Shown here: piece after piece, positions 1 to 64,000 of the stretch
Layout: every line of letters starts with the position of its first letter
How positions within the stretch are numbered: the stretch's first letter is position 1
From: Xestospongia bergquistia
Lineage: Eukaryota; Porifera; Demospongiae; Haplosclerida; Petrosiidae
Reading direction: 5' to 3'
Assembly (NCBI GenBank): GCA_963965975.1
Contig: OZ014413.1
Location: forward strand, 498,501 to 562,500
DNA length: 64,000 nt
Made by a program: the position numbers and the translations under genes
Notes under the pieces: generated by a model
What the model was told of the DNA's origin: nothing
Seen by the model: only the letters and a program-made list of their open reading frames with translations
Databases searched by the model: none

Positions 1-40
1 AACCTTCTATACATATAATAACTAGTAATATAACTAGTGA

Positions 41-735
41 TTATTACCTGTAATGTGTATGGTCTATTAAGACAAAACCATTGATATATAGTTAACAGTT
101 CTTGATGTTGTATTTCAACATGAGAATTACTACAGAGACAACAATGATAGGAGAGAGAGAGAGACAATTATATAACAACTGATCATGTGACACACTTTGA
201 GTACTAGATTAGTAGAGCGCCAACAAGGTACATAAAGTTATATCAGTAAATGACAATAACATCATCCTCACATATAGCACACAACTAATGTTCAATGAGA
301 TTATCAATATTCATTGATCTCAGGTAATTATTCTATGTGATATTTATGATTTATTGTGTGTACTATATTATATATAATGTTCATTGTGTGGTTTATACAT
401 TATCCCTTTGGATTTAAGAAAGGAAATAAAATAAGGAGTAAAAGTGAAGTTTAGGGTGATCATGTCTCCGCCATTTCTCCTTCCCAAAGGACAGAATTAC
501 TATAAAGAGAATACCAGGCCTTGCAATAAAATTACAGAGTTGCTAAAGTAATATGCAATACATTACTTTGAAATGTATATTTAAAAACATATTCAAGAGT
601 ATTCATTCATAACAGTTGAGATCTACTGAGTACCTTGTTTAGCTTTCTTCTCTTCCAATCATTTCTGTTGTATCAGATATTGATGATGTTTAAATGTCTG
701 CCTGTAAGGATTAAGACCAATCATGACTTGTGAAT
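41..735 (-). pseudogene. Partial duplicated copy of RPL4 last exon and 3' flank
   Basis: About 665 bp here resemble 1743-2410 (offset about 1675), covering RPL4 downstream sequence and the terminal part of its last exon. On the minus strand the copy can be read as the RPL4 C-terminal segment (motif [17 protein letters not shown]), but an in-frame TGA at 659-661 replaces an Arg codon of the real gene, and the similarity stops abruptly at 735/2410 inside the exon. It is therefore a broken 3' fragment without upstream exons. The original RPL4 lies at 2295-3747. Confidence 0.85.
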
Positions 736-939
736 ATCATATCGTTGTTGTATCACTGAAATACTCCTCCTACATGACTCAAAACCAGTTTTAAACAGTT
801 CAAATATACCATACAACTTATATGTTCTCTATGACAGACTGACTAGTTTTTTACCAGTAAGTTAAATAGATTTAAGATTTATAAAAATTAAAGAAAAGAT
901 GTTGTGTTGCCCAAATTCCCAGTAAATTTATAAAAAATA

Positions 940-1340
940 TTAAAAAATCAAAAAAAAAAAACCCTTGTGTGTTGCCCAAACGATTCCTACTCGCTCACCC
1001 ACTCAGGCTTCCACTTAGGCTCCAGGATTCCCTGCTATTGCTAGCTGGGACCGCCACCTGGCTTGGTAACCCTCGTCTTCGCGAGGTAATCCTGGCTGGA
1101 GCGTCGCCCTAACTTAAAACCAGCCGTACGGGATTCCAGCTCTTAGGGAATGTCGCATTCAGGAACCGGGAACCACAAATACACCAGCCTCATCTCGTTT
1201 AAAGGGAGACTACCAGCCCTATCCTAGTCGGCCTTTCGGATACTCCGTAGAGTATGCTGGTAACCATCTCAGAGGTCTGACGCATTGCAGAACGCTGGCC
1301 CACAACACACTGGCACTCATGACTGTTTCAGTTTCTTTAT
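940..1340. other. GC-rich insert between the two RPL4 3' copies
   Basis: About 380 bp with clearly higher GC than the surroundings, starting after an A-rich run at 950-960. It holds several CG dinucleotides and a hairpin-like CTCG-tcttcg-CGAG stretch near 1072-1087. A short direct repeat (GTGTTGCCCAAA-like) occurs at about 905-916 and 967-980. I found no open frame, tRNA or rRNA match that I trust. A non-autonomous mobile element is possible but not shown. Confidence 0.4.
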
Positions 1341-2294
1341 ATATGTACGTCAGATTTTGTCTTCATGTTCTTGTGGGGCGCGTTGGTGTAGCGCTATGAA
1401 TCTCATTAATGATACTTGTGACTATGGTCATAAACGTTAATAAACTAAAGAGGTTGTTTAAATAACTAACCATTTCAACAAATTACAACACTACTACTAA
1501 TTATTATTAACATTATTATTATTTAATTTTATAGACACCACAAAAAGAAACAATCTCATTAATTGTAAGTTAAATTCTTTTAAAACTTTGAAATCCAACT
1601 AAACCATTATCTGAGAAATTTCTAAGTTTATCAATGAGATTACTTAATGTACTATGAACATAATTATAATTGTATAAACACTAAGGTATAATTGTTTATA
1701 TATTGAATTATATCATAAAATATAACGTGTTTTATGTTACAATAAGACAAAACAATTAATACTGTTATTGATGTTGTATTTCAACATGAGGAATACTACA
1801 GAGACAACAATGATAGGAGAGAGAGACAATTATATAACAAGTGATCATGTGACATACTTGAATACTTCATTAATACTATCATTAGAGCACTAACAAGGTA
1901 CATAAAAGCAGTAAATGGCAATAACATCATCCTCAGGTAATAATAGCAAACAACTAATGTTCAATGACATCATCAATATTGTCAATGATCACAGCTAATT
2001 ATTAATGTGATATTTATGATTTATTGTGTGTACTATACTATATACAATGTTTATTGTTTGGTTTATCCTTTGACTTGAGAGAAGAAATTAAATGAAAATA
2101 AGCAGTAAAAATGAAGTTTAGGGTAATCATGTCTCTGCCATTTCTCCTTCCCAAAGGACAGAATTACTATGAAGAGAATACCAGGCCTTGCAATAAAACT
2201 AGATTTGCTAAAAGTACTATGCAATACATTACTCTGAAATGTATATTTAAAAACATATTCAAGAGCATTCATTCATAATAGTTGAGGTCTACTA
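1341..2294. other. AT-rich noncoding, parent copy of the duplicated RPL4 3' flank
   Basis: No gene seen. From about 1743 the sequence is the parent of the duplicated segment at 41-735 and is 3' flank of RPL4. It contains a short GA run near 1815. Confidence 0.7.
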
Positions 2295-3747
2295 TTAAGA
2301 TTGAGTGTCCTGTTTAGCTTTCTTCTCTTTCAATCGTTTCTGTTGTATCAGATATTGATGACGTTTAAATGTCTGCCAGTAAGGATTAAGACGAATCATG
2401 ACTTGTGAATTCTTTAGAGGGTTCTTCTTAATAGGGGCACGACGAGATCGTCTGGGACTACAGAGAAGAGAGTGAGTAAACAAGTATAGTTATAAGAAAT
2501 ATTTACCCTTTACGTTTGAGCTGTTTCTGGACTTCTTCAGAGTTAATAATACGAGCTAAATCACTATTTGTCATTGTGTGACGAGGTAACCTGTGTAGGA
2601 AGAACAAAAAAGACAAATTATTAATTATTATTAATATATAATAATAATAATACTATTATTAATAAATAAAACAAAAAATTATGAACTAAACAATGGGTCC
2701 AGCATAACAATACTTACTTGTAGTTTTTCTTGCATTTTGATAGCTTGTTAAATGTTCCATAAATTCGATCTAATTTCTCAAAGGCACTCTTTGTCCAAAT
2801 ACAAAATCGACCCATGTGACCTCCAGGAGCAAGTCGTAACAAATTCAATTTATTCACATTTAACAGCTCCACTCCAGGAAGATTACGAAAAGCCTTCTTA
2901 ATTCCACCATCTTTACTGTATATAACCAATGGTCCTTTCTTTTGAAGGTAACGACGATTCCTCATCTTACCCTTCCCAGGACGAATCCTCCTAGTCTGTT
3001 TGCTACGATCGACATCTTCATATGCTTTCAATGTCTTCAATAACTTAACAGCTTCCTTAGTTTTGTTCATATTTTGTATAGAGTCAGTCACTACCAGTGG
3101 TATCTCTCCCACTTTACGAATACGATGACCACGTGCTGTCACTAATGCTGGGAGTGCTGTAGCTGCTAGAGCAGAGCACATGGCGTAACGTCTTTGGTTA
3201 AGGTTGACTTTACGATGCCAACGTCGCCAGGTTTTAGTGGGTGCAAACATACGACCTTTACGACACATCTAAAACTAAAGTTAAAGACTACAACAATACA
3301 TTAATAACTTAGCATTCTATGATAAAATAACATTACATATCTAAGTATGGATACATTTCCAAAAGCTGCTTGACCAGAACGATGAGTACCTCCTCCTCTC
3401 ACACGAGGGATACGAGCCACAGCACGTCCAGTACCCCAAGACTCAGCACTTGTCTGATGCCCCGCCTTCCTAGATACTGCATAAGGTTGACGTTTGTTCT
3501 TAGACATATTGGTATGTACATATTGTAAAATGTCCTGGCGTATGGGGGCCTTGAAAACAGCAGGCATTCCCACCTGAGCACAGGATTTACCCTCCTCATC
3601 AAATACTGTAACTAAAGGTCTAGCAGACTAAAGAACAAACAAAAGTAATTTATTTAAATATATTTATAATAATATCCTTACATTTAATAAAACAATATTG
3701 CTAATATTTTTATAATACAATATAATGTTTATTATTGTACGTACCAT
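2295..3747 (-). CDS. RPL4: Ribosomal protein L4 (uL4), cytosolic large subunit
   Basis: Exons on the minus strand: 3745-3747 (ATG only), 3355-3627, 2718-3268, 2507-2590 and 2295-2457, giving 357 aa. All introns are GT-AG and phases agree. The protein starts [16 protein letters not shown] and contains the family segments [53 protein letters not shown] and the tail [18 protein letters not shown]4 is a structural protein of the 60S subunit; its extended loop lines the exit tunnel. The length is close to the yeast protein and shorter than human, which has a longer C-terminal tail. The start codon sits alone in its own exon, directly followed by the donor GTACGT. It is divergent with COMMD6, 181 bp between start codons. 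Downstream lies a broken copy of its 3' end (41-735). Very high confidence. Confidence 0.98.
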
Positions 3748-3928
3748 ATTTCTACTCTATAAATTCCCTTCTATCCACCGATTGAAGAAGGTTCCTAAAA
3801 GTATACCTACTACCTCAAATAACACGAGGGAGACTACAATCGCGCATGCTCAGTAAGTAAACCTGCAGCAGAATAAAGGGGTGTGGCTATTTTATTATAC
3901 ATTTAATTCTACTAACTAATAGGTCGTA
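3748..3928. promoter_or_regulatory. Shared bidirectional promoter RPL4 / COMMD6
   Basis: 181 bp separate the two start codons, so both genes must start from here. On the RPL4 side the minus strand carries a pyrimidine run CCTTCTTC (3784-3791), like the 5'TOP start sites of ribosomal protein genes; that this is the start site is inference. Confidence 0.6.
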
Positions 3929-4913
3929 ATGGGTATTCTTTCTAACGCTCCTCAAGGCTTTCCAGAAGCTGTCTCCATGTTGAATGCCTTACCTCAAGGG
4001 CTACTAGCAGAGATGGTAAGAATAATGTGCTATATCTCTAATTAGTGCTCACTTTGTCCCCTGTTTAGGCACAAGATGTCATTGCATTTCTTCAGTATCA
4101 AGTTGGCTTCATGAATATTAATGATTATGAATTGGTATGCCACAACTGACCAATCAAAACACCGACACAAGCAGATCACATGACATTGTAAAGTCTTTTT
4201 GCTAGACTCCCTTGACATAGGAATGGGAGTCTGGGAATGAGACAAATATTGTACACACCCACTATTATATGAGTACATATTTTTCTAGTCTGTCACTAGA
4301 TTAGCTTCCAGTAATCCTATAAAGATCAAAGCTCAAACTTGTGTCAACGCACTAACCTATATCTTCAGGTACACACCCCTTTACCATAACAACCTCATAA
4401 ATTATTCATGATACACAGATCTGCAGCTGCTGAAAATCTTACAGTTGATACATTAGTAACTGAATTAAAGAGTTCATTATTATTTCAAGAGAGTTCTATA
4501 GCAGTATTGAGAGAAGTATGGAAAAATGAAGGACCATCTTTAATATCACTCCCAAAGCAGACATTATCAGTAGGAGAGGTAACCTAGCAACCAAAATACA
4601 TATCAAACCTTATGAATAATTCATTAGTTACTCTCTATGGATTGGAAGTTGGGCATGGCTATGAGTTCTAGTGGATGTCGTTCACTTAACACACCACATG
4701 TTACATTACAATTACAAGTAACAGAATCACGTGGTATAGTCCAATATCATAACATTGAAATGAGTCTACCAGAATTCCATGTGAGGACCTTCTCTATCCT
4801 TTCATGTATTCATCCATTTTTTAATGTCCATTCAACTGTTTGTCCATTCTTCCTTACTATAGAATTTTGCTAGTCAGTTAAAAGAAATGTCTAATGCTTT
4901 AGAGACAGCTTAA
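3929..4913 (+). CDS. COMMD6: COMM domain-containing protein 6, full-length form
   Basis: Exons 3929-4015, 4069-4134, 4289-4368, 4419-4578, 4628-4780 and 4863-4913 join in phase to 198 aa. The C-terminal COMM domain reads LLSMDWKLGMAMSSSGCRSL, then PHVTLQLQV, IEMSLPEF and NFASQLKEMSNALETA. This matches COMMD6 (human VDFQWKLGMAVSSDTCRSL, CFEMTIPQFQNFYRQFKEI) better than any other COMMD I recall. Known role: a subunit of the Commander/CCC complex in endosomal recycling and NF-kB control. Human COMMD6 has almost only the COMM domain. Here about 125 residues precede it and look like the N-terminal helical domain of the other COMMD proteins. Convergent with RWDD1 (122 bp between stop codons); AATAAA near 4987. 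Confidence 0.93.
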
Positions 4914-5035
4914 CAATGGACTACATACAATAATATAATGATTGTGATATATGTGTGTATGTGTGTATAATGCTTGTTATTAATAGTTAATAAAACATTT
5001 TACAAACACAATATAAATATTAATATTATTATTTG

Positions 5036-6350
5036 CTAACTAATTCCTTCTTCATTTTCTAAGTCACCTAAATCTTGAAATAAAGACTCATCGACTTCAA
5101 CATTATCTTCTAATGTAAATTCCTCATCAACTAAAGAGAAGAAAATATAATTAATTAATTGACTTAATTTAAGGGGCATAGAGTATAATTCACAAATATT
5201 TTACCTTCAGTGAGAAATCTTGCATCAGAGAGAGCTAATGAAGCATCTCGTTCAAACATTTGTTTCCCTATAATAATAAACAATATAGTTATAACCACAC
5301 CCACTACACCTCAATCTAATTACAGTGTGTGGGCAGTCCATACATACCAGTTAATTTTACAGCAGTAGTTGTGGTTGTTCTCATCCTCTCTTTCTCTTCC
5401 ATAAACTGTTTCTTCCATGCCATAAAGGTTTCCATGGTAACAATTGTCCCTTTATATTTCTCTTCTTCCTTTCTCTTTGCCTCTTCTTCTTTCTCTCTCA
5501 ATTCTCTCTCAGCCTCTTGTTCAAATCCTTCTAACACCTCTAATAACTTATCTTGCACTGATGATGTTAATGTATAAATCATAGGAATACCAAGATTGTC
5601 CTCAGCCTACCAAGAACAAAGAGATAACAACATGTTAATATACTTGTATATGATATAATAATATATAATAAATGAAGTCATTGTTTTCAAGTAAAGTTTA
5701 AAGTTCAGACTTCAACTCATCAAGTGATGACCTATTTCACTTCTAGTTCTAGAAATGAGGATGTCCCTTTATTTATTATTATAATTATTATACCATACAT
5801 GTATACATGTACCTGTTCTTTTAATAGTTGTTGTATGTGGGTGGGATCTATATTTGATGAGTGTGATGAGAGAGTAATTATAGGGACAATATCAGGATAT
5901 TGATCAGGTAATTCAAACTGAATGACACAATGAGCTAATGGACAGATAGATATAAAAATAGATGGATATAGCAACTACAAATAGATCAATAGTTAAAATG
6001 GACAGCTGTTGGATAAACATAATAGATATTATATTTATGTATAATTGCATGTAATAATACATGTAATTTAAAAACCTTTATTTCCATTCAGTTCGGAACT
6101 AACAGTTATTTCAAAGCTCCATGGAGATGAGGAGAATTCTACAAAGAAACATTTCTATAAATACTCTAATTAAACAAACATGAAAATAATTTTAAAATAA
6201 AGTACGAACAACTACTTCACCTTTAAATTCCTCCTCAGTATAAATTGATCGAACAGCTTCTATCTCTCCATCTTGTTCTTCTTTATAATCTACAAAGAGA
6301 AAGAGAATTGTACATAATTTGTATTACACACTAAGTATGTATGTACCCAT
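5036..6350 (-). CDS. RWDD1: RWD domain-containing protein 1 (DRG family regulatory protein 2)
   Basis: Exons (minus): 6347-6350, 6221-6289, 6076-6138, 5813-5934, 5348-5606, 5205-5267 and 5036-5130; 224 aa, all phases agree. It begins MDYKEEQDGEIEAVRSIY, the start of an RWD fold, followed by WSFEITVSSELNGNK and FELPDQYPDIVPIITL (the YPD..P signature). Then come an E/K-rich helical segment (GFEQEAERELREKEEEAKRK) and GTIVTMETFMAWKKQF. The acidic tail is FLTEVDEEFTLEDNVEVDES followed by LFQDLGDLENEE, close to human RWDD1. Known role: binds and stabilises the translation-linked GTPase DRG2. The first coding exon is only ATGG. It is divergent with WTAP, 87 bp between start codons. The exon starting at 5934 was placed by phase; the more upstream acceptor at about 5975 would give a stop. 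Confidence 0.95.
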
Positions 6351-6437
6351 GCTGTCGGCCACGCCTACTAATTATTTCGAGATTTCAATATTTGTTTTAA
6401 CTCCTTTAATAAGAAATCATTACGCCCATTTAATGGC
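6351..6437. promoter_or_regulatory. 87-bp bidirectional promoter RWDD1 / WTAP
   Basis: Only 87 bp lie between the two divergent start codons. It contains a CACGCC box and otherwise AT-rich sequence. No TATA box is obvious. Confidence 0.6.
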
Positions 6438-9400
6438 ATGGCGGAGAAGCTAGAGAAAGGTGAGGAACGATAGCTGTAAAATCAATAGTATAAACTCAAA
6501 ATGAACGCACAGTATGTACCCAAACTATACAATATAAATATATTGTAATTTAACTATATAATGCAGTGTTTGGGTAGTGGGCATTATTTGGAAATACCCA
6601 CCTTGATATAGATGATGTGATCTAGTGTTGTTTTGTTCTTTTCTTGTTACTAGGTACCAAACGAAGCCTTTCTCCGAGTGATCATGTCAAGACAAGAAAG
6701 AGGGTAGATTGAAATAACACAAGATACTTTGACAATAAAAAAACAAACACTATTTTACAACAACCTAAACTATAACACTATTAACTGTTAACTTTTTCTC
6801 ATTACATATTCATTATTTTTTCCACATATCGTACCAAATTTTTATCCGTATAAGTAGCAATGTTGTCATGGCAACAACTATGAATATATAATGAGAAACA
6901 GTTTCATTAAGTTTTATTAATTAAATTAATTAATTACAGGTGAAATTAACTCCAGCTGATATTAAAGATATGAAACGTGACAAAATAATAGCAAGGTATT
7001 AATTATTACTAGTTATATTAATAGTTATTAATAGTTATTAATAGTTGGAAACAACAAGATGTTTATATTGATAGTCTCTTAACGCAACTTGAGAGTTCAT
7101 CGGCTGAAGATGTAGCAAGGTATGAATGGATGGATGGATGGATCAATGGATGCATAGTAGGGGTAAATGGATGCATGCTGAGATAAATGGATCTATGGAA
7201 TATGTTGTTTGATTTATGTTATGAATGTAATGGATACATTGTTTAATGGATGAGGAGTATGTGAATACATAGTGTTTTAATGGATATATAATTTGATTAA
7301 TGGATATATGAGTTGATTAATGGATATATGAGTTGATTAATGGATATATGACTTGATTAATGGATATATGACTTGATTAATGGATATATGACTTGATTAA
7401 TGGATGTATAAGTTGATTAATGGATATATGAGTTGATTAATGGATATGTAAGTTGATTAATGGATGTATAAGTTGATTAATGGATATATAATTTGATTAA
7501 TGGATATATGAGTTGATTAATGGATATATGAGTTGATTAATGGATATGTAAGTTGATTAATGGATGTATAAGTTGATTAATGGATGTATAAGTTGATTAA
7601 TGGATATATAAGTTGATTTTTAGATGTATCAGTCACATAGAGAGAATTTTAGAACTAAAGTGGATCTAACACACACCCTCTCTCTCACACACCCACACAC
7701 ACACACACACACCCACACACACACACACACACCCATACACACATACTCATGTACAGGTTAAGAGAGTCAGAATCAAAGCTCCAATCACAGGTTCAAGAAC
7801 TAACAAGACGAGAGAATGTACTAAATATGAGACTAGCTACTAAACAAGAAGAAATGAGAAACCTATTAGTCAGTAACCATAGCAACTACACTATACTATG
7901 AATTATCAATATATAATTAACTCTCCAATATTTATTTTATTACAGTATCATGTTAAAATGGAATGTTATTCTTAATGGTTAACTGGTTAAAATTGTATGT
8001 AGTTATATTGTACCTAATAAGTGTATTATATATCACTACATTATAGTATGTATATGGACCTTGTAATCTTACTATAGAGATGTCTTAAGTACAGTGGTTG
8101 AATGATATACTGTAGTATTATTGGTATGGGATTAGAACAAGTGTCCTGAATATAGAGTGTTCTTAATGAGATGTTTCACTATATTTTAATGCTATTATTG
8201 TTTGCTGTATATCTCTTGTAGGCTCAATTACAAGATTTAAAAGAGTCCCAGAACTCAGAGAGTAGTAATCTTCATAATATGTTAGTTGATCCAGCTGTTA
8301 ACTTAGTTTTTCAACAAATGTCGACTGGACTTAAAGAGTCACGAGATAAATTAGAGCAAGCTCAAAACGACTTGAGTGCATGGAAATTTACACCTGACAG
8401 GTGAGAGCTAGGACAATAGTTCTGATAGTTGAGTCATCTTTGTTTACTGTTAATTTATATGGCTTTATTGGTCTATTATGATCTGTTGCTATTGTTTGTA
8501 AATATTATACTATCTGTAATAGTGGCAGGTTAAAAACGACCGTATTTGGGTAGATACAGTTATAATACTGTTTAATATAATATATTGGTTATTTATGACA
8601 TACTATTATGATATTAATATAACCTTTTTTTCTAGTGTTACTGGGAAGAAATTAATGTCAAAATGTCGTAGCTTGCTCCAGGAAAATCAAGACCTCGGCA
8701 AGCAGATATCACAAGGTAGGGTAGCCCAGCTGGAAGCCGAGGCATCGTTACATAAGAAACATTGCCAAGAATTAAAGGAAACATACGAGGGTAAGACATG
8801 ATTGTATTTGGTTCATAATAGTACTTAGTTCTTCTTAATTCCAATTATTATTAACTTGTATTACCTCATTTGTTGGCTTTTGTTGGACGTTTGTTGTTGG
8901 CCTAATATCATATGTACCACAATGGATATTGGCTCCCCTGTTTTATTAATATTTTTATATCCATTGACTGATACGGAACATTTCCTGTAAAGATATGACC
9001 ACATAATGATATAATAATTCTAGGAGTTCCCTTGTTTATGATGTAATACTATTTCATAATTGCTATATAATAGATTATACCTATTAGATATTTGTAATAT
9101 CAAATAAAATTAAATATAAGACCATCTTATATAAACAACCACTATGTATGTATGTACAGTGACTTTTGATGTCTTTTTGTTTCCTACAATGTAATAATAA
9201 TATATCATTATAACAAGTTATAATATGGCATAACAAAATTTGATCTTAAGTTCAAAAATTTAACATCAATTTTGTTCCATTAATAAAGGGGCTTACCCCA
9301 CATTATAACTCTATTTTTATAATACTTGTAGAGCTCACAGAGTGTGTGATGCAACAAGATGAAGAAGGAGAAGCTCTAATGGCCACCATTATTAGTTTAC

Positions 9401-9558
9401 AACAGCAATTAAAACAAGCTAAAGATGTTCTGATAGCTAAAAGTGAAGGGGGCGTGGCTATCAATGAAAGGACGTCAAACAAGATTAATGGTCCTGTGGG
9501 TTCTGCCCATCATCATATGGGCGGAGTTAAGTTAGAATCACCTCGGAGTCAGGAGTAG
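6438..9558 (+). CDS. WTAP: WTAP, scaffold of the m6A writer-associated complex
   Basis: Exons 6438-6459, 6654-6703, 6940-6995, 7045-7119, 7757-7868, 8222-8400, 8636-8790 and 9332-9558 give 291 aa in phase. The N-terminus reads MAEKLEKGTKRSLSPSDHVK, with a basic nuclear-localisation-like KTRKRVK. The family core is LTPADIKDMKRDK, then coiled coil, then LVDPAVNLVFQQM, KLEQAQNDLSAWKFTPDS, TGKKLMSKCRSLLQENQ, ISQGRVAQLEAEASL and EEGEALMATIISLQQQLKQA. These match animal WTAP / fly Fl(2)d closely. Known role: nuclear coiled-coil scaffold that recruits METTL3-METTL14 to pre-mRNA, acting in m6A deposition and splicing. The tail after about 275 is short compared with human (396 aa). Intron 4 carries a 20-bp minisatellite and a CA repeat. 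Confidence 0.96.
7268..7620 (+). repeat. 20-bp minisatellite in WTAP intron 4
   Basis: About 17 tandem copies of a 20-bp unit near TTGATTAATGGATATATGAG with a few substitutions (GTATA/ACTT variants). It lies fully inside the intron. Confidence 0.95.
7676..7745 (+). repeat. CT then CA microsatellite upstream of WTAP exon 5
   Basis: A short CTCTCTC run followed by interrupted (CA)n. It ends 12 bp before the acceptor at 7756 and so lies at the usual place of the polypyrimidine tract. Confidence 0.9.
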
Positions 9559-12500
9559 GTTTAAATATAGTCATTTTTGTTATTTGTGATTCATGCTTTT
9601 TTGAGATTATCTGTAACACGCCATTGTATGGTGTGTCTCTTCCATTGTCTTTTTGTATTATACACATGTAATAGTTATTGTTATTGTAAATTAATTGTCT
9701 TATCTTTTATCTCTTCTCTATCTCTTTAACGAACTTTGTTATTTGCAAATAATTAAATGCATCAGTTTCTCCAACCATTTAAAAAATTTCAGTAACTAAT
9801 GTTATAAAATTTTATCCTAATTAAAATATTTGCGTTGTAAACAAGTCTTTTAGATAGAACAATGAGTTAATTATATACTACATTAATATAATTAAGATAA
9901 TGAAGGATGCTGTCATAGTTACTGTTATATACTGACATAATACTATGACATCCTCTTAAAAATGTATGAAATTCGTAATACACACATTTATATAAATTAA
10001 TTATTTATAATATAATTAATACGAAATATAATTAATATTTTCCACATATATCTAATAAAACTGTCTTATATAATGTAAACAATATTACAATATAAGATAT
10101 GTTGACAGCTGCTCTATAATATCTTCACGCTATTGTTATACAAGCCTTGTAACTGATCCTTTAATACATACAATGTACATTATATGTAATTCACTACCAA
10201 TATATTTCCTATACTTAATGTACATGTCATTAATACATTATATATAGGTTATATGTAATTCACTACCAATATATTTCCTATACTTAATGTACATGTCATT
10301 AATACATTATATATAGGTTATATGTAATTCATTAACAATACATTTGTTATACTTAATGTACATGTTATTAACATATGTAATTTACATAAAAACATAACCA
10401 CATGTACACATGTACCTGTTACATAATAAAAAGTAGTCCCAATAGAAGCCTTAATAATGAACTGTTGTCATCATTTACCATCATAGTCTAGCCTTGTCTA
10501 AAAGATTTCAAACTTGTATGATCAAATCGTTAAATCATTGGTGTCACAGACTTTACATTTCTTAGAACATTGTCTGAATATTTACTTAGTATGAGAGTTG
10601 TCTTAATATGAGTCACTACCCTATATGTGGACAGCTGGCTTATGACTTAACCTCAATTCAACTAGTAAACATCAATTTACTAATAATAGTTTATATTATA
10701 TGTAGCTAATTGAGTTATTGTCTCACAATACTTTGTTAATGGACAATATGTAATCTTGTGTATCTTTGAATTTGGTAATGTTTCTCTGTATACCAGATAA
10801 ACTGCTGCTCTCTTAGAACTTCCAATAACATTTTGACAATTTGCTATTAAGACTTTAGAGGACTTACTGAATTTTAGGCATGTTTAGTGTTAGAATATTA
10901 ATTCAGTATTATTTATATCTCATATATTACATTATCATGTCTATCAATAGACATATTGTAATTTTGGGAGATATTGGGGCCTAGCAATGGGACTATTAGA
11001 ACAATTCCTAATAATCATCAAATAAAGAGATGTGTACTATTTGATAGCTATTGAGAATTGTCATAACATCAACAATTGATGATATGGGAGTGGTGATGGT
11101 ATAATAAATGCTGTAATGTCACTTTATAACATCTTTGTCTTTTAAAAACAGTACATCATAAAATATAATTGTTCAAAAATAAATGAATAAATTGTAAAAT
11201 TATAAAATGACACGACTACAATACATAATATGACTAAATATGGTCTAAATATTTCACTTGATAAGAACGATATTGACCAATAGGTACCATTTACTGGGAA
11301 TCATTACGTTGCAAATAACACTACATTAGTTCTTGTGCTGATCAGTAAACAGTCACGCACACACAATAAATACAATTATGACCAATACAAACTGACACAG
11401 TAACTAGTTGGAATAAAATTACAAGAATGAATTTAATATACTTGACAATACAACCTCTCAACTTTAACCCAGACATGTACTATAATATCTAACTATGTAC
11501 TATTGTCCTTCTAATTGAATTATCTCCATGACAACCCCAGACACTTCACAATTATCTCACCTATTTATTGGACTTCATTTGTCAAACACATTGAGATCAC
11601 ACCAGACAACACTATGACCTGTGTTCAATGTACCTAAGCAACATTACAATATAATTGTGGTATTCTTTGGTGTGGTTTGTTAATTCTTACTCATCCTATG
11701 CCAATGCTTGGAAACTGCATGTATACATAATACTATATAGTATTATGTGAACTGGGAATTATTAGCACTTCAAAGAATTATGTCTTAAATTTGTCACTTA
11801 TAATAGTATTGTATATTTTAAATAGTATGAATTCTATTGTGGATGTGGTAAATAGATCAAGTTTGCTATGGTAACTAATGACATTTATTAGTCTAGAGCT
11901 TACTTGATGTAGATATTCAAAGTTGCCATGATATGTATTGATGTTCATTATAGTCTAGAGATAGCTATCTTAGGTGACTGTGTTAAGTACTGATTTAGAA
12001 CTTACTAATGGTAGACATCTAAAACACCATGTAAAGTATTCATGTTTATTATCTAGATTGCATTATATTATGATAGTGATTTCATAGATGTCACTATTAG
12101 ATGTTATATAATGTGATGTATTCTATCTCATTAAACATAAATGTATTGATCATTTAAATTGTACTCACAATGACCTAACAACAACGTGGTGATAATTATA
12201 CATATGAAAAGACACTATACCACTTGTTTGTAAATAACATAGGTGTTCTTACTCTATAGAAGGTAATCCAAGGAAGTCAGGGGAAGGTATACCCTTCTAA
12301 GAAATCACTTTCCATCACAATAGCTAGATTGTAGTAACTTTTAAATTCACTTCTTAGTAAGTGTAAGTTAGATTCAATGGTATACCTATTACATCTTTGA
12401 TCTCTAGTTTATAGTACAATCAATTATTACTTTCTCTAGAAGCTATATATACCATAGATTCTTATAGATTAAATAGTTGTTGCCATGGTAACATACTTAC

Positions 12501-15262
12501 AGACAGTTATGTTTACTTCAACCACATGTACAACATTCAATTTGTCTGATGTCATAGTTTCTGATATTTGTATTGTTTGTCATATTTATATAAAATTGAT
12601 TTTTCTGGTATTGTCTATCCACATAAGCTAATAACTTCCTAGTACCACTACCTGTGACTTTAGCGGTCAAGGTCAGGTCCATATAGTACTACTCGATGTG
12701 TTCTAGGAACAACTATCATTTCATTAGACATACCTACCTACCAGTTTTAGGTAATAGAGGTTATAGTTAACCACAACAAGTCGATATCATCTCCCATATA
12801 CTATATAATTTGTTCACAATAGAATATCTTTATTAGTGAAACATGTAGTGGGTAGACATGTCTGTAGCCATATATATCATACTTATTTACTTTATAAACA
12901 TCACTAAGTAAGTCTATTATACTATAACCTTAATTATGTGGACAGTTCACATGCATTTCCAAGAATTCACCTGTTATGTGTTACAATGACCATATTCATT
13001 GTATCTACAACAGTACAAATATTTAAATAACATGCTTTGTTTGTTTACGATATTATTATATATTATTATTTGATTGTTTTCTCATTAATAAATGACTTGT
13101 CTGATTCCAAGAAATCTTGTCTAATATCAGCAAATAAGGTTAATGAATTAAATTACACTTCCTCTTTGATATTATTCATAACTAAGCTGACACATGCTTT
13201 ATTATCAGCAACCTTATTCCAATAGAGGTTCTCTTCATGACATCCGTTGTTGTGATGTTAATGCTTCTTGTAATGGTGCATTAATACACATATCACAAGA
13301 AAAGTACAGTTTTGATGACATCATAAGATTCACTTTCATTGAATAGATATTTTAACACCATATACTTCACTAGAATTGAGAACATAACCACATTATTAAG
13401 ACTAAGTACTTTCTAAAATATACTGAAGGCAGATCATTCATTAGAAATGACATTGAAATAGACACTAGATGATAAGGAAAGATAGATTAAGTAATACCCA
13501 CATATTAAATACTATGAATGTAATTGAGAATATACTAGAACAATCAATATTGGGTGAGAATACATGACAGTTATCATGACATATTTTAAAGGTGACATAA
13601 TGATAGTGAATAGTGACATATAGTAAATTTAATTGTTGGTATTAGTACTTGTTAAGTTAAAAATCATTGTTTATATTTATTATGATGAAATATATACTGT
13701 TAACAATCATACATTTAGTAAGAACTAGTTAGTTCCCAATAGTTGTCATTTTGAGAAACTTTTCTGATAAGATTAGATACAATATGACAATCACTTCTCA
13801 TACAATCAACTGCAAATAGTCCAGAACAATCATGATTCATTCAGGCTTGAATGTTGTAACAAGCTATGCAATGTAATATGATCAGAATACTAAGAAACTG
13901 TTCAATCATCTGTTACAAACATGTTCCACATTGTTGTTATCTTGTAGAGAAAATGTTCCATTTAATGATAATGCTAGTACCAGGAATATGTGTGAATCGT
14001 TAAGGCATATTACATACAATATCATCACTGTGAATGTGGTCATCTGATACCACAACAGCAGTCATTTTGTCAATTGAACTGTACCAGGAATATGTACATA
14101 GCAACATATGGTGTCCATAAGTAGTTATCTTGTATGAACAGTTTTTATACTCAGTTTATATCTGTAAGTAGAGATCAGTTTGAGATAACTTGTTTAAGTA
14201 TATATAATTTATCTTTAAAATTAATCATTCTATATGAGATATTATTAAGTATGTAATAAAATTTTTAATATTTCAGTAAAGGTCAGTTTAAGTAGACTGT
14301 GTCCTTTTCGTTAAAATTATATAATTTTTAATTTTACAATTACTTTCATACATTTATCACAATGTGTATTTAACCTCTTCATATAACCAAGTGTGTGTGC
14401 AATCATAACATTGTTTCTAAGAATTATCTATGTATACTGTTCGTTGGTATAGGCCCATTATTAATAAAAATATAGCTTGCTATTATTTGATAAAGATCTT
14501 ATCCATTCCATTCAGTTTAAAGTTTGTGTGTACTTTAGGGCTATCTGTCTTTACTAATGTTACTTTAGTACATTTGAGACATCTGTTAAAGGAATTAATC
14601 TCCTTCTTTTTTAATAGATTAAAAAGAATAATACTTACTGAGTCAACTTTTCTAGTGAATTGTCATAGACAAAGGAAATCATCATTGATATTACTGAGTA
14701 GTATTGTAAAGTATACATTTTCAAAGTCAAGTAAGATATCGGTCACTCTAGCTAGACTTAATTATTTAATTATTATTATATTTAGATATTATGTATGTGT
14801 TTTAAAATTTTGGTCATTTTAACGAGTACATCAAATGATGTTAATTCATCAAAAATCATGTTGAAATTGAATATTGCTTTTAATTTAACGCTAACACTAC
14901 ATCATATTCGTTGTTCCAAGTAGATTACTACAGCAATATGATGGAGTCAAAGGGGATGAGATTTATTTCTTAACATATTGCAGTGTTATGCTTTCCCATA
15001 GCAACATTGTTGGCATTTAACAGTGAAATAGTACTGCTGTCATTACAAGAGCAAATTCAACTGAAGCCAGCGTGGTTTCCTCTCAACAAATTATATAACA
15101 TATTCATTGCTTTTCCTAGTCAATTAATATCTTCAATGGAATTCACTAATGTGTGCGGATTAGCGTGCCAGCACGAGATGGTTATAAATAAAAGAGCACT
15201 CAGTGCATTAGCAGTTACTATTTGCGACAGAGAAAGACAGGTTTTTAAAAAGTGTCTTAAAA
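9559..15262. other. 5.7-kb AT-rich gene-poor stretch
   Basis: No exon chain or family match was found on either strand. The longest frame (14430-14822, 130 codons) is rich in Ile, Phe, Leu and Tyr, lacks any motif and looks like chance. Structures inside: a 69-bp tandem repeat (10181-10375), a perfect 24-bp palindrome (11725-11748), and an X-box-like GTTGCCATGGTAAC (12479-12492). Confidence 0.6.
10181..10375. repeat. 69-bp tandem repeat, about 2.8 copies
   Basis: Units begin at 10181, 10250 and 10319 with TATATGTAATTCA. The first two are nearly identical; the third has diverged. Confidence 0.9.
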
Positions 15263-16662
15263 ATGCCTTCAGACGGTCATTTTGCTTTTCGTGTCCTCGT
15301 CGGTAACGTGCCTTTACCGGAGTATACACACGAAGAGTCGTGCTATGTTGAAAGCAACCTGTGGACGCCTTTCAGTTACCAACAAGAAGTATCGGAGTAT
15401 GTAAACGGCGAGAAAGAGGTCCAAAAGTTTCCAGTGACTCCTTACCAATTGTTGCTAAGATTGGGCAGACATTGCGAGACATCTGCGTTCTTTATTTACG
15501 TCGATGGGGTACTTGTTACAAAAGCACTCTTGGAGAAAGGAGAAACAAGGTAGGAAAAAAATGATAATAATAACAATATTAATGTGATTATTAAAATATC
15601 TTTTTTGATGTTTTAAATATATTATAGTTGTTTTTAAAGACAAAATTTATTGCCACTTTTTTATTTCTTGTTATAGATTGATACGGGGTTTTCAAGATAG
15701 AGGTGGAACGAAAGAATTTCTCTTTGCTCTACCCAGATTTGCTCGTAACGAGGTCAGTACAATAGATTTAACAATGTGATCAATCTGATAAGAACGTGAA
15801 ATTAAAGTAATACACCCTCCTTGTTCAAAACCTTGACACATTATTAAAATGAGAACTTGATCTACTATCAAGTATTTATACATTATATAAAGTAAAGCAC
15901 ACTGAGTATACAACAGGTGTCCTTAATAAGATGCTTCAAAGACTGAATTATAATTAAGCAAATAGCATCTTTTTCCTCCTTGACATTAATTAAAAACATT
16001 TGCTGAGGTTTCAATAGTTATCTTTACAATATACATCTTTCCTCCATATTTCCTCTATACTAGTACTCACAGTATACATTAACCACACTCTATACTAACT
16101 CTAATTAACTTTTTCTCTCTTTAACTTTTAGACAGACAGACTTGAACCTTCAAGGAAAGAAGAAGTTGGCTGTATTACTGTTGTCAGAAAAAGTGGAAAA
16201 TTTGTCAAAGAGGAATACCGGCCCATTAGGGATACTCAGTTCTGTCAAGCTAACAAGAAAGATGCTGTTAGTGTAACTAGTGGCTCCTATACAATGTCAA
16301 CAACGAAGAAAGGACGATATTTAAATAGAACTCGTCCATATGATGTTAAATTGAAGAAATTGTGGCAAATTGATGAAGAACGTGGACGTGTTACTGTCCA
16401 TTATCGTATGGGACATACACTAGAGGAAATGGGAATACAATTAAAATCTATTGACTGGACGAAACAACCGAGTTCTAGAACATCAAGCATAGGCAGTGAA
16501 AGTTCTGAAGCAGCTGAGGGTAGCCCCTCTAGTTTATGTTCTGATACTCAATCTTCTCATTCTTTAACGACAAACGTAGACATCATTAAACAACAGCCTA
16601 TAGAAGACGAAGATAATCCTTCTACTGAAATGCAAGTTGACACACCCATTATACAGTCATAA
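15263..16662 (+). CDS. Unrecognised three-exon protein, DUF7918-like pattern
   Basis: Exons 15263-15549, 15677-15752 and 16132-16662 give 297 aa in phase. The N-terminal part starts MPSDGHFAFRVLVGNVPLPE, followed by CYVESNLWTPFSYQQEV, then a strand-rich stretch ending FFIYVDGVLVTKALLEKG and LIRGFQDRGGTKEFLFALPR. The order (a short strand with LPEY, then C-Y-V-E-S, then a V-D-G strand, then R-G-F) reminds me of DUF7918, known mainly from fungi. This is a pattern impression only. A middle segment is basic (TKKGRYLNRTRPYDVKLKKL); the last 80 residues are Ser- and acid-rich and probably disordered. There is no signal peptide or membrane segment. The function is unknown. The gene stands alone between two gene-poor stretches. 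Confidence 0.85.
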
Positions 16663-19577
16663 TTTGTCTCCAGTACTCATACAAGAGTCAAACCAAATAG
16701 AGGCTCTATAAATCACAGGCAGTGGTCTGTTATGTTAGATCACCATTATATTCACATGTATTACCTGGTCTCACTTAAGACTTTTGTAAAATTATTTTTC
16801 CATTCTTTGATATTGTTCTTGTCCTTTTCTTACTCTCAGTGTTTGTAAAAGACTAAAGTTTAAGTTTCTTCTCTATCATTGTGTTATCTTTTTTGAAATA
16901 TTAAAAGTTATTTTATTAAAGAAGTTATTCTTGTATCCTTTCATATTCCCTACATATAGTCCTCAACAACACACTACTTTGTGTTACAAAGATTATATTG
17001 ATAGCAATAATAATATTAACAAATATATATTAAACTCACTATAATATATTTGAAGTGAAACACAGTCATTTAAAATAGAAAATTACCTAGAAGATATTGA
17101 AAGTATGTGCTGTTAAATATTATCTGGCATAGGTTACAAATACTGATCATATGTGGTATTGTATCATTCCAAGTATTGTAAGGAGAGTCATGTACTCTAC
17201 ACGATATTTCTCGTGTACAAAGCCATATAATTGTGATACAAACAACAATCTATGGCAACTATGTAACACATGTACATATTACAGTGAAATAGGTTAGTTG
17301 GATAAGACTGAGGGCAATCAGATTGTATTCACACCTAACTAATTAGATATGTGCTCCTCATGAACAAATATTGAGGTGAGGGGGGATTTACCTCCCTTGT
17401 TCTTACTCTACTAACATATCACTAACTGGTCATCTTGACCAGTTATTATATCAGTCTAGCCATTGTCTTATCAATTATGATAACTTCAAGTATATTACTT
17501 ACTCTATTGTATACCTATATTATTATTATTAAAAATTATATTTGTTTGGAATACATAACAACTCATATAATTCTAAGAAGTTATATACAGTTGAGGGTTC
17601 TGAAACCTATATAGTATTAACCTTGAATTGTTATTCAGTTGCTATGGAAAGAATGTACCACAGTACTAATGTTCTGGGAAAGGATATCCTATAAATAGAT
17701 ATACTGATATTCATAGTATGACCATATATGGATTGTTTATACTTAGCGGTATGGGGGAATAATCCATGTGTTCTCACTTACAGATTAACAGCCCTGATTT
17801 GTATTTAGATTACATCTACTAAGAAAGACTCCATCCATTTGTTATCAATCAAGTCAAAATCAACATTGTCTAGATAGACATACCACTTACTAATAAACCC
17901 ACTAATGACAATACTTAAAATACATATGTATAAATGATATATATATATATCCCCAAACATTACATTGATATTGCTGGCCTTGACACAAACACACTTAACA
18001 ACTATACTACTCCTATTCTGACTATACTTGTAGTTTGTAATATAAACATATAAACAACAACAAATACACTCTATATTATATAACTGTATTGAAAGGCATT
18101 GACAGTGAAAAGTTACTATTGCTAGCCTTGTACTACTAGGTAGCTAGAAATTTGGGAAAATTATTTATAATACTATAGCTCCTTTAAATACACTTTCAAT
18201 ATTTGTACTTGTATCTTTGACAGAAAGAACAACTCAATTTAAGGAAAATTGACTAAGATATTTGTCAACAATTGTAAGGGTAATCTTTTTATAGTAAACA
18301 ACATGAGGAACTAATTAATACAACAGAAAATATATAAAATAAATACTCTAATATTATAACCAGAGACAATGATGATAAGGATTTATCATATTTTTATTAC
18401 CACTCCCAGCATACTATACATTGCTGGGTATTTTATGCTTCATTCCTAACTTAACTTATAGTTCTCTGTTAAAAAAGATATCTTAAACTGAAGTTGTATT
18501 TCTAAGAAGTCAAATTGTAAAGAATAACATCTTATGTAAGCAAATTATAAAAGTTCAAATGCTCAAACATTACTGTGTGTGTAAACCTACCTTTTTTTTA
18601 GTAAATCTTGTATTTTCGCGGAATAGCTGATAAGACAACAAGCCAACTAGACTTTGCACTAGAATAATGGCCAGTTTCTCGGTAAACGCTGTATTTACAG
18701 TGTATTTGTGATGTGCGTTGTATTGTGTATTAACAGCATGTTCTCAGAACTGCATTGCGGCTCTTCCAAGAACGAGAGCGAATACGTTAATTAGCATTCC
18801 GTTCTTCACCCACGCGTACCTAGTAAGGTAGTATTACTATAATATTATAATAATAATTTTACTGTCTCTAAAAAAATCAATGACGTAATAGTAGTGTTAT
18901 TTATATCATCAAAAAGTTTTTTATTGCCTATTGTCCTTGATGGAGAAGGTTAGAGGGAGAGTAGATGTGACGTACTTAAATATTTCATGAGTTTCTTGTT
19001 TAGGATCAGTTTAAGGTTTAAGGTCAAAGGTTTATTAATCACAATACACTAGGGTACACAGCTTATGTACAGCATTGTTACTATAAATAGTACATTAGTA
19101 ATGTTACTATATTTAGTAGTAACTTTGCATAATCACTATGTGTAAAACAATTGTATGCAAGATAATGAATTTCATCTACTAGTATATTTATCTTTTATTT
19201 TATTATTATTTTTAAAAATGAAATAGTAGGATTGAATCGTAATTATAGACTCTATTACATCACACATATACTAAAATATGTATTAGCCCAAAAAAATTGA
19301 AAATGACAACTCAAAATTTTGTTCTGAATAAACTGAAGATAGTATTGATTGAACTTTTAATAACTACTACTTAATAACTAAGTAACAAAAGAGCAGTGAG
19401 TATGTTCCTATCATTAGAGTATTAATTAATAAAAAGTGGGTGATCCTAGCATCTAATTTTAAACTAAAAGGGGAAATTCAAAAAATAAATATAATTACAG
19501 AACGACTAAATTAACATAGTCATTCACACCCTTGTTACTGTAGGTGTGGTCAAATAAAACCACACCCATTTAATTGA
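16663..19577. other. 2.9-kb intergenic stretch
   Basis: No coding exons recognised. The first 250 bp are probably 3' UTR of the gene at 15263-16662. At 18610-18840 lies a patch richer in CG dinucleotides with an ATGGCCAGTTTCTCG followed by GTAAAC, which looks like a first exon and donor without any downstream exon that I can find. The last part has 3' flank of the septin gene. Confidence 0.5.
18610..18840. promoter_or_regulatory. CG-enriched promoter-like patch without an assigned gene
   Basis: About 230 bp with more CG dinucleotides (CGCGG, TCTCGG, TGCGGC, AACGAGAGCGAA, ACGCGT) than the AT-rich flanks. It could be a promoter of an unannotated transcript or an old insertion. I could not connect it to exons. 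Confidence 0.3.
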
Positions 19578-22902
<3,325 letters not shown>

Positions 22903-23223
22903 GATGAGATAAAGCTGAAGCGAGAAGTTGTCGAAGAGTTGAGAACTTCTTTCTCTCACTAGCCCTCAAAATGGCACCCGTGGAATGCCGTAATTAATGA
23001 CTTAATAACTAGCCACGCCTTCTAATTGAAACGTATATATTATTAATGAATTATTCAGCCAAATTATTAATAGCAAAAAATTATGTCTATAAACAATGCA
23101 TTAAATAAAGCTACACGTTTTTAATTACATGCATTCTTTGAAAATGTCGCACATAGACTATTGTTATGATACATGTATTATATATGTAATACAAGAAAAA
23201 AACTAGAGTGTCTGCAAAACAGG
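22903..23223. promoter_or_regulatory. Septin promoter region and AP1G1 3' flank
   Basis: 321 bp between the septin start codon and the AP1G1 stop codon. It must hold the septin promoter; the 22920-23010 part is slightly GC-richer (TCGAAGAG, CACGCC box). Confidence 0.4.
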
Positions 23224-23356
23224 TTAAAACTGGTTTATTTCCGACGGGAAATTGGTGACCTCTCCTTGTTCAAGCACTGGAGCACCACTTACTGAATAAC
23301 TGATACGATATCTCATTCTTAATGGTTGCTATGAGAGAGAGAGAGAGAGAGACAGA

Positions 23357-23390
<34 letters not shown>

Positions 23391-23401
23391 CAGAGAGAGG
23401 C

Positions 23402-23432
<31 letters not shown>

Positions 23433-23471
23433 CAGAGACAGAGAGACAGAGAGAGACAGAGACAGAAAGAA

Positions 23472-23502
<31 letters not shown>

Positions 23503-26333
23503 AAGAGAGAGACAGAGAGAGAGAGACAGAGAGAGAGAGGGAGGGAGGGAGAGACAGAGACACAGAGAGAGGTATAAACATGCCCACACACCCACAAACA
23601 GATGTACCTTTTGAGGATTAGCAATTGCAATAACTTGTTTCACATACCCACCATTCCCAGGAGGGATAACACTACCACTAGGTGGTTGCATTTGTAACTG
23701 AAATGTCTATAGAACAAACACAAGTATCTACTACACATAAATTATCTCTAGTACCTTAGGGACAGCAGCTTGAAATACAAAATCAGTAAACGGCAATACA
23801 GAGGAGTTAGTAGCAGTAAGAGTTATATTAATAGTTGTCATAGTTAATGTGTCTCGTTCAAAAGCAAAGATAACTTTTAATCCATTTTTCTCATATGCAG
23901 TGATCTCAGGAATATCTGTACAATATATCGTCATTATCGTGTCATTGTAATCATATCATTATGCTACCTTGTTTGAGGGGAGTGGCTTGTTCAAAAGTGG
24001 GTAGAGCTGTAGACTGGTCTAATGGGCCAGATAGTAGGTCCATTAGTCCTCCGAGGTTACCCTCACTAGAGGGTGGAGCTAAAGGAACAGGAACAAAAGT
24101 ATGGGAATGGACTTTTTAAGATATAAAACGTAAAAATGTTTGAATAAGGTTCTTAGATATAGGAACGAATTATAAAAGTATAAGAATGAAAACAGAATGA
24201 CTATCCAAGGAATGGAACAATACCTTAAAGTTTTAAGAATATGGAATGGAACGTTTAGACATAGTTTCGGTTATTAGGAATGGAATTTTGAAACATACAT
24301 GCACAGGTTATTGGGAATGGAATTTGAGGTGTGGTTTTTCAGGAATGAACCTTAGAACTTACCAGTAGTTGCAGTTGGTGGAGAATTCAAATCTAATAAA
24401 TCTAACAAAGCTCCACTTCCAGAAACAGGGGGTGGGGCTTGAGGCGTGCCCATAACACCTCCAAGGAGATCTAGGAGAGCAGCCTCCTGAGATGGTTTAG
24501 TCTAAATGAAAATGGACAAATAGAACAAAAAATAGATGAATAAATGGTAACCTCGACAATAGTGAGCGGCTTTGTCTCCTTCTCCTCGAGGAGCTGTGCA
24601 TTTTCAACCACACCCCCTCCATTGTCTTGTTTCCCCATAGCAGGCATTCTCTCAAATATACCACCTCTAAAAATAGATAAACAAAACGTTGTTACTAAAA
24701 ATAGTAACACAAATTTTATTACCTCATATTGTCGTGTTTACTAAATATAGTAACATATTCAATAGCTCTTTGTTGTAATTCCATATCAAGATTGTTTGAA
24801 TAGCAACTAATAATTGTTTTAATACGAGCTAATGTAGATGAAAATCTATATGGATGAATAGGAATATCAAATAGATGTCTAATGAAGCAAATAATAGATA
24901 TATAGAAACCTAAATGGATGAATGGAAGGTTGAATGGATGCATGATGAATAATGTAATGGATGAACACATATGTAAATGGACATATAGAAGAGAAATGGA
25001 TCAATAGCTAGAAATGAGAGATCATGAATATAATTAAAATAAGTGTTCGCTATTGTCTCAATTAATTGAGTTACTAAGTTACCTGATAGACAGTTTCATT
25101 ATAGCATTAAGTGCATAATCTCTAGTGATTTGCGTCGACTGAGGACTTTGTAGGATTTTCAGTATCACATCTAACACTTCGTCTTCACTCACCTAAACAA
25201 ACAAAAAGTCACAAATATCACCTTCATTTATCACATATTCACATTTACAGGCTCATCTTCCTCATTATTTCCAGAGAGAAGTAAGTCACCATACTCACCA
25301 ATTGACCACACCCCCACTTGACAGAGAGGTTGCTATAGAAACAAAGTACTCTCATCTGTCCATTCATATATTTTATTTATCCATTATTCCAACTATCCAT
25401 CCATTACCTGACTAATATCATCCCTTAAAGCTACAAAGAGCTTATGGACGCTATATGTATGAAGGTGTTCAGCATCAGATATCATTGCTATAATACCAGA
25501 GACCAAATCCTCTCGCACATGATAACCCGCCTATATAATATAATACATACCATATATTATAGTTGTATCTACCTTTATTAACATAGAGAGTATAGTATTA
25601 ATATGCCATCTGGGATCTGGAGAATATCTATGGAGTTAACAAAGAGTTAAAATTTATTGACACTCTAGTCCAGAAAAAAACATTAACAACACAATAACAA
25701 ACATAACATGTATATTTTCTACATTTATAAACAATGACATTAACAAAAGTAAATAAAAGTAGTAAATTGACATTAATAATAGGAACATCCTCATATAATA
25801 GACTTACTTGTCAGCTACTATCACTATATTGGTACAGATATGAGATTTGAATTCTGGATCAGATACATCCAAAAATGCCATGATCTCTTTCATAATTGTT
25901 CTAATATTATTCTCATTTATTAAAGCAAAGGAAAGCTCTAAGGCTCGTCGTTGGATGGAAATATCGTTCTCTTTAAGACAGTCTAATATTGTCGTGCGAT
26001 GTCGTTGTACAGCATTGTGATCAATATGGACTGTCTTGAGGAGAGTATTAAGAGCAACATATCTGTATGGACAGATAGATAGATAAATGGATTAATAGAG
26101 GAATTAATGGACAGATGAATAAATATTTAATAGATTATTACCGAATATTACGATCACTGTTGCTAAGGAAACGGCCAAGAATGTTAATTGCTAATACTCG
26201 CAGTCCACTCTCTGACATAATCTCCATTATTGTAAGAACAGTCTCGTATAAAACAGCATGACCAACATTCTTACCACTTTCTGTATTAGTAGCAACCTAA
26301 TGGATAAAAGATAGAATTGAATGAAGGAGAGTA

Positions 26334-26366
<33 letters not shown>

Positions 26367-26385
26367 CAGAGACAGAGAGAGAGAG

Positions 26386-26425
<40 letters not shown>

Positions 26426-27244
26426 ATACCTGTGCTAAAATGTCGTTCATGGCTTCACTTGAGTCCTTGTCTCCTTTTCCTAGTATTCGTAACAGACGTA
26501 GGATACGAACCTAAAGAGTGGGAGTGGTGAACAGACTCAAGTGGGTGTGGTCACTTACTTGAAGGAAGGGATCACTAATTCCATGTACGTCATGTTCAGG
26601 AGTATAGCCGGACATAACCAGATTTTTCAAGATACGTATGAGATTGGGAATGAACTAGAATAAAAGTACATGTAACTCATGAATATCATTAAAGAATGGA
26701 TGCATAGAAAACAATGGATAGATATAGGTGATTTTGAAAATGAATTTTAATTTGTTTTTCATTCAAAATTTTGAATGCTAACAAACAAAAAATTGAAATT
26801 GATACACATGTACATTACAAGTATGTACATGACCTACCCTTCTAAAGTGAGAGAGGGAGTCAGGATTAACAGTACACATTGCTGTTACTAGACACACTGC
26901 TGTGAGTAAGACCCCATGATTTTTCTCGTTAAGAAGTGAACGAGTTGATGGCACAAATACTTCCATAAGATCTGGGACTTTGTAGACTAAACGCATAGCA
27001 CAGAGAGCAGCCTAATGGATACATATATAGGATAAATGGATGGATGGATAGAATAAATAGACACATGAAAGAGGTAAATGGATCTACTTCTGAAGAAAAA
27101 TGGATACTTACCTTTCTAACAACATAAGGATTTGAAGATTTAAGTAATTTCTCAACTTCACCAGATAAATCTCTACTCATTCCTTCAGAACAAATACTAT
27201 AAGAGAGAGAGAGACAGAGACAGAGAGAAAAGAGAGAGAGAGAC

Positions 27245-27275
<31 letters not shown>

Positions 27276-27325
27276 CAGAGAGAGAGAGACAGAGAGAAAA
27301 GAGAGAGAGAGAGACAGAGACAGAA

Positions 27326-27356
<31 letters not shown>

Positions 27357-27422
27357 CAGAGACAGAGAGAGACAGAGAGAGAGAGACAGAGAGAAAAGAG
27401 AGAGAGAGAGACAGAGACAGAA

Positions 27423-27453
<31 letters not shown>

Positions 27454-27463
27454 CAGAGAGAAA

Positions 27464-27500
<37 letters not shown>

Positions 27501-28301
27501 GACAGAGAGAGAGGAAATAATAAGTTTACACCTTTAAGGAGTGTACTAACCTTCCCAGAGCACAGAGAGCTAATCCAATGACATATTGCACCTGATGATT
27601 CATATCACTTTATGAAAGGAAAAACAAAACAATTAAAACTAATAAACAATAATAATATGTACAACATAGTCTAAATACCACACATTACATGTCCATACTG
27701 TTGTGTACTGTACTGACTTTTTCATTGAATTAGTTATCAACAGATGTACGTCCTGTCTTTCATCCAGTAACATCATGGCTCCCAAATATCCAACGCGTTT
27801 ATCAGCAAACTTTGTACTAGCTATTAACTTAAGACACTCCAACTACATAATATAAAATGACTTTCATAACTCTGTTCTTATATTTTCATATTTCCATTCC
27901 AATAACTTAAAAAAACCTAATACCATTTTTAAAATCATAGTCCTACATTCTCATATTTCCATTCCTATATTTCCACAAGTCCATTCCTTCATAACCTCAT
28001 TCCAATACCATCACATTCCCATTCTAGTCCACTTGAATCCCATACTGACAAATACATGCACATATAAAATACATTAATAGTAGTATATCTACATGTATAC
28101 CTGTCCAAAGTGGGCGGGGTATCCCATCATATGTATATAGAGTAACTTGGCAACATTCCGAGCTCTTGCATCGTTGTCTTCCTCTTTGAATGAGGTACGA
28201 ATGAGAGCACATTCTTTGTTGATAAGATCTCTCTCATCTTGTGCCGTATGACATGCTCTGATGGCACGAATGAGGTCCCTTAGTCTATACTGTGAGGGCA
28301 T
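23224..28301 (-). CDS. AP1G1: AP-1 complex subunit gamma (gamma-adaptin)
   Basis: Twenty coding exons (minus): 28101-28301, 27718-27842, 27551-27607, 27112-27196, 26838-27011, 26559-26654, 26430-26510, 26142-26296, 25808-26062, 25573-25627, 25408-25530, 25249-25332, 25083-25192, 24723-24845, 24552-24666, 24363-24501, 23968-24078, 23755-23915, 23608-23706 and 23224-23328; 817 aa, against 822 in human. The adaptin head includes [33 protein letters not shown] and [19 protein letters not shown]. The hinge (about 614-696) has clathrin-box motifs ALLDLLGG and ALLDLLDLN plus LMDLLSG. The gamma ear starts with [14 protein letters not shown] and has [10 protein letters not shown]. Known role: AP-1 cargo adaptor at trans-Golgi and endosomes. 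An AG lies directly before the ATG, so a 5' UTR intron is likely. Divergent with RBM27. Introns 4, 7 and 19 carry long microsatellites. Confidence 0.97.
23329..23573. repeat. GA/GACA microsatellite in the last AP1G1 intron
   Basis: About 245 bp of GAGA and GACAGA on the plus strand. On the sense strand it is a pyrimidine tract reaching to the CATAG acceptor of the last exon. All reading frames here (Ser-Leu or Arg-Glu repeats) are artefacts of the repeat. Confidence 0.95.
26328..26424. repeat. GA microsatellite in AP1G1 intron 7
   Basis: (GA)n with GACA interruptions, starting on the sense strand a few bases after the donor of exon 26430-26510. Confidence 0.95.
27200..27513. repeat. GA/GACA/GAAAA microsatellite in AP1G1 intron 3
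   Basis: About 314 bp of GAGACAGAGACAG-type repeat with GAAAAGAGAG spacers that recur as larger blocks of about 80-120 bp. It reaches the acceptor of exon 27112-27196. Confidence 0.95.
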
Positions 28302-28906
28302 CTGGAAAATGGATGGATACGATAATGTATGGATGTATAGGTAGAAAATAAATGAATAGTAGAGTTAATGGATGTATACTTTAGTGAATGGATGTATGAT
28401 TGTTAAATGAATAGATTAATAAAAAATTACAAACAATTAACAATCTTAATGAGCTATAATAGATGAATAGATTTATCAATAGATGCATAAATAAAACAAT
28501 ACAACATCTTAAAATACCTTGTTTTAAAAAAAACAGACAAAAGGCGCAAGTGAGAAAATGATCTTCAAAGCGTGACAGTCAATTACAGATTATTATGACA
28601 ATGCTAGCAGTGTTAACTGATAGGAAGTAGCTCTGCTTACGACGCCATTTTCTACTAATGCAAAAAAAGCAGATCACCCCACCCAGTCAGGTAGGTGTGG
28701 TCAAATTAAGAAAAGGCGTGTTTTTTGACAAAAACACGCCTATTTAAATTGAGCATGCTTTAAAGGAGTCTGGAAAAAGAGTATTAAATTCTTTCAAAAT
28801 CTTGTTTTCCTGAGGTCACTTCAGTTTACAGTCAGTATATTTAACTAGTAAACATATTTGAGGTGGTGAATAATATTTATAAATTGTTTTCTCAGTCTTT
28901 GACAAG
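28302..28906. promoter_or_regulatory. Shared upstream region AP1G1 / RBM27
   Basis: 605 bp between divergent start codons. Both starts are closely preceded by an AG acceptor-like site (28302 on minus, CTCAG at 28891-28895 on plus), so noncoding first exons probably lie near 28560-28800. A GC-richer core is at 28545-28690. A perfect 12-bp stem with 4-nt loop (AGGCGTGTTTTT / AAAAACACGCCT) is at 28714-28741. Confidence 0.5.
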
Positions 28907-31900
28907 ATGCATATAAGGGATATTGAAAAACTTAAAGTTTGGCTTTTAAAGAAGTTGCAACCTTTGTAAGTTAATAGATAAGTTTTTAGTGATGTCTGTT
29001 GATTACAAGCTGGTCCTCAAACTCATACATTGAGACATACCAATGTTTGGGAATGAGACTACTATATTAGTTGTATGTATATTACTCATTAGTTGTATGA
29101 ACAGAAAAATATTGTCCTATTTTAAATTATTTATTTTTATTTCCAATTAATTGACATTTGTTTATACATCCATTTCTCAGTTCATGCATCCATTACTCTG
29201 CTCGTGTGTCCATTTATCACTATGCTTCCATTATTTGTTCCTAGATGTGATGCTGATCCAGCTGCTCTTTCAAAATATATCGTTGCTCTGTTACGGAAGG
29301 AAAAACCTCGTTCAGCATTGAAAGAACTTTGTGTAAATCAATTAGAAGTATTTCTATCAAAAGGTATGCTAATCATGTGATCAGTCACATGACTAGATTC
29401 ATAAATCACATGACAGTCAGACATCATATGATTTCTTTATTTTAGAAACACCATCTTTTGTTGATAAATTATTTCGAAGTTTAGACAGTGAGTCTTATTT
29501 GACAGGTGCTGATGATCACGAGACCACTCCCCCTTTGAATGCTTCTAGTAGTAATAGTAGTGGTGATAGTGGGCGGAGTGGAGGGGGTGTGGTCAATAGT
29601 GAGTCGCCCTTATTAGGTTCGGATCGAGTAGTTATTGATCATCGACGTCAGTCTGAAGATATAAGACACAGAGAGGTAATGGATTAATAGATGAACAAAT
29701 GGATGTATGGTAGATCAAGTAATAACTGAAATGGATGTATGGTAGATCAAGCAATAACTGAAATGGATGTATGGTAGATCAAGTAATAACTGAAATGGAT
29801 CTATGGTAGATCAAGCAATAACTGAAATGGATCTATGGTAGATCAAGCAATAACTGAAATGGATCTATGGTAGATCAAGCAATAACTGAAATGGATCTAT
29901 GGTAGATCAAGCAATAACTGAAATGGATCTATGGTAGATCAAGCAATAACTGAAATGGATCTATGGTAGATCAAGCAATAACTGAAATGGATCTATGGTA
30001 GATCAAGCAATAACTGAAATAGATGTGTATAGTTCGATGATTATGAGAAATGGATCAATAACAATGGACACTAACTTTATATTCTATTTAGGTTGATGAC
30101 GATGATCGTGACTTTCGTCGAGCTCATTATCGTCACGACTCCTCCCCCTCATTTACTTACCCTCGTCCTGGAGGAGTAGGAGGGACCAATACTGCAATAG
30201 AAAGAAACAAAAAGAAAATTGAAATAGAGCCACCACGACGTTCAATTAGACAAAGACTAGGATACAGAGAAGAAGAGAGAAGGTAAAAAAAGACAAAATA
30301 CATTACATTAGTTATTATATAATTACGGAAGCTGCAGACGGACATTCTAATTCCTATTTCTTGTTTCTTCCGCGAACATTGGCGCATTTAAAAATCCCAA
30401 TTACCGACCAGTTAGTGAATTCAAATTTCTTATTCCTATTTCCATTTTTGGCATGTGTGGCATTCTAGTTGTTACTTAATAAAATGCGGAGCGTGAGTAC
30501 CATGAGCTGTCTCTTAGAATCGAGCGCCAGTGAGATGTTTCCAGTTAGGTTGGGTCCCTGACTTTGGTTGTATATTGTAGGTCTATTATTTAGGGAAGCC
30601 GAGGACGGACATTAAAACTCCGTATAATCCCATTTCATTGAAATTGGAAATAGCAATTGGAATGTCCGTCTGAGGCTTCTATATATTATACATATAGCTC
30701 CTAATAGTATATAGCTCTTAATTGTATATAGCTCCTAATAGTATATAGCTCCTAATTGTATATAGCTCCTAATAGTATATAGCTCCTAATTGTATATAGC
30801 TCCTAATAGTATAATAGCATTCACTTACATTGAATATAAGTGCAGCTGTAGTTTACATATAGTACATGTTTGGTGATAGTTAATATAATCACAACAGACT
30901 TACTAGATTATAATACTTCCTAATGAAATTTGTCATTATTGTAATATTAAATATTTACATGTACATGTAATACCATGACATCATTATGACATCATTAGGC
31001 GTAGGAGACCTAGGAGTCGTAGTCGAAGTCGTAGTAGTACACCTGATAGGAACAGTAGTCCATCGCCAAGTACCACACCCACTGGAGAATTGGATAATGA
31101 CAGAGGACATCGTAAACGTGTGCATAGTGAACCAATGGGTGGAGTCAGTAACGATTTAAAACCTGTTGCTAAGAGACAGAGATGTAAAGATTATGATGGT
31201 AAATAAAGCACAAATTAAAGAGCATACCCCTTTTAATTATCTGTTTCTTTAATAGAAAAGGGGATGTGTCTATTAGGAGAACAATGTCCTTATGACCACG
31301 GCAATGACCCTCTTGTAATTACAGGGATTCCCTCATACCCTCCTCCTCCATTTCCATTAACAATGCCACCTCCACCCCCGCCTAATTTACCGCCATTTCC
31401 TCAGGGATCATCTGGTTTATTACTACCTTCATTAGTGCCTCCATCAGGAGGAGCATCCCCTTCAAGTAAGCCACACCCACAATTAGAGATTTGTTCCCTT
31501 TTGTCATAACATGTATTACATATTGACATTACTTTAATTTTTATTTAGGAACAGATGGTTATAATCCTGAAGACCCGTCCCTTACAGCTGGCACTAACCC
31601 TCCCCCACTACCTCCCCCTCCACCACCACCTTCCCTATTACCACCACAAATGCCATTAAGACCTGCTTTTCCACCCTCCCTACCAGGTAAATTTATTATA
31701 TCAAACCACACCCACTAAACATTAATTACATGTATTTTTACATGTAGGTTTACCAGGTATGCCACCATTACCTCCTCCTCTTCACTCTAATATACCCAAC
31801 CCTGCGCTACCTAGTGCATTTACACCTGTAAATGCTAAAGCTCCACCCATTGCCCCACCCATTCCAAGGTAGTAATTAATAATATTTAATTTATTAAATA

Positions 31901-32074
31901 TTGTACATTTTATATAGACCACCTGTTAATAATTTTGGAGGAATGGGCGGAGTCAGGCACCCCTCTCGTCCTAGTGATACTATTGTATTGAGGAAGGTCC
32001 CACGTGATTTAAATACTATTACAAAATTAAGTGGATATTTTGAACGATTTGGGACTATTGTGAATTTACAGGTA

Positions 32075-32124
<50 letters not shown>

Positions 32125-34944
32125 ATAATAATCCATTCTATTTTTCAGGTACGCTATGAGAATTGTCCAGAATCAGCTACTGTCCAGTTCTCTTCACCAG
32201 CTGAGGCTAAAGCTGCTCATGACTGTACTGAAGCTGTTTTAAATAACAGATTTATTCGAGTTTATTACCTCAAAAACACTGGTCCACTATCTAATACTAG
32301 TAATACTAGTAATACTGGTAATACTGGTAATACTGGACATAATAGAACAGACCATCGAAATAATGTAAGGAAAATATAACATTATGTTCTTAATAATAAA
32401 AGTACAGAGTACAGAGATATCCTCAATATAGAAGTTATATAATATACTAAATTTAGTACTAGACTAGACCAAGTGTCCTGAAGATAGATGGCGTCCTTTA
32501 TTAAGACATTCCTCTATGCATTTAATATGTATTCTTTCTCTCTACAGATTACTCCATTCAATGTTAGTCGTCCTCCATTATCAACTCAATACAATGCCAT
32601 ACCCACTGTAAGTCTGTTCTAATTAATTTCTAATTAATTCTTTCAATTTCCAGACACAATCAACTACATATGTCACTCCATCACAAGCCCCTCCCACTTC
32701 ATCAACTATGACATCACATGTTCAATCCACTTACAACCAACCACGCAAGTCACAAAAACCAGTCAAACCTGCTGCCAATCTTAAGAGACTAGAACTACAA
32801 AAGAAAACGCAATCATTACTGGAATCACAAATACAACAACAAAAGGTAATTAAACTTATTATATATTCATAGTTAATGACCACACCCTTCATTAAATTAT
32901 TTTAATATGTATAGCTGTTATTAATGAAACTAGAGAAAAGTGGGAAGTCGTTATCTTCAGAAGAAAGAGATAAAGTAATGGAGGTCAGTATGTACCTGTA
33001 CATGTGTAGTGTTGCTATGGTAACAGCTAATATATATTGCAGTAGAATCTCTGCAAGTAATCTTTACATTAAATACTAATCAACTTCTTAAAAGAGTAAA
33101 CTCCTTTAATTAAGAATTAAAAGAAAGTTTCAATTATTACATGTAAATTTATTTATCATGATGTCTCTATATTATATCATTTTGTGTCATTTTTTGTACA
33201 GACTCTAAAAAGTTTATCTTCAAATATTTTAAAGTTAAAGGATACACTTTCCTCAGCTACTAAAACAGCTTCTATTAAACCAGCTCCTCCCAGAGGAAAA
33301 AGACACACCTCCTTGTCCTCACCAACCACACCCACTGTATCATTACAGGAAAAGGCAGACCAACTACGAAATGAGGTACATTGATAACATTTGTACATGT
33401 CTATTTATAGTACAATGACTGTCTACATATCTATTTATAGTGCAATGACTAATGCTACATGTCTATTTATAGCACAATGACTAATATTACATATCTATTT
33501 ATAGCACAATGACTAATACAATTGTCTATTTATAGCACAATGACTAATATTACATATCTATTTATAGCATAATGACTAATACTACATGTAACTTTTTAGG
33601 CTCATAAACTTGGTATTCTAGCCCCTACGTCTACAACAGTTGCTCCCATTGGTTCAGTTAATGCTCCGCCCACTTCAGGTAGAGACCCTCCCAGTGATGT
33701 TAAGAAGAAAGTAGATAACAAAACTCGTCAACTGTTAGTAATTAATGTGGAAGACAAAGATGCTTTAGTGAAGTATTTTGAGGTAATTAATTGTTGTTGC
33801 TATGGTAACATTATTACATAAATACATGTACATGATTATCTATTGTTGCTATGGTAACATTTTAATACTTGATTACATGGAATACATCTACACGATTATC
33901 TATTGTTGCTATGGTAACATTAATATAGGATTACATGGAATACATGTACATGTATTTCTGTCTCTTTCATAGTCTTTTGGTGGACTCAATCAAATTGAGA
34001 GAGATCCAGAAAATTCTAAAAATTATATTTTCACTTTCAAAAACAGAACAATAGCTGAAAAGGTAAAAATCTACCTATCAATCCATTCTATGTATCCATT
34101 TAGTAATGTTATTAGTTCTACAATGTATCCATTTAGTAATACTATGTATCCATTAGTCCTATTATGTATCCATTTAGTAATGTTATTAGTTCTACAATGT
34201 ATCCATTTAGTAATACTATGTATCCATTAGCGCTATTATGTATCCATTTAGTAATGTTGCTTTCTTATTGCAATTCTCATACATATATCCATTAACTCTT
34301 TCTTATGCGTCCATTATAGGCAGTCAAAGGTTCTTTATTTCAAGGCAAGCCGCTAATAATGAAATGGTACATCCCCAAAGCCCCACCCACTCCACCCACA
34401 CCAATTACACCTACAATGACCACACCTACTGTATCTACCACTACTCCTGCATCTGTTCTTGAAGTACATACAGCAGATCATGTGACTGATCATGTGATCA
34501 CCATTGAAGAGACCTCAACAAGAAAGACTGTACCTGATTGTGTGACAACAACAAAGTCTCCCCCTTCATCTCTAACATTATTGAATGAGGTAAACGAATA
34601 AATGGATTAATGAAAGAATGAATGGATGGATAGGCTGACATAAATGGACACATAAGGTTACATGTAAAGACATTGTAATCTATTGTACATAAAGTAGGTG
34701 CATATAAAACCACACCCACTCATAAACATGCACATGTACATATGATGGATGGTTCGAATCAAGGTAGGTTTTTATATGTGTGTTGCCATAACAACAGCTA
34801 CAAGACCTTCAAGAATTAGAAGCAGAGCTTCAAGTTAATACCCCTCTTGAGGTACTCACTCCTAACCAGTCTAAACCGAGGGTAGTTCACCTCCTGGACG
34901 ATGATGACGATGAGGAGTTTGATGAAAGATCATGGCGACATTAA
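28907..34944 (+). CDS. RBM27: RBM26/RBM27-type RNA-binding protein
   Basis: Eighteen exons: 28907-28965, 29245-29363, 29446-29675, 30092-30282, 30999-31198, 31256-31465, 31549-31686, 31748-31868, 31918-32071, 32149-32364, 32548-32607, 32654-32845, 32915-32983, 33202-33375, 33600-33782, 33973-34062, 34320-34589 and 34798-34944; 940 aa in phase. The N-terminal PWI-like fold starts MHIRDIEKLKVWLLKKLQ and continues CDADPAALSKYIVALLRKEK. Then follow an RS-rich part, a CCCH zinc finger (CKDYDEKGMCLLGEQCPYDH, about 262-281), a proline-rich region, and an RRM (TIVLRKVPRDLNTITKLSGY). Next come coiled-coil helices and a degenerate second RRM (RQLLVINVEDKDALVKYFE), then an acidic tail ending FDERSWRH. 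Known role: the vertebrate paralogs link nuclear RNA to the PAXT/exosome pathway. This single gene appears to be the pre-duplication form, so the 26 versus 27 name is arbitrary. Confidence 0.95.
29694..30020 (+). repeat. 32-bp minisatellite in RBM27 intron 3
   Basis: About ten copies of a 32-bp unit containing AAATGGATCTATGGTAGATC and AAGCAATAACTG. The central copies are identical, which points to recent expansion. Confidence 0.95.
30327..30679. mobile_element. MITE-like element in RBM27 intron 4
   Basis: About 350 bp bounded by inverted repeats of some 33 bp. The left end is GAAGCTGCAGACGGACATT. The right end reads GAAGCCTCAGACGGACATT on the other strand; four mismatches over 33 bp. A third, direct-oriented GAAGCCGAGGACGGACATT occurs at about 30597. 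It has no coding capacity. The target-site duplication is unclear in the TA-rich flanks. Confidence 0.6.
30695..30812. repeat. 18/36-bp tandem repeat in RBM27 intron 4
   Basis: About six copies of TATAGCTCCTAATAGTA alternating with an AATTGTA variant, so a 36-bp two-part repeat. Confidence 0.9.
32074..32124 (+). repeat. CT microsatellite in RBM27 intron 9
   Basis: (CT)n of about 48 bp, starting four bases after the donor of exon 31918-32071; pyrimidine on the sense strand. Confidence 0.95.
33400..33590. repeat. Tandem repeat in RBM27 intron 14
   Basis: About five copies of a 36-40-bp unit with CTATTTATAGCACAATGACT. It ends close to the acceptor at 33599. Confidence 0.9.
34080..34260. repeat. 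Tandem repeat of TATGTATCCATTTAGTAAT in RBM27 intron 16
   Basis: Repeated blocks with TATCCATTTAGTAATG and TTATTAGTTCTACAATG in a 100-bp higher pattern seen about twice. Confidence 0.85.
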
Positions 34945-35850
34945 CCATACCTACTTTGATGACCTATAATGCCATCATTACTATTAACTGATAACTGAAT
35001 ACACTATTTTACATTACCTTATATTACCATGGCAACATCTGTTGCTATGACAATGTAGAATTATTTAATCATTGCTATTACCTTGCTAAACTTTGATTTT
35101 GGAATATTATTAACACTTTATTTAATTTTAACCTTTACAATGGTTATCAGTAAAAAAACTTAAGACCATGGTTTAAAAAAAAGAATTTAAGGGAAAAAGA
35201 CATATTTTAAAAAAAAGAAAAAAAACAATGAAGAAAAAAAGATTAAAAAATGAAAAAGAGAGACCATGGCACTAAAAATGCTCCGTTTATTTTTTCTTTT
35301 ATTTTATTTTTTTAAATTGACAGAAGATGATCTCAACTTGGAATCATTGTCATATTACATCTGTTAATATAGACATCATTCATCTGTCCATCCATCCATC
35401 CATCAATTCTCTTATCATTACTATCTTTTCATATATCCATGTATTGTTAATAATGTATTATATTATCAATTCTAGGTAATAAATTCAATAAACCAGTCAT
35501 AAATGAATTAATAAATTCACAATTTTCTGAATATGCTAAAATGTTCCATTAGGTTTAGAATCATTAGCAACAGATACAGTACCATTATTAACCCTATGAC
35601 ACATAGTGATGTCATCATACAGTACAATTTACATCATACATCAAGAAGCACTATGACTGTACTATATGATACAGTTGACTTTATTCTGTAAAAATCAAGA
35701 AAGATCAATGAGAATATTTCAACTAATTACTATAGTGTGTTCTTATATTAATGACTGATGAATATAAATATTATGATGACAGTAAAGATGCAGTTTCAAA
35801 CTCCATCTTTAATAAATTTTACTGCCACGACCAATAATTAAGTTAATTTT
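34945..35850. other. RBM27 3' region and intergenic
   Basis: No gene seen. It holds A-rich tracts at 35160-35270. The segment 35308-35400 recurs, diverged, at about 47960-48140, on the far side of the tandem array. The two copies bracket 12.6 kb. Confidence 0.6.
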
Positions 35851-36100
35851 CACAAAGGCGCCAAATTTGTGTGGAAGAAATTTGATTGGCTAATGTTTGT
35901 TATTCCACTCACATGATGTATTTGTTATTCTCTATTGGAGACACATTGTCTCTCATGGAGTCACAATGTCTCTCATGGAGTCACATTGTCTGTCTTATCA
36001 CACCATACAATAAGCACAAGGTTCTCTCAGTATTTAAAGCTGAATGCAAAGTGTGAAATCCTTTCATTCTGTTCTAGTGTACTCTCTCTCTCTTCTCTGC
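35850..36100 (+). promoter_or_regulatory. Possible promoter of the tandem-array transcript
   Basis: GGCGCCAAATTTG at 35857-35869 is followed by GATTGGCTAAT (inverted CCAAT box) near 35883. Then come two near-identical stretches of TCTCATGGAGTCACA and a TATTTAAA (36030-36037). It lies just upstream of the first exon-like block of the array. Promoter function is inference. Confidence 0.35.
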
Positions 36101-36239
36101 TTGAAAAGGACTTAGGCCCTCTCTCTCCTCTCTCTCTCTGGACTGGCCAGATCCTTCAGCCTGTTCCATTGTAGTTTCTCCTCTACTCAGAAAGGATTTG
36201 GCCCTCTCTCACTCTCTTTCTGTGGACTGGCTCTCTGGA

Positions 36240-39200
36240 ACTGGCTCTGGCTGACTATTGCTGTGAGTCATGGTTGTCTTCTGCAACGATACTTGATAAG
36301 AAGGATGCGGAGTATTTCAGAACTAACGAATGTAGCTGCCTTCTGTGACTAATTAATACTGGGAAGGAGACCTTGCAGTGGAGATTGAATATTCTACTAA
36401 TAAAAATGCTGCCGATATTAATAGTGCTCATCTGTAAAAGGAGAGGTCTGCTACCAAACTGAAGAGCAGCTTGCTTTTAGTAGAGAACTTGAAATATTTT
36501 GCTACAAAAACTACACCTGGTAGGTTGAGTATTAATTAATTAAAAACACATACATGTAATATTTAGGAATGGAGACTATAGTTGTTTAATACTTCTTTTT
36601 ACAAGATATTTATTTCAATTTCAGAATTCTCAACCCAATGATGACAATGGATTGCTCTCTCTATAATGTATACTGATCCTTTCTATGATGATTGTATACA
36701 TACTATGGAACAGCTGGGAAGAAAAGACACTGAAAGAAAAGAAAGTGTCCTCTACTATCAATATCCATTGAAGAGATGTTGTGAACAGACGTCTAACTCT
36801 TTGTCAGAAATCAATTTCTTCAATCTACTACTGTTATATGAAGATGGATCATCTGCTGTGAGAATCATTTGTGAGGTGTCATTGTGGACCAAAGGACTGC
36901 TGGTATTTAAATGTAGACTATAACTAATATAGACTAGACTGAACATTTTACTAAACTATTAATAGTAATGTAGTATGGGGGGACAGAGTAAGCTAGTAGT
37001 AGACAATATAGGGTACTTATTATTAATCAGGTAGTGTTTAGGTGTATAGCAAATAGTAACTAGTAATAATTCTTACTGTAATAAATTATAAATCTAGAAT
37101 TTTTTAGAAAGTACTGGTAATTTTTTTGTTTTGTAATCTATTTTTTTCTGTAATCTAGTATTATTTATAAACTAGTATAAGTATAGAATAGGTAGTCATC
37201 TTCAGCAAGAATCTACCATTATTGTCTACCATTGTTCTGGGACTCTACTATGAAGATTGAAAGAAATTGATTTCTCAATGTAGTTAGATGTACTGTTCAC
37301 AATATCATTCAATGTTCTTTCTCTACTGTTAAAAATAGTCTACAATTATTATCATGTAAGTTTACAGTCTATTATAATAATATGTTAGATATTAATTTAT
37401 TTTATTTTTTATAGCATAGGAATATTTTCTACCATGTGGATGATGTGTCCTCTGCTGTCACGATGTATTTCTAAAGAGATCTTTGTGGACAAAAGGACTA
37501 CTGTTCTATTGATGCTGACAACCACACAAGAACTTGATCATTCCATGGTAAAGAAATGTGAGTAATGTAATAATGGATGGGCTAGTGGGTTAAGGTAACT
37601 GGTAAGATAAGATTACTACATTTCTATTTAATAGATAGTCTTTAGATGAAGACATTAATAGGTAATCTAGACTGGTTGAATATCTGTCTTGCTAATTCTA
37701 TACACTGGACAAGTTGATGGCGAGTAGAGTGTCAATAGAGTTAGATGCTTTACCCTTTTACCAATTCCCTTGGAAGAAACACAGACTTTTGATGTGATAA
37801 CCTCTTGTAGGAAGAGAAGCTTCCATGTAATGGAGAAGACAAATGTGAGTTTGAACTAACTGGTACAATAAGCATTAATTAGAACCTACTCTGGCTGACT
37901 ATTGCTGTGACATTGCAGTGGAGATTCTACTAATGGTGCTGATATAATAGTAATGATATCTAATGGAGAAGTCTGCTACCAAACTGAAGACCAGCTTGCT
38001 TTTGATGCTGTAAAGTTTTGCTACAAAAACTACCTGGTAGGTTGAGCATTAATTAAAAACACATACATGTAATATTTAAGAATGGAGACTATAGTTCTTT
38101 AATACTTTTTTTACAGATATTTATTTCAATTTTCAGAATTCACAACCCATGCAATGCTGACAATGGATTGCTCTCTATAATGTATACTGATCCTTTCTAT
38201 GATGATTGTATACATACTATGGAACAGCTGGGAAGAAAAGATATTCAGTTCCATTGTTAAAGTCTACCAAAGATCGAAAGAAAAGAAAGTGTCCTCTACT
38301 ATCAATAGTCATTAAAAAGAGATATTGTGAACAGACGTCTAACTCTTTGTCAGAAATCAATTTCTTCAATCTACTACTGTTATATGAAGATGGATCATCT
38401 GCTGTGAGAATCATTTGTGAGGTGTCATTGTGGACCAAAGGACTGCTGGTATTTAGATGTAGGCTATAACTAATTGAACATTTTACTAAACTATTAATAG
38501 TAAAGTAGTATGGGGGGATAAGCTAGTAGTAGACAATATAGGCTACTTATTAATTAGGTAGTGTTTAGGTGTATAGCAATAGTAACTAGTAATAATTCTT
38601 ACTGTAATAAATTATAAATCTAGAATTTTTTAGAAAGTACTGGTAAACTTTTTGTTTTGTAATCTATTTTTTCTGTAATCTAGTAATTTTAGTTATAAAC
38701 TAGTATAAGTATAGAATAGGTATAGATTCATCTTCAGCAAGAATCTACCATTGTTGTCTACCATTGTTCTGGGACTCTACTATGAAGATTGAAAGAAATT
38801 GATTTCTCAATGTAGTTAGATGTACTGTTCACAATATCATTCAATGTTCTGTCTCTACTGTCAAAAATAGTCTACAATTATTATCATGTAAGTTTACAGT
38901 CTATTATAATGCTCTATGTTAGAAATTATTTTTTTTTTAATAGCATGGGACTATTTTCTACCATGTGGATAGATGTGTTGTTAGAGACATGGTACATGTC
39001 CTCTGCTGTTATGATGTGTTTCTAAAGAGAATCTTTGTGGACAAAAGGACTACTGTTCTATTGATGCTGACAACCACACAAGTACATGATCATTCCATGG
39101 TAAAGAAATGTGAGTAATAATGGATGGGCTAGTGGGTTAAGGTAACTGGTAAGATAAGATTACTACATTTCTTTTTAATAGGTAGTGTTTAGATGAAGAC

Positions 39201-42200
39201 ATTAATAGGTAATCTAGACTGGTTGAATATCTGTCATGCTAATTCTGTACACTGGACACTGATACAAGTTGATGATGAGTAGACTGTCACTGGAGTTAGA
39301 TGCTTTACTATTTTGATGTGATAACCTCTTGTAGGAAGAGAAGCTTCCATGTAATGGAGAAGACAAATGTGAGTTTGAACTAACTGGTACAATAAGCATT
39401 AATTAGAACCTGCTTTGGCTGACTATTGCTGTGACATTGCAGTGGAGATTCTACTAATAAAAATGCTGCTGATATAATAGTAATGATATCCAATGGAGAA
39501 GTCTGCTACCAAACTGAAGAGCTGCTTGCTTTTGATGAAGAACCTGTAACTACCTGGTAGGTTAAGCATTAATTAAAAACACATACATGTAATATTTAAG
39601 AATAATAATTAGGAATAATTAGGAATGGAGACTATAGTTGTTTAATACTTCTTTTTACAAGATATTTATTTCAATTTCAGAATTCTCAACCCAATGATGA
39701 CAATGGATTGCTCTCTCTATAATGTATACTGATCCTTTCTATGATGATTGTATACATACTATGGAACAGCTGGGAAGAAAAGACACTGTGAAAGAAAAGT
39801 GTCCTCTACTATCAATATCCATTGAAGAGATATTGTGAACAGACGTCTAACTCTTTGTCAGAAATCAATTTCTTCAATCTACTACTGTTATATGAAGATG
39901 GATCATCTGCTGTGAGAATCATTTGTGAGGTGTCATTGTGGACCAAAGGACTGCATGGTATTTAAATGTAGACTATAACTAATATAGACTAGACTGAACA
40001 TCTTACTAAACTATTAACAGTAAAGTAGTATGGGGGGATAGAGCTAGTAGTAGACAATATAGGCTACTTATTAATTAGGTAGTGTTTAGGTGTATAGCAA
40101 ATAGTAACTAGTAATAATTCTTACTGTAATAAATCAGATTGATCTAGAATTTTTTATAAAGTACTATTAAATTTTTTGTTTGTAATCTTATTTTTTTCTG
40201 TAATCCGGAAAGTAAATTTTTTGTTTTCTAATCTATTTTTTTCTGTAATCTAGTATTTTTATAAGTATAGAATAGGTATAGAGTCATCTTAAGCAAGAAT
40301 CTACCATTGTTGTCTACCATTGTTCTGGGACTCTACTATGAAGATTGAAAGAAATTGATTTCTCAATGTAGTTAGATGTACTGTTCACAATATCATTCAA
40401 TGTTCTGTCTCTACTGTTAAAAATAGTCTACAATTATTATCATGTAAGTTTACCGTCTATTATAATATGTTAGAAATTAATTTCTTTTTTATTATAGCAT
40501 GGGACTATTTTCTACCATGTGGATAGATGTATTGCTAGAGATATGGTACATGTCCTCTGCTGTTATGAGACATTTATGATGTATTTCTAGAGAGATCTTT
40601 GTGGACAAAAGGACTACTGTTCTATTGATGCTGACAACCATACAAGTACATGATCATTCCATGTTAAAGAAATGTGAGTAATGTAATAATGGATGGGCTA
40701 GTGGGTTAAGGTAACTGGTAAGATAGATTACTACATTTCTTTTTAATAGGTAGTGTTTAGATGAAGACATTAATAGGTAATCTAGACTGTCTTGCTAATT
40801 CTGTATACTGGACACTTGATACAAGTTGATGACGAGTAGACTGTCACTGGAGTTAGATGTGATAACCTCTTATAGGAAGAGAAGCTTCCAGAGAAGACAA
40901 ATGTGAGTTTGAACTAACTGGTACAATAAGCATTAATTAGAACCTACTCTGGCTGACTATTGCTGTGACATTGCAGTGGAGATTCTACTAATGGTGCTGA
41001 TATAATAGTAATGATATCTAATGGAGAAGTCTGCTACCAAACTGAAGACCAGCTTGCTTTTGATGCTGTAAAGTTTTGCTACAAAAACTACCTGGTAGGT
41101 TGAGCATTAATTAAAAACACATACATGTAATATTTAAGAATGGAGACTATAGTTCTTTAATACTTTTTTTACAGATATTTATTTCAATTTTCAGAATTCA
41201 CAACCCATGCAATGCTGACAATGGATTGCTCTCTATAATGTATACTGATCCTTTCTATGATGATTGTATACATACTATGGAACAGCTGGGAAGAAAAGAT
41301 ATTCAGTTCCATTGTTAAAGTCTACCAAAGATCGAAAGAAAAGAAAGTGTCCTCTACTATCAATAGTCATTAAAAAGAGATATTGTGAACAGACGTCTAA
41401 CTCTTTGTCAGAAATCAATTTCTTCAATCTACTACTGTTATATGAAGATGGATCATCTGCTGTGAGAATCATTTGTGAGGTGTCATTGTGGACCAAAGGA
41501 CTGCTGGTATTTAGATGTAGGCTATAACTAATTGAACATTTTACTAAACTATTAATAGTAAAGTAGTATGGGGGGATAAGCTAGTAGTAGACAATATAGG
41601 CTACTTATTAATTAGGTAGTGTTTAGGTGTATAGCAATAGTAACTAGTAATAATTCTTACTGTAATAAATTATAAATCTAGAATTTTTTAGAAAGTACTG
41701 GTAAACTTTTTGTTTTGTAATCTATTTTTTCTGTAATCTAGTAATTTTAGTTATAAACTAGTATAAGTATAGAATAGGTATAGATTCATCTTCAGCAAGA
41801 ATCTACCATTGTTGTCTACCATTGTTCTGGGACTCTACTATGAAGATTGAAAGAAATTGATTTCTCAATGTAGTTAGATGTACTGTTCACAATATCATTC
41901 AATGTTCTGTCTCTACTGTCAAAAATAGTCTACAATTATTATCATGTAAGTTTACAGTCTATTATAATGCTCTATGTTAGAAATTATTTTTTTTTTAATA
42001 GCATGGGACTATTTTCTACCATGTGGATAGATGTGTTGTTAGAGACATGGTACATGTCCTCTGCTGTTATGATGTGTTTCTAAAGAGAATCTTTGTGGAC
42101 AAAAGGACTACTGTTCTATTGATGCTGACAACCACACAAGTACATGATCATTCCATGGTAAAGAAATGTGAGTAATAATGGATGGGCTAGTGGGTTAAGG

Positions 42201-45200
42201 TAACTGGTAAGATAAGATTACTACATTTCTTTTTAATAGGTAGTGTTTAGATGAAGACATTAATAGGTAATCTAGACTGGTTGAATATCTGTCATGCTAA
42301 TTCTGTACACTGGACACTGATACAAGTTGATGATGAGTAGACTGTCACTGGAGTTAGATGCTTTACTATTTTGATGTGATAACCTCTTGTAGGAAGAGAA
42401 GCTTCCATGTAATGGAGAAGACAAATGTGAGTTTGAACTAACTGGTACAATAAGCATTAATTAGAACCTGCTTTGGCTGACTATTGCTGTGACATTGCAG
42501 TGGAGATTCTACTAATAAAAATGCTGCTGATATAATAGTAATGATATCCAATGGAGAAGTCTGCTACCAAACTGAAGAGCTGCTTGCTTTTGATGAAGAA
42601 CCTGTAACTACCTGGTAGGTTAAGCATTAATTAAAAACACATACATGTAATATTTAAGAATAATAATTAGGAATAATTAGGAATGGAGACTATAGTTGTT
42701 TAATACTTCTTTTTACAAGATATTTATTTCAATTTCAGAATTCTCAACCCAATGATGACAATGGATTGCTCTCTCTATAATGTATACTGATCCTTTCTAT
42801 GATGATTGTATACATACTATGGAACAGCTGGGAAGAAAAGACACTGTGAAAGAAAAGTGTCCTCTACTATCAATATCCATTGAAGAGATATTGTGAACAG
42901 ACGTCTAACTCTTTGTCAGAAATCAATTTCTTCAATCTACTACTGTTATATGAAGATGGATCATCTGCTGTGAGAATCATTTGTGAGGTGTCATTGTGGA
43001 CCAAAGGACTGCATGGTATTTAAATGTAGACTATAACTAATATAGACTAGACTGAACATCTTACTAAACTATTAACAGTAAAGTAGTATGGGGGGATAGA
43101 GCTAGTAGTAGACAATATAGGCTACTTATTAATTAGGTAGTGTTTAGGTGTATAGCAAATAGTAACTAGTAATAATTCTTACTGTAATAAATCAGATTGA
43201 TCTAGAATTTTTTATAAAGTACTATTAAATTTTTTGTTTGTAATCTTATTTTTTTCTGTAATCCGGAAAGTAAATTTTTTGTTTTCTAATCTATTTTTTT
43301 CTGTAATCTAGTATTTTTATAAGTATAGAATAGGTATAGAGTCATCTTAAGCAAGAATCTACCATTGTTGTCTACCATTGTTCTGGGACTCTACTATGAA
43401 GATTGAAAGAAATTGATTTCTCAATGTAGTTAGATGTACTGTTCACAATATCATTCAATGTTCTGTCTCTACTGTTAAAAATAGTCTACAATTATTATCA
43501 TGTAAGTTTACCGTCTATTATAATATGTTAGAAATTAATTTCTTTTTTATTATAGCATGGGACTATTTTCTACCATGTGGATAGATGTATTGCTAGAGAT
43601 ATGGTACATGTCCTCTGCTGTTATGAGACATTTATGATGTATTTCTAGAGAGATCTTTGTGGACAAAAGGACTACTGTTCTATTGATGCTGACAACCATA
43701 CAAGTACATGATCATTCCATGTTAAAGAAATGTGAGTAATAATGGATGGGCTAGTGGGTTAAGGTAACTGGTAAGATAAGATTACTACATTTCTTTTTAA
43801 TAGGTAGTGTTTAGATGAAGACATTAATAGGTAATCTAGACTGTCTTGCTAATTCTGTATACTGGACACTTGATACAAGTTGATGACGAGTAGACTGTCA
43901 CTGGAGTTAGATGTGATAACCTCTTGTAGGAAGAGAAGCTTCCAGAGAAGCCAAATGTGAGTTTGAACTAACTGGTACAATAAGCATTAATTAGAACCTA
44001 CTCTGGCTGACTATTGCTGTGACATTGCAGTGGAGATTCTACTAATGGTGCTGATATAATAGTAATGATATCTAATGGAGAAGTCTGCTACCAAACTGAA
44101 GACCAGCTTGCTTTTGATGCTGTAAAGTTTTGCTACAAAAACTACCTGGTAGGTTGAGCATTAATTAAAAACACATACATGTAATATTTAAGAATGGAGA
44201 CTATAGTTCTTTAATACTTTTTTTACAGATATTTATTTCAATTTTCAGAATTCACAACCCATGCAATGCTGACAATGGATTGCTCTCTATAATGTATACT
44301 GATCCTTTCTATGATGATTGTATACATACTATGGAACAGCTGGGAAGAAAAGATATTCAGTTCCATTGTTAAAGTCTACCAAAGATCGAAAGAAAAGAAA
44401 GTGTCCTCTACTATCAATAGTCATTAAAAAGAGATATTGTGAACAGACGTCTAACTCTTTGTCAGAAATCAATTTCTTCAATCTACTACTGTTATATGAA
44501 GATGGATCATCTGCTGTGAGAGTCATTTGTGAGGTGTCATTGTGGACCAAAGGACTGCTGGTATTTAGATGTAGGCTATAACTAATATAGACTAGACTGA
44601 ACATTTTACTAAACTATTAATAGTAAAGTAGTATGGGGGGATAGAGTAATCTAGTAGTAGACAATATAGGCTACTTATTAATTAGGTAGTGTTTAGGTGT
44701 ATAGCAAATAGTAACTAGTAATAATTCTTACTGTAATAAATTATAAATCTAGAATTTTTTAGAAAGTACTGGTAAACTTTTTGTTTTGTAATCTATTTTT
44801 TCTGTAATCTAGTATTTTTATTTATATAAACTAGTATAAGTATAGAATAGGTATAGAGTCATCTTCAGGAAGAATCTACCATTGTTGTCTACCATTGTTC
44901 TGGGACTCTACTTTGAAGATTGAAAGAAATTGATTTCTCAATGTAGTTAGATGTACTGTTCACAATATCATTCAATGTTCTTTCTCTACTGTTAAAAATA
45001 GTCTACAATTATTATCATGTAAGTTTACAATCTACTATAATGCTATGTTAAAAATTAATCTCTTTTATTTTTTTATAGAATAGGACTATTTTCTACCATG
45101 TGTATAGATGTGTTGTTAGAGATATGGTACATGTCCTCTGCTGTTAAGAGACATTTATGAATTTCTAAAGTGATCTTTGTGGACAAAAGGACTACTGTTC

Positions 45201-45870
45201 TATTGATGCTGACAACCACAAGAGTACATGATCGCTCCATGGTAAAGAAATGTGAGTAATGTAATATGGATGGGCTAGTGGGTTAAGGTAACTGGTAAGA
45301 TAAGATTACTACATTTCTTTTTAATAGGTAGTGTTTAGATGAAGACATTAATAGGTAATCTAGACTGGTTGAATATCTGTCTTACTAATTCTATACACTG
45401 GACAAGTTGATGGCAAGTAGACTGTCACTGGAGTTAGATTTAGATGCTTTACCAATTTCCTTTGAAGACAAGCAGACATTTGATGTGATAACCTCTTGTA
45501 GGAAGAGAAGCTTCCATGTAATGGAGAAGACAAATGTGAGTTTGAACTAACTGGTACAATAAGCATTAATTAGAACCTGCTTTGGCTGACTATTGCTGTG
45601 ACATTGCAGTGGAGATTCTACTAATAAAAATGCTGCTGATATAATAGTAATGATATGCAATGGAGTAGTCTGCTACCAAACTGAAGACCAGCTTGCTTTT
45701 GATGAAGAACCTGTAAAGTTTTGCTACAAAAACTACCTGGTAGGTTGAACATTAATTAAAAACACATACATGTAATATTTAAGAATGGAGACTATAGTTC
45801 TTTAATACTTTTTTTACAAGATATTTATTTCAATTTCAGAATTCTCATGACAATGGATTGCTCTCTCTAT
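36240..45870 (+). repeat. Higher-order tandem array, seven 1.5-kb units, A/B alternating, exon-like
   Basis: The landmark following the TTTCAG acceptor recurs at about 36624, 38138, 39680, 41195, 42737, 44248 and 45838. Odd units (A) read AATTCTCA; even units (B) read AATTCACAACCCATGCAATG. The spacing of like units is about 3057 and 3053 bp. The A and B types differ, while copies of the same type are almost identical, so a dimer was amplified recently. In each unit I see intron-like borders in the same order on the plus strand. These are TGACATTGCAG|TGGAG to CTACCTG|GTAGGT; TTCAG|AATTC to GGACTGCTG|GTATTT; TATAG|CATGGGAC to AAAGAAAT|GTGAGT; and TTAATAG|GTAGTG to AGACAAAT|GTGAGT. Short frames of 61-91 codons recur but are broken between units, so a spliced noncoding transcript is more likely than a protein. 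Unit 7 is cut off and runs into the minisatellite. Confidence 0.85.
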
Positions 45871-45884
45871 AATGTATACTGATC

Positions 45885-47310
45885 CTTTCTCAACCATAAC
45901 TACTGTATGAAATTGAGAAATCTACCAAGAATATTAGACAAGACAGCCATCGTGCAACTCAACCATAACTACTGTATGAAATTGAGAAGTCTACCAAGAA
46001 TATTAGACAAGACAGCCATCGTGCAACTCAATCATAACTACTGTATGAAGTCTACCAAGAATATTAGACAAGACAGCCATCGTGCAACTCAATCATAACT
46101 ACTGTATGAAGTCTACCAAGAATATTAGACAAGACAACCATCATGCAACTCAACCATAACTACTGTATGAAATTGAGAAGTCTACCAAGAATATTAGACA
46201 AGACAACCATCGTACAACTCAACCATAGCTACTGTATGAAATTGAGGAGTCTAACAAGAATATTAGACAAGACAACCATCGTACAACTCAACCATAGCTA
46301 CTGTATGAAATTGAGGAGTCTACCAAAAATATTAGACAAGACAACCATCGTGCAACTCAACCATAACTACTGTATGAAATTGAGAAGTCTACTATGTGAA
46401 AGTCTACCATAAAATTGAAAGTACAAAAAAGGATCTTCTGTTCACAATATCTATTCAAATGGTCAGAAGATCCTTTTTTGTACTTTCAATTTTATGGTAG
46501 ACTTTCACATAGTAGACTCCTCAATTTCATACAGTAGTTATAGTTGAGTTGCACGATGGCTGTCTTGTCTAATATTCCTACAGTAGTTATGGTTGAGTTG
46601 CACGATGGCTGTCTTGTCTAATATTCTTGGTAGACTTCTCAATTTCATACAGTAGTTATGGTTGAGTTGCACGATGGCTGTCTTGTCTAATATTCTTGGT
46701 AGACTTCTCAATTTCATACAGTAGTTATGGTTGAGTTGCACGATGGCTGTCTTGTCTAATATTCTTGGTAGACTTCTCAATTTCATACAGTAGCTCAATT
46801 TCATACAGTAGCTATGGTTGAGTTGTACGATGGTTGTCTTGTCTAATATTCTTGGTAGACTTCTCAATTTCATACAGTAGTTATGATTGAGTTGTACGAT
46901 GGTTGTCTTGTCTAATATTCCTGGTAGACTTCTCAATTTCATACAGTAGTTGTCTTGTCTAGTATTCTTGGTAGATTTCTCAATTTCATACAGTAGTTAT
47001 AGTTGAGTTGCACGATGGTTGTCTTGTCTAATATTCTTGGTAGATTTCTCAATTTCATACGGTAGTTATGATATGAGTTGCACGATGTTCTCAATTTCAT
47101 ACAGTAGTTATAGTTGAGTTGCACGATGGTTGTCTTGTCTAATATTCTTGGTAGATTTCTCAATTTCATACGGTAGTTATGATATGAGTTGCACGATGGT
47201 TGTCTTGTCTAATATTCCTGGTAGATTTCTCAATTTCGTACAGTAGTTATAGTTTGGTATACTTCTCAATTTCATACAGTAATTATGTTGCATGATGGTT
47301 TGTCTTGTCT
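45885..47310. repeat. Large inverted repeat of a 61-69-bp minisatellite
   Basis: The left arm has seven copies of a 69-bp unit (two copies 61 bp) with ATATTAGACAAGACAGCCAT and CTCAACCATAACTACTG. The right arm carries about eleven copies in reverse complement. Between them is a perfect 55-bp stem (46386-46440 with 46464-46518) and a 23-nt loop (46441-46463). The loop sequence TGTTCACAATATC is also found in the 1.5-kb units, so the palindrome arose from array sequence. The 69-bp period keeps a 23-residue peptide frame open in each arm, in opposite strands; I regard this as a by-product. Confidence 0.95.
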
Positions 47311-48816
47311 AGTATTCCTGGTATCTTTGCAGACAAAAGGACTACTATGTCACTGATGTCCTGCTGTCACAGGATCTATAGTAAGCACACAAGTACATGA
47401 TGCCTCTGTGGAAAAATGATAAATGTGAGTGCTAATGTAGTCATGAATGTACTATTGAGCTAGCTGGTATGAGGGGATCTGGTCATGTTTCTTTTTGTTT
47501 AGGTAGAGAGTATTATAGCATCTAAACTGGTTAATGATCCTTGCTGATTTTGTACTGGACACTGATACAAGTTGATGGTATGAGGACTGTCACTGGAGTT
47601 GGACGTTTTACCTGTTATTATGTGAGTGCTAATGTAAGGTATTGGTAGTTTGAGCATTAATTAGACATTATATAATATACATTTTATTTTTTAAGCTGTA
47701 TTTTTTTCAATTTACAAAAGTCTCAGCCCAATCATCTAGTTTGCTCTGATTCCTTATGTTGTATTATGTACTATCTTCTCTTACTTAGGAGTAAGGAACT
47801 TTACTTGCTCTCTCTGGTTGGTGATATCTGTGATGATCAACATACATTCTCGTGCTCTTATTGTTGTGAAAAGATTCCTCTTTCTTCTCTTTCAAGAAAC
47901 CTTCTAATTATAATGGCCACCTGTTATGTGACTGATTGTTATTTGTTGCTATCTAGTAGGATTATTTTTATATTTTTAAAATTGACAAAAGATTTCAACT
48001 TTATTTACCTTTTCAAGTAACAAAAATATTTCAACTCATTCAACTTCAAATCAACAAAAGATTTCAACTTGATTCAATATAATATGATCATCGTCATATT
48101 ACATCTCTTCATGTATACATCCATTCATCTCCATCCCATCCACTATGACAGTCAATACAATAATGACTTAACATTATTACAGTCTAAATAATGATACTAG
48201 CATTATTACAGTCTAAGTAATGACTCGATACTACAATACATTATTGCATCTTTTCAATACTTGGAAGCTGTAGGTGGCCTGATATAATATGTGATACAAA
48301 CAAAAGACGACATTGACCTACAAGATAATCATTTAACAATTTCTTTAGTCTAAAATGACTTGTTAATATAACATTAGATACACAAATGTTCCTTAGCATG
48401 CTCTTTCATCTTCCGTTCCTAAATAACATTTTTAAACATTAAATGAAGTCTAACCAAATACAACCAACTCTATACATGCATACTCATAAACTAGCTGACA
48501 CACCTCCCTTATTAAGATGTAGGATGAAGCCAATCAAAACAAATAATGAGATAGCTGAGTGACATCATTGGACACTCATTGATGTACTTAACATTTTGTC
48601 TGAGGAGAATGAGCTATCTTGTGTGATCCTGTCTCTCCAAATGACTTATCATTAATGGTCACAAATATGACAAGGGGACTATGGGAGACAACAAGTGTGC
48701 AATTAAAATCTTTTCTAGAGAAGTATATCAGAGCAAATGCTGTTTTTATATTGTTAATAAAAAGAGAAGATGTATATACTGAAAGTGAAAATAAATTGAG
48801 TGAGAAGACAAGTAAA
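47311..48816. other. End of the array locus and 3' flank of the LRR gene
   Basis: 47330-47640 still resembles array exon blocks (GACAAAAGGACTACT, ACTGGACACTGATACAAGTT), diverged. 47960-48140 resembles 35308-35400 next to RBM27. The rest, to 48816, has no gene that I can support; it is 3' flank of the minus-strand gene. Confidence 0.6.
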
Positions 48817-51800
48817 CTACCAGAACACAAGTCTGTCTTTAATAACTTGATAATTGTCCAACTTCTTACAATGCTCTTTATGTTGTCTTGATAAGTGTAG
48901 TTTCTGCAATGTAGTATTTTCAGTAAGTGATGTGCATATTATTGTGATATCATCATCGTTCAGTGAAGTATCATCAAGACATAGTCTTGTCAATGATGTA
49001 TTTGTGCATATAAGTTCAGCTATTGTACTGGTACTAACTGAAGTAACCTGATGATTACATCCTATGTTCAACTCAGTCAGTGTTTGGTTTTTACTGAGTC
49101 CATCGCAGATATATTGGACATTATTATCAGTGATATTACAGAAAGACACTTCTAATATTTTTAATGTTTTATTATTGCATAGCATCTTAGATAAGTGAGT
49201 AATATCTTCATCTGTGACAATAACCTTATGTAATACTAATTCTTCAAGTGTTGTATTAGTAAAGAGAACATCGCTAACTTGTTTGATACCACCTCTAAAT
49301 GGACATGTATTCAGTTCTAGTTGCTTCATTGTTTTATTAGTTGTTAGTATCTCTGACAATCTTGATACACACATACTGTCCAATGAAGTTTTCTCTATAT
49401 CAAGTCTCCACACTGTACACATATTAAGATTTTTAATTATTACTGCAGCATTTTCAGGAGATGATGAAAACAAACGAATTCTCCATTCTTTTCCTGTTTG
49501 TTGTTCTTTCATTAAACTATTCATTACATCTTCACATTGTTCAATAGTTGGTGAATCCAGTATAACAATGTTATCTTCATATTTCCACTCAACAATCCCA
49601 GTGTCTCCTGTTATAAAACAATGTTAGTATAGAGTATAATACATACATAGTAATATATAGTGTAAAAATAAATGCTACACTTATAATGTCAGTGCCTTAA
49701 GTTACAAAATGGAGAAGAGTGTACATGAACCATATGCCAATATTACCTACACACAGCACTAAAACATGCGCTATGTGCTAGTAATTAATACCTTTATGAT
49801 CATCATCTTTACTTAGATGTGTCTTTTCCTCTTCACTTTGTATAATATCTGAAGTACTTGTCGATGTATTCAGTTTATCAGTTGCTATCTCATCAAGTTT
49901 TTGACTTAACTCTGGATTGACAGACTTCATCCAAGCACTTACTGCTGCTATTCTAGATTGTAGATCTATAATAATATAGCATTAACTGAAGTAACTATAA
50001 AATATTATTTCTTACTCTTCATGTTTTCCATTAACTGACTAATCTTGTCTTCTCTTGCTTTTAATTGCAAAGTCAATGATGTTATTTTCTCCTGGAGTAT
50101 CTCAATCTCTTTTTGTTTCTCTATTAATACTTTATCAGTAGCTATATAGAACATAACCATATATGGTATGTACTACTAACAGTACTATAACTCACTTTCT
50201 TTTTGCCTGGTTAACTTTTCTATTTCTAATGTCTTTGCCTTACTCATTTTGAACTCAATTTTTAATTTTTCTCTTAGGTCCGAGTCTGATATGAACTGAC
50301 TGGACACTGAACAATCTACATAAATATTATCAAAATGAAGAGTAAAATGGATTTTAGTAAAGAGTAAAATATTTTAGTAAGGACTAAAAATAAGTCTAAA
50401 TTGACTACATTAATAAAACTAAAACTAAAACTAAAAGGTTTGCTGCACAAAACCAAAACTATAAACCAAAATTTAATTTAATTTTTATAAATTTAATTGT
50501 TGACCTTATTGTTTATTGCTTTTTACCCACAAACCTAATAATAATCAACTTCTACTTATAAGGAAATTCTATTTATAGCTGCCACTATATCTGTAACTAT
50601 ATATAGCTACTATTTACTACATGATTACCTGTATTTAGTGACTTTAATTTTTCTATCTCTTTTAATTTTTCTTGTAGAATAGCTAAAACAGTTGTCATTT
50701 ATTTAAACTTGAATACAACTCACTTCTGTCATCCTCTGATTGCTCTCTTAGTGAAGCATTTCTTTTTTCAAGATCTTTCACTTTATCTGTGAGACACCTG
50801 ACCTCCTACATATCAACACAACAAAGTACCATATTATACTTGTCTTACAAATACCTTATCTCTTGTATATACATCCCAAATGGTACAATGACCAATAGTC
50901 ATTCTAATTAACCCCTTAATTGAGTGGACAGTCCTACGAGCTTTGACAACAAGCAATCCGTACAGATTGAGTGGGAAGGTACAGGCCACAATAATGGAGT
51001 TGCCTTCTTTGATGACTTTCACTGTTATCCATTTCTCCAGTCTTTCAAAGACAGCTGGCATAATATTTGTGATATCGCTTAACATGGACTCATCTGGATC
51101 CCAATTAAGGACAAAAGTGGCAGTTTCGTCTTTAAGAGGAGAAGCAGTTGTTGTTGCTGGAAAGATTTCTTGTAGACAGAGACGAACAGAAATAGATTGA
51201 CAAAATTGATCTATATCTTTCTTGTAAGACTCAATATCTGAATTAGCTTCTTTTATATTGAATCGTGTCACCACTGCTTCAAGATAGTTGATATCAATTA
51301 GTGTACACTTGTCACGAACAATGTCCAACACATCATGGATACTTTTAGAGTAAGCTAAAGATGGTTTGAGCAAAGAGTCACAATCTTCAAGAAACGTTTT
51401 CATATCTTCCAGTGGAGGTGGGTTCTCTTCAATTTTATTTCTGATGCTGTTAAAGGTAATTCCAAATTTTGTTCTAACAGCAGTAAATTTTGGACTCATA
51501 CTTCGAGGAATTAAAATTTTCTTTGGCTCTACAATAAAATTTCTAGTAACAGTAAACTCAAACAATGTTCATACCTTGTTGTGAGCTGCTAACAACATAA
51601 GATGGAACAGTTCCTGAAATAAAAGCAAGCATCATATTACCACTTTAATATTGAAACATACTGTCATTGACATCAGGACCAATGGCTTGAACTTTATCTT
51701 TCTTAACAGCTATTGCTGTAAGGATATATTCATAGTTTGTAGAATGTCATTCATAGTTCATATACTAACCATAGTCATTAAAAATAGCATCACCAAGTGG

Positions 51801-52869
51801 TACATTTTCAGTGAATCTCTTTAATACACTAGCAAATACCTCCAGGCTGTGATGATTGGCATGAACAGCATGACGTATAGCTTTTAACAAGACTGTCCTC
51901 TCTGAGTGCAGTTGTCCACTGTCCTCTATATAAGCTAGGGTTGTATCAGATATTACCTCCACTTCACATAGATGTTGTGCCACTTTGATAGGATGAAGAA
52001 GATATTGAGATAAGGTTCCATAATAATTACGTAGAATATCACTAGCAATATCTTCAGAACTCATCTGATCATCTCTTACTACTTCTAGTAAAAAGTCCTC
52101 TTTATCGTTAGGAAAATTTTGAGCTGGAACAGCAAAAAAAACATTAAAATACATGAAAATTTTATCACTTACCACATTCACTAAGAAGTTGATGTGCTAT
52201 TGAACTCATCTCCTCAAATTTGGACAGAGTTATAGCTAATACTTTGAGCTTTCGATGATCTGAAGACACTGCTGTAGATATAGCAGTCAAGAGAGTTGTC
52301 TTTTTATCATTCAATGAGCTCTTTAATGTCTCTACTTCATCCAGGGTTATTTCACTAATATATCTCTCACTATATAATAACTGAGATATTTGAACAGGAT
52401 AGATCAAAGCCTGTGATAGTGTAGTATAATAGTGCTGTAGAATATCACTGGCTTTGTTAGGAATCTCTTGTGCTGTATTAGTAGACAAATATAGTTGATT
52501 TCATAATACATGAATGCATCATTCATTATATATCTAATACTCACTGGTGGTACTGACATACAGCTCTTTCAATGTTATCTCATATTGCTCAGCGAGTGTT
52601 ATCTCTCTGATAATGCCTTTCTTTAACACTTTAACAATTTCATTCCTTGAAGCTTGAGAGTTAGTACTTAACCATAACTGGAACATCTTTGTGGTTTTAA
52701 ATAGGACATCTTTGCTCAGTTCCTCAATAGTGTCTAGTTCCTTGATATCTAACTTTAACTGTACTCCAACCAAATACCATTTAGTACCAACTCTAATATG
52801 TTCACATAATTCATCAAGAGGTGGTGTCTCACTTAATATCTCCTCAAATGACATAGGTCTGATAGCCAT
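48817..52869 (-). CDS. Death / double CARD-like / coiled-coil / LRR protein without NACHT
   Basis: Twelve exons (minus): 52545-52869, 52173-52472, 51770-52123, 51662-51715, 51575-51613, 50855-51528, 50724-50805, 50629-50682, 50196-50315, 50016-50141, 49792-49965 and 48817-49607; 1030 aa, all phases agree. Residues 1-108 look like a Death domain (WYLVGVQLKLDIKELDTIE, then ITLAEQYEI). Residues 110-205 and 225-326 are two related six-helix, CARD-like modules (SDILQHYYTTLSQALIYPV versus SDILRNYYGTLSQYLLHPI). Residues 358-582 form an unnamed domain ending LIRMTIGHCTIWDVY. Residues 583-720 are coiled coil. The C-terminus (about 790-1010) has NLR-type leucine-rich repeats (LKILEVSFCNITDNNVQYI). The fold set is that of innate immune and apoptosis sensors, but there is no P-loop or NACHT module. 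The role is inferred only. It stands in tandem with FCHSD (784 bp). Confidence 0.88.
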
Positions 52870-53653
52870 TCTATTAGATCTAAAGACAAATGATGTCTGG
52901 AGTTAACTCACATAAGACATTGATTGTTTACAGCTAGTTAGGGCATGGCTAAAATTCCAGCATACCTTATAATTACATGTAAGTGAAGTCTTACATGTAA
53001 TTATGTTATTAATCATTTGATTGTTTGTAAATAAAGTTATTAAAGTACCATACAAACAGTGGGAAATGCCCTTTCTTCTAGTCAGGTATGATCTGACCTT
53101 TCGACCTTTGAGTATCCTTTAAACTACAATATATATATATATGTATACATATTATTAAAGGAATTCCCATTTCTCTAAACATGTAAAATACAGCCATATA
53201 GCATTCCCTGCAAAGGAAACTACAAATCAAATTACTAACTACCATCTGAACGGATACTGTATGCTGCCAAAGTAATTGAGTTCACCTGAGGATGAGGTGT
53301 ACAGTAGGTAAATGTACTAACTAGTATGTTGCAATCATAATATTCACTATAGTTGGAATCATAATATAATCTCCCACACGTGTTTCACTATAGTTCTACA
53401 CTCAGTATGATTTGAGCAATCAGGTGCCCATAGCTCATTCACAAAGGAGGAAGAAGCATGTAACTATGTAATGGCTATTGAATGGTTGTTACATGCTCCC
53501 TCTTCCTTTATGATGCTTTGGACTCCTGAAGTAATGAACCACAATTGTTTAACAATTAATATAACAATTTATTTATAGAAAATCTCTCATTTATAATGCA
53601 AGTACATTATATTTCTACATGGTTTAGCGTGAGATATATAATTGAGGGTGTGG
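52870..53653. other. Intergenic region with two hairpins
   Basis: It holds the LRR gene promoter and the FCHSD 3' flank. A perfect 15-bp stem with 6-nt loop lies at 52969-53004. An imperfect hairpin with two 22-nt arms lies at 53443-53509. No coding exon seen. Confidence 0.6.
53443..53509. ncRNA. Candidate pre-miRNA-like hairpin
   Basis: Arm 53443-53464 pairs with 53488-53509 over 22 positions with four mismatches or wobble-type changes and a 23-nt loop. The flanking bases (TCATTC / ATGATG) may extend the stem. The size fits a miRNA precursor, but a hairpin by itself is weak evidence, and expression is unknown. Confidence 0.25.
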
Positions 53654-58446
<4,793 letters not shown>

Positions 58447-58850
58447 GATTTGTTAATTTAGAAAACGTCTATCACTATTTAAAAAACAAATGAGAGATAA
58501 AGATAGACTGTTTTAAAGACAACAATTCAACAATTAATATAATATTGAAGCTTAAATAAAATATATCACTACTTTACTAATATAATAGATAAAGACAAGT
58601 AACTCACGTTAGCGTTATCTTGAAGTAGTCTAGAATCCGATAAAGTTAAAAGTTATCCTGAAAATGTACAATTTGTCAATTCCAACATGTATGGAAAGTT
58701 TGTATCAACAATGACCACACCCAACTAATACCAATACATACATATATACTTGGGTGGCTACACCCACGCACACAGCCCCACCCACCACTTCCTCCACGTG
58801 GTCAATGGTGGTCAACTACTTGCCCCTTTCTCTTTTCTACTCTAATATCT
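58447..58850. promoter_or_regulatory. Shared upstream region FCHSD / HMBS
   Basis: 404 bp between divergent start codons. Near HMBS are a CACGTG E-box (58795-58800), GGTCAATGGTGGTCAAC and a CCACCC-rich stretch (58760-58795). Confidence 0.5.
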
Positions 58851-59876
58851 ATGATGGCAGATAAAGATAGCAGAGTTATTAAAGTGGGATCACGTTCCAG
58901 TCAACTGGCAATGATCCAGACACATACGATCATTGACCACTTACAAAAACTCCACCCCTCAATTACATTTGAAGTCATCACCATGAAAACAATTGGAGAT
59001 CAAGTTCTCGATAAACCCCTCCCCAACATTGGACAGACCAATCTTTTTACTAAAGAATTAGAAACTGCATTAGCTGCTGGTCAAATTGACTTAATTGTTC
59101 ACTCATTAAAGGATCTTCCCACCACATTACCTCCAGGAATGCAATTAGCTGTCATTTATAAACGGGACTCACCCACAGATGCATTAATACTTGCTCCTCA
59201 ATACAAAGGCAAGACGATCAATGATCTTCCTTCTGGTAGTGTTATTGGTACTAGTTCCCTTCGGCGGATTGCTCAATTGAAACGACATTTTCCTAATTAT
59301 CAGTATAAGCCTGTACGAGGAAATTTAAATACTCGTCTTACAAAACTAGACAATAGCGGAGAGTATGATGCGTTAATATTAGCATCTGCTGGTATTGAAC
59401 GTATGGGATGGAAGGATAGAATAAGTCAGGAATTCGATAGCAATTTATGCTTATATGCAGTAGGTCAAGGGGCATTAGCTGTGGAGACACGATCTGATGA
59501 CCAACTAACTCTTGATATAGTTTCTCCATTGAATGATCCTGAAACATTACTTTGTTGTAGTGCTGAGAGGAAATTTCTTCAAGTTTTAGGAGGTGGCTGT
59601 AGTGTTCCTGTTGGTGTTCAGTCTAAAATGGAAAAGGATGGATTTATTTTAGTGGGCGGTGTGTTTAGTCTTGATGGTAGTGAAGTTGTCCAAGGTGAGA
59701 TCGGTAAAGAACTTCCTTCTGAGTATCCATCTTTGGACATATGCAGAGTATTTGGGGAGAAGATTGGAGAGGAATTGGCGAGGGATTTGTTAACGAGGGG
59801 AGCTAAAGAAGTACTTGAAAAGGCAAGAAAAGAAACTGATATTGTGACTGCTCAATTGACAGGGGCATCCTCATAA
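58851..59876 (+). CDS. HMBS: Hydroxymethylbilane synthase (porphobilinogen deaminase), intronless
   Basis: A single uninterrupted frame of 341 aa. The enzyme joins four porphobilinogen units into hydroxymethylbilane, the third step of heme synthesis, in the cytosol. Visible family marks: KVGSRSSQLAMIQ at the start, VHSLKDLPT with the catalytic Asp at residue 88, IGTSSLRR (132-139), RGNLNTR, YAVGQGALAVE, and GGGCSVPVG with the dipyrromethane-binding Cys at residue 250. The length is typical (human housekeeping form 361). The ATGATG start is taken at the first ATG. Human HMBS has many introns and every other gene model here is split, so the intronless state may mean retroposition. The intact frame and conserved residues say it is functional. 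Confidence 0.97.
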   Translation: MMADKDSRVIKVGSRSSQLAMIQTHTIIDHLQKLHPSITFEVITMKTIGDQVLDKPLPNIGQTNLFTKELETALAAGQIDLIVHSLKDLPTTLPPGMQLAVIYKRDSPTDALILAPQYKGKTINDLPSGSVIGTSSLRRIAQLKRHFPNYQYKPVRGNLNTRLTKLDNSGEYDALILASAGIERMGWKDRISQEFDSNLCLYAVGQGALAVETRSDDQLTLDIVSPLNDPETLLCCSAERKFLQVLGGGCSVPVGVQSKMEKDGFILVGGVFSLDGSEVVQGEIGKELPSEYPSLDICRVFGEKIGEELARDLLTRGAKEVLEKARKETDIVTAQLTGASS

Positions 59877-60450
59877 TCTTAGTTGACTTGATGTTTATGT
59901 AGTAATTGATATAACTATTTTAATTTCATCACTCACTTTTTAGCAGATTAGTTTTCATAGGTAACGATACAATAATTATCTTTTTATATTTGAGATTTGG
60001 ATTATAGTCATATGTACAAGTTCAGTATGTTACCTGTATATATGTACATGTCTTAGTTACCTGTGGTTTTAGTTTAGAACTATATATGTCAACAAATAGC
60101 TATTTTACTGTGTAGGCTTAAGGGTGTTAGTGCATAAGGAAATGAGAACTAGCTTTGATGTATAGCAATATTGAGTCAGATACCTATGTTATAACAGGTG
60201 GTATATGACATCTTTAACTGTATAATATTTCAGTTCTCAGAAGTGGTAAGGTAGATTACCAGATCATGTGCGGATGATTGATGTTATTCCCATTGCAACC
60301 ACAGTTTCTATAGACACAAAGTGTTAGACTAGACCACATCCTAAAGATGACATCATACACCCGGAATGAATTACTAAGATTGAAGCCTTCTCAATGACTT
60401 ATGCATGACCTTTCAGACTTCAATCAAACTTTACTAAAAAAAGAAAAGAG
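59877..60450. other. Intergenic, HMBS 3' flank and receptor gene promoter
   Basis: AT-rich, no gene or clear motif seen. Confidence 0.6.
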
Positions 60451-63400
60451 ATGTTGTTAGTAGCTCTTGTGTTGTGTCTACTCTTGCTCTCATCCTCCAT
60501 TGCTACTGGTAAACAATGTAGTGATGACAACACTTCAAACCCTGCAGGTAATATAAGAACAGGCTTTAATACTTGTTGCTCTAAGATTTGACAGAACATT
60601 GTATAATTATTGGTAAGAGCTTGAGTAGGATCCTTTATAAGATTCTAAATAGTACTATTTGCTCATGATCAGCAATAACTATTGACTACAACACTACATG
60701 TATATATATGTGTGTGTGTGTATTTTGGTAAAAGATATAAAGCAAGTAGTAATAGTAAATTTAAACAAATTCTATTTAGTTTTAGATTTGCTTCAAAATA
60801 TGTTACTAGCTTTTTACTGGGTAGTATTTACATGCTTATTGGTTTTTTCTGCAGAGCCTCATGATGGTTATACTCTCTCTGTCAGTGCTGTATTTAAAGA
60901 CAATAATCGACTTAGTCTCATTTGTTCTCTTATCAATGCTACCTTATTATCAGGTCAAGAGTTGATATGGACTGAAGGCAATACTGAAGTCAACTATAGT
61001 AATGTTAACAAAGTGGTGACTTCTACTAGTTCAATACTAAATATTGACAATATAACTGAAGTACATTATGGTATATATACTTGTCAATGTTATAACAGAC
61101 AAAACTATACTTTAAATGAACTACACAAGTTAATAGAGACAAAGTCCTATGTTCATCACTGCAGTGAGAATATATCAGTTACAGCTATACCTATAGGTAA
61201 GTTAGTACACTATATTAGCAGTACTTAATAAATTATGATCTTTCATCTTAATGACTGCTATAACCGTATGCTGCTGGACTGTTGTTGTTCTTCTTTTGAT
61301 GTTATAATTGAGTGATAGGATATAAAGACAGTTACACTTACAGTAACTGATCAACAATAACATTTCTCAGAAAGTCTGATACAGTCAACAGACACTTTCG
61401 CATCATCAAATAGTAGTATATTATAATATTTATATTATAATATATAATAATGATATGTAATATATAATAGTCACTTAATAATGAATGAGTGAATGAGAGA
61501 GAGAGAGGATAGTAAGTGAATATCATGATCATATTTCTCTCTATCACTCTAGCTAGTAACATTACAACTAGTCGACATTATGTGGATACTCCTGGGGATA
61601 ATGTCACTATTACTTGTGTTAGTACTTTAAATAAAGTACTCTCTAATACTACAGAGTTAGTACCTGTAGTGGGTGGAGTTATAACAGTGTCCAGTCCAAA
61701 TGATCAAGGGAAGTTCCTATGCGTTAGTGAGAATACAGTAATGGAGATACATTATGTCAGTATTAAAGGTATGTATGATATAGGTGAATAGATGGACAGA
61801 TAGAGGATAGATAGATGGAAGGAATGACAGATGGATGGTAATACAGTTGACATTTTTCTTATTAATTACAGATTATGAACCAATAGAATTCATTTTACCA
61901 AATGGGACATCAATAACCATCAGAATACCTTTCAATGTTAACTCTAACACTCCACCTCCTCTCTGTGCTGTGTACTCTTCTCTATCATTGGATGAGTTTT
62001 TTCTGGAATTTTATACTGGAGGATCATTTATTGGTAGATTGAAGAGCACCTATCATTGGAGAGCTCCTATTGGAGAAAACTTATCAACATTACAGTTGAT
62101 ACCAAACACAGGCAGTCATTTTATAGAAAGTTTTGTGTTTGTTTGTAAAGCTAAAACAATATGGGAGGAAAAGTCATATAGTTATAGAGTAAAGTTTGAC
62201 AGAGGAGGTAAGAAGTTATGAAATTTTGAACAGCAATATTGTTGCTTCTTTTTGTTTTATACAGCTCCTGAACTAGTTCCATCTCTTTGTGTAACAGCCT
62301 CCATTACTCCTTCTATCTCTCCAGTAATTTCTGGTAGTACAGTTACTCTTACTTGTCTAGTACATAGTGATATTGGTCTATTAAAAACTAATGTTATTAT
62401 AATACATGAAATGACAAATGGTACAATAAGGGAACTACAACCTCAAGAAGACTCAACACTCAATTTATTTCAATCTGATCTTTATATATTAACACTACAT
62501 GATATAAGTATAACTGAAGATGATGGAGAATACATTTGTAGAGCTGTTATTACAGAGTTCAATATAGAAGTGGAAGAAAGTGTTATTTTAAATATAACGG
62601 AAAAAGTTAATAGTAAGTTAATATAGAACAACAATGATTATGATCAGTAAATAACAACAATATTGTAATCTTCCTATTATAGTAGTCACTGTTGGTATTA
62701 TTATTCAAAGAAATAACAAACAAATAAAGAGATAGTTTTATTTCAATTTTACATTATCTGTCAACATAAAATCTAATACTACGATGTCATTAAATTGCTT
62801 TTTCCTTTTTTATTTACAGATGAAATAAGTACAACACCTCCCATTTTTTTCCCCATTGCATCATCTACTAGTACTGAAAACTACAAGCTAACCACACCCA
62901 CCTCTTCCTCGTTAACAACTTCTATCTCTATCCACACCACAACATCTCCCTCCCATTTCACACAAAATATCAATATCATATTTATAGTATCTTCAGTTGG
63001 AACTTTTGTTATAGTACTAATTGTAGCATCAAGTACTATATTATGTATATTAATGGTTATAAAGACAAGAGGAACAAGGACACACCCACAAATGGGTAAT
63101 CCCCCCGTTCAAGTCTCTATGTCTCATCAAAAAATACCATTAAGTGACTTAGGATTTAAACAACATGAATTAGGCTTTGATTCTATTTCAATATCTATTT
63201 CGACATCATCTGGTTTAATACATCAATTACAACCTGATGTGACATCAAGGTTAATGACTGCAGTAAGTATGTACACAAGTACATTTATGCATATGTCAGT
63301 ATGTACTGTGTGTGTGTGTGTCCAGGTGTCAATGTGTGGGTAGTATAATGTGGTTGGTGTACATATACATGTTTATAACGAGTATATACATGATATGTTA

Positions 63401-64000
63401 TTGATAAAGTTAATTAATTTGGGTGACATATTCAAAAGGTTTTTTATTACTTGAGAAATAAACTGTATGTTTCTTTGATAATTTTAATTGCATGTTTTTA
63501 CATGTATACACTGGAGGTGACCAATACAAAGCAGCTGCAATAATAATTGATTATTATGTTTCCTTTAAATATAATTGCATATCCATGACAGACATGTGTA
63601 TAAATAGTATCAGTTTTACCATGTTATCTCATAACCATATTATACTGGCACTCCTTCTGTCTCTACTGACATATATAATACCCTCTCATTTTTCTTCTTT
63701 AGTGTATACAGGAACTACACAATAGTCCTTGGTATGTACCATATGACAAACTGGTTTTTAAAGAAGATCTTGGATCGGGAGCATTTGGGACTGTCAGGAA
63801 AGCTGAAGTTTATAATTTAACTGAAGAGTGTAAAATAGTAGCTGTTAAAATGTTAAAAGGTGTGTAAATTAAATGGTTATCTTTCTAGTATCTCTCTCTG
63901 TCTCTGTCTGTCTGTCTGTCTCTTTCTCTTTCTCTTACTGACTCACTCGCTCAAGAAATGCCCTCTGAGGATGACATAAGAGACATTGTCACTGAATTTC
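60451..64000 (+). CDS. Ig-domain receptor tyrosine kinase, 5' part (cut at window end)
   Basis: Exons 60451-60547, 60855-61196, 61553-61768, 61872-62207, 62265-62612, 62820-63262, 63703-63859 and 63956 onward join in phase. A signal peptide (MLLVALVLCLLLLSSSIATG) is followed by four Ig-like units, one per exon 2-5. Exon 2 has LSLICSLINATLL and YGIYTCQCY; exon 3 has NVTITCVS and GKFLCVS; exon 4 has PLCAVY and FVFVCKA; exon 5 has TVTLTCLV and DDGEYICRA. A Thr/Ser-rich stalk and a transmembrane helix (about 499-527) follow. Then come a juxtamembrane segment and the start of a kinase domain: DLGSGAFGTV (glycine loop) and IVAVKMLK (ATP-binding Lys). The remaining kinase domain lies beyond the window. 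The Tyr-kinase class is inferred from the WYVPYDKLVFKEDLGSGAFG pattern seen in FGFR/VEGFR-like receptors. Ligand unknown. Confidence 0.88.
63885..63940 (+). repeat. CT / CTGT microsatellite in receptor kinase intron 7
   Basis: CTCTCTGTCTGTCTGTC on the sense strand, ending about 15 bp before the acceptor at 63955. Confidence 0.9.

Follow-up and report, generated by a model that had tools for sequence, protein, structure and literature searches.

In Drosophila, the hairpin-RNA (hpRNA) locus hp-CG4068 is composed of tandem hairpin units that are said to share a common transcript; its copy number changes fast (20 in D. melanogaster and 9 in D. simulans), and a complementary target elsewhere in the genome is described as usual for Drosophila hpRNAs (PMC10317233). 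Endo-siRNAs and hp-RNAs have already been reported from the sponge Amphimedon, so that sponge hpRNAs as such are not new, and some sponge pre-miRNAs are, in the same account, termed long-form (PMC6211395). At the level of DNA, fold-back events that leave an inverted duplication have been described both at breaks in yeast and for inverted duplications in humans (PMC11724301, PMC3907307), and the Tetris foldback transposons carry tandem repeats inside their inverted arms (PMC4079207).

The stretch of DNA analysed here (the window) comprises 64,000 nucleotides, C3:498501-562500, of the 146-Mb genome of the sponge Xestospongia bergquistia; positions given without a prefix refer to it. On its forward strand, self-comparison delimited a tandem array of ~1.53-kb repeats (36369-45890), six of which carry both arms of a facing pair, and the end of the array is the start of a long hairpin built from an inverted minisatellite. 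We read the array as a hairpin-RNA gene and the terminal hairpin as its rearranged last repeat, born by fold-back and minisatellite growth (probability roughly 0.6), the doubt in this combined reading being mostly about the RNA and less about the origin. Transcription of the array and the hairpin, and production of siRNAs from them, are predicted from features of the DNA. The preliminary description had placed a hairpin-RNA locus in the minisatellite hairpin; this designation suits the upstream array better than the hairpin, because the array has arms conserved as facing pairs at several loci plus an upstream region. The layout of hp-CG4068 (PMC10317233) is shared by the array at 36.4-45.9 kb, with its six repeats with facing arms as tandem hairpin units, and not by the terminal minisatellite hairpin. 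In contrast to hp-CG4068, the sponge units form a bulged duplex of ~50 bp with, in C3, a loop of 430-500 nt, their arms recur at several loci, and they are known from sequence alone. Judged by analogy, the array appears to resemble hp-CG4068 most, and its bulged arms appear closer to the arms of miRNA genes. The Amphimedon hp-RNAs, endo-siRNAs and long-form miRNAs (PMC6211395) are likewise sponge hairpins feeding RNAi, a likeness that is drawn from their description.

All six intact C3 repeats carry arm 1 on the forward and arm 2 on the reverse strand, each ~50 nt long and facing the other. Matches to the models of arm 1 (+) and arm 2 (-) were located, respectively, at 36775-36829 and 37249-37308 in repeat 1, 38321-38375 and 38781-38840 in repeat 2, 39829-39883 and 40337-40396 in repeat 3, 41379-41433 and 41839-41898 in repeat 4, 42887-42941 and 43395-43454 in repeat 5, and 44433-44487 and 44912-44971 in repeat 6. 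Right of the array, neither model gave a match within the window at E values up to 1. Patterns of the arm cores (at most 2 mismatches) occurred genome-wide at 35 type-1 and 25 type-2 sites, sites within one array not being independent, and reversed-pattern controls gave 0 sites. The nearest type-1 site was on the opposite strand for all 25 type-2 sites, and 23 of the 25 had a type-1 partner upstream in the hairpin sense; those that did not were located in C10 and at the edge of the C2 array. Facing pairs were recognised by pattern in C3, C1, C2 (2.44-2.46 Mb), C15 and C10, by alignment in C5, and partly at C2:15.717 Mb; type 1 occurred alone at C4 and C14 (600 bp examined at each), and the tally leaves out an arm-like site at C1:27.01 Mb. 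The further arm-family array in C2 (C2:2441369-2458424) has repeats of ~876 bp and gave nine type-2 matches in the 601-bp search.

The distance from pattern to pattern was 314-315 in C2, 450-498 in C3 and 519-560 in C1. When C3 and C2 repeats were compared, the two arm regions aligned at 85% and 88% identity, and beyond the arms there were three short matches (37-53 bp); between C3 and C1, much of the whole repeat is conserved, and that comparison consequently says little on the arms. As in a miRNA family, the arms are conserved and the loop has diverged, both between C3 and C2 and between C3 and C5. In the best fold of one stretch each from C3, C1, C5 and C2 (read by eye), arm 1 pairs with arm 2, and type 1 likewise pairs with type 2 in folds of C15 and C10, each of which contained several arms, the pairing in C10 being partly with an upstream copy (both also read by eye). 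All 19 of the 19 pairs folded gave duplexes of 38-52 bp with recurring bulges. Covariation between the arms is weak (one position reads U-A, U-G and C-G, and other positions are unpaired in some loci), so that the facing arms might be conserved as DNA elements instead. Among catalogued RNA families (Rfam), no match in the window reached gathering, and the six related loci gave weak matches only (E 0.05-0.3), far below gathering; these include matches to plant miRNAs at the C2 and C10 loci, which were rejected. Comparison of 24 of the 25 distinct demosponge mature miRNAs given in PMC4752309 with window positions 36301-47330 produced, as the nearest match, one with 5 mismatches in 17 nt.

The C3 array has paralogues on C1 and C5: the one at C1:7.510-7.520 Mb shares 75-82% identity along extended stretches and 82-87% with a 601-bp probe, and the one at C5:7.543-7.552 Mb shares 67-71%. 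A short motif, GTCTACCAT, recurs in the arrays and in the hairpin: of its nine occurrences in the window, eight lie within the array or the hairpin, and 50 kb of background contained none. The same motif, together with a type-1 arm piece, is present in a self-folding stretch of 600 bp elsewhere (L075, C8:6522201-6522800), which aligns with itself over 441 bases at 67% and folds at -214 kcal/mol. Smaller palindromic places were seen in both paralogous arrays, one of ~92 bp in one of the three aligned C5 repeats (C5:7543424-7543515; L056 5424-5515), and one of 33 bp, near-perfect, in the last C1 repeat (C1:7510751-7510783; L054 5751-5783), which is perhaps a second small fold-back event.

Before the first repeat lies a promoter-like region (35722-36263, forward strand; delimited by BLAST and alignment), which resembles sequence on the same side and the same strand at C1 (70%), C2:2.446 Mb, C2:15.717 Mb, C15 and, weakly, C5, and is common to five of the six other facing-pair loci. 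It was not found in 2 kb at C10, nor in 600 bp each at C4 and C14, and nothing convincing emerged from five 10-kb stretches of background (best match, 21 bp at E 0.005). Within the region, an ATTGG element is kept in all four loci that reach it; TATTTAAAG is common to C3 and C1, but C2:15.717 Mb has an altered version of it and C2:2.446 Mb has lost it. From its sequence, we read 35722-36263 as a putative promoter.

The terminal hairpin is an inverted minisatellite, as initially described, although self-comparison places it at 45889-47323 and not at 45885-47310. Its left arm (45889-46385, forward strand, from unit comparison) consists of seven forward units (69, 69, 61, 61, 69, 69 and 69 bp), and its right arm (46519-47323, reverse strand), for which 'about eleven' units was a fair estimate, of 13 inverted intervals (36, 70, 69, 42, 69, 47, 69, 69, 18, 69, 69, 66 and 52 bp), eight of them full (66-70 bp) and five truncated. 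The central stem, perfect over 55 bp, was found as reported, with its left half at 46386-46440 (+) and its right half at 46464-46518 (-) on either side of a 23-nt loop (46441-46463), and it extends to 113 bp at 97% identity. The left half resembles the sequence that leads up to arm 1 in an ordinary repeat and has TCTG at its 3' end, the right half begins with CAGA, and the loop, when reversed, leads into the start of arm 1. From the centre outward, the unit types of the left arm are GTGC, GTAC, GTAC, CATGC and then three of AGCC type, and those of the right arm are four of AGCC type followed by GTAC types; one left-arm unit is identical to one right-arm unit. Protein coding by the minisatellite was considered and rejected, the units of 61, 47, 52 and 70 bp breaking the frame; as 69 bp correspond to 23 codons, frames do stay open in it for 152 aa on the reverse and 100 aa on the forward strand. 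The longest stop-to-stop frame in the tandem array is 101 aa, and an apparent coding signal from tblastx between arrays was discarded, both strands having scored alike.

RNA folding of 45885-47310 gave -937 kcal/mol on the forward and -922.9 on the reverse strand, with a mean of -338.5 (sd 8.8, minimum -355.3) for 20 dinucleotide shuffles. A total of 540 pairs, grouped into 20 runs without interruption (the longest being 79, 69 and 55), span the hairpin centre. This agrees with the duplex of more than 500 bp previously proposed, except that the unequal arm lengths introduce bulges. In common with hpRNAs, 45889-47323 is thus a long inverted repeat that can fold into an extended duplex. Inverted repeats with arms within 3 kb were also collected from 153 kb of the same genome, namely the window minus the hairpin locus, 39 kb of paralogous arrays (3,056 bases masked; C5:7538001-7541056 reads N) and five 10-kb stretches elsewhere. 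Among the matches listed for this background, the longest, with 386 bp at 70%, was a single palindromic place, and the remaining ones were at most 144 bp.

Several other features of the window are recorded here. On the reverse strand beside the hairpin lie two open frames, one of 268 aa with a leucine-rich-repeat match (LRR_6, 25.2 bits; 48817-49623) and one of 244 aa without Pfam match (50834-51568); the two are perhaps one receptor-like gene. A 404-aa open frame at 58662-59876 (+) looks, by eye, like porphobilinogen deaminase, and one of 184 aa at 2714-3268 (-) matches ribosomal protein L4. Two regular minisatellites, one of 20 bp (7277-7618) and one of 32 bp (29697-30024), are unrelated to the array.

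To the right of the hairpin, 47323-47663 (+) aligns piecewise with the rear portion of the repeat and forms a remnant of the terminal repeat that has neither an arm 1 nor an arm 2 match. The flanks of the hairpin are ~860 bp apart in an intact repeat, and the hairpin therefore replaces that stretch of the last repeat. This seventh repeat lacks the stretch in which arm 1, loop and arm 2 would be expected; the segment normally found before arm 1 is present as a tandem minisatellite and an inverted copy. Directly before arm 1, three places in the C5 array carry sequence that matches one unit together with the central stem at 75-77% identity along 126-130 bp (a fourth place has a unit-like match of 51 bp only), and the C1 array ends in approximately two forward unit copies; the hairpin was therefore built from the repeat's own sequence.

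Read in reverse, the right arm and the loop enter the start of arm 1 (GATATTGTGAACAGA) as in ordinary repeats. The left arm stops at TCTG, 23 nt from CAGA; in ordinary C3 repeats the CAGA side is present and TCTG has no counterpart at that exact place, so that the fold-back step is one that we only infer. A strand ending near the arm 1 start may have folded back at this 4-nt inverted microhomology (TCTG/CAGA, 23 nt apart) and been copied into an inverted duplication, after which minisatellite units would have been gained, lost and exchanged between the arms. The fold-back inverted duplications described previously (PMC11724301, PMC3907307) likewise have short inverted sequences flanking a short spacer and then an inverted copy; in contrast to these, the arms here are a minisatellite with reshuffled units. 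The proposal of a recent inversion fits the perfect centre but is only partly borne out, since the units of the two arms do not follow a mirrored order and some are identical between the arms. No single simple event accounts for a hairpin with such a non-mirrored order, and this order, together with the identical unit, implies either that units were exchanged between the arms or that the array was mixed before the inversion and both arms changed.

The Dicer and Argonaute/Piwi genes expected in the host of an hpRNA are present in the genome: two adjacent Dicer-like genes (C8:0.89 and 0.90 Mb) each combine two RNase III domains with a PAZ match, one of the PAZ matches being just below the cut-off, and six places carry Piwi domains. 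The mature core of miR-2016, taken from the demosponge sequence in PMC4752309, was found in two exact copies 911 bp apart on the reverse strand (C9:218942-218962 and 219853-219873), and for Amphimedon a second miR-2016 copy is described just over 1 kb away (PMC6211395). The miR-2016 matches are the one marker in the sequence that supports the assignment of the locus to a sponge. Under the reading that we prefer, in which the array is a hairpin-RNA gene, transcription from the shared upstream region would yield an RNA with six bulged ~50-bp hairpins, read-through to the end would add one duplex of ~540 bp, and Dicer would cut the six hairpins and the terminal duplex into small RNAs. The six regular hairpins are likely to be the functional product. 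The terminal hairpin should, if transcribed, be a good Dicer substrate according to its predicted fold, and is more likely a by-product feeding the same pathway than a silencer with its own target.

Different explanations can be given for the terminal hairpin. It might be a neutral scar, made by instability of the array and never transcribed or processed, which we consider a substantial possibility that falls short of an even chance: the hairpin stands at a decayed array edge, its units are truncated and their order is scrambled, and similar fold-back events are known at DNA breaks (PMC11724301, PMC3907307). However, read-through transcription is plausible, as the facing arms of the adjoining array are conserved and its upstream region is shared. 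The confidence given to such a scar overlaps with that in our main reading, since by-product and neutral scar share the same origin. That the minisatellite hairpin is instead a dedicated hpRNA locus with siRNAs silencing a target, as the preliminary description had it, would agree with the 540-pair duplex, with the Dicer-like and Piwi-domain genes, with the hp-RNAs known in Amphimedon (PMC6211395), and with the position of the hairpin downstream of, and in line with, the promoter-like region ~10 kb upstream; it is nevertheless improbable. Searches of the genome for the complementary target usual for an hpRNA returned only the hairpin and the end of the C1 array: one unit 24-mer, used as a pattern with at most 2 mismatches, gave 17 matches, and as 16 of these are inside the hairpin and one is at the C1 array end, none was taken as a target; a search with the 69-bp unit, which can miss matches of 21 nt, found the same two places only. 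Moreover, the unit is sequence of the array and not a copy of another gene.

Other alternatives concern the DNA itself. The facing arms could be ends of non-autonomous DNA transposons, or DNA sites bound by protein, rather than RNA hairpins, an explanation that is unlikely but carries some weight, as conserved inverted ends with diverged middles are typical of such elements and the covariation is weak; on the other side, five of the six other facing-pair loci have the upstream region on the same side, some homology continues beyond the arms, and the loci are few and mostly tandem. For the terminal hairpin, a foldback-type transposon with tandem repeats as inverted ends is very unlikely. Its repeated inverted arms around a short middle do recall Tetris (PMC4079207), from which it nonetheless differs in that no second, dispersed copy of the hairpin was found in the genome and that ~860 bp of repeat sequence were replaced rather than inserted into (no target-site duplication was seen by eye), and the unit belongs to the host array in C5. 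An assembly artefact, in which two strands of the array end were erroneously joined, is also a very unlikely source of the hairpin; inverted repeats are hard to assemble, but a false fold-back join should give mirror arms, and those observed differ in unit number, in unit order and in some bases.

Of more interest than the hairpin itself is the gene family to which the array would belong. Tentatively, and with a confidence just under even odds, we propose that sponges have an unrecognised family of non-coding genes (the literature having been compared by keyword, arm sequences not being searchable in print), each consisting of an upstream control region and tandem, long-looped, bulged hairpins of ~50 bp, with facing arms at seven loci in this genome. 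Such genes would stand between miRNA and hpRNA genes: their conserved arms would give defined small RNAs, their arrays would grow and shrink, and new hairpins would be added by fold-back, the minisatellite hairpin having replaced an old one. This bears on the question of how early animals produced hairpin RNAs and how separate the miRNA and siRNA pathways of sponges are. The facing arms and the shared upstream region provide concrete sequences to seek in existing sponge small-RNA libraries, and in the terminal hairpin one can follow, base by base, how a repeat array may give rise to a new hairpin within it.
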